A stretch of 43,315 bases of DNA from Candidatus Desantisbacteria bacterium CG1_02_49_89 (GTDB taxonomy: Bacteria; Desantisbacteria; UBA1551), in contig MNUP01000128.1 in the NCBI GenBank assembly GCA_001871075.1, positions 1-43,315 of the forward strand. Reading direction: 5' to 3'. This document shows, piece by piece, positions 1 through 43,315 of this stretch. The position numbers and the translations under genes were made by a program. Every line of letters starts with the position of its first letter. The first letter of the stretch is position 1. The notes below the pieces were generated by a model. That model was not told the DNA's origin. It searched no databases and worked only from the letters and a program-made list of their open reading frames with translations.

Positions 1-580
1 CCTTTTCTCCCTCTATGCTGATGGATCTGATGTCGCTGACCCTCAGAGCCGTAACACCGCTGCCTGTCTTTAGCGTGACCCATTCTATCCTGGGCTCTAA
101 CAGGACCGGCTGCGGAACAAAATTAGGATAATAGCCATACTGCCCGTAGAAAGCGTTGCGGTCAGTGTTTTCCAGCCTTTCAGCCGGTTGCTGATAATAC
201 TGGAATCCTACCAATGTCCCTTTCAACTCCTGCTTGTCAGATGCCTGGATAGTTGCTTTTTCACCCGTATTACTTTTTATAAGGTCTTCTATTTTTACGA
301 TGGTCTCCTGCTGGAAGACCTCGGTCTTCTGCGCCTTTATGGACTTAAGCGGCACGCCCTCCGTAAGACTTGCCCCCCAGAAAGCGCCAAGGCTCGCGTC
401 AGGTATCTCGTCTAGGATCACCTGACCGTTTACCGGAACCGCCTTCCCCTCGCACCTCAGGTACGCGAACCCGTTCTTGAATATCACCGCCTCTTTTACT
501 TCCGGGAACTGCGCCGTGTCAGTCGCGTTTGCAGTTGCCGTAAGCAACATCAACAGCAAAACCAATATCATCTTTTTCAT
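1..580 (-). CDS. Secreted protein, 3'-truncated by the window edge; resembles the N-terminal part of DUF4139/DUF4140-type proteins
   Basis: Absent from the ORF track because it runs off the window. The reverse complement from 580 reads MKKMILVLLLMLLTATANATDTAQFPEVKEAVIFKNGFAYLRCEGKAVPVNGQVILDEIPDASLGAFWGASLTEG... with a signal peptide and a GGAGG Shine-Dalgarno just upstream. Domain assignment is by resemblance only. Confidence 0.75.
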   Translation of the reverse strand, partial: MKKMILVLLLMLLTATANATDTAQFPEVKEAVIFKNGFAYLRCEGKAVPVNGQVILDEIPDASLGAFWGASLTEGVPLKSIKAQKTEVFQQETIVKIEDLIKSNTGEKATIQASDKQELKGTLVGFQYYQQPAERLENTDRNAFYGQYGYYPNFVPQPVLLEPRIEWVTLKTGSGVTALRVSDIRSISIEGEK

Positions 581-712
581 TATACCTCCAATTATAAACA
601 AAAATCAATAGTGAAATGTCAAGACCTGACCCCAGCTTATTCTTTTTTCATAATCACTTAAAAATCACTGTAATCATCTTTTAAAGAAAAATAGAACCGT
701 CCCCCTTTTTCC

Positions 713-997
713 CTATTTCTTATAAACCTTGCCGCGGTCGTCAGCCGCTGTCATGAACACTATTTTCTTGTCTTTGTCGATTTCATAAAAAAACCGCCAT
801 TCCCCTATGCGGTATCTCCACGTATCGTGCTCCTGACCGGTAAGTTTTACTATTTGCGAGCCGAAGTAAGGCTGCTTCCTTAATTTGGGATAGGCATAGT
901 TTTTGAGCTTTGCCTTTATTTTTTCCTGCCTTCCCCTGAAATCTTTTTCCAGGTCCTCCAGAAAACCTTCGGTCTCGAATATCCTGTACCCGTTCAT
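713..997 (-). CDS. RelE/ParE-superfamily toxin
   Basis: 94 aa with RelE-like motifs (WRYRIGEWRFFYEIDKDKKIVFMTAADDRGKVYK); 4-bp overlap with the upstream antitoxin ORF. Confidence 0.82.
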   Translation of the reverse strand: MNGYRIFETEGFLEDLEKDFRGRQEKIKAKLKNYAYPKLRKQPYFGSQIVKLTGQEHDTWRYRIGEWRFFYEIDKDKKIVFMTAADDRGKVYKK

Positions 998-1233
998 ACA
1001 AATTTGCCTTTAAGAGCTTTCGCCTGGCTATGCCCTCTTTCCAGTTTCTTCATAAGGCTTTTATTGGCTTTTATCTCGGCCATCTCGGCCGGGTCGATCA
1101 GGCTGGATTCCTCGATGTGCCTTAGCGCCATTGTTTCGATAAAATTAGATATCGGCCGGTTATCCAGTTTAGCCCCTGCGGCAAATTCTTCATAAGCTTC
1201 TTCCGAAAGCCTTAAAGTGATCGTTTTTGGCAT
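994..1233 (-). CDS. Ribbon-helix-helix antitoxin
   Basis: MPKTITLRLSEEAYEEFAAGAKLDNRPISNFIETMAL is RHH-like. The start is moved from 1242 to 1233 because AGGAGG lies 8 nt upstream of that ATG. Confidence 0.8.
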   Translation of the reverse strand: MPKTITLRLSEEAYEEFAAGAKLDNRPISNFIETMALRHIEESSLIDPAEMAEIKANKSLMKKLERGHSQAKALKGKFV

Positions 1234-1266
1234 AATAAACACCTCCTTTTCATCTGCTTCATATAT

Positions 1267-1295
1267 ATTCTATCATACTCTAATGTATTTGTCAA
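1267..1295 (-). promoter_or_regulatory. Sigma70-like promoter of the RHH/RelE toxin-antitoxin operon
   Basis: The reverse complement reads TTGACA-(17 nt)-TAGAAT upstream of the antitoxin start. Confidence 0.7.
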
Positions 1296-1564
1296 GAAAA
1301 AAGAGATTAAAAAAACTTGGGTGTCAGGTCACTTATCACCTACATACCCGGGCCAGGCACGCTTTCCCTGCAAATTCTTTTGCGAGATTCCTGAGACTCT
1401 CATTCTTACTGCATTTTTCCGCTCCACCTTCCATCCCGGAACCTCTATTTTGCTTCCTTAAACTTTCAGCTTTCAGCTAAAAAGCGGGTATAATCCCACT
1501 TTTTTTACTCCTCAACTCCCGGACCTTGACCGCAGAGCGGGCGGGGCAACTCCAGGACTTGCTG

Positions 1565-1641
1565 TTTTTCCGAAGAACCATCCACACAGCTCTGGCTCGA
1601 AGGTCCCTGCGTTGAGCGCCGGAGGCGCTGCAGGGACAAAA
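1565..1641 (+). repeat. Dispersed palindromic repeat family A, copy 1
   Basis: TTTTTCCGAAGAACCATCCACACAGCTCTGGCTCGAAGGTCCCTGCGTTGAGCGCCGGAGGCGCTGCAGGGACAAA; aligns by eye with the copies at 2472, 7195, 12511 and 29802. Confidence 0.75.
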
Positions 1642-1712
1642 TACCATTAATCCATTAATCAAACTGTTTCTAATGTCAAGACCTGACACCTTTTTTATTT
1701 AAGAAAAATTTC

Positions 1713-1745
1713 AAATGTAAAGATCTGTTAGAGACACCACACTAG
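1713..1745 (+). repeat. Solo right end of the MITE-like element seen at 43107-43278
   Basis: AAATGTAAAGATCTGTTAGAGACACCACACTAG matches AAATGTAAAGATCTGTTAGAGACACTACACTAG near 43245-43277, with one difference. Confidence 0.75.
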
Positions 1746-1806
1746 ATAACGAACTGCGGGGGTTGCCTCATTTCCGGTTTCATCGGAACTACAGGGATCG
1801 CTAAAT

Positions 1807-1847
1807 AACCTGAATTGTTCAATTATTTAAAGGGAATAAAAAATGGT
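1807..1847 (+). repeat. 41-bp exact direct repeat, copy 1
   Basis: AACCTGAATTGTTCAATTATTTAAAGGGAATAAAAAATGGT is identical to 2629-2669. Confidence 0.9.
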
Positions 1848-1936
1848 GCCGTGCCAGCCGAAGCATTTGCGATCTATCTGCGAAATGCAGATGCCCAGAT
1901 TGCAAAGTATTTGCGTAGGCGTGGGCTGTCCCTAAT

Positions 1937-2443
1937 TTATAAGAAAAACACCAGGATAGGAACCACATTGGCAGCTCCCAGGATAATAAGAAGCCAGAAA
2001 GGCAGGCTCCTGCCCCTCTGCCCTGCTTTGTCTTCAAGCTTCCCCGCGATAAACACCGCCATTGACAGCATAACGATAAAAGCCCAGACCGGCGGCGCGA
2101 GCTTTGGCTGCCATCCTGTGACCAGATATAGACCGAAAACAAACCACCCCTCTATCATTGCCAGGATACCTGTGCTTGAGTAAATATTAAGTTTTCCGGA
2201 CTGCTGGCCGCCGGGTTTGTTTTCATACTTGATCCTGCTGTATATCTCCGCGGCGATAGAAGCGGAAACTAAAATTGATACCAGGCAGAATAAAACCAGG
2301 CACAATGAATAATGGCGGGTATGCCCGTAAAAAAGCAGCAGGGCTAAAAATATGAACGAAACGATCGCCGAAGAAAAAATTAAAAATCCCGTTATCTTTT
2401 CTAACCTTTTCCCACCATTCCCGGATCCCTCGTTTTCCATCAT
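1937..2443 (-). CDS. Small multi-pass membrane protein of unknown function
   Basis: 168 aa with several hydrophobic segments; GGAGG upstream of the start. Confidence 0.65.
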   Translation of the reverse strand: MMENEGSGNGGKRLEKITGFLIFSSAIVSFIFLALLLFYGHTRHYSLCLVLFCLVSILVSASIAAEIYSRIKYENKPGGQQSGKLNIYSSTGILAMIEGWFVFGLYLVTGWQPKLAPPVWAFIVMLSMAVFIAGKLEDKAGQRGRSLPFWLLIILGAANVVPILVFFL

Positions 2444-2471
2444 GCCGGCCTCCGTTCAGTAAACATAGTTG

Positions 2472-2554
2472 TTTTTTCGAAGAGTCATCCACTCAGTCCT
2501 GACTCGCAGACCCCCGCGTTTTGTCCCGATTCTTTTTATCGGGACTGCAGGGGG
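2472..2554 (+). repeat. Dispersed palindromic repeat family A, copy 2
   Basis: TTTTTTCGAAGAGTCATCCACTCAGTCCTGACTCGCAGACCCCCGCGTTTTGTCCCGATTCTTTTTATCGGGACTGCAGGGGGC. Confidence 0.75.
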
Positions 2555-2628
2555 CATTGAACCTTGGAACCATTGATCCTTTTATCTATTAATCTATTAA
2601 TCAAATAAGGAGCCATCCACTAGCTTTT

Positions 2629-2669
2629 AACCTGAATTGTTCAATTATTTAAAGGGAATAAAAAATGGT
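2629..2669 (+). repeat. 41-bp exact direct repeat, copy 2
   Basis: Identical to 1807-1847. Confidence 0.9.
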
Positions 2670-2950
2670 CGCTGTCCCTATTTTTCACACATTGAGTGGG
2701 TTTGGTTGTTCTATTTTAGTCGATAGTGAAATGTCAAGACCTGACCCCAGCTACTTAATTTTATAACGTTCGACTTACGACGTTCGACGGTATTTAAAGA
2801 ATTAAGTAATGTGTCCCCGGAATCAATATGACCCCAGCTTTTCACTTGCCGATGTACGATGCACGACCCGCTAGGGCGATGCACGGTATTTAGCTAATGA
2901 AGACCTGACACCTTTTTTTTGCGCATTTATGACCCCTTAATATCCCCTTG

Positions 2951-2983
2951 ACTAATCGTGCACTAATCGTGCACTAATCGTGC
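2951..2983. repeat. 11-bp tandem repeat (ACTAATCGTGC x3)
   Basis: Three exact copies, overlapping the 3' end of the AlbA_2 gene that stops at 2974. Confidence 0.9.
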
Positions 2984-4365
2984 ACTCGATATCTCGTACT
3001 CCGCCCCATCCCAATCTGAACGATAACTTTCTTTTGTAAAAGATCGTTTAAGTCTTTATTTGCCTGTCTTAATGAAACTCCGGATATTTCGGCGTATTTT
3101 TTCCGCGAGATTTCACCTTTCGCTTTAAGGTATTCTATCGCCTTCTTTTGGCGATCATTCAGATCCAACTTATGAAGTTTTTGATCTTCGATTGCCTTGG
3201 CAAACGCCTTTCCGGGCCCCCTCAACGTAACGTTGAACCCTCCAGACAATTCTTCGAATATTGGATCGGCCAGTTTCTCCGCCCGCATGGCCTCGACTAC
3301 GCGATTCGTTCCCTTCCCCCAATGCTCGATGTATTTAATGTAGAACAGGCGTTCGGCGAGGAATCTGTTACGCGGTATCGAGAGATGCTTGCGCTTAAGC
3401 ATTGCAGGGGTAAGCGGTTTGGGCAACTCTCCCGGATTCCAAACTTCGATACGGCCGTCGTAAATCGACAAATGAGTGTCCGCATTCGACCAATAGTCCC
3501 TGTGTGCAAGTGCGTTGTTCAGAATCTCTTCCAGCGCTCTGAATGGGTATTCCCATTTATCGAACCGTTGATTGGCATCGAAGAAAACCGCGTGCTTGGT
3601 ATGTTCCGCGATGAAAGCCAGGGCTTTTTCGCGGAGATCAGGGATAGTTCCTTCCAGCACTTTCATGTCGAGATAATCGTTCCCTTCGCTACCCTTGAAC
3701 CTGGCGACACGAATCTTCGCTTGCACGAAGAATTTCTGCGGCTGTTTTCCAAAAAGTAAAATAGCCGTATTGTTCGGCTTACTGCCTTTAAGCAAGTTTA
3801 ATCGCGCAAGCGCATCTTTCACGCTCGTTTTTGCCGGTACGATCAAGCGTTTTTCATCCTTGGCTTTATCCAGAAACCATGATACCTTGGCCGCGTCGAT
3901 GTCTTTTAGCGAAGCGCCCTTGCATACCGCCTCATCAAATTGAAGTTTATCTTTATGTTTTTCGAAGATTAACCGCTCGTATTCGTCTTTGGTCATCTTG
4001 ACCGTCGAACGCCCCGCGCGCTTATATGGCCGCCCGAACGCAAGCACCAGGCGATCGTGCGATTCTTTGACCTCTATGACAACCACTTCCTTGCCGTGAA
4101 TATTCTTAACGGTTACCTTTGGGTAAAGTTTCGGATCCGTGTGCTGGGCGATTTGGTTGACCAATTTCTCGATCGTGCCCTTGCCGATTTGAACTCCGAC
4201 AACCTTGCCTTCCGGAGAGACACCGATAAATATCCGGCCGCCTTCTGTATTCGCGAAAGCGACCGCCGTCTCTACGATTGCGTCCATCTCGGATAAAGAC
4301 TGCTTCCGCTCAACCGTCGTTGATTCAGCAGAACCAATCATCTTTGATAAATTCTTCGTCTTCAT
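2974..4365 (-). CDS. AlbA_2/RecG-like putative DNA-binding protein with HATPase_c_4-like C-terminal region and winged-helix tail
   Basis: 463 aa; ESTTVERKQSLSEMDAIVETAVAFANTEGGRIFIGV, LNNALAHRDYWSNADTHLSIYDGRIEVWNPGELP and HWGKGTNRVVEAM are characteristic of the family. Confidence 0.88.
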   Translation of the reverse strand: MKTKNLSKMIGSAESTTVERKQSLSEMDAIVETAVAFANTEGGRIFIGVSPEGKVVGVQIGKGTIEKLVNQIAQHTDPKLYPKVTVKNIHGKEVVVIEVKESHDRLVLAFGRPYKRAGRSTVKMTKDEYERLIFEKHKDKLQFDEAVCKGASLKDIDAAKVSWFLDKAKDEKRLIVPAKTSVKDALARLNLLKGSKPNNTAILLFGKQPQKFFVQAKIRVARFKGSEGNDYLDMKVLEGTIPDLREKALAFIAEHTKHAVFFDANQRFDKWEYPFRALEEILNNALAHRDYWSNADTHLSIYDGRIEVWNPGELPKPLTPAMLKRKHLSIPRNRFLAERLFYIKYIEHWGKGTNRVVEAMRAEKLADPIFEELSGGFNVTLRGPGKAFAKAIEDQKLHKLDLNDRQKKAIEYLKAKGEISRKKYAEISGVSLRQANKDLNDLLQKKVIVQIGMGRSTRYRVHD

Positions 4366-4891
4366 ATTCTTCTCAAATAGAATCCTTGATCGCCCGGCGC
4401 TCTTCTTTTAACTCTTTTTGAATTCCGCCCTTAATTTAAAGACCTTTCCGCCACTGTATTTAACCTCGGTAATTTCATGTCCTCCAGTTATCCAAAATAA
4501 ACCAGCCTGTCCCCTTTTACATTCGGTATTGACCTAATTCCGGGGACATAATACTTAATTCTTTAAATACCGTCGAGCGTCGAACGTCCCGCCCAACAAG
4601 ATTTCCTCCCTAAAGATTTCCACCTTTAAGATTTGCGCCCTAAATATTGGCGCATCCGCCAATTCTTAAGGCGGAGACGGACAAGGGCGGACAAGGGCGG
4701 ACAAGCTGTGCATCGCAAAATGCAGTCATGGTTTAAAAACTTGTCAACGTATCAGCGTGTCAACGCAACTGCAAGGTTTTTTTATTTGAAACAGTGTTAA
4801 CTCTGAGATACAGTCATTTGTTAAAAACTACTACTGGTTCCGTGGTTCTGGGTTTAAAAGTTAAACAGATTGAATAAATAGAAACAACGAA

Positions 4892-5893
4892 CTATTTTTT
4901 TAGTAGGTTTAAAACCACTTTTATCATTATATCCTTTTCCGTAAGTTTACTAGCGGCAATCATCAACGTCAAGGTAATCAACGTGTTTTCGTCTATGCGC
5001 TTACTGCCATCGAGGCACAATAAAATGTCATTCCGCTGTAAGAAATATACAAATAAAGTCGCGGCGATACGTTTATTACCATCCACAAAGCTGTGGTTCT
5101 TTGTTACAAAATATAAAAGGTGCGCGGCTTTCTCTTCGATTGTCGAATAGACATCTTTCTTGCCGAAAGTTTGGTAAATAGCCCCTATGGAGCTTTTAAA
5201 ACCGCTGTCTTTTTCCTGCCCGACAAGCGGGGAATCTTTAAACCTTACCTTTATCTCGCTTATAATGTTTTTAGCCTCTTCATACGTCAATTCATATTTT
5301 ACTTTTTGAGTTCCTGCCGGCGTCGCAAGCCTCTGATGGTCGAAATCATCTAAAATATTCAGCGCTCGTGAGTATTCTTCAATAATTCGAATAATTCCTT
5401 TAGACTCATCCGGCACATCCTCCAACGATGCAATGTTGCCCAATAAGCGCACCGCTTCCCGCAAATTGCAAATTTTTTCTGATTGCACCCGGAGCTTTTT
5501 TTCATTGAGCGTGTAACCATCCAATAGATACCGGCGCAGAACATTTGTGGCCCAAATACGAAATTGTGTTCCTTGTTTAGAATTCACGCGATAACCGACA
5601 GAAATAATCGCATCCAGACTGAAATATTCTACTTGATAGATTTTTCCGTCCGTACCAGTTGTTGCAAATTTTGCAACAACTGAATTTCTTTTTAACTCAC
5701 TTTCTTTAAATATATTATGTAAATGCCTCGATATAACGGATTTATCCCGTTCAAACAGGTCTGACATCTGGTTAAGACTTAACCAAACGGTATCCTTGAC
5801 CAGCCGCACCTCCAATCTGTTTTTGTATAAAACAACTTGTCCTCGGGAATCTTCTATCTTCATTAGCTTTTTAGGCGCCATTTTACCCCGCAA
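4892..5893 (-). CDS. RhuM-family protein with C-terminal Fic/Doc-like domain
   Basis: N-terminal RhuM block (VWLSLNQMSDLFERDKSVISRHLHNIF ... YFSLDAIISVGYRVNSKQGTQFRIWATNVLRRYLLDGYTLNEKKL) plus the Fic motif HSFVDGNKRIAATLFVYFL. Confidence 0.9.
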   Translation of the reverse strand: MRGKMAPKKLMKIEDSRGQVVLYKNRLEVRLVKDTVWLSLNQMSDLFERDKSVISRHLHNIFKESELKRNSVVAKFATTGTDGKIYQVEYFSLDAIISVGYRVNSKQGTQFRIWATNVLRRYLLDGYTLNEKKLRVQSEKICNLREAVRLLGNIASLEDVPDESKGIIRIIEEYSRALNILDDFDHQRLATPAGTQKVKYELTYEEAKNIISEIKVRFKDSPLVGQEKDSGFKSSIGAIYQTFGKKDVYSTIEEKAAHLLYFVTKNHSFVDGNKRIAATLFVYFLQRNDILLCLDGSKRIDENTLITLTLMIAASKLTEKDIMIKVVLNLLKK

Positions 5894-5917
5894 GCTGATA
5901 ATTTTTTATTAAATAAT

Positions 5918-5933
5918 GGGGACGGGTTCATTT
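5918..5933 (+). repeat. Solo RAYT-element end sequence
   Basis: GGGGACGGGTTCATTT is identical to part of the 26-bp inverted repeats flanking the RAYT at 21651-22411. Confidence 0.7.
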
Positions 5934-6432
5934 GTTTATTAAAGATGATTACGGTGATTATTAAATACTGATTACAGTGATTATCAGAAGAAGATTACGG
6001 TGATTATTAAAAGATGATCTTTGCTACGCCGATCAGGTCCAGCGAGACAACATTCTTTGTGGGCCATGTCGATAAACGACGAATTCCGGTGATTACAAAA
6101 TGTCCCGATAAATCGGGACCGCTACACAACAGATTGCCGCGCCCTGCGGGCTCGCAATGACCCACCTACGCCATCCTACTTCGCTAAAGCTTCGAAGGAC
6201 AAGTTTGAGGGTTCTCCTGCAAGTACGACCAGCTCCCGCCTACGTGAATACTCAGCAAACTTATAATTTTCCTATCCTACTACGCCAAGGCTTCCGCCTG
6301 CGTTAAACCAAATGAGTCCAAGATTTTCCTATTCGGAAAGGACTCATTTGAACTCCGGCGGACAAGTCGCTCAGGTACAGGGCAGGCACCTAAACCAATT
6401 CGTCGGAATTACAGACACACTGCCTTTTCCTG

Positions 6433-6753
6433 TTATTTATCTCTTTCTTGCTTTTTCAGATACTCAATGCCTTTTTTAGTCAAACGATATTTTTGCAGAC
6501 GACTGTTTGGTTTGTCTGGGATCGTGTATTCGATCAGATCCTGCTTTAACGCCGATTTCAAGTATCGCTCTTTAAAATTTGCCCGTCCTTTTAAGCTAAT
6601 TTTTTTCTGCAATTCCTGCCGCGTCATTTTACCATGGATAATCTTCAATAAACGTATTATCTCTTCATTGACTTGGCCCGCGACTTGACCCGCGACTTGG
6701 CCTGTGGTTTGAATAGGAGCCTTTTTCGCCGAGGGTTGTTTTCGCCATATCAT
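6433..6753 (-). pseudogene. C-terminal fragment of an AlbA_2/RecG-like protein
   Basis: TGQVAGQVAGQVNEEIIRLLKIIHGKMTRQELQKKISLKGRANFKERYLKSALKQDLIEYTIPDKPNSRLQKYRLTKKG is the winged-helix tail typical of AlbA_2 proteins, but no catalytic or AlbA portion is present. Confidence 0.6.
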
Positions 6754-6824
6754 CAGAATAAAAAATCCGTTTTCTAACCGAAACTCCGGCGGACACAGCG
6801 GGTTCAGGGCAAGCTTACGAGAAC

Positions 6825-8201
6825 TTATTTTTCGATCACTTCCCAGTGACCGCCTTTATCCGGGCCGATACGGCGAAGCAGACCTTTTTCTTTTAATTTC
6901 TTTAAGTTCCACTCAACGCCCCTGCGAGTTAATTTTGCCTTTTGCATAATTTCATTTTGAATTATTCCGGGATCTGCTTTAATTAAAGCAAGGATTTTCT
7001 CCACAGTTTTCTTTAAGAGACCTTCTTCACCTTTTCCTTTCCTCTTGAAGGTCACGATGAAATGAGTTCCTATTTCCCTGAAGTCCGCATCGGGTTCCCG
7101 CGAAAGTATGAGATTTATGCCCCTCCCCCACTTTTCGATGAAATGCACTCTGTGGAACAGCTCAGCGATAAGTTCGTTTCGGCGTGTGGATGTATTGTCC
7201 CTGTAGCCCCTTCGGGGCTTAACACAGGGATCTGCGAGCCAGAACGGGGCTGATGGCTCTTCGGAAACCATTTTTGTTTTTATGTCGGTTATAGTCAAAC
7301 CGCCGTAAAGAAGCCCCGGGTTTCTGATCTCAAGACGGTTCTTAAAGATCGCAATATTCACGGAGTCATATTCCCTGTAATCCCTGTGACAGAAGGCGTT
7401 GATTACTGCTTCCCTGAACGCTTCCCTGTCTATTTCAGGAACATCTATTCTGCGTAAACCATCGAGCTTCATTCCGATATGAATATTTTTCAGTATGTAT
7501 TCCTGCGCCTTTTCGATAAGAAAGAACGGGTCACCCTCATAATCCTGCATATCCACGGGAATCGCCGTGTCATTAGTCGCGAAAACCGCGCACCTGAGCT
7601 TTGCGTTAGGGAAGAACTGCCGCGGATCCCTGGCAAAAAGCATTACGGCCGCGTTGCGGATCTTGCCATCAGAACAAAGCCCCAGTTTTTGCAGGGAACT
7701 TTTAATATCGTCATACTTCAAACCTGCTATCTTTAAAAATGACCTTAACTTTTTCGAGCTGATATGAGAATATTTTGCCTTTTCGCAAACCAGCGTATCC
7801 CAGTTCAGCTTGTCCTTATTTTTCGCCAGAAACATCTTTTCTAATTCTCTTGCGCTTAGCTGCTTGTTTTCATCGCTAACCCTCATATATGCTTTGCCAA
7901 AAGCCAGGTAAGGTATTTCTGTCCCTTCAAATTCTATGACCGCACATCTCTTTCCGTTTATTTTTTCAGCCGCGATTTTAGGATAAATCCTGGGCTCTAC
8001 GTTGCTCGAAACCGCCTGAGAAATATCCCTGATCGTTTTTCCGCCGATTTCCTGGCCGACCACGGTGCCGTCATTCTTTATGCCGAAATATACCTTTCCT
8101 TTGGCGTGTTTATTGAGAATGGCTGAAATCGCGATGACCGCTTCTTTCAGCTCGGAAGTTGATTTCTTGAATTCCACGTTTTCGGATTCCTTTAATTGCA
8201 T
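6825..8201 (-). CDS. AlbA_2/RecG-like protein (second paralog) carrying an in-frame family A repeat insertion
   Basis: MQLKESENVEFKKSTSELKEAVIAISAILNKHAKGKVYFGIKNDGTVVGQ ... INAFCHRDYREYDSVNIAIFKNRLEIRNPGLL ... FIEKWGRGINLI. The track start at 8477 is rejected because its extra N-terminus is translated repeat DNA. Confidence 0.85.
   Translation of the reverse strand: MQLKESENVEFKKSTSELKEAVIAISAILNKHAKGKVYFGIKNDGTVVGQEIGGKTIRDISQAVSSNVEPRIYPKIAAEKINGKRCAVIEFEGTEIPYLAFGKAYMRVSDENKQLSARELEKMFLAKNKDKLNWDTLVCEKAKYSHISSKKLRSFLKIAGLKYDDIKSSLQKLGLCSDGKIRNAAVMLFARDPRQFFPNAKLRCAVFATNDTAIPVDMQDYEGDPFFLIEKAQEYILKNIHIGMKLDGLRRIDVPEIDREAFREAVINAFCHRDYREYDSVNIAIFKNRLEIRNPGLLYGGLTITDIKTKMVSEEPSAPFWLADPCVKPRRGYRDNTSTRRNELIAELFHRVHFIEKWGRGINLILSREPDADFREIGTHFIVTFKRKGKGEEGLLKKTVEKILALIKADPGIIQNEIMQKAKLTRRGVEWNLKKLKEKGLLRRIGPDKGGHWEVIEK
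7195..7268 (-). repeat. Family A repeat, copy 3, inside a coding sequence
   Basis: The reverse complement GTTTCCGAAGAGCCATCAGCCCCGTTCTGGCTCGCAGATCCCTGTGTTAAGCCCCGAAGGGGCTACAGGGACAA aligns along its length with 12511-12592. Confidence 0.85.
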
Positions 8202-8265
8202 ACCCGGTCCTTTTATAACCATTTTGTTGACATCAACGAAATGGTCCGCGATGCTCTGCCAAATT

Positions 8266-8342
8266 TTACGGGGCTCCCTCCTTAAAGATCGGCAGCTTGC
8301 CCGCCAACGCTTGCTGGGCGGGGGTCTTCGAAAAGGCTTGCC
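8266..8342 (+). repeat. 77-bp exact repeat (chimeric family C hairpin with nested family D), copy 1
   Basis: TTACGGGGCTCCCTCCTTAAAGATCGGCAGCTTGCCCGCCAACGCTTGCTGGGCGGGGGTCTTCGAAAAGGCTTGCC is identical to 12354-12430. Confidence 0.92.
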
Positions 8343-8461
8343 ATATCCACCCCGATGGACATCGGGGCGAGACCTCGCCCTAAAGGGGCGGGCGAAAACA
8401 AATATTACGGGGCTGAAGCCCCTACTCCGTGAAAACCAGAGGCAACTTTCTTGTTCCACCC

Positions 8462-8946
8462 CAGCTTGATGTGCCAAAATGGCACTTCAAAATTTGCCCC
8501 CTGCAGCTGCTCCGTTTTTTTAACCAGCCTTTTCCGGTTCAGCGTATAACCCTTGATCAAATGCTCTTTCAGCGTCCTGGTCGCCCAGATTCTAAATTGA
8601 GTTGCCCTGCTTGAATTAACTCTGTAACCAATTGAAATAATAGCATCGAGGTTGAAGAACTTAGTATTATAAATTTTCCCATCTTTTGCAGTATGTTCCA
8701 AAATGGAACTAACTGAATTTTCACTTAATTCTCTGCTTGCAAAAATATTCCTAAGATGTTTTGTAATGGCCGGCTTTGGGTACCGAATAGTTGAGATATT
8801 TGCTGCTGCGTAAGCCAGACAGTCTCTTCACGCAACCTGACTTCAAGGTTTGGCCCTTTTGAAGTTTTATAGATTATTATCTCGCCCTTGTTAATGGGGT
8901 CAGGTCTTGACATTTCACTCTTCCTTTTACTGATAAAAAAACCCAC
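8462..8946 (-). pseudogene. Frameshifted and 3'-truncated RhuM-family gene
   Basis: Frame 1: NKGEIIIYKTSKGPNLEVRLREETVWLTQQQISQLFGT. After a shift near 8780 the reading resumes KPAITKHLRNIFASRELSENSVSSILEHTAKDGKIYNTKFFNLDAIISIGYRVNSSRATQFRIWATRTLKEHLIKGYTLNRKRL. It then runs into repeat DNA without a Fic domain. Confidence 0.85.
8896..8918 (-). repeat. REP-like motif GTGAAATGTCAAGACCTGACCCC
   Basis: The same motif lies at about 612-636 and 2726-2750 (plus strand), with a variant at 1672-1690. It overlaps the 5' end of the RhuM pseudogene. Confidence 0.75.
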
Positions 8947-9486
8947 TTGGGTTTTAAAGTGGGTATTTATTACATAATAAAAACCTTGCCCAGGATACCA
9001 TTAGCTTCTAATCTATAGTCTGCGTAAAACATTTCAGACCTCATTTAACCACGAATTATTTTACAGGGAACCCTCCACCAAAATCGGCGGGCAGGCTTAC
9101 GAGAACTTAAACTTCACCACGGAGACACAGAGTAATCTTTGGCTCATATTAAAAACCAAAGGCTACTTTTAACCACGAATTAACACGAATTTGCACGAAT
9201 TAATCTTCTGCTTGATTCTTGATACTATACAATAAAGTCTAAGAAATAAATAGTTCTATATTAATATGCGGGAATATACAATATTATATATATAAATGGC
9301 TAAATGTCAATAGAAACCACACGATTGCACACGATTTCCACAAGATAAACCACAGAGGCACGGAGAAATATTTTTGTCATATTAAAGGCCAAGAACTACT
9401 TTTAACCACGAATTAACACGAATTTGCACGAATTACAAACTGTGTAAACTTGTAAACTTTATAAACTACTTTTTTACAGGGAACCC

Positions 9487-9632
9487 GCCTACGCAGATAC
9501 TCCGCCAACATTAGCTTCCCGCTATTCGCGTGAATGTTGCGGATGCTTCCACCTTCGCAGTAACTCAGCAAATCCATAATTCTCCTGTTCGGAGAGGATT
9601 CGCTGATGCTACGGCGGACAAGCCGGCGGGCA
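9487..9632 (+). repeat. Family B structured repeat with two inner hairpins
   Basis: CCGCCTACGCAGATACTCCGCCAACATT...AATGTTGCGGATGCTTCC...AACTCAGCAAATCC...TCCTGTTCGGA...GGATTCGCTGATGCTACGGCGG. Confidence 0.65.
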
Positions 9633-9810
9633 GGCCCACCCCTACGCGAACCATAAATGTGCGATGAATCCGACCGCCACAAAACGCAACTTGAAGGTTG
9701 CGGCTATCCGCAAGCCTGAAGGCTTGCCCTGCGAAAACAAATAATTGGACGATTAGACGATTAAACAATCAGGGCTGAAGCCCTGAGTTACGCAAACCTA
9801 AAGGTTTGCC

Positions 9811-11907
9811 CTACTTAATCCACGGACTATCGGGGTAGGCGACTTTAAGCTGAGTAGAAACTGAATCAGCAGAGGTAAAATCACCGAGACCGAGAAAGGA
9901 CTGACGCTGATAATACAGGATTTCGGGGAGAAGGACTTTGATGACAGTGCTGAGCTTAATTGCCATGTCAAGATGGAAAAGAGCGTCCTTGTATTTCTTG
10001 GACTGGTAAAAATACCGGCCTTTAAGGAGCCAATAATACGGTTCAAGCTTTTTCCAGGGAATGGATTCATCCCACTCGGCAAGGGAGTTTTTGGCGCCGT
10101 CCAGCTCTTTTGTCTGCAGATACGCGTCCACCTGCTGTGCAAGGCTGCCTTCAAGCGCTATCTCCTGCTCGTAGGTATATTCTTTTTCCTTGTAAACCTT
10201 GTTGTAATACTCTTTCGCCTTGCCGGGATCGCCTTTGAGAAGCCAGGCATCCCCTATTCCGGTGTAGATCTGCAGGTTCTCTGAATAGGATATCTTGTAG
10301 TCGAGCAGGCGGGAATATTCCTCTATCGCGGCATCATAATCCCTGAGTTTTTCAAGATGCAGGTCTGCAAGTTTAAGGCTCGCGTCTATGAGGGGCCTGC
10401 GCACTTCCCTTTTTTCCCTGTCATCGTAAACCTCGTTGATCAGTTCCTTGTAGATGTCCTTTGCAAGCTCGTTGGAAAGCGGGTCATCCCCTGTCAGGGA
10501 TTCTGCTATACGGTTGGAAAGCTTTAGGACATTGAGGTTTGAGCGCCAGCCACGCAGAGCGGTGAAAAGGAACGGAAGCATTTTCTTGCCCAAGCGCAGC
10601 AGTAGTTCAGCGTCCTGCAGATTCTTCGCGCAGTCCCAGATAAGAAGGAGCTGGGGCAGCTGTAACTTATCAAATGAATACTCCCGCATAACCCTGACAT
10701 AGCTTTTAAGCCTGGCGTTATAGTTGTAATCAGTAAGCTTAGGCTCGCACACGGTGCTGACTGTAACGGAGAGAACATCCTCTACCCCATCCTCCCCGGA
10801 TTCCCGCAGGGTCACCCGGTATTTGCCGGAAGAAAGGAAAATGTGTTCTGTCTGCGCGCCTTCAGCTTTTTCGCCGTCACCGAAATCCCACTCGTAGATA
10901 TGGCCTTCCCTTTCAACAGCTTCAAACGCGTAGAAAAGCATAAAACCGAAATCAGATGGAAGAAAAGAGGTCTGCCGGAAAACGAAATCAGCGCACCAGG
11001 TCTTGTTGTAGGCTTCAAGAGCCTGCGGCTCTGCTTTCCAGGCATCCAGGAACTGTTCTCTTGGGATGGGCTGGTAGTAGTTGTATTTCCTGGCGGGGTT
11101 TTTCCAGTCTGTAAGGGAAGAAACAGCAAGCTTCTGCGCGTCCATCCCCCACAGCGCCTGCCAGTAGAGCTCGAACTTGTGCAGGCCTTTTTCAAGATCA
11201 GCCACAGTATAATGGTCACCCTGCCAGGACGCGTTGTGGCCTCCGGGCCACTGCACGATCATAAGGCCGTCTATGAGCAGGAACGAGGGGCCGTCTGAGG
11301 ACGCGGCAAGCTTGAATTTTCCGGGTTTGTTTATTATAAGGTAGCCTTCGTAAAGGCTGAGGTGGGGAACGGTGTAGTTGTACGGGGAATAGCTGTCAAA
11401 GATGTTCCTGCGCAGGCCGGCGCCGATCACTTTTCCCTTATTGGCGAACATATTCTGCATATCCTCCCAGGAATTGACTATGCCCCGCGTAGCTTCCCAC
11501 TCCCGCAGGATAAGCCCGCCTTTGGGCTCCCATTCTTCAGCAGGCTCCTGGGAAGGAACAAGGACATTGCATCCGAAATAGAAGGTGTAAGGCTCGTATT
11601 TCTCGTCAGCCTTGAAAGCGACGAAGCTGACCCCATACGGACTACAGAAGAGCATCTTGTACGGGGTTACGACCCCGCGGTTGTCATATATGCGCAGGTC
11701 AAAGCCGTCTGCCTGAAGGCTGCCCCCTGTGACAAGCTCAGCGTAGGCGGTATTGCCTATCTGGCGGCCCTGGGTGGAATAGACGGAGAACTTGCGGCGG
11801 AACTGCCAGGCGGAGTCGCGCCAGTCAGGCTGGGCGAAAGACCAGGCAGAACCACAGACAAGAAGCAACCAGAGAGGGATAAAAACAAATAATACTATTT
11901 TTTTCAT
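9811..11907 (-). CDS. Secreted protein with PA14-like N-terminal region, PKD domain and C-terminal TPRs
   Basis: 698 aa; signal peptide MKKIVLFVFIPLWLLLVCGSAWSFA, PKD signature YEWDFGDGEKAEGAQTEHIFLSSGKYRVTL, C-terminal TPR-like helices (DAAIEEYSRLLDYK..., GDPGKAKEYYNKVYKEK). Confidence 0.8.
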   Translation of the reverse strand: MKKIVLFVFIPLWLLLVCGSAWSFAQPDWRDSAWQFRRKFSVYSTQGRQIGNTAYAELVTGGSLQADGFDLRIYDNRGVVTPYKMLFCSPYGVSFVAFKADEKYEPYTFYFGCNVLVPSQEPAEEWEPKGGLILREWEATRGIVNSWEDMQNMFANKGKVIGAGLRRNIFDSYSPYNYTVPHLSLYEGYLIINKPGKFKLAASSDGPSFLLIDGLMIVQWPGGHNASWQGDHYTVADLEKGLHKFELYWQALWGMDAQKLAVSSLTDWKNPARKYNYYQPIPREQFLDAWKAEPQALEAYNKTWCADFVFRQTSFLPSDFGFMLFYAFEAVEREGHIYEWDFGDGEKAEGAQTEHIFLSSGKYRVTLRESGEDGVEDVLSVTVSTVCEPKLTDYNYNARLKSYVRVMREYSFDKLQLPQLLLIWDCAKNLQDAELLLRLGKKMLPFLFTALRGWRSNLNVLKLSNRIAESLTGDDPLSNELAKDIYKELINEVYDDREKREVRRPLIDASLKLADLHLEKLRDYDAAIEEYSRLLDYKISYSENLQIYTGIGDAWLLKGDPGKAKEYYNKVYKEKEYTYEQEIALEGSLAQQVDAYLQTKELDGAKNSLAEWDESIPWKKLEPYYWLLKGRYFYQSKKYKDALFHLDMAIKLSTVIKVLLPEILYYQRQSFLGLGDFTSADSVSTQLKVAYPDSPWIK

Positions 11908-12006
11908 ATTAAAAGCCAGAGGCTACTTTTAACCACGAATTAATACGGATTTCCACGAATTACAAACTATATAACTTTGTAAACTGCTCCAAAGACTACC
12001 ACGGAA

Positions 12007-12053
12007 GCCCTCTGCTGCTCCGAATAACCCGGAGCAAAACGCGAGGACCTTCG
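12007..12053 (-). repeat. Partial family A repeat
   Basis: The reverse complement CGAAGGTCCTCGCGTTTTGCTCCGGGTTATTCGGAGCAGCAGAGGGC matches the 3' half of family A. Confidence 0.5.
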
Positions 12054-12353
12054 CCCGCCAATAATCGTGGCGGGCTACGGCACGGAAGGATGGAAGCACG
12101 GAATAATATTTGGCTTTTGCAAATGACAAATGACTGCCTTTGCAACCACACGATTACACACGATTTCCACAAGATTTTCTTCTACTTGACACTTGATACT
12201 TGACTCTTGACACTAAATTAACCACAGGTGAACACTGTTTTGTAGCTCAAACCTTCAGGTTTGATATCAGGGCTCCCACCTTAAAAATTGGCGGGTCTTC
12301 GAAAAGCCCTGAGTTACTCGCAAGCCTTAAGGCTTGCCCTACGAAAACAAATA

Positions 12354-12430
12354 TTACGGGGCTCCCTCCTTAAAGATCGGCAGCTTGCCCGCCAACGCTT
12401 GCTGGGCGGGGGTCTTCGAAAAGGCTTGCC
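12354..12430 (+). repeat. 77-bp exact repeat, copy 2
   Basis: Identical to 8266-8342. Confidence 0.92.
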
Positions 12431-12510
12431 CTACGAAATCTACACCTAAGAGACCATAAATAGCAGAGCAAGCTCTGCCACTACTTCGAAACCCCGGAAC
12501 CCGTATTAAA

Positions 12511-12592
12511 CGATTTCCGGAGAGTCATTCACCCTGTTCTGACTCGTAGGTCCCTGTGTTAAGCTCCAGTTTCATCGGAGCTACAGGGATAA
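12511..12592 (+). repeat. Family A repeat, copy 4
   Basis: CGATTTCCGGAGAGTCATTCACCCTGTTCTGACTCGTAGGTCCCTGTGTTAAGCTCCAGTTTCATCGGAGCTACAGGGATAA. Confidence 0.85.
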
Positions 12593-12598
12593 CGTTTC

Positions 12599-15500
12599 TC
12601 AACGAAGTTCATTAGATAACACTTCAAAGTATTCTTTGACAAGCTGCTCGTAGCGGTCGGGGTATTTTTCCTTGAGGGCGTCAACGATCTTGGAGCGTAT
12701 GTTACGGTCCATGCGAAGCGCGGGCTCGCGGCGCAGCTCAACCTCCTCATCAACGGATTCTTTCAGCGCGCCCAGCTGTTCGGAAAGCATTTTCCTCTTG
12801 TCCAGAAGGCTCTTGTACCTGCCTTCGTTCATATCCTTTTCAATGTCTTCCATAGTGGTTATTGCCTGGCGCAGGCTGCTTGTGACGTTCAGGTAAGGGT
12901 TCAGGCCCTGCTTCACTTCCGTGGCCTTTGCGCGGATCTCAGCCTCGCGCAGGGCAAGCCGGCGCAGTTCTTCCTTGATCTGCGGGGGCACGTTATCCGT
13001 AAGCCCCTCTGCTCCCCACCCGCCTATCTTGCCCCCGCCTGTTGACCCGGGTGTGGGTTTGTGCTTTTCTTCCTTGACAACTCCCTTTTGCATGCGCTCG
13101 TCGCTGAGCCGCGGGGGGATCTTGCGGCCGTCAAGCCCTTTATACTTGCCTTCCACGAACTGGCCTGAGGATTTGCCTGTCCTGCCCTCGCCTGACCTGC
13201 CTGACAGCTCCTGGTTACCCGGAAGCATGTTGCCTGTTTTGCCTTTCGCGCTCCAGTTGGATATGGGGCCGTCCATAATCCCCCATCCTGCCTGGGACAT
13301 GTTGTCCACCCAGCCCCCGGTTATATTGTTGTCCATAGCGTCATCCATCTCATCCTCTGTCTGGATAAGGTCCGCGATGTAATCCTGCAGATCAAGGGGG
13401 ATGTCAGGCATAGGCACGTCGTATTCCTCGAAAGGATTGGCAACGTTCCACTGGATGATGTCAGGCTTGTTCATCAGCCACATTTCCAGGTCCTGGCGCA
13501 GCTGCTTCCCGAGCTCTATCCACTTCCACATCTCCTGGGTGTCAAGCGTGAGTGTCACTTTCTTGAACTCGCCTTCCGCGCGTTTCACAAAACCTATTAT
13601 CTCCTCAAGGGTGTTCACAACAACGCTCGCTCCAAGGTCCTTTTCCGTGACGTTCTTGAAATCGTTAGTGCCTTTGGAAAGGTCTTTGCGCACCCCCTCC
13701 TCAACCTCTCCCAGTTTCTGCAAGGCCTTGATGTCCTCGGGGGTGTAGTCCTCAGCCGGCTTTTTGGAAATCCTTTCAAGCACTGAAATAACATCCTTCT
13801 GGCTTCCCATAAACCTGTCCAGCTCCCTTATAAGCTCCCTGGCGGCTTTTTCCTTCGCGGCGAAATTCTTTGACATCCAGGAGCGGTTAAGGTCCGCCAT
13901 TGACTTCAGTATCAGCTCAAGCTTGTCTATTATCTCGTCTTCCTTGCCCTGTGCTATGAATATAACGTTGTCCTGGATGTATTTCACCGCCTCTGACATA
14001 AGGTTCGGAATTTTGAGCTCATCCATCTGGCTGGCGTACTTGGTGCACGCCTGCACGACCTCGTAGAACCCTTTTGCCTTCGCGGCAAGCAGGAGAAGGT
14101 TATCGCGGCACTCAATGGTGCGCACCCGCAGTTCCTGCTCCCTGATCGCGAGGTTGCGGCGTTCATAGACCGGAAGCTTGTCAACAGTGCCTTTCCTGAT
14201 CTCTTTCTGGACCCGCAGGACCTCTTTAAGGGCAGCGGAAAGGTCTGAGAACACACCTTTGAGCTGTTCAGGAGAAAGGCTGTCAGCAGAGGCAAGCCGG
14301 CGCATAGACTCCTGAAGCTTGACGAACGGGTCAACAAGCCGTATTGTGAGGAACGTTGAAACGCTTTTACCCGGGCCTGTGATGTTGTTGGCGTCCTCAG
14401 CCTCTATCCAGTAAACAAGCACGTCATCAGAGCTGAGGGTCATTGCCTGAGGCGATATCCAGGTCTGCAAAGTCGCCGCGTGCGCTGTGCCGCCGAAATC
14501 AGAGGATTTCAGGACTTTTTCCTTCTCTTTCTCATCCCCTGACCTGAATTTTATCGCGGCTTTCTTAACGCCGTAGTCGTCCCTGACGTTTATAAGAATG
14601 GGGATGCGCTCGAACTTACCGATTATGATGTTCTGCCCGGGAAGCACGACCTGGATGGTCGGGGGCTTGTCCGAGACCGCTTTCACAGAACCGATCTGCT
14701 TTCCGTCACTGACATAGCCATCCATGTCAATCAGGCGCAGAGAATAAGCAAGGTCCTTATTAATTGAAAGGTTCGGGCCTTTCACCTTTTTACCGGATAT
14801 GGAAAACGGGTATTCCTGCTTTGCTATGAGAAGCTTTGCTTCAGCCATCTGGTTATTGGTTGTACCTGATATCTCAACCCCGGTGCCGTACAGGACCTCT
14901 ATGTCACCGGTTTTCTGCACTATCTTCCTTTCAGAAAGACGGGTGTATTCCGGATATTTGCAACCGAACTCAAACGTTTCAATGGCAGGCGGACTTATTA
15001 CCGCTGCCTCATATCTTGGAGAAGCCCCGTCACCCGCTTTCACGAAGTAGCGCACGGATTTGTCCAGAGCAGCGATCTGAAAGGAGAATGATTCTCCAGT
15101 TCCGTTCATTCTGCCGGTCTTCCAGCCCTTACCTTGTAGTTTGTACCGAACAATAGCGTCCTTCGGCAGTTCTCCGGCCATTACAGCAGTAATGTCCAGG
15201 CCTGAACCGCGCAGAACCCTGGTGTTTCCGGGTGAAACCGAGATCTTTGTCTTGCTGATAAAGGATATTTCGGACGGCGGGGAGAAAACGCGCAGGAAAG
15301 CGTTCGAGAAATACGAAGGGAAGAAAATACCGTAGATAAGGAACGCGGCGAGGACAGCAACAGCGGCGATCCCGAGCTTTCTGACTATATCCCATTTTAT
15401 AACGCTCTTAACGTCAAAGGAACGCAGGCGGGAAAAGCTCTCTTCCACAAGCGCGTCCACGAATCCCTTTGCCTTTTCCTGCCTGCCAAGCAAAAGTGCG

Positions 15501-15817
15501 TTGATGACCGCGTTGTCAAGCTGGGGGAACTCTTTTTCTATACGGCGGGCGAACCACTCGTCAGAATGGCGCTTCATCGCGGGGCTGACAAGTTCTTTAA
15601 TAAGGATAAAGGCGGAAGGAACAATGATAGCGCATAAACTCGCCCACCTGGCAGCTGTGCTGAAGTGCAGGAGGTTGTCCAGAAGGAAAAGAAGGATAGA
15701 AAGGCCCAGGAGCACGCAAATAAGCAGAGCAGAGCCGCGCAGAAGGGAAAAACGGCGCTGGCGCTTCCGGATTTCGTCTAAGATCGCTACCAGGTTTCCA
15801 TAGGTTCCGCTGGACAT
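12599..15817 (-). CDS. Large DUF4175-like membrane/coiled-coil protein
   Basis: About 1072 aa. N-terminal two-TM region followed by HSDEWFARRIEKEFPQLDNAVINALLL and long coiled-coil segments. The start is placed at MSSGTYGN because AAAGGAG precedes it. Confidence 0.75.
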   Translation of the reverse strand: MSSGTYGNLVAILDEIRKRQRRFSLLRGSALLICVLLGLSILLFLLDNLLHFSTAARWASLCAIIVPSAFILIKELVSPAMKRHSDEWFARRIEKEFPQLDNAVINALLLGRQEKAKGFVDALVEESFSRLRSFDVKSVIKWDIVRKLGIAAVAVLAAFLIYGIFFPSYFSNAFLRVFSPPSEISFISKTKISVSPGNTRVLRGSGLDITAVMAGELPKDAIVRYKLQGKGWKTGRMNGTGESFSFQIAALDKSVRYFVKAGDGASPRYEAAVISPPAIETFEFGCKYPEYTRLSERKIVQKTGDIEVLYGTGVEISGTTNNQMAEAKLLIAKQEYPFSISGKKVKGPNLSINKDLAYSLRLIDMDGYVSDGKQIGSVKAVSDKPPTIQVVLPGQNIIIGKFERIPILINVRDDYGVKKAAIKFRSGDEKEKEKVLKSSDFGGTAHAATLQTWISPQAMTLSSDDVLVYWIEAEDANNITGPGKSVSTFLTIRLVDPFVKLQESMRRLASADSLSPEQLKGVFSDLSAALKEVLRVQKEIRKGTVDKLPVYERRNLAIREQELRVRTIECRDNLLLLAAKAKGFYEVVQACTKYASQMDELKIPNLMSEAVKYIQDNVIFIAQGKEDEIIDKLELILKSMADLNRSWMSKNFAAKEKAARELIRELDRFMGSQKDVISVLERISKKPAEDYTPEDIKALQKLGEVEEGVRKDLSKGTNDFKNVTEKDLGASVVVNTLEEIIGFVKRAEGEFKKVTLTLDTQEMWKWIELGKQLRQDLEMWLMNKPDIIQWNVANPFEEYDVPMPDIPLDLQDYIADLIQTEDEMDDAMDNNITGGWVDNMSQAGWGIMDGPISNWSAKGKTGNMLPGNQELSGRSGEGRTGKSSGQFVEGKYKGLDGRKIPPRLSDERMQKGVVKEEKHKPTPGSTGGGKIGGWGAEGLTDNVPPQIKEELRRLALREAEIRAKATEVKQGLNPYLNVTSSLRQAITTMEDIEKDMNEGRYKSLLDKRKMLSEQLGALKESVDEEVELRREPALRMDRNIRSKIVDALKEKYPDRYEQLVKEYFEVLSNELR

Positions 15818-16070
15818 AGGGGCTCCTTTGTTCATTATAGCTGTCATGAGTCATGGTTCATGAGTCATGGGTTGAATCAATTATGAGTTATGTCCCAAAG
15901 GGATCCCTTCGGGAAATTATGAATCAACAGCAAGGTATATATTGCCCGCCCCTTCGGGGCGAGGTCTCGCCCCGATGGACATCGGGGCGGATAACTCAGG
16001 GCTTCAGCCCTGAAATCAAACCTGAAGGTTTGAGTTACAGCAAACTCAGCGAACTCAGCGGCGAGATGCG

Positions 16071-16367
16071 TTAAATTGAATTTATTCGTAAATGCCGGCT
16101 TTTATTCCAATAAAATATATCCTCGTGTTTCCCTACGGCGACAAGGAACGCTTTGTCCTTCTCCTGCCTGTACACGCCCCTGTAATTCATGGTGATGCTG
16201 AACTCCCAGAAGTTGTCCGTCCCGCTGATCTTTTTGTTCCTCAGGGAAGGATGGGAAGGATCTCTAATAAGCATATCAAGTGACCAGTCGAGCTTCTCTC
16301 TGATCTCCAGGGGGAATTTCAGTATCTTCTTTTGCTTCGAAGGGGGGATAACGATCTCTCTGATCAT
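16071..16367 (-). CDS. RelE/ParE-superfamily toxin
   Basis: 98 aa; FPLEIREKLDWSLDMLIRDPSHPSLRNKKISGTDNFWEFSITMNYRGVYRQEKDKAFLVAVGKHEDIF; overlaps the AbrB-like ORF by 4 bp. Confidence 0.8.
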   Translation of the reverse strand: MIREIVIPPSKQKKILKFPLEIREKLDWSLDMLIRDPSHPSLRNKKISGTDNFWEFSITMNYRGVYRQEKDKAFLVAVGKHEDIFYWNKSRHLRINSI

Positions 16368-16639
16368 TTCTCAAAGTCCTTTCTCAACTCTGCCCTGCCG
16401 CGGTAAACCTTATATTTTCCTTTTTTTATCTCCGCCTCCGACTCCCTGATCTCGTTCTGCCATTTAGGGCTCCAGAAATATGCCTGGTCCTTTTTGACCA
16501 CATTAACCGGTATCATGATGATCTCCCCGTCCCTTTCCTCGAAACTGATAAGGTCCCCTTCTTTCAGGTTCGATCTCGTTCTTATTTCCCGGGGAATAAC
16601 GACCTGGTAATGCCTTGCTATTTTGGCTATTGCTGCCAT
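16364..16639 (-). CDS. AbrB/MazE-family antitoxin
   Basis: MAAIAKIARHYQVVIPREIRTRSNLKEGDLISFEERDGEIIMIPV is a SpoVT/AbrB fold. The start is moved to 16639 because GAAGGAGG precedes it. Confidence 0.87.
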   Translation of the reverse strand: MAAIAKIARHYQVVIPREIRTRSNLKEGDLISFEERDGEIIMIPVNVVKKDQAYFWSPKWQNEIRESEAEIKKGKYKVYRGRAELRKDFEK

Positions 16640-16670
16640 TTCAGCACCTCCTTCATAATTTACTAATATC

Positions 16671-16699
16671 ATAATATCATAAAATAGTAATTTTGTCAA
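16671..16699 (-). promoter_or_regulatory. Sigma70-like promoter with direct-repeat operator candidate
   Basis: The reverse complement reads TTGACA-(17 nt)-TATTAT. ATGATATTATGATATTA direct repeats overlap the -10 region. Confidence 0.75.
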
Positions 16700-17115
16700 G
16701 AAAATCCGTAAAAATACAACTTATATGTTGTATTTATTCCAATTTTGTCATTTGGACTCCCATATGCATTCTGCATATAAATATATGCGATTTGAATATA
16801 GAAATTAATATCCACAAATGCGCGATAAATCGCCCTCCTAACTGACTGGCGGGCAGGAACCGCTACAAAATAACGCAAGCCTAAAGGCTTGCCCTACGAA
16901 ACAGATTGTTTCGCTCCGCTCGCAATGACAAAATTATTACAATAATGTTCCGTGTTGTTGCGTTGACACGCTGTCCGATGACTCCGTATGAGTCGATACG
17001 TAGTATCGGACTCCATCGGAGATACGCTGACGCACTTTTATCCCCTCATCCCAACCTTCTCCCTCATTAACACCCTCATCTCAATCTTCCCCCACACATC
17101 CACCCTCACCTTATT

Positions 17116-17136
17116 CCTCCCCCGTCAAGGGGGAGG
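17116..17136. terminator. Strong hairpin downstream of the VWA gene, possible terminator or dispersed palindrome
   Basis: CCTCCCCC-GTCAA-GGGGGAGG perfect 8-bp stem about 50 bp past the stop at 17183; no clear U-tract. Confidence 0.4.
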
Positions 17137-17182
17137 AAAATAAGGAATAAACTCATTTCAGGGGGGGAAGAAGATTAAGGAT

Positions 17183-19444
17183 TCAGAATAAATCTTTCTT
17201 CTTCCTAAGGAGCCATTCGGCGGAGATCGCGCCGATAAAACCGAACAGATAGACCATGTCATGCAGGCGCTTTTCAACGTCTATCTGCGCAACAATGCTC
17301 GCACCTCCGCCTGCGGCTTCGGCAGGCAGAGAAGCCAGGGTCTCAGGCGTGTAATACTTTCCGCCTGAACCCGCGGCGATACCGGTAAGCATAGACTCGT
17401 CCATTCCTTCTCTTGCCATCTCGATATCTTCCTCTGTGACAGTGAAACGCGCTTCTCTCTGCTCAAGAGTAACGTTCCCCGCCCTTCCTTTCGCGGATAT
17501 TTTGTAAGAGCCGGGAGAAGCGGGGAAATAATCCGAATACCACTCGCGCTCAGCCATGGCAACAGGCTTAAGCGTAAGGTTTATGTCCTCGTTATCAGGG
17601 GTTGTAAGGGTTGCCTGGACCTGCGGGCTTTGCTGCTGCTCAGCCTCCGGCGCGCCTTCGGCGGAAACGATCTTCGGCGCCTGGATCATAATGCGCACAG
17701 GTTCTCCCGATGAGAACCGGTCCTTGTCAAGGCTTATCTGGATTTCGGGTTTCGCGTCAGTTCCGGGTTCCCTGCGCACAAGCCACCTGAAAACCTGGCC
17801 CCAGAATTTCTGGTAAGCGTCTTCCTGGCCTTTGAACTGGGAAGGATTTACCTTCCACTTCCAGGTGGTGTCAGCTCCCCACACAGCGGTTTTTCCTTTG
17901 CCGAAGTTCTGAACAGCCATAAGCACCGGAATTATGTTCGGGGACGAAACATTGGGGTTCACGGCAAGCACTGTCGCGCCGATCTTAACGGCGCGCGCCG
18001 GCACGCAGCCTGAAAGCACAGGAAGGGTTGACCAGAATTTCCTGTTCGCCTCGGGATCTTCGAGATAATTGAATATCGGGTGCAAAGCGCCTTCTTTTGT
18101 CAGGTTGATGTAGAAATCCCCGGTGATCCAGGAGGATTCGGGAGTGCCGGCTACTATGGGCAATGCCTGGGCTATGGGAGAGCGCTCAAAGGTGCCGCTT
18201 CCGAAAACCTTTGTGCCAAGGAACAAAACTCCCTGCCCGCCCTCGGAAACGCAGGTTGAAAGGTTCGCAAGGAAATCATCCCCCAGGAAATTCCTTTCAA
18301 CGTCCCCTATTATCACTATCTGGTATTTTGAAAGCTCGTCTATGGTTGTGGGGAAAGGCCTTTTCCTCTGGTCAGCAGCGCTGTCCACCTGAAGGAACTT
18401 TGTCTTGCCCATCCTCAGGAAACAGGTAAGGTCTATGTTGCGGTCAGCCTCAAGCGCCCTTTTTAAGAATTTGAATTCCCAGCGCGGGGTGCCTTCTATA
18501 TAAAGAAGAGTTAAGTGCGGGCTTGCCACGTAAACGGAGAAACCGTTCTCAGCAGGCGCAACCCCTGCCTGAGGGGAAACGATGACTTTGAACTGGCGGC
18601 TTCCGATCTCCTGCGGTATCCACTGGATCGTCAGATTCTGGACCGGCTTTGACATATCGAGCAGGACCTGTTTCTTGTAAACGGTTTTTTGCCCGTCTTT
18701 CAGCTCAAGGTCAGCTTTCTGGTTCTGGAAACCCTCGCTCTTAACAGTGACCTCGATCTGGGCGATGTTATCAGCCATAAGACGGCGGTTGAACTGAACG
18801 CCGGCAATGGAAACTTTCCGCGCGATGACTTTAGAGCCTGCGCCTCCTGTGCCGACGGCAAAAACCGGGACACCCAGGTTCTGGGCGGCGAAAACCGGGT
18901 CAGAACCATAGTTGGAAGCTCCGTCGCTTATCAGAACGCAGGCAGAGACCTTATCCCTGCCGAATTTTTCCTCGATGTAATTGAACGCCTGGCTTATGTC
19001 CGTGTACCTGCCTTCAGGGGCCTTTATAAGGGAAAGGTCCTGGCCTGAAAGCTCAAGGGTTCCCTGGGAGAACTGGAAATAGCGGACCTTGAATTTCTTT
19101 TTGAGCTCCTGGAATTCAGAAGAGTTTATGATCTGCAGAGCGTTCTCTGCCCGCGTAGCCCCGGAAGAACCCGGGAAACCCATGCTCCTGGACCCGTCCA
19201 CCAGCACGCACAAGCCGGTTTTTTCCTTTCCTTTCTGCTGCCAGGAAAGCACGGGGTCAAGGAAAAGAAGGACGATAAAAAAGACCGCCAGGTACTTGAG
19301 GGCAAGCAGGAAATACGCGAACCTGCCTGTGCCGGCGCGGGCAAGGCGGCGGTAGGAAAAGAAAACAAAAACACAGACCGCAGCTATTACAAGCCAGAAG
19401 GCGAGGACGGGCACCCGGGAAATAACTACCTTAAAGTTTTCCAT
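17183..19444 (-). CDS. VWA-domain membrane protein with glutamine-amidotransferase-like region
   Basis: 753 aa; N-terminal TMs, VWA block CVLVDGSRSMGFPG...DISQAFNYIEEKFGRDKVSACVLISDGASNYG, later LLYIEGTPRWEFKFLKRAL and YQIVIIGDVERNFL, C-terminal TM. Confidence 0.85.
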   Translation of the reverse strand: MENFKVVISRVPVLAFWLVIAAVCVFVFFSYRRLARAGTGRFAYFLLALKYLAVFFIVLLFLDPVLSWQQKGKEKTGLCVLVDGSRSMGFPGSSGATRAENALQIINSSEFQELKKKFKVRYFQFSQGTLELSGQDLSLIKAPEGRYTDISQAFNYIEEKFGRDKVSACVLISDGASNYGSDPVFAAQNLGVPVFAVGTGGAGSKVIARKVSIAGVQFNRRLMADNIAQIEVTVKSEGFQNQKADLELKDGQKTVYKKQVLLDMSKPVQNLTIQWIPQEIGSRQFKVIVSPQAGVAPAENGFSVYVASPHLTLLYIEGTPRWEFKFLKRALEADRNIDLTCFLRMGKTKFLQVDSAADQRKRPFPTTIDELSKYQIVIIGDVERNFLGDDFLANLSTCVSEGGQGVLFLGTKVFGSGTFERSPIAQALPIVAGTPESSWITGDFYINLTKEGALHPIFNYLEDPEANRKFWSTLPVLSGCVPARAVKIGATVLAVNPNVSSPNIIPVLMAVQNFGKGKTAVWGADTTWKWKVNPSQFKGQEDAYQKFWGQVFRWLVRREPGTDAKPEIQISLDKDRFSSGEPVRIMIQAPKIVSAEGAPEAEQQQSPQVQATLTTPDNEDINLTLKPVAMAEREWYSDYFPASPGSYKISAKGRAGNVTLEQREARFTVTEEDIEMAREGMDESMLTGIAAGSGGKYYTPETLASLPAEAAGGGASIVAQIDVEKRLHDMVYLFGFIGAISAEWLLRKKKDLF

Positions 19445-19579
19445 AGAAAATTACCACGAAAGCACGAAATTTGGAGTAGAGCATTTAGGAGTAGACCCTT
19501 TAGGGTCGTAAAACAACGGGGCTAAAGCCCCTACTCCCAAAACTACGATAAAAATCCTTGTTGTTGCATTGACACGTTG

Positions 19580-19655
19580 CCTGCCCGCCGTAGTATTAGC
19601 AAACCTTCTTCGGATAGAAGAGTTTTAGGTTTGCTAAGTCTTTACGTAGGCGGGA
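19580..19655 (-). repeat. Family B structured repeat
   Basis: The reverse complement CCCGCCTACGTAAAGACTTAGCAAACC...GGTTTGCTAATACTACGGCGGGC has outer and inner stems matching the copy at 9487. Confidence 0.65.
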
Positions 19656-19683
19656 TACGTTGACACGTTGACACGATTTTAAA

Positions 19684-21621
19684 CTAAGATTCCTGACTGC
19701 TCCTGGAAACCAGCCAGTTAGAAAGTATTGACTCCGCTACCAGTAAACCTAAAAGGAGCCAGGCAAGAGGGACGCGAAGGGATATGCCCTGGCGGCGCAG
19801 CGCTATTTCCTCAAGAAGCCGCGGGTCCTTGGCATCCAGGATCGCCGGCGAAAGCCCTTTGAAATAAGAATTTACCTTGTCTTTTGAAACCGGGGTAAGG
19901 TCGGATTCAGCCGGGTCAGGATTATCCTCAGATCCCAGTCCCTGCCTCGGCAGAAGATAGCGCATGATCTCGTGAACGAACGCGACGAAGACCGGCTTCA
20001 CGTAAAAATCGTTCCATCCCACGGATGGAAGGCCGGCGAAAGCAAGCACCTTTCCCCTGCCAAAGCTTTTTTCAAGCAGGAACGGGTAGGAGTTGTCAAA
20101 CGAGGCAAGGATGCCTGTGCCTGAATCAGCCGAAGCCCTTAGAGACCAGAACTTGAAAAAGTGCGCTGAGCCCAGGTCACCCTGGCCCGGAGCCTGGAAA
20201 GCGGCGAAAATAGGATGCCTCCAGTCCACAAGGGAGATGCTTGAGAATCCTTTTCCTTTTGAAACGTCAATAAGATCCCCAACTTCCGCGGGGAAGAAAG
20301 AAGCGCCGGAAGCGCCAAGCTCGTTATTATAATACGCCTTATCAATACTGTCACCCAGGAAGAAGATCGCGCTGCCCCCGTCTTTCACGAACGAAGACAG
20401 GCGCTGGAGATCCGGGTCTGCCATCCGCCTCACGTCCATAAGCACCACTGACGCGCAGTTGCTGAGGTCAGCCCCTTCCAGCTGGGACGCCGAGATGAAC
20501 TGGACTGAGAACGGAGACGATATTTTGCCTGCCTGGGGGTTGAGAGCGGCGGCGAGGAACACTGCCTGCCGCAATGAGGCGTCTGAAAGGTCGTTAAGCG
20601 CGAAAATAACGTCCAGCTTCTGCCTTACTTCAATGACAAAGTCCCGCCTGTCATCCGCGGCAAGAGAATCCGGCTCTATTTCAACGAACCCGGAGTGGAC
20701 ACCGGGCTCAGGCGATTCTTCCATAAAGCTGACTGACGCGGAGCTGTTGCCCGCGACCTGCGCTATGCGGCTTGTTTTTTTAACCCCGTTTATGTAAAGG
20801 GCGGCTGAAACAGACCTGTCAGCGAAGGAAAAATTGGAAAGCACGGCGCGGACCTCGAATTTCTGGCCGCGGACGCTTACCCCGGGAAAAACGTTGACGC
20901 CTGTCACAGCCGCGTTAATGAAATCGTAGGACCCGAAATTGATAATGTTAAGCCTGGTCCTTTCCTTCATATTATCGCTTATCCTCACGGATCCGGGGCC
21001 TTCCATGACAGCGCGCTGCATGTCGGTCAGGAAAAATATTTCTTTGTTAAGCTCGGGAGCGGGATTGAGAAGCTGGAACGCCCTGGACAGCGCGGGATTA
21101 AGGTCTCCGCCCTTCCTGGAAATACCCGCGGCCTTAATGCCGTCGCGCACTGAAGCAAGGCTGTAGTTAAGGGCTGAAGGATTTGGCTGGCTGTCGTCAT
21201 CCAGCAGCACAAGCGCCGCGCCGCCGTCCGATATCCCGCCCAGGATCTTTGCCGCTATTTCCTTTGCTTTTTCAAAGCGCGTAGCGCCTTCCTCAGAATA
21301 ATCCATGCTTACCGTGTTGTCAAGCACGAAAACCGCGTCTGTGCTGGCACCCGGATTGGAAAAAAGCCTGCCCGCGTATTTCATAACAGGACGGGCAAGG
21401 AGTATTGCGAGTATCGCCAGGCAGGCAATGCGGACAATGAGCAGGATAAGCTGGAATATCTAGACCCTGCGCACGGTTTTTTTCTGCATCTCAATGAGGA
21501 ACTTTAAACTCGGAAAAAAGACGGTTTTCTTCCTGCGCCTGCCGATAAAGTGCAGGATGATGGGGATGGAGACTGCGGAAAGGCCGAAGAGTAACCAGGG
21601 AGTGAGGAAAGAGAGACCCAC
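19684..21621 (-). CDS. BatA-like protein (N-terminal membrane domain plus VWA) containing an in-frame TAG at codon 54
   Basis: From GTG at 21621: (M)GLSFLTPWLLFGLSAVSIPIILHFIGRRRKKTVFFPSLKFLIEMQKKTVRRV*IFQLILLIVRIACLAILAILLARPVMKYAGRLF..., then VWA VFVLDNTVSMDYSEEGATRFEKAKEIA. TAAGGAG precedes the GTG. The ORF track shows only the part after the stop. Confidence 0.85.
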
Positions 21622-21650
21622 TAAAAACTCCTTATTTTAAATTGCAAATG

Positions 21651-22411
21651 AAAAAAGGGGACGGGTTCATTTATTTTCCTCTTTGAACGGCCTGCCTCTT
21701 CTTCTTATCTGCATTTTTCTGCCTAAAATATTTTCTATCTTTTCTTTGAATACATCATTCCCAAAGGCTACTCCCTTATTTACTGACTCTGTAATAAGTT
21801 TCCATTCAAAATCAGGTATGCTTTCTTTAAACCATTTCTCATATTTTTTTTGCCTTTCATCTTCATTGCTACCCAAAGATAAAAACCAGGAATCAAAATC
21901 AAGAAGCGGATCTGCTTTAAAACCGATCTTGCCATTATAGCTACTCCATTTATAATCTCCGGGCAACCGCGTGATCCCCGCTCTTGCCGGATTCATTTCT
22001 ATGTATCTGGAACAAGCAAGCAGATAATTATCCATGGAAACCGGGGAGCTCCTGAATCTCCCCTCCCAAAGCGTACCGGTACGTTTATATTTTTTATTCA
22101 CATACTGAGCATATTTCTGAGCAATGGATTTAATAAATTTAGCAAGATGCTCTTTGACTAGCGGTTCAAGTAAAAAATGAACGTGGTTATTCATCAGAAC
22201 ATATGAATATAAATTCATTTCATATTCTGTTTTCGCGATTTTTATCAACCTTAAGAAATATTGAAAATCGTCATCGCAAAAAAATATGACTTGTTTATTA
22301 TTGCCTCTATGAATAATATGATATGTTACATTCGCAAGAGCACGCCTGGCATATCTTGGCATTATCTTTTTGCCTCTTTATAGTTAAATAAATGAACCCG
22401 TCCCCTTTTTT
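21651..22411 (-). mobile_element. RAYT element with perfect 26-bp inverted termini
   Basis: Left AAAAAAGGGGACGGGTTCATTTATTT (21651-21676), right AAATAAATGAACCCGTCCCCTTTTTT (22386-22411), exact reverse complements. Confidence 0.85.
21667..22362 (-). CDS. REP-associated tyrosine transposase (Y1_Tnp/RAYT)
   Basis: MPRYARRALANVTYHIIHRGNNKQVIFF...YVLMNNHVHFLLEP...GRFRSSPVSMDNYLLACSRYIEMNPARAGI...YKWSSY; HUH-type HVH motif. Confidence 0.93.
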   Translation of the reverse strand: MPRYARRALANVTYHIIHRGNNKQVIFFCDDDFQYFLRLIKIAKTEYEMNLYSYVLMNNHVHFLLEPLVKEHLAKFIKSIAQKYAQYVNKKYKRTGTLWEGRFRSSPVSMDNYLLACSRYIEMNPARAGITRLPGDYKWSSYNGKIGFKADPLLDFDSWFLSLGSNEDERQKKYEKWFKESIPDFEWKLITESVNKGVAFGNDVFKEKIENILGRKMQIRRRGRPFKEENK

Positions 22412-23297
22412 ATTTCGCCTGTTTCTGGGTCAGGTACGCGGCAAGGACGCGGTCGTACGGGACGGAGGTGTTAATTGGAACGTAATCTATCTGGCTCTCG
22501 GAACAGACTTTTTTATAGTGTTCGACAAAATCTTTCACGCGCCTGCAGTATTCGTCGCGCAGCGCCCGGGGATAGAGGAACATTTTGTCCCCGGATTCCA
22601 GGTCCTGAAGGGTCAGGGACTCGGAAAAGGAAAAATCCAGCTCCATTTTGTCCAGCACGTGGAAAATAATGCACTCGTGCTTGTTGTGCCTGAAGTGTTT
22701 CAGGGCTGACAGCACTTCGTCCTCATTGTCAAGCAGGTCTGAAATAAGTATTATAAGGGCGCGCCTTTTTATTATGTTCGCCAGGTCGTGGCAGGGTTTC
22801 GCGATGGAGCTTTTACCGGAAGACCGCAGGTCCTGCAAAGAGTTCAGTATGACCTGCAGATGGCCCGGGGTGCTGCGCGGAGGAATGATCCTGTCCAGGG
22901 AAGAGGAGAAAGGGGCAAGACCGACGGCATCCTGCTGTTTTATAAGAACGTAGGAAAGAAGCGCGGAAAGGTAACAGCCGTATTCAAGCTTGGTCTGCCC
23001 GTTTGAGGTGTAGCCCATGGACGAGCTGCGGTCCAGCAAGATATAGGCCTTAAGGTTTGTTTCTTCCTCATACTGCTTGATGTAGTAGCGGTCTGACCGG
23101 GCAAAGACCTTCCAGTCAATGCGGCGTATCTCATCACCCCAGGTGTAGGCACGGTGCTCGCTGAACTCAACGCTGGAGCCCTTGTAAGGGCTGCGGTGCA
23201 GGCCCGTGACAGTGCCTTCCACCGCCCCGCGGGGCAGGAAGGAAAGGTTTGTGAACTTGCTGATGATATTTGGGTCAAGATAACGGGAAGCGGGCAA
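22410..23297 (-). CDS. DUF58 domain-containing protein
   Basis: 295 aa; GLHRSPYKGSSVEFSEHRAYTWGDEIRRIDWKVFARSDRYYIKQYEEETNLKAYILLDRSSSMGY is the DUF58 signature. Confidence 0.93.
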   Translation of the reverse strand: MPASRYLDPNIISKFTNLSFLPRGAVEGTVTGLHRSPYKGSSVEFSEHRAYTWGDEIRRIDWKVFARSDRYYIKQYEEETNLKAYILLDRSSSMGYTSNGQTKLEYGCYLSALLSYVLIKQQDAVGLAPFSSSLDRIIPPRSTPGHLQVILNSLQDLRSSGKSSIAKPCHDLANIIKRRALIILISDLLDNEDEVLSALKHFRHNKHECIIFHVLDKMELDFSFSESLTLQDLESGDKMFLYPRALRDEYCRRVKDFVEHYKKVCSESQIDYVPINTSVPYDRVLAAYLTQKQAK

Positions 23298-23425
23298 GGT
23301 AACTCCTTAAAAACGTATCAACGTATCAGCGTATCAACGTGTCAGAGTAACTACAAGGATTTAATAAATAAAATCTCAAAGTTTTAAATAAATTCCTTAT
23401 GCATTTGCGTTGACACGTTGACACG

Positions 23426-24427
23426 CTATTTATATTCAGGTTCCTTTATTGTTTCTAAAAGTTTGTCGATGATGGAATCAGAGGTGATGCCGTCCGCCTC
23501 GGCGTTGAAGTTCGCTATGATGCGGTGCCGCAGGGCCGAGTGGGCGACTGCCTGGACGTCCTTGCAGCTGATATTGCACCTTCCCTCCATGATCGCGCGG
23601 GCTTTCGCCCCGATAACAAGGCACTGCGCCGCCCTTGGGCCGGCTCCCCAGCTTACCCACTTTTTCACGAAATCAGGGCAGTCCGGCTGGTTGGGCCGGG
23701 TTGAACGGGTTATCGCAAGAGTATAGTTGACAACGTGCTCTGAAACGGGAAGCTTGCGCACGAGTTTCTGCATGCGCAATATCTCCTCCCCTTTCATGAC
23801 AACGTCCAGCTCGGTCACGTCCTCGCTTGTGGTAGCGGTTATTATCTTCCTCTCGTCTGCTTCAGACGGGTAATCAATTTTTATGTTGAACATGAACCTG
23901 TCCAGCTGGGCTTCAGGCAGAGGATAGGTGCCTTCCTGCTCAATGGGGTTCTGGGTCGCGAGCACGAAGAACGGCTCCTGGATCGGGTACGTGACGCCGC
24001 CGACAGTGACGCGGTATTCCTGCATAGCCTCAAGAAGCGCTGCCTGGGTTTTCGGCGGGGTCCTGTTTATTTCGTCAGCCAGGAGCACGTTGGCGAAAAC
24101 CGGGCCCTGTATGAAACGGTAACTGCGCTTTCCGGTTGAGCGGTCCTCCTCGATGACCTCTGTGCCGGTTATGTCTGACGGCATCAGGTCAGGAGTGAAC
24201 TGTATGCGGTTGAACTTCAGGTTCATCACCCGCGCTATGGTGCGCACCAGCAGGGTTTTGGCAAGCCCGGGCACCCCGACAACAAGGCAGTGGCCGCGCG
24301 AAAAAAGCCCTATGAGCATCTCCTCAACAACCTCTTTCTGGCCGATGATGACCTTTGAGATCTCCTTCAGCATTTTCTCTTTCGCCTGCTTTACTTCCTC
24401 GACGATCTTTGCCTCGCTGTCAACCAT
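23426..24427 (-). CDS. MoxR-family AAA+ ATPase
   Basis: 333 aa; GHCLVVGVPGLAKTLLVRTIA, VLLADEINRTPPKTQAALLEAMQEYRVTVGG, LATQNPIEQEGTYPLPEAQLDRFMF. Confidence 0.96.
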   Translation of the reverse strand: MVDSEAKIVEEVKQAKEKMLKEISKVIIGQKEVVEEMLIGLFSRGHCLVVGVPGLAKTLLVRTIARVMNLKFNRIQFTPDLMPSDITGTEVIEEDRSTGKRSYRFIQGPVFANVLLADEINRTPPKTQAALLEAMQEYRVTVGGVTYPIQEPFFVLATQNPIEQEGTYPLPEAQLDRFMFNIKIDYPSEADERKIITATTSEDVTELDVVMKGEEILRMQKLVRKLPVSEHVVNYTLAITRSTRPNQPDCPDFVKKWVSWGAGPRAAQCLVIGAKARAIMEGRCNISCKDVQAVAHSALRHRIIANFNAEADGITSDSIIDKLLETIKEPEYK

Positions 24428-24562
24428 TTAACCTCCGAAAATCAATTATGAGTTATGAATTATGAATTATGAGTGAAGGAATCAGGGCTTTTGCCCTGAA
24501 TTGAAATAAAAATCCTTGCTGTTGATTCATAATTCATAAATCATAATTCATAATTATATTTA

Positions 24563-25138
24563 TTATTTAATTTCTAAGGAAATATTGTCGAACCAGACGA
24601 TGCCGGCAGGATAGCAGCCGTACAGAATGACCCGCGCCTCTTTTATGCTCTCCTTGGGTATGGGAAAATCGGTTTCAAAGTGCTTCCACTCTCCCTCTTC
24701 CTCTTTCTTAAACTCGCAGTCAATCTGGAACTGGAACACCAACAGCTTCCCTTTTTCAGGGTCGTCTTTGTAGCCTTTTACGAAAACAAGGACGTATGGG
24801 ATCCTGCCCTTGGTCTTGCCCTCGGCGCGCACGTCAGCTGAAACAATGTATTTTTTGCCGAACTGCACGGGTATGAGGTCGGACTCAAAACCGAAACCTT
24901 CGATGGAGGCTATTGATTCGAATTCCGCGGCCTTCTCGTTCATCAGGAATTTTAAGCTACGGCCGCTCTTTGATATCTTGCTGTCAAATACAACATTCTT
25001 ACCCCATTGCACCTTCCCCTTCACGTCGCCTATGGTATTGACATGCCAGAATGCGGGAGAATCCTTGCCGTCCTCAAAACTACCGTTGGAAAGCAAGCTT
25101 GCCGCCGCAACCAGAATAATAAAGGCATTACCGATCAT
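24563..25138 (-). CDS. Secreted protein with carbohydrate-binding-like beta-sandwich domain
   Basis: 191 aa; signal peptide, then LLSNGSFEDGKDSPAFWH ... VWFDNISLEIK, typical of CBM4/9-like modules. Confidence 0.65.
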   Translation of the reverse strand: MIGNAFIILVAAASLLSNGSFEDGKDSPAFWHVNTIGDVKGKVQWGKNVVFDSKISKSGRSLKFLMNEKAAEFESIASIEGFGFESDLIPVQFGKKYIVSADVRAEGKTKGRIPYVLVFVKGYKDDPEKGKLLVFQFQIDCEFKKEEEGEWKHFETDFPIPKESIKEARVILYGCYPAGIVWFDNISLEIK

Positions 25139-25388
25139 AGAAGCTCCCGAAAACTAGAATAGCCACTGAGTACCACTGAGTTCACTGAGTTGCTTTGTAA
25201 ACTACGTAAACTATGTAAACTTTATAAACTGTCTTTTGACCACGGAGGCACGGTCGCCCCTACGGCGACCCGCCGATGAGGCGGGAGACTACCTTATTGA
25301 TCTTTGGCTTTAAACTAATGACAAATGACTAATGACTGCCCTTTAACCACGAATTAACACGAATTTCCACGAATTATTAACTAGAGCC

Positions 25389-25500
25389 TGGCAACTAATT
25401 CATATACCGAGGGGAAAACCATAGCAAAACATTCAATTTACCCCCATTTTAAGGCTCTTTTAGGCTGTTTTTGGGGGTAAATCTGAAGTATTAGTTGCCA
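25389..25500. repeat. Nested inverted-repeat element (MITE or structured RNA candidate)
   Basis: Outer perfect IR TGGCAACTAAT/ATTAGTTGCCA (25389-25399/25490-25500). Inner perfect IR ATTTACCCCCA/TGGGGGTAAAT (25436-25446/25472-25482). Confidence 0.65.
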
Positions 25501-25841
25501 CTTACCCCCATAGCCTCTCCGACGAGAACTTTTCATACACATATTTGAACACAATAGCAATTAATATATTACCGTCGGAAGATATTTTGAATTGCTGTTA
25601 GTTGCCACACTCAACTATATAAACTGCGTTAACTTTATAAACTGCATTTTGACCACGAAAACACGAAACCTTCGGTCAGCCACGGATGTTCACGGATAAA
25701 TTTTTGGCTTTAAACTAATGACGAATGATTAATGACAAAAGACTGCTTTGCAACCACGAATTAACACGAATTTCCACGAATTACAAACTTTGTAAACTTG
25801 TAAACTATGTAAACTTTATAAACTTCTTAGTAGGCTGTGGA

Positions 25842-28013
25842 CTATGGACCGTGGACTGTGGACTTCAGTTTATTAAAGTAGGCGCGCTGAAGCAGATTCG
25901 CAACTGTCCGCTCGCCTTCGGACGGGAAATAGAATGTCTTTTCGTTCAGCAATTCTATGGCTTTATCCGGGTCTTTCTTCAGATACCACCTGGCAAGCCG
26001 TTTTCTTATGAATTCGTTGTTCTTCAGGGCGATGGGCACGCTGTTCAGGATCTTCAGAGCAACCTTTCGATCCTTTGTCGTCCTGCAAAGGTCGTCAAAC
26101 TCATCGAACGTCTGAAGCCCCGTTCCGCCGCCGAGGGAAAGAGCCCTGCGATAATATCTTTTGGCTTCGCTCTTGTTCCCCTTCCATCTCCACAGCGCGT
26201 AACCGATGTTGCGTAAAAGCACGGGATCATTGTTTCCCAGTTTCTCCGATGTCTTCCATTCTTTTAGTGCTTCTTCAGGCCTGCCCTTAGAATAAAGAAG
26301 GCTGCCCAGATAATAACGCGCCATGCGGCATTTCGGGCCTGCGGTTTTGCAGGCTTTCCTGAGGATCTCTATCTCTTCTGTCCTGTGCGGGAATACGAAA
26401 TCAGATTTCATTTTCTCAGCCAGTTCATAATAAACAAGAGCGGCGTCTTTGTTGTCGGTTATAGATCCGAGGTAATAATACGCCATCGGGTTAACGCCTA
26501 TTTTTGTCCCGCATTTCATCACATATTCAAGCAGGAGATACCGCGCCATGCTGTATTCTTTCGCGTTCAGGCGCCTTGAAGCGAGCTCAAGATAGAGCTC
26601 GGCAGAGGGATCGATGCCCGGAGCACAGAGATCTTTCGGGTCGTTCCAAAGAAAACGACCTTTAGAGACTTTTTTGACACTGATCTGACACAGATAATGC
26701 TTTGCCTCTTTATTACTTCTATCTTTCTGAAGACAAGCTTTAAACATATTTTTGGCTTTTTTAAACAGCCCCTGCTTAAGATATATAATACCAAGCCACA
26801 GCAGGAGCTGCGCCGGATTCTTGGGGTCCTTCCTCAACGCTTTCCTGAATTTCGCCTCGGCATCCCCGTCACAACCAAGCCTGTAATCCTTCACGCCTTC
26901 CTCAAACAGGTCTATTTTCTTCCGGGCAGGAGGCTTCGGCGCAGGCATTTTCTTCTTTTTCCTGGCGCGCTTCATTGCTTTAATATAATAATTCTGCATT
27001 TCCCTTACAATGGGTTTTGGAGCGCCCCAGAACGGGTACCACTTTTCCTTCCAGGAGATCGTCTGCCCGGGCCGGATAAGCCCGGTTTCGTGCTGGGTCT
27101 CAAACATGCCGCTCTGCATCTCGATGTAAAGGGTGTGGTCTTCGCTGAGCCGGTCCTTCCAGGTGTTATTGTCATCCGACCTGCCCCAGGTGAAGATCTT
27201 CCTGCCCCTGCATTTCCTGCGGTCAGCGACGTTCACGACCCCGGCTTCGCGCTGGTGGTCGTAAACCGCGAACCAGTCCTTCTCTATGCCCAGGGCGTAG
27301 GTATCAGACGGGTGGATGTAGTTCCGTATCCAGCTCATGTCAATGCCGTGGTTAAAGGGAAAATCTATTTTGCCTGCCCAGCCTATACGTATTTTTTTCG
27401 CGGGATAAAAGATCTGGACGTAATCGTTGCACGGAAGAGCGGTGTTGGTCCAGAAATAGCTTGGCGCGGGAAAAGGGGTGGGATTGTTTATCTTTATCTC
27501 TGTTTCAAAGAACGGCTTATTGGGACGCAGGGTTATTTTCGCCTGCCATTCTGTGCGGAAGTTGCGCTCTATGTCGCCAACCGTAACGCTGGCGCCGGCC
27601 GCGGACTTTTCAACGCGCAGGCAGTTAAGAGGGGACATAGTTGTGACCGAATGGCCGATGATCGCGGAGTTGAACTCCACTCCCCCGCATATCCAGGCGC
27701 CGCGTATGGCGATAAGGGCGGGCTTTATGGCGCCTGGGTTGTAGAACATCTCCTCGTTCTTCTTTTTGTCGAAAACCGAGTAGATCCTACCCCCAAGCTG
27801 CGGCAGCATGGTTATTTTCAAATATTTGTTTTCAATAATTAATGCCCTGAATGTTTTTGTTGCTTTTATTCTTGTAAGGTTTCCCTGGTAGGTATAGGGA
27901 TATACACTGCGGTTGTTCAGTCCGTGGCCGCAAAAGGCGGGTTCTTTATAATCCTCCCGCATCTTGTATGCGGGCAAGGTAAGATTTGTCTCGTATAACT
28001 TAACGCTTTCCAT
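25842..28013 (-). CDS. DUF5107 domain protein with C-terminal TPRs
   Basis: 723 aa; MLPQLGGRIYSVFDKKKNEEMFYNPGAIKPALIAIRGAWICGGVEFN ... aldose-epimerase-like beta-sandwich, then TPR arrays. Confidence 0.8.
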   Translation of the reverse strand: MESVKLYETNLTLPAYKMREDYKEPAFCGHGLNNRSVYPYTYQGNLTRIKATKTFRALIIENKYLKITMLPQLGGRIYSVFDKKKNEEMFYNPGAIKPALIAIRGAWICGGVEFNSAIIGHSVTTMSPLNCLRVEKSAAGASVTVGDIERNFRTEWQAKITLRPNKPFFETEIKINNPTPFPAPSYFWTNTALPCNDYVQIFYPAKKIRIGWAGKIDFPFNHGIDMSWIRNYIHPSDTYALGIEKDWFAVYDHQREAGVVNVADRRKCRGRKIFTWGRSDDNNTWKDRLSEDHTLYIEMQSGMFETQHETGLIRPGQTISWKEKWYPFWGAPKPIVREMQNYYIKAMKRARKKKKMPAPKPPARKKIDLFEEGVKDYRLGCDGDAEAKFRKALRKDPKNPAQLLLWLGIIYLKQGLFKKAKNMFKACLQKDRSNKEAKHYLCQISVKKVSKGRFLWNDPKDLCAPGIDPSAELYLELASRRLNAKEYSMARYLLLEYVMKCGTKIGVNPMAYYYLGSITDNKDAALVYYELAEKMKSDFVFPHRTEEIEILRKACKTAGPKCRMARYYLGSLLYSKGRPEEALKEWKTSEKLGNNDPVLLRNIGYALWRWKGNKSEAKRYYRRALSLGGGTGLQTFDEFDDLCRTTKDRKVALKILNSVPIALKNNEFIRKRLARWYLKKDPDKAIELLNEKTFYFPSEGERTVANLLQRAYFNKLKSTVHGP

Positions 28014-28252
28014 GGTTTATTCATCGGCCATTGGCCATTGGTCATTTGTAATTTGTTAAAAACTACTACTCATAAAACAACGGGGCTAAAGCCCCTACTC
28101 CGAAAATCAAAATACGCAAACCTAAAGGTTTGCCCTACGAAATATCAGGGCTGAAGCCCTGAGTTACGATAAAAATCCTTGCTGTTGCGTTGACACTTTA
28201 ATACGCTTTTAAACAAATGACTAATGACAAATGACTAATGACTGCATTTAAA

Positions 28253-29737
28253 TTAATGGGAAAGGGCAAAAACCACGGTGTTGATGCCGAGCCTGAGGCT
28301 GTCTTCGGGCATGACCGCGAGGCTGTAAGGCCGGACCTGCTCGTCCCACACAAGGCCGTAAGGGCTGTAAACAACCGCCGTGCCGCCCTCTATGTCTATG
28401 CCTTCCAGATACGGGGACGAAAAACCGGGACTGGCAAGCTCGACTTTCTGGGTGTAGGCGACCTTTTGTATCGTGTAGAATGAATCGAATATCGAATGGG
28501 ACGTTCCAAGGGCTTTCATTTCAAAGCCGGGAAGCACCCTTTTCATCTCCCGCTTGAAAGCGATGTCAAAATCCGCGCTGCCGCAGCAGGCATTGGCGAA
28601 CAGGAAACCGCCTTTTTTCAGGTAACTGGCAAGGTTGGAGATCTCCTGGGAGGTGAACTTGAAATCGTAATGGCCGGTCATGTAAAGGAACGGGTACGAG
28701 AAAAGGTCCGCGCTGGCAAGGTCAACCTTCACGCGGCGCAGTTTCGCGTCGCTTGAAGTACTTTCCTTCATTTTCTGGATGAACCTGGAAACGGCCCCGG
28801 CGTGGGGGTCCCAGTCACCGCCGTGCATTACCTGCGCGAAAATGAACTCGCCGCCCTTTTCCCTTTCAACGTCCTCGTAAACAGGGGTTTTGGTATACTG
28901 CTGGGCTGCCTGGTGGAACGCGAGGCAGTACGCCATAAGGTTTGTTCCGAGTTTCAGCGCGTCATCCGGCTCGATAAGGAACTCGGCAGTGGGGACTATA
29001 AGCTCGTCCCACCCGGCCGAAATATCCGCTTTGCTCAGGATGACCGCGGTGCGGCAACCCACGTTTATGCCTTCAAAATTGGGAGCTGCCTGGATAGCCG
29101 GAGCATCCGCTGCAGACTGGCCGGGTTCCGGCTTGCGGTAATTCACTTTCTCGATGGTGTAATAGGAGGCGTAGATCGGATGGTCAGGAGGCAGGACCAC
29201 CATAGGCCTGTCAGGAAGTATCTTCTGCATCTCGTCCTTGAAGGACGCGGAGAAAATAACGTTGCCGCAGCAGGCGTTGCCGATTATAGTGCCGCCGTTC
29301 GCGAGGTACTGGCGCATTTTCTCTATCTCGTCCGAGCTGAAACGGAAGCGCTGGTGGCCGGTGAAATACATCACGGGAAGGACTTTGGGATCGAACGAGA
29401 ATTCCTTCAAAGACATTTCGTTGGTCGTGTAGGAAATGTTCAGCCTGGGCGAAGCGTACGCGAGAAGCTGTTTGAGATCGGCTATGGTGCCGCGCCACTG
29501 CTCGCCTGTGCCGTATTTTACCTTGGTCGCCAGTGCCAGGGGCTGGGGCGGGCGTTTCTGCTCTGAGCGCCTCATAGGGACAACGGGAAGAGGCAGAGGG
29601 GGAAATCCCTCAGCCGCGCTGACCCTCTGGGGCTTTGCCGGGGGCGGAAGGCCGTGCACGGTGGGGTTTGCGGCGTACGCCGCAGAAACCACTGAACCGA
29701 ACAGCAAAAAACAAATCACAAAATGCTTCATACTCAC
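28253..29737 (-). CDS. Secreted protein with two tandem DUF4159-like domains
   Basis: 494 aa; signal peptide. Two parallel blocks: VMYFTGHQRFRFSSDEIEKMRQYLANGGTIIGNACCG and FLYMTGHYDFKFTSQEISNLASYLKKGGFLFANACCG. Confidence 0.82.
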   Translation of the reverse strand: MSMKHFVICFLLFGSVVSAAYAANPTVHGLPPPAKPQRVSAAEGFPPLPLPVVPMRRSEQKRPPQPLALATKVKYGTGEQWRGTIADLKQLLAYASPRLNISYTTNEMSLKEFSFDPKVLPVMYFTGHQRFRFSSDEIEKMRQYLANGGTIIGNACCGNVIFSASFKDEMQKILPDRPMVVLPPDHPIYASYYTIEKVNYRKPEPGQSAADAPAIQAAPNFEGINVGCRTAVILSKADISAGWDELIVPTAEFLIEPDDALKLGTNLMAYCLAFHQAAQQYTKTPVYEDVEREKGGEFIFAQVMHGGDWDPHAGAVSRFIQKMKESTSSDAKLRRVKVDLASADLFSYPFLYMTGHYDFKFTSQEISNLASYLKKGGFLFANACCGSADFDIAFKREMKRVLPGFEMKALGTSHSIFDSFYTIQKVAYTQKVELASPGFSSPYLEGIDIEGGTAVVYSPYGLVWDEQVRPYSLAVMPEDSLRLGINTVVFALSH

Positions 29738-29801
29738 CTCTCTTAAACTATGAATTTAAAAATACCGTAACAACAGAGAACACAGAGTTTTAACCACGAA
29801 C

Positions 29802-29874
29802 TAGCCCCTGCGGGTTTCTGCGAAACCATAACGCTGGGGCCTACGAACCAGAACTGGGTCGATGGCTCTCCGGC
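29802..29874 (-). repeat. Family A repeat, copy 5
   Basis: The reverse complement CCGGAGAGCCATCGACCCAGTTCTGGTTCGTAGGCCCCAGCGTTATGGTTTCGCAGAAACCCGCAGGGGC aligns with copy 4. Confidence 0.7.
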
Positions 29875-29976
29875 ACGGATTAACACGGATTTAAAATGGA
29901 GCTGCCTTAACCTCGCAAACCTAAAGGTTTGCCCTACTAAACCTACCCTCTGTAAACTATGTAAACTTTGTAAACT

Positions 29977-31245
29977 TTAAAGTATGGATTTCGGGTTTTC
30001 AAGAGTTTCCTTTATCTTTTTCAGGAACTGGGCGCCAAGGGCGCCGTCCACTATCCTGTGGTCGCAGGACAAATTAAGCTTTACTATCTGGCGCACTACA
30101 ACCGCGTCGTTGACAACCGCCGGCCTTTTCTTTATCTCGCCGAACGCCAGTATCGTTGCCTGGGGCGGGTTGATTATCGCGTTGAAAACGTCCACTCCCA
30201 TGGTGCCGAGGTTCGAAAGCGTTATAGTGCCCCCTGAAAGCTCAGCGAGGCTGAGCTTGTTGTCGCGCGCCTTCTGGATAAGCTCCTTTGACTCCGGAGC
30301 AATCTGCAGGACGGTTTTCTTGTCGGCGTCCTTCAGCACAGGGACCACGAGCTCGAAAAGCTCTGTCTCAGCCCCGGACGAATCCTTGTACTTCCCGGTC
30401 CTTGAAACCGCGATACCGATATTAACTGCGGGATTAATAAGTATCCTGTCGCCAATGAACGAGCCGTTGACAACCGGCATCGCGCGCAGAGCGTTCGCCG
30501 CGGCCTTGATTATCAGGTCGTTATGCGAAAAAAACTGCTTTTCCTTTTTCATCTGCTCCCTTATCTCGCTGGCAACGGTCATATCCACCTCAACGGTCAG
30601 GTAGAAATGCGGGACCGTGAGCTTGGACTGCAGCATCCTCTCAGCGATTATCTTGCGTATGCCTGTGGCAGGTATCGTGACAGCGCCTTCGGGACCAGAA
30701 ACTTCCTCTTTGATCTTGTCCCGATGTAACATCGGGGCCGCTACAGGGCCTGCGCCCGCGGCACCTGCGACACCTGCGGCAAGCACGTCTTCCTTTTCTA
30801 TCCTTCCGCCCGGACCTGTGCCTTTTATATTCAATAGATTTATGCCTTTTTCCTCAGCAAGCCGCCTGGCAAGAGGTGATGCCTTGATCCTGTCACCTGC
30901 CGAAGGCGGAGCCGAAGGTGTCGAAGGCGTAGCCGCCGAAGGTACCGGGGCAGGAGCGGCCGGAATGGGTGCATCAGGAACTGATGCATCCGGAATAGAT
31001 TCATCCATCGAGGAGGCGATGTAACCTATGGTCTTCGTCACCTGCACCACATCCTCCTCCTTGACAAGCAGTTTCCTTATTATGCCGCTTTCAGGCGCTT
31101 CGACCTCGAAGTTCGCCTTGTCTGTCATGACCTCAAAAAGTATCTCCCCTTTCTCGACCTTCTCGCCTTCTTTCTTACGCCATTTGGAGATCGTTCCCTC
31201 TTCCATTGTTTCGCCCAGCTTGGGCAGCTTTATTTCGGTAACCAT
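29977..31245 (-). CDS. Dihydrolipoamide acyltransferase (E2) of a 2-oxoacid dehydrogenase complex
   Basis: Lipoyl domain (GETMEEGTISKWRKKEGEKVEKGEILFEVMTDKANFEV), peripheral subunit-binding domain (ASPLARRLAEEKGINLLNIKGTGPGGRIEKEDV), catalytic DHRIVDG. The start at MVTEIKL is supported by GGAGGG. Confidence 0.95.
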   Translation of the reverse strand: MVTEIKLPKLGETMEEGTISKWRKKEGEKVEKGEILFEVMTDKANFEVEAPESGIIRKLLVKEEDVVQVTKTIGYIASSMDESIPDASVPDAPIPAAPAPVPSAATPSTPSAPPSAGDRIKASPLARRLAEEKGINLLNIKGTGPGGRIEKEDVLAAGVAGAAGAGPVAAPMLHRDKIKEEVSGPEGAVTIPATGIRKIIAERMLQSKLTVPHFYLTVEVDMTVASEIREQMKKEKQFFSHNDLIIKAAANALRAMPVVNGSFIGDRILINPAVNIGIAVSRTGKYKDSSGAETELFELVVPVLKDADKKTVLQIAPESKELIQKARDNKLSLAELSGGTITLSNLGTMGVDVFNAIINPPQATILAFGEIKKRPAVVNDAVVVRQIVKLNLSCDHRIVDGALGAQFLKKIKETLENPKSIL

Positions 31246-31363
31246 GTTTCCCTCCAAAAATTAGGTCAAAACTCAAAGGTCAAATCGCAAATCGCAAATC
31301 TATGGAATTTCAGCTTTGACCTTTGACCTTTGCGCTTTGAGTTTTGAGATATATTTATATTTT

Positions 31364-32338
31364 TTATGCCAGCGCTTCTTTCACTGCCTTGATAATGCTG
31401 TCTTTCGTGGGTATAACGTACTGCTCGAGCACCGGGCTTTTCGGTATGGGAACGTCGATCGCTGCCACCCTTTTAACCGGGCCGTCAAGGTAATCGAACG
31501 CGTTCTCGATTATCTGCATCCCTATCTCGCCGCCGAACCCGCCTGTCTTGCACGCCTCGTGGGCGACGACCGCGCGGTTTGTTTTTTTCACGGAATCCAC
31601 GATAGTCTTTATGTCAAGCGGGGCAAGGGTCCTGACGTCGATGACCTCAACGTCTATCCCCTCAGCTTCAAGGATTTTCGCGGCTTCAAGCGCGACAAGC
31701 ACCGTCCGGGAATACGAAACAACGGTAACGTCCTTCCCCTGCCTTTTCACGTCCGCGACTCCCAGCGGCACAACATGGTCCCCGTCAGGGACAGGGCCTT
31801 TCTCCTTGTAAAGCATCTTGTGCTCTATGAACACGACGGGGTTATCGTCCCGGATGCTCGCCTTGAGCAGGCCTTTCGCGTCCGCGGGCGTAGAAGGCAT
31901 GACCACTTTCAGGCCCGGGATGCCTGTGAACCAGTGCTCCAGGCTCTGCGAATGGTGGGCGCCAAGCGTCCTGCCTGCACCGCCTTCGGTGCGCATTACC
32001 ATCGGAGCCTTGAATTTCCCGCCGAACATGTACCTTATCTTCGCGGCCTGGTTGCACAGCTGGTCCATTGCCTGGCCCATGAAATCAACGTACATTATTT
32101 CCGCGACAGGCCGTTTTCCCATCATCGCGGCGCCGATCGCGGCGCCCGTGATAGCGGATTCCGAGATCGCGGTGTCCATGACCCTTTCAGGCCCGTATTT
32201 TTCAAGCAGGCCCCTTGTGACGCCGTACGCGCCTCCGTACACTCCTATGTCCTCCCCGAGCAGGAACACGTTCGGGTCCCTCTCCATTTCCTCCTGCAAC
32301 GCCTCGTTCAACGCCTGCCAGTAAGCTATCTCGCGCAT
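31364..32338 (-). CDS. 2-oxoacid dehydrogenase E1 beta subunit
   Basis: MREIAYWQALNEALQEEMERDPNVFLLGEDIGVYGGAYGVTRGLLEKYGPERVMDTAISESAITGAAIGAAM. Confidence 0.95.
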   Translation of the reverse strand: MREIAYWQALNEALQEEMERDPNVFLLGEDIGVYGGAYGVTRGLLEKYGPERVMDTAISESAITGAAIGAAMMGKRPVAEIMYVDFMGQAMDQLCNQAAKIRYMFGGKFKAPMVMRTEGGAGRTLGAHHSQSLEHWFTGIPGLKVVMPSTPADAKGLLKASIRDDNPVVFIEHKMLYKEKGPVPDGDHVVPLGVADVKRQGKDVTVVSYSRTVLVALEAAKILEAEGIDVEVIDVRTLAPLDIKTIVDSVKKTNRAVVAHEACKTGGFGGEIGMQIIENAFDYLDGPVKRVAAIDVPIPKSPVLEQYVIPTKDSIIKAVKEALA

Positions 32339-32389
32339 TTAGCCTCCAATACTTCTACCACGAAGACACGAAAAACTTTTACCCCTTGA

Positions 32390-32495
32390 TTTTAACCACG
32401 AATTCTCACGAATTATCACTAATTACAATATAATGTTTGTGTAAAAAACGATCAGGTTCTATTCGTGGAAATTAGTGTTAATTCGTGGTTAAAAG
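32390..32495. repeat. About 105-bp hairpin-forming CACGAATT repeat element, copy 1
   Basis: TTTTAACCACGAATTCTCACGAATTATCACTAATTACAATATAATGTTTGTGTAA...ATTCGTGGAAATTAGTGTTAATTCGTGGTTAAAA. Confidence 0.8.
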
Positions 32496-32541
32496 ACCTC
32501 AGTGGCTGAATCCTGTTTTCGTATTTCGTGGAAATTTTATT

Positions 32542-33510
32542 TTAAGCAAACAGATCTTCGGTGACTTCCTCGGGCTTGGGCCAGGGCGAGTTCATCGCGA
32601 ACCTTACCGCGTCCTCTATCTCCTGTTTCACCTCAGCCCGTATATCATCGCACACGGCTTCGGAAATTATTCCGGCAAGAATTACTTTACTTCTGAATTT
32701 CAGTATAGGGTCTTTAGCCTGCCATTCCTTTTCCTCGTCCTTGGTCCTGTAAGCCCTGGGATCCGAGCGCGAATGGCCGTAATAGCGGTACGTTTTGCAC
32801 TCTATAAGAGAAGGACCTTCTCCCTTGCGCGCCTTTTCGGCGTATTTCATCACTATCTCTTTCACGGCGAGCACGTCCATCCCGTCAACCGCTTCCCCGG
32901 GAACCCCGTAGGCGCTGCTCCTCGTGTAAAGATCGTTGGTCGTGGTGACCCTGTTTACGGCGCCGGACATCCCGTAAAGGTTGTTCTCGCATATAAATAA
33001 GACCGGTAGCTTCCACACCGCCGCCATGTTCATTGACTCGTGGAACACGCCCTGGTTTATCGCGCCGTCCCCGAAATAACAGAGCACAACGTTCTCGCTC
33101 TTGTCTTTCTTGAGCGCGAGCGCCGCTCCTACCGCCACTGGTATGTTAGCCCCGACTATCCCGGTCGCCCCGAGGTTGCGCGTGGCCGGGTCGCATAGGT
33201 GCAGGGAACCGCCCTTACCCTTGCAGCAGCCTGTGACCTTACCGAAGATCTCGGCCATGAGCTCTGATATCACGCCGCCCTTCGCTATGGCGTGGCCGTG
33301 GCCCCTATGGGTGCTGGCTATCCAGTCATCCGGCCGTATCCCCGCGCAGGAACCTACGGCAACAGCCTCCTCGCCCGCGTACAGGTGGGAGCCGCCGTCT
33401 ATCACATTCTGCCCCAGCAGCTCCATTATCTTGTCCTCGAAGAACCTTATCTGGTACATCTGCCTCAGAAGCTTCGCAGCCTCTTCCTTCTTCACGTTCA
33501 CTTCTTCCAT
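32542..33510 (-). CDS. 2-oxoacid dehydrogenase E1 alpha subunit
   Basis: MYQIRFFEDKIMELL...THRGHGHAIAKG...GDGAINQGVFHESMNMAAVWKLPVLFICENNLYGMS (thiamine diphosphate-binding motif). Confidence 0.95.
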   Translation of the reverse strand: MEEVNVKKEEAAKLLRQMYQIRFFEDKIMELLGQNVIDGGSHLYAGEEAVAVGSCAGIRPDDWIASTHRGHGHAIAKGGVISELMAEIFGKVTGCCKGKGGSLHLCDPATRNLGATGIVGANIPVAVGAALALKKDKSENVVLCYFGDGAINQGVFHESMNMAAVWKLPVLFICENNLYGMSGAVNRVTTTNDLYTRSSAYGVPGEAVDGMDVLAVKEIVMKYAEKARKGEGPSLIECKTYRYYGHSRSDPRAYRTKDEEKEWQAKDPILKFRSKVILAGIISEAVCDDIRAEVKQEIEDAVRFAMNSPWPKPEEVTEDLFA

Positions 33511-33724
33511 GCGTTTCTCCTTTCTCCTTAAAATATGATTTCAGCGATAAACTGCCCGATTACAGCGATAATAAATTTACCTCCTGCTCCCAAAACACGC
33601 AAACCTTCCTCCATCAAGATTGGCGGATCTACGAAAAGGTTTGCCCTACACAATAAAAAAACCTTGCTGCTGCGTTGACACGCTTTTAAACAAATGACTA
33701 ATGACAAATGACTAATGACTGTAT

Positions 33725-34765
33725 TTAAGGTTTAATGATCGTTTTGAACCCCTGGGCTTTTTCGACGGTCATTATGCCTTCCAGGATCTTGTCCAGCGGA
33801 AGGATCTTGGTGATGTATTTCTTCGCCTTTATCTTTCCCTCGCTTATAAGGCTGAGCGCTGTCTGGTTGTGCCTGGGCGCGGAGCCGTGCGTGCCGACTA
33901 CGGAAAATTCTTTGTAATGTATCTGGTTTGAGTCAAAATTGATGAACGGCTTGTCCTTCGGCAGACCTCCGAAGAAATTGATCCTGCCGCGTTTCGCCAC
34001 GAGCTGCAGGCTCTGTTCCTGGGCTTTACCCACAGAACAGGCAACAATGACCACATCAGCTCCCCTGCCGCTGCTTTCGTCCATAACGCGCTTTACAAGG
34101 TCCTCGGAAGCGGGATTCACGTAGATGTCAGCCGTGCCAAGCACTTTCGCCGCGTCCAGCCGTTCCTGCGCTGCCTCGGAAAGAATTGTCTTGCTCGCCC
34201 CTTTTGACCTTGCGAGCTCAAGGTGGAAACTTCCTATGGGACCCGAGCCGATGACAACAACTATGTCGCCCAGCTTCACGGGCGAGAGCTCCTGGCCGTT
34301 GATAACGCAGGCAAGCGGCTCCGCGATCGCGGCTTCCTCATAGGAAAGGTTGTCCGGCAGAACGTTAACGCACCCGTTCCTGACCGCGCGCTCAGGCACG
34401 CGCATATACTGCGCGAAACCGCCGTCATAATGGTAGCCTATTGCCGTAAGGTCATCGCACATTCCCTGAAAACCTCTGCGGCAGTAATAGCACTCCCCGC
34501 ACGGGACAGCCGGGGCGATCGCTACCCTCTGGCCTTTCCTGAACGCGGACACGTTCTTCCCAACCTCAATTATTTCGCCTGAAAGCTCATGACCCGTAAC
34601 CCTGGGGAAAACTATGTGCTTGTGCCCGGAATGAAAGACCTTTATGTCGGTCCCGCACACAGCGCACGCCCCTATCTTTATGACCAGCTCCTCCGGGCCC
34701 GGCCTGGGGTCCGGCACATCCTTGATCTGAAAATCCTCGATCTTTTCCAGCACAGCGGCTCTCAT
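33725..34765 (-). CDS. Zinc-dependent medium-chain alcohol/polyol dehydrogenase
   Basis: MRAAVLEKIEDFQIKDVPDPRPGPEELVIKIGACAVCGTDIKVFHSGH...GHELSGEIIEVG...CGECYYCRRGFQGMC. Start moved to 34765 (GGAGGG upstream). Confidence 0.9.
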   Translation of the reverse strand: MRAAVLEKIEDFQIKDVPDPRPGPEELVIKIGACAVCGTDIKVFHSGHKHIVFPRVTGHELSGEIIEVGKNVSAFRKGQRVAIAPAVPCGECYYCRRGFQGMCDDLTAIGYHYDGGFAQYMRVPERAVRNGCVNVLPDNLSYEEAAIAEPLACVINGQELSPVKLGDIVVVIGSGPIGSFHLELARSKGASKTILSEAAQERLDAAKVLGTADIYVNPASEDLVKRVMDESSGRGADVVIVACSVGKAQEQSLQLVAKRGRINFFGGLPKDKPFINFDSNQIHYKEFSVVGTHGSAPRHNQTALSLISEGKIKAKKYITKILPLDKILEGIMTVEKAQGFKTIIKP

Positions 34766-34799
34766 ACACCCTCCAATGATTTCCACTTTACCACCTAAT

Positions 34800-34903
34800 T
34801 TTAACCACGAATTTTCACGAATTATCACTAATTACAATATAGTGTTTGTGTAATAAAATTATCAGGTTTAATTCGTGGAAATTAGTGTTAATTCGTGGTT
34901 AAA
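34800..34903. repeat. Hairpin-forming CACGAATT repeat element, copy 2
   Basis: Nearly identical to 32390-32495 and in the same orientation. Confidence 0.8.
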
Positions 34904-34922
34904 AAACTTCAGTGGAAAGTAT

Positions 34923-35567
34923 TTATTTCGGGACTTTTTCCCAGTCCTCAAGGAATTTTTTCACGCCCGCGTCCGTAAGCGGGTGCTTGAACAGGCCCTG
35001 TACCACGCTGAACGGGATCGTTATGACGTGCGCGCCGGCAAGCGCGGCTTCCAGCACGTGCACGGGATTGCGGACGCTTGCGACTATTATCTCGGTTTTG
35101 TACCCGTAGTTCCTGTAGATCGTTACTATCTGCCTGACCAGGTCCATGCCTACGTGGCTTATGTCATCAAGCCTGCCGATGAACGGGCTGACGTAACTGG
35201 CGCCGACCTTGGCCGCGATGAGTGCCTGGTTGGGGCTGAAAACAAGCGTGACGTTGGTCTTTATGCCTTCCTTGCTGAGAACCTTGACCGCCTTCATTCC
35301 CTCGGGGATGAAAGGGACCTTCACGACTATGTTCCTGTGGATCTTTACAAGCTCCCTTGCCTCGGCGATGATCTCGTCCTTCTTTAAACTGACCGCTTCA
35401 GCGCTTATGGGGCCGTCCACTATCGTGGTGATCTCCTTTATCACGTCCAGGAACTTCTTCCCTGTCTTTGAAATGAGCGAGGGGTTCGTTGTGACACCGT
35501 CTATCACGCCCAGCTCAGCCGCTTCCCTGATCTCGTTCACGTCCGCCGTGTCGATGAAGAACTTCAT
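34923..35567 (-). CDS. fsa: Fructose-6-phosphate aldolase / short transaldolase
   Basis: [39 protein letters not shown] ... [30 protein letters not shown]. Confidence 0.93.
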
Positions 35568-35687
35568 TTAAGCCTCCCGAGTAAGTGTTAATGACAATTA
35601 TGAGTTATGAATTATGAATGAAGGAATTATTTTAATTAAAAAATGCAGGTGGAATTTTAAATAAACTCCATGCAGTTGACTCATAAC

Positions 35688-36842
35688 TCATAACTCATAA
35701 TTCATAATTAAGTTGTATAGTTCTTCGCCGGGGGTGAGGCCGCAGATATCCTGCAGGACCGCGTCAACTCCCTTTGTTTTAAGCAGAGCCTGCAGGCTCT
35801 GCGCATCCTTATCATCCGGGTTGTCGTAAGAAAGCGCTGCCTTTATGCCTTTCACGAAATTAATGGGTTTCAACCCATATTCGAGCGCGAGTTTAGCCCC
35901 GCCGATAAGCCTGTCCGTGGGCTTCAGCTTCCTTACAGGGTCCTTGCCTACCCTCGCGACCGTATCGCCCAGGGAAACGTTTGCAAACCTTTCCAGCAGA
36001 TCGTTAACGTGAGCCTGGTAATCCGCCGGCGCGAACCCGTGCTTCTTTATGAGCGCCTTGCCCGATTCGTCCATTACAGCTCCCAGCACGATCCCGCGTA
36101 TCTCTTTGTCCTTCACAGCCTCGTAGATATACGTGTATCCTTTTTTGTAGCCGAGGTAAGCGGATATCGCGTGGCCCGCGTTGTGCGTGAAAAGCTTCCT
36201 TTCCTCATACGCGTGGAAATTGTCTATGGGTATCACGCCGGTTATTTTGGGGATCTCGCCCCTGAACCCGGGCCTGTCAACAGGCAGTTCCTTGTACGCT
36301 TCCGCGAGAACAAGCAAAGGATCCTTGCGGGAAAGTTCTTCCGGGATAACAGGCACCATGCGGCTCACAACCGCTTCCACGAAACCAAGCTTCGCCTCAA
36401 CTTCTTTCCTGCCCTGGTCTGAAAGATCGTTAAAGACCATATCTTTAAAGATCTTCCTGACATCCATCAGGTTCTCGCAGATTATTATATTGAGGGGAAC
36501 CTTGTTCCCTTCCGCGAGCCTTTTTTCAAAGCCTTTCGCGATAAGCGGGGCTATGAATTTCAGGACGCCTGCGCCTACAGCGGTGGCAAGAAGGTCAGCC
36601 GAGGCGATCTCCGCGGCCACGGCCGCGGCATCCTTTGAATTCACTGCGCGGACGTTTTTAACCGTTATTTCCTGCGGCTTGTTCCCGACTATCCTCAGCG
36701 CGTACTGCCGCTTTTCGTTGAGCAGGGACAGCACTTCCTCTTTGACATCCACAAACACAGTCTCGTACCCGGACTCAAAGAACAGCTGGCCCATGAAACC
36801 GCGGCCTATGTTGCCTGCGCCGAACTGCACCACCTTTTTCAT
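35688..36842 (-). CDS. mtlD: Mannitol-1-phosphate 5-dehydrogenase
   Basis: MKKVVQFGAGNIGRGFMGQLFFESGYETVFVDV, GVIPIDNFHAYEERKLFTHNAGHAISAYLGYKKGYTYIYEAVKD. Confidence 0.9.
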   Translation of the reverse strand: MKKVVQFGAGNIGRGFMGQLFFESGYETVFVDVKEEVLSLLNEKRQYALRIVGNKPQEITVKNVRAVNSKDAAAVAAEIASADLLATAVGAGVLKFIAPLIAKGFEKRLAEGNKVPLNIIICENLMDVRKIFKDMVFNDLSDQGRKEVEAKLGFVEAVVSRMVPVIPEELSRKDPLLVLAEAYKELPVDRPGFRGEIPKITGVIPIDNFHAYEERKLFTHNAGHAISAYLGYKKGYTYIYEAVKDKEIRGIVLGAVMDESGKALIKKHGFAPADYQAHVNDLLERFANVSLGDTVARVGKDPVRKLKPTDRLIGGAKLALEYGLKPINFVKGIKAALSYDNPDDKDAQSLQALLKTKGVDAVLQDICGLTPGEELYNLIMNYEL

Positions 36843-38542
36843 TTATTGCCTTTCTTTTCCTTCTGCATTTTCAGGATGTCGCCGAGGGTAAACGTATCTT
36901 TTTCCTGGGTGTTTATGAAAGTGCTAACCTCGGCCTTTTCCTGGTCAACCGTGAATCCTTTCAGGCTGAGTTCCACTTTCTTGTCCTTGGGGCTGACCCC
37001 GATAACCTTAACATCAAGTTCCTGGCCCAGAGAAACAACGTCGGAAGGTTTTTCGATGAATTTCGTGCTCAGCTCGGAAACATGGATAAACCCATCTATC
37101 TCCGCTTCAGCGTCCAGCTGGACTACAACCCCGTAAGTGTCTATTTTGGTGACCTTGCCCTTAACGTGCATCCCCCTCCGGAAATCGTCCCACGGGGAAT
37201 GCTCCAGCTGTTTCATGCCCAGCGCTATTTTCTTCGTTTCCCTGTCCACCCGCAGCACGACAGCATCTATGTCCTTGCCTTTTATGAGCAGCTCGGACGG
37301 ATGCTTCAGTTTCTTTGTCCAGGAAATGTCCTTTATCCTCAAAAGCCCATCAACTCCGTTGTCTATCTTGACGAACGCGCCGTACGAGGTAAGTTTCACC
37401 ACCCTGCCTTTCACTTTCGTGCCCGGAGGGTATTTTTCGCTCGCTATCACCCAGGGATCAGGCAGTATCTGCTTCAGGCCCAGGCCCAGCTTTCTCTCTT
37501 CCTTGTTCAGGGTGAGCACCTGGAACTCAACGGTATCCCCTTCTTTGAATATTTCCGAGGGAGATTTCGCCGCGCGGTCCCACGTGAGATCTTCCAGCCT
37601 TGCAAGCCCCTCGATGCCTTCCTCAAGCTCCACGAATGCGCCGAACGGGGCGATCTTCACGACCTTGCCCTTGATCTTCTGGCCGACAGCGTACTTGCCG
37701 GCAATGCCTTCCCACGGGTCGGGCTTCAGCTGTTTCAGGCCCAGCGCTATCTTCCCGGTCCCCTTGTCGAAATCCAGGACGATCGTCTTGACCTTCTGAC
37801 CGACCGTCACGACTTCCTCGGGTTTTTTCCTGCCCCAGCTGAGATCGTTAAGCCGGACCAGGCCGTCTATGCCGCCTATATCCACAAATGCACCAAACGG
37901 CGCAAGGGTCTTGACCGTGCCCTCGCATATCTCGCCGACCCTCAGCGACATGAAAAGCCTTTCCTTCTGCTTTTCCTTACGCTCCTCAAGCAGCACCCTG
38001 CGGGAAAACACAACGTTGTGCGTTTTCTGGTCGATCTCCAAAACCTTGAGCTCTAAGATCTTACCTATGTATTCCCGGGTGTTGGTAACCTTATCGATGT
38101 CAACCGCGGAAAAAGGAAGGAAACCCCTGATGGCGTCCACCTCGACCGTGAAACCCGCCACCTTGCCGTCATTCGTCTTCCTCTCGGAAATGATCTTTCC
38201 CTCGATAACGCTCTTAGCCTGATAAGCATCCTGGATCTTCTTCCAGCCCTGTATTATAAGGGCTTTTTCGTGGGAGAGCAGAAGCCTTCCGGCTTCGTCC
38301 TCCCTGTTCAGAAAAAGCACCTCGATCTCGTCGCCCGGCTTTACGGCAGCCGCGCCCTTCCTTCCTTTCCTTCTGAACTCCGCCAAGGGAAGGACGCCCT
38401 CTGACTTGAAACCGACGTCCACGATCACTTCCTTGGTATCCACATAGACAACCTTGCCCATTATGATGCTGCCTTCTTTGATTGTCTTGACCCTTCCCAG
38501 AGTCTCCTCGTACTCCCTCTTCATGTCTTCCATCTTTTCCAT
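36839..38542 (-). CDS. rpsA: 30S ribosomal protein S1
   Basis: 567 aa with multiple S1 motifs (GTVKTLAPFGAFVDIGGIDGLVRLNDLSW, GKVVKIAPFGAFVELEEGIEGLARLEDLTW, GRVVKLTSYGAFVKIDNGVDGLLRIKDISW). Confidence 0.95.
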   Translation of the reverse strand: MEKMEDMKREYEETLGRVKTIKEGSIIMGKVVYVDTKEVIVDVGFKSEGVLPLAEFRRKGRKGAAAVKPGDEIEVLFLNREDEAGRLLLSHEKALIIQGWKKIQDAYQAKSVIEGKIISERKTNDGKVAGFTVEVDAIRGFLPFSAVDIDKVTNTREYIGKILELKVLEIDQKTHNVVFSRRVLLEERKEKQKERLFMSLRVGEICEGTVKTLAPFGAFVDIGGIDGLVRLNDLSWGRKKPEEVVTVGQKVKTIVLDFDKGTGKIALGLKQLKPDPWEGIAGKYAVGQKIKGKVVKIAPFGAFVELEEGIEGLARLEDLTWDRAAKSPSEIFKEGDTVEFQVLTLNKEERKLGLGLKQILPDPWVIASEKYPPGTKVKGRVVKLTSYGAFVKIDNGVDGLLRIKDISWTKKLKHPSELLIKGKDIDAVVLRVDRETKKIALGMKQLEHSPWDDFRRGMHVKGKVTKIDTYGVVVQLDAEAEIDGFIHVSELSTKFIEKPSDVVSLGQELDVKVIGVSPKDKKVELSLKGFTVDQEKAEVSTFINTQEKDTFTLGDILKMQKEKKGNK

Positions 38543-38615
38543 TTACCTGTCTTCTAAACCTCCCTGGCCGTAAGGCCGTTTCCGTGCCCGCATTCCAAAA
38601 AGCCTGCCGACAAAA

Positions 38616-39539
38616 TTACGCGCATCCCTCGCAGTGCTGCCGCCGGCAACGCGGGTCACGGATCTTCTCCACCAGCTCCCTTATCGAGACGTCCGGCGTA
38701 GAAGTTCCCGAAACAACGCCAACCCCTGACCGTTGATGCGGACCGCAACCCCTGTCCCCGCGCTTAAGGACTTTCCTTAAAGCGCTGAGGACCCTTGTAC
38801 CGCGCCCAAGCTCGCCTGCCGACTCTATGTGGAAAGCAGGGACCTTTTTCCTGCAGAGTTCGAACAGGCGGCGTGTATTGGCGCTGTTGCGCCCGCCCAC
38901 TACTATCATCGCGCACACCTTTCCCGCCAGATCCACAGCTTCCTTCTGGCGGTCCAGGGTGTGAACGCATAGGGTATTGCAGACTTTGAGTTCGGAGCTC
39001 TTCCCGAGCAGGACCGCCACTATGTCCCTGAACCTGGACAGCGACTCCGTTGTCTGGGCGATCACTCCGATCTTTTTCCTGTAAGGCAGGGATCTGCGAA
39101 GGTCCGCGGCACGGTTCACCACCGTGCCGGCCCTGCCGATCCTGCCGATTATTCCCTTTATTTCCGGGTGGAACTTTTCCCCGACGATAATGACGTGGTA
39201 ATTGTCCGCCGCGAGCCCGGACGCTATCTTCTGGCTCCTCAGCACGTAAGGGCAGGTCGCGTCTAAAATTTTCGCGCCCCTTTTACGGGCCGCTCCGACA
39301 ACCGCGGGCGCAAGCCCGTGGGACGGGATCACGAATATGCCCCTGCCCGCGTAAGCCGCGGATGTTATGACCTTCACGCCCCGTTTTTGAAGGTCCCTTA
39401 CCACCGGGGGGTTATGTATAAGGGGACCAAGCGTGTAAATGGTCTTGCCCGGATTCTCCTTAAGCGCCTTAAGAGTAAGCGAGAGAGCCCTTTTCACCCC
39501 GAAACAAAACCCGATATTTTTTGCTAGTTTTATCCTCAT
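38616..39539 (-). CDS. ispH: 4-hydroxy-3-methylbut-2-enyl diphosphate reductase
   Basis: KNIGFCFGVKRALSLTLKAL, TLGPLIHNPPVVRDLQKRGVKVI, IPSHGLAP, DATCPYV, VGGRNSANTRRLFELC. Confidence 0.95.
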   Translation of the reverse strand: MRIKLAKNIGFCFGVKRALSLTLKALKENPGKTIYTLGPLIHNPPVVRDLQKRGVKVITSAAYAGRGIFVIPSHGLAPAVVGAARKRGAKILDATCPYVLRSQKIASGLAADNYHVIIVGEKFHPEIKGIIGRIGRAGTVVNRAADLRRSLPYRKKIGVIAQTTESLSRFRDIVAVLLGKSSELKVCNTLCVHTLDRQKEAVDLAGKVCAMIVVGGRNSANTRRLFELCRKKVPAFHIESAGELGRGTRVLSALRKVLKRGDRGCGPHQRSGVGVVSGTSTPDVSIRELVEKIRDPRCRRQHCEGCA

Positions 39540-39583
39540 ATGAATGATTACGGTGATTATTAACTAATGATTACGGTGATTAT

Positions 39584-40228
39584 TTAAGTTTCAGCGAATA
39601 GGGAGCGCATGGCTGACTGGACCTCCGCGGTGATCAGGTCGTAGGTCTGCCTGCATCCGGGCATTTTGAAATATTTTTCAAGTTCCGGGGGCCTGCCGAA
39701 CCTTACGGTAATTTTGCGGGGCAGGATCATCTTTGAGCCTTTGGGCATTACCTTTTCAGAGCCCCTTATTACCGCGGGCACTACCCTGACCTTCGCCATG
39801 TATATGATAAACCCGGTGCCGGATTTTATTTCCTGTATATGGCTGCCGTCGCCCCGGGTGCCTTCAGGGAAGAACAGGACCGGCTCACCCTTTTCCAGGA
39901 ACGATATCGCCAGCCTTATCGCGGTCCTGTCAACAGTGCCGCGGTTGAGCGGAAAGGCGCCGAAAAAAACTATAAGCCACCTGAAAAGAACGTTCCTGAA
40001 GAGCTCTCTCTTCGCCATGTAGCGGAATTCGCGGTGGTACGCTAAACCCATGAGCACAGGGTCCATATTGCTATTATGGTTGGCAGCGAATATGAGCGGC
40101 TCGTTCCGTGGTATGTTTTCACTGCCGATCACATCCATATTGAAATATATCCTGCAGATAATCCTTAAGAAAAAATGCAGGATCGTAAATGAAACCCGCC
40201 TTATGTGCGCCTTCTCGGTTCTTATCAT
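39584..40228 (-). CDS. plsC: 1-acyl-sn-glycerol-3-phosphate acyltransferase
   Basis: NHNSNMDPVL (HX4D) and FFPEGTRGDG motifs. Confidence 0.92.
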   Translation of the reverse strand: MIRTEKAHIRRVSFTILHFFLRIICRIYFNMDVIGSENIPRNEPLIFAANHNSNMDPVLMGLAYHREFRYMAKRELFRNVLFRWLIVFFGAFPLNRGTVDRTAIRLAISFLEKGEPVLFFPEGTRGDGSHIQEIKSGTGFIIYMAKVRVVPAVIRGSEKVMPKGSKMILPRKITVRFGRPPELEKYFKMPGCRQTYDLITAEVQSAMRSLFAET

Positions 40229-40333
40229 ATAATACCGATTACGGTGATTTTTTTAATGATGATTACGGTGATTATTTTAAATTAATTCCTTGCTGTTGAT
40301 TCATAATTCATAACTCATAATTCATAATTGATT

Positions 40334-40993
40334 TTACTCATGGCTCATGACTGCTTCAAGGAGGCGGCGCGCGACTTCCGCGATCTTCATCCTTGTGGTG
40401 TCTACCAGGACCGCGTCGTCCGCTTTTCTGAGCGGGGCTATCTTCCTTGTGCTGTCCATCCTGTCCCTTTCCAGGGTTTCTCTTAAGACCTTGCCGAAGC
40501 TGTCCGGGAAACCTTTTTTCTTCAGCTCTTTGTGCCTGCGCCTGGCGCGCTCTTTGGGAGAAGCAACCAGGAAAAATTTCCTGTCAGCAGAAGGGAATAC
40601 AACGGTGCCTATATCCCTGCCCTCTGCGACGATCCCGCCTTTCCCGCCCATTTTCCTCTGCAGGACCTTCATCCTCGCCCTGACGCCCGGAACAACGGAT
40701 ACGTAGTGAGTATTCCTGCTCACCTCCGGGTCCCTTATCCTGCCGGACACATCCCTGCCGTCAAGGAATACCTTCCTGTCCCTGAGAGAGATCCTGGTCC
40801 TTGCGGCAAGCAAGGCAAGCGCCCTGCCGCTTTTCATATCGGTTCCCTTTTCCATTGCCTTCAGGGTGAGAGCGCGGTACATTGCGCCCGTGTCCAGGTA
40901 AAGGTAACCGAGTCTTGCGGCAACAAGCTTTGCCGCCGTGCTTTTACCCGAGCCCGCGGGGCCGTCGATAGCGATCACTAGTTTTTTTTGCAT
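40334..40993 (-). CDS. cmk: Cytidylate kinase
   Basis: VIAIDGPAGSGKSTAAKLVAARLGYLYLDTGAMYRALTL; GRDIGTVVFPSADRKFFLVASPKERARRR. Confidence 0.96.
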   Translation of the reverse strand: MQKKLVIAIDGPAGSGKSTAAKLVAARLGYLYLDTGAMYRALTLKAMEKGTDMKSGRALALLAARTRISLRDRKVFLDGRDVSGRIRDPEVSRNTHYVSVVPGVRARMKVLQRKMGGKGGIVAEGRDIGTVVFPSADRKFFLVASPKERARRRHKELKKKGFPDSFGKVLRETLERDRMDSTRKIAPLRKADDAVLVDTTRMKIAEVARRLLEAVMSHE

Positions 40994-41177
40994 ATGATTA
41001 CGGTGATTATACTAATTAACCACAGAGGACACAGAGACACAGAGAAATATCTGGCTTTGGCAAATAATTAATAACTACCTTTTTAACCACGAATTTACAC
41101 GAATTTACACGAATTTGCACGAATTTCAACTCTGTAAACTTTATAAACTATATAAACTTTGTAAACTGAATTTTGAT

Positions 41178-42035
41178 TTAGGTCTTAAAGACCGCGTCGC
41201 GGGATCTTTTGGCTGAATCGAGTATCCTGGCCAGAGAAGCGCCGTTACCGCTCTTTATGAGGCCTTCTATCCTGAGTATTTCGGACCTGAATTTCTTAAG
41301 GGCTTTCAGCACGCCCGCGCGGTTGGAAACGAATATGTCCCTCCACATCCCGCCTGAGCTGGAAGCGACCCTTGTCGTATCCCTGAACCCGCCCGCAATG
41401 AACCTTTGCGCGCCTTCCGCGCCCAGGGCTGACCGCACAAGCGCCACGGCAACAAGATGCGGCAGGTGGCTTGTAAGCCCCAGGACTTCGTCGTGTTTTG
41501 CGGGGCTTAACAGCTCCACGCTTGCACCCGCGCTCTCCCACATCCTTTTAACCGCGGCAAGCGCCTTACGGTCTGTTCCGGGAACAGGCGTAAGCACGCA
41601 GACCGTTCCGATAAAAAGGTTTGATCTCGCGTTTGCCACGCCGCCAAGCTGAGAACCGGCAAGCGGGTGACCGCCCACGAAACCAATTCCGTTCGGGAAA
41701 CGCGGTTTTATTTTATCTGCGACAAGGGCCTTTTTGGTGCTGCCCGTATCGGTGATCACGCAGCCCTTTTTCAGGAAAGGCAGGATCCTGCTGACGATCC
41801 CCTGTATAACGCCGACAGGCGCGGCTATCACGATGATATCCGCATCCCTTACGCCGGCCCTGAGATCAGTTGTGCAGCTGTCAACCGCGCCAAGCCTCAC
41901 GGCTTTCCTCAGCCTCGCCCTGTTCCTTCCGACGCCGGTAACCCCGGACGCCGCTTTCTTTTTTCTTAGCGCCATTCCAAGGGAACCGCCGATCAGGCCC
42001 ACCCCGATAATACTTATATTTCCGAGTTTTTTCAT
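41178..42035 (-). CDS. tyrA: Prephenate dehydrogenase
   Basis: ISIIGVGLIGGSLGMALRKKK, ADIIVIAAPVGVI, VGGHPLAGSQLGGVANARSNLFIG. Start adjusted to MKKLGN. Confidence 0.92.
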   Translation of the reverse strand: MKKLGNISIIGVGLIGGSLGMALRKKKAASGVTGVGRNRARLRKAVRLGAVDSCTTDLRAGVRDADIIVIAAPVGVIQGIVSRILPFLKKGCVITDTGSTKKALVADKIKPRFPNGIGFVGGHPLAGSQLGGVANARSNLFIGTVCVLTPVPGTDRKALAAVKRMWESAGASVELLSPAKHDEVLGLTSHLPHLVAVALVRSALGAEGAQRFIAGGFRDTTRVASSSGGMWRDIFVSNRAGVLKALKKFRSEILRIEGLIKSGNGASLARILDSAKRSRDAVFKT

Positions 42036-42379
42036 CTTATTAGCCACAGAGGACACAGAGAGATACTATTTTACCACGAAAGCACGAAAAAATACATTTT
42101 TGGCTTTGACAAATGACTAAAGACTGCCTTTTAACCACGAATTTCCACTAATTCCCACGAATTACAGACTATGTAAACTTGTAAACTCTATAAACTATGT
42201 AAACTGCTCCAAAGACTACCACGGAAGCGCGGAAGGACGGAAACACGGAGTAATCTTTGGCTTAGACCCAGAAACCTTTAATCCATTAAACCTTTAAACA
42301 AATACATAACTACTTCATAACCACGAATTTCCACGAATTTAACTTTTAACTTTTAACTTTCAACTTTCAACTTATTTTA

Positions 42380-43075
42380 TCACGCTCCCCTGCGCTTAAG
42401 GATCGCTTCAGCCAGCGTGAAATCCTCGGGATAGGTGATCTTTATGTTTTCCTCGGAACCCGAGACTATCTTCACCTCGTGCGGCAGTCTTTCAACAACG
42501 CTTGAATCGTCGCTCCCGACAAAACCGTCCTTCCTGGCCTTGTCATACGCCTTTATTATCACGGCGCGCTTGAAACACTGCGGGGTCTGCACGGACCAGA
42601 GTTTTGACCTGTCAATGGTCTGCTCTACGAACATTTTCTTGTTACCCAGCTTTACGGTGTCCTTCACAGGCACGGCCGGCACAGCTGCCCCGCACCTGAC
42701 CGCTTCCTCCATGCACAGGCTCACAAGCCCGGCTGTCGCAAGCGGGCGGACGCTGTCGTGTATCAGGATTATGTCTATGTCCTTCGCGGTCTTCAGCAGC
42801 CCGCTGTAAACCGAGTCCTGCCTGAACCTGCCGCCCGGCACAACCGCCTTCACCTTCCCGTATTTATGCCGCTTGGCGATGCTGCGGCAGAAACCCATCC
42901 TGTCATCCGGCGCCACTATCACCACATCCCTTATGCCCGCGAGGTTCTCAAAAAGCTCAAGCGACCAGCATATCACGGGCTTGCCGCCCAGCATCAGGAA
43001 CTGCTTGTAGGAATCCTTCTCATCGGAAAATCTCTTGCCCTTTCCCGCAGCTACGATTATCGCGCACGCTTTCAT
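42380..43075 (-). CDS. ispD: 2-C-methyl-D-erythritol 4-phosphate cytidylyltransferase
   Basis: MKACAIIVAAGKGKRF ... ILIHDSVRPLATAGLV ... WSVQTPQCFKRAVI. Track start at 43174 rejected because the extension is repeat DNA. Confidence 0.93.
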   Translation of the reverse strand: MKACAIIVAAGKGKRFSDEKDSYKQFLMLGGKPVICWSLELFENLAGIRDVVIVAPDDRMGFCRSIAKRHKYGKVKAVVPGGRFRQDSVYSGLLKTAKDIDIILIHDSVRPLATAGLVSLCMEEAVRCGAAVPAVPVKDTVKLGNKKMFVEQTIDRSKLWSVQTPQCFKRAVIIKAYDKARKDGFVGSDDSSVVERLPHEVKIVSGSEENIKITYPEDFTLAEAILKRRGA

Positions 43076-43106
43076 ATCACCCCCAAACAGATCCTGGATC
43101 CTGGAT

Positions 43107-43278
43107 ACTAGTGTGGTGTCACATAAATCCCTTGACATTTGATTCTGCTTTGAGTTGTCATTGCGAGCGACCAAAGGGAGCGTGGCAATCTCGATTTTTA
43201 GGTCGAGATTGCTTCGTCGTTAACACTCCTCGCAATGACAGCCCAAATGTAAAGATCTGTTAGAGACACTACACTAGT
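43107..43278. mobile_element. MITE-like element with imperfect ~34-bp TIRs
   Basis: Left ACTAGTGTGGTGTCACATAAATCCCTTGACATTT; right end reverse complement ACTAGTGTAGTGTCTCTAACAGATCTTTACATTT. No ORF. Contains a nested ATTGCGAG...CTCGCAAT palindrome. Confidence 0.75.
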
Positions 43279-43315
43279 GTGGTGTCACATAAATCCCTTG
43301 ACATTTGATTCTGCT
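43273..43315. repeat. Second left end of the MITE-like element, cut by the window edge
   Basis: 43 bp identical to 43107-43149, sharing the ACTAGT of the previous right end. Confidence 0.85.

Follow-up and report, generated by a model that had tools for sequence, protein, structure and literature searches.

A REP-like palindromic repeat in frame within an AlbA_2/HATPase_c_4 gene of a Candidatus Desantisbacteria genome

Described palindromic repeats and the family A unit

GTAG REPs are stem-loop repeats of 20-40 bp with an unpaired GTAG tag at one end that lie mostly between genes and occur in compound or clustered forms, and REP-like repeats joined to unrelated stem-loops have also been reported (PMC3733652). 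GT pairs are frequent in REP stems (Di Nocera et al. 2013, PMC3733652). An earlier note on the DNA treated here held that in-frame palindromes are known mainly from Rickettsia. This does not hold: a 2013 catalogue from several species lists GTAG- and CGTC-tagged REPs inside genes, a few of which keep the frame and specify 20-30 aa (Di Nocera et al. 2013, PMC3733652). The Rickettsia palindromic elements (RPEs) themselves are described in PMC10969869, with reference to Ogata et al. (2000, 2002), as ~150 bp long, with a conserved peptide and with nearly half of the copies in genes, and one of their ends bears a CGTC tag (Di Nocera 2013, PMC3733652).

The repeat considered here, family A, occurs in the genome of Candidatus Desantisbacteria bacterium CG1_02_49_89 (2.48 Mb, 150 contigs), and one of its copies lies in a gene of a 43,315-nt contig, MNUP01000128.1, hereafter the window. 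We file family A with the REP-like palindromic repeats as a new variant and not as a Rickettsia-type coding palindrome. Like GTAG REPs it is short, palindromic and mostly intergenic, with a GTAG-like tag and a rare in-frame copy (1/104). What sets it apart from described REPs is a degenerate tag (GNAG, with the second base free, facing a second tag), a unit of 66-77 bp with three hairpins, two adjacent and one nested, the exchange of modules, and the lack of a linked RAYT, since no RAYT gene is flanked by family A; moreover, its stems are almost without G-T pairs. With RPEs it shares a palindrome that sits in frame in a protein gene whose homologs have an empty site, and to this extent the analogy drawn in the earlier note is sound. 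The analogy does not extend to a family that lives in genes, as only one of 104 copies is intragenic and open frames are not enriched, and the element ends (CCGNAG and GGGA/GGGG) differ from the CGTC tag of RPEs. The note knew of no description of the family, and none was found in Rfam or in the literature searched. The in-frame event is of a known kind, and of the two it is the modular build of the hairpins that is the newer feature.

Mitochondrial double-hairpin elements consist of two adjacent hairpins that form a mobile unit, spread between genes and nest. Family A is similar in that its adjacent hairpins move as a unit and nest, but this is a resemblance only: family A is bacterial, has different sequences and GNAG tags, and carries an apical third hairpin. 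Unlike a classical MITE, it has no terminal inverted repeats, its two ends not being inverted repeats of each other, and no target-site duplication was seen.

Hairpin 1 of the unit has the consensus CC-GNA-GAGYCA...TGRCTC-GNA-GG, with a symmetrical GNA/GNA internal loop, and is directly followed by hairpin 2, TCCCTGT-GTTA-AGCYCC...GGRGCT-ACAGGGA, in which the apical hairpin has a GTAG/GCAG tag of its own, on the other strand in most copies. The first tag is GTAG in 49 and GNAG in 93 of 100 full copies, and the second is GNAG in 91. In 81 copies examined for covariation, 98.0% of the cells at stem positions are paired, against 82.1% in shuffles, and both sides of a pair have changed in 269 cells, against 65 in shuffles. 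Among 1580 cells outside the terminal pair, G-T mismatches number 15 and A-C mismatches 12. If selection acted on an RNA, G-U pairs in its strand would be accepted much more readily than A-C. The near equality of the two counts, with no RNA-like excess of wobble pairs, therefore suggests that pairing is kept at the DNA level, and on our own reading of the counts, rather than on a standard test, the structure of family A seems to be maintained as DNA.

An in-frame insertion in an AlbA_2/HATPase_c_4 gene

The gene at 6825-8201 (-) is an open frame of 458 aa with the Pfam domains SLFN_AlbA_2, HATPase_c_4 (RecG C-terminal-like) and HTH_24, a winged HTH, and a ribosome-binding-like AAAGGA lies upstream of its ATG. 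About 35 close relatives of the protein are 45-65% identical over the entire length, and they come from Nitrospirota, Brocadiaceae and other Planctomycetota, Deltaproteobacteria and several groups of archaea; the gene is widespread, with a patchy distribution. In the window the gene belongs to a cluster at 2974-8201 that comprises two AlbA_2/HATPase_c_4 genes, a RhuM-Fic gene and a Fic-like C-terminal protein.

Compared with its homologs, the window protein has exactly 25 residues more and lacks no conserved host residue. The additional segment, 75 bp or 25 codons at 7185-7259 (-), encodes EPSAPFWLADPCVKPRRGYRDNTST and is missing from the homologs in a 24-homolog alignment, while the empty site MVSE|RRNEL is unbroken in nearly all of the ~35 close relatives and in the in-window paralog at 2974-4365. 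Judged by these comparisons, the segment is a clean insertion into the gene. The earlier note had recognised a repeat at 7195-7268, its position in frame within an open AlbA_2 gene and the continuity of the paralog over the insertion point, all of which the alignments and the covariance model bear out; the net insertion comes to 25 aa rather than about 27. Here, outside Rickettsia, nature provides a clean example of a mobile DNA palindrome that has turned into part of a protein, and dozens of homologs still show the empty site.

The complete element, 67 nt (CCGAAGAG...ACAGGGA), occupies 7198-7264 (-) and reaches 83.2 bits with the covariance model of the family (genome-wide E 6.9e-15), while the BLAST match spans 7195-7267. 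Alignment and covariation place hairpin 1 (GAGCCA...TGGCTC, with the 5' tag CCGAAG) at 7234-7259 (-) and hairpin 2 (TCCCTGT...ACAGGGA, with the nested apical hairpin AGCCCC-GAA-GGGGCT) at 7198-7230 (-). The element shares its first 5 nt, CCGAA, with the host codons TCC GAA; since homologs read GTT TCN GAR at this place, CCGAA probably derives from the host gene and predates the insertion. The net 75 bp would then comprise 62 bp of the element and a 13-bp tail, CAATACATCCACA, at 7185-7197 (-), outside the repeat unit. In eight full copies elsewhere in the assembly or here the 3' flank begins with CAA, and several of these continue into a second, partial element, which suggests that the tail is probably the remnant of a second, truncated family A element; tail-like 3' flanks are found at C135:22593, C13:2875, C72:3945, C14:4777 and C100:1570. 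An 8-bp target duplication would also give the observed length (67+8=75), but the flanks agree poorly (~6/12), and the truncated second element fits the tail better. The nearest empty-site homolog is only ~65% identical, and the pre-insertion DNA at both ends (the 5' CCGAA overlap and the 3' tail) is what we infer from such comparisons.

Could the repeat have been joined wrongly into the gene during assembly? The genome is rich in repeats and split into 150 contigs, and N gaps stand beside a family A copy elsewhere in the assembly. Yet both flanks belong to one protein in one frame with zero host residues lost, an outcome that a false join rarely produces, and we regard an artefact as exceedingly improbable. 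The same low probability applies to a removal of the segment from the final product by RNA splicing, ribosome bypass or DNA removal. As RNA, the segment folds strongly (z -2.95), and homologs without the 25 residues indicate that it is dispensable; however, the segment is already a multiple of three and stop-free so that removal is not needed, Rfam has no match to it, and the near-equal G-T and A-C counts disfavour a functional RNA fold.

A search of the PDB returned only 3lmm, a weak partial match that stops right at the insertion site. In an AlphaFold2 model, which is based on 25 sequences and is only fair (mean pLDDT 68), the insert lies in a long coil, itself at pLDDT 25-42, that links helices 304-309 and 343-353 and directly precedes the conserved RRNEL...EKWGRG. 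This agrees with the surface loop that the earlier note asked about but is no proof of it, as the entire loop, native residues included, is of low confidence. The insert may be a tolerated loop in a protein that is probably made and working. An alternative is a dead or dying gene, whose product would be inactivated by the insertion and whose open frame would simply not have been lost yet. Damage to function is conceivable because the insert adjoins conserved HATPase_c_4 residues (the RRNEL...EKWGRG motif), and a loss might be made good by the other AlbA_2 gene of the window. Against this, the whole frame, the start region and the C-terminal winged helix are intact and agree with the homologs, and such a decay of the gene appears unlikely, though not negligibly so, compared with the tolerated insertion favoured here.

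Family A copies within and beyond the genome

With the gene copy as query, BLAST returned 44 matches in the genome, and a covariance model built on 25 copies found 104 copies at E<1e-3. In the window, intergenic copies lie at 1570-1636 (+, 77.6 bits), 2477-2553 (+, 68.2 bits) and 12517-12589 (+, 91.3 bits), and a fourth at 29805-29873 (-, 64.3 bits) is placed inside a TTCGTG-type repeat by comparison of its flanks with empty repeats. The copies that had been noted at 1565, 2472, 12511 and 29802 are therefore real, and together with the gene copy they are joined by a sixth at 12008-12080 (-, 34.4 bits), a diverged one in which a module scan identified hairpin 1 as the CCCGCCACGATTATTGGCGGG module.

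Beyond this genome, the covariance model gave no match at E<=0.001 in ~385 other genomes. With E relaxed to <=0.01 in a smaller set, an order-level relative gave two weak matches (30.5 and 27.7 bits), whereas 57 further genomes gave none. An exact-pattern search of viral contigs and a similarity search of phage records found no family A, and Rfam showed no above-threshold match in the window, with one meaningless sub-threshold match at a copy. As the gene is present in many phyla and the repeat has no strong match in the other genomes searched, the gene is widespread and the repeat local, and it is simplest to assume that the insertion came after the arrival of the gene in this lineage.

Only one of the 104 copies, that in gene 6825-8201, hits a credible coding region. 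Other copies within open frames fall in frames without Pfam domains and were not counted as genes hit, nor was a copy on contig C104 that precedes a likely signal-peptide start. With ~79% of the sequence in open frame, this indicates that genes are strongly avoided or purged. Nor is family A enriched for open frames. The length is divisible by three in 31 of 100 full copies (31%), and stop-free strand-frames make up 36% in family A copies vs ~52% in a shuffled copy, so that a copy landing at random in a gene would leave the frame intact in ~1/3 x 0.36 = 12% of cases, about one in eight. At this rate one survivor among about 100 copies needs no special explanation, and the in-frame outcome would reflect chance and no property of family A. 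A coding palindrome of the Rickettsia type, adapted to or tolerated by genes and regularly adding protein segments, would be in line with the one clean in-frame copy that is translated without stops; given the single intragenic copy despite the large open-frame fraction, the deficit of stop-free frames relative to shuffled sequence and the few lengths that are multiples of three, it is highly improbable, and the genome-wide count has largely refuted it.

We consider it very probable, instead, that family A is a lineage-specific, REP-like DNA hairpin repeat of which one copy and the remnant of a second gave rise, by chance, to a tolerated in-frame insert of 25 aa. Such a compound palindromic repeat would have been moved or copied as a DNA hairpin, inserting precisely and with no obvious target duplication, mainly between genes or within other repeats. 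A widely transferred AlbA_2/HATPase_c_4 gene would have received one copy and a short remnant of another in the loop region that precedes the RRNEL...EKWGRG motif. The frame may have been kept because the total of 75 bp was stop-free in that orientation and frame and because of the location in a loop.

Nesting, module exchange and mobility

Some family A copies sit precisely inside other repeats that the genome also contains in empty form, as in ATTCGTG|...|ATTCGTGGTTAAA and ATTGCGA|...|GAAGC...GCGACGAAGCAATC. They also nest in each other (C71:290, C71:5425, C119:19243 and C84:1346), and the joined flanks then form a canonical element over the junction at 85-90% identity. No target duplication is apparent at the gene or at the sites with a known empty repeat. 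The four bases before a copy are CGTG, TGTG or AGTG in 36 of 104 cases and CCGA in 11 of 104. At C143:9427, C65:7106, C30:12270, C82:11290, C149:1517, C84:740 and C72:1132, copies preceded by CCGA and mostly followed by TCGG stand at the centre of differing palindromes (CTCCGA^TCGGAG, CCCCGA^TCGGGG, GTCCCGA^TTGGGAC), which gives a three-way junction whose outer stem varies.

Modules are exchanged as well: a 21-bp palindrome, CCCGCCA...TGGCGGG, takes the place of hairpin 1 in 14 copies and that of the apical hairpin in 9. Copies with this palindrome were seen on contigs C47, C91, C48, C11, C50, C98, C130, C69, C106, C58, C3 and C100 and on C72, C83, C19, C14, C59, C125, C74, C71 and C135. With their compensatory changes, their nesting and their exchanged modules, these hundred or so related copies can help to explain how hairpin repeats of bacteria spread and how their stems are kept perfect.

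Tagged hairpins and insertion without duplication are features of IS200/IS605-type Y1 enzymes and RAYTs, whose elements (Y1 HUH) carry the tagged hairpins subterminally. Family A is like these elements in its tetranucleotide-tagged hairpins and in its insertion without target duplication, and perhaps an IS200/IS605-like enzyme (Y1, RAYT-type) acting in trans has moved it. Unlike in those elements, none of the ten Y1_Tnp matches in the genome is bordered by family A, with one weak 23-bit match nearby. The Y1 transposases are flanked by other palindromes (GGGGACGG, GTAACTCAAACC and CAACTTGTTGAGG). No transposase was found among the genes between close family A pairs, which from their sequences are named PIN-domain-like, HEPN/MNT-like, toxin-antitoxin-like and isomerase-like. 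A more far-reaching possibility, which we hold to be rather doubtful, is that family A is a modular, self-nesting DNA-hairpin system in which GNAG cassettes enter defined slots and swap between them, perfect pairing is enforced at the DNA level and spread depends on an enzyme or a replication-based process other than a linked RAYT; the copy in the gene would then be a by-product.

Intergenic stretches of 86 bp at 8260-8345 and 12348-12433 are 98% identical to each other. The window also holds a Y1_Tnp (RAYT/TIRYT-like) gene at 21994-22335 (-) between inverted repeats with GGGGACGGGTTC (arms at 21644-21676 and 22386-22418), a separate repeat-transposase unit. Elsewhere in the genome, two Y1_Tnp genes at C23:1824-2150 and C23:3850-4176 are flanked by arrays of GTAACTCAAACC-TTCA-GGTTTGA palindromes and are likely a REPtron pair.
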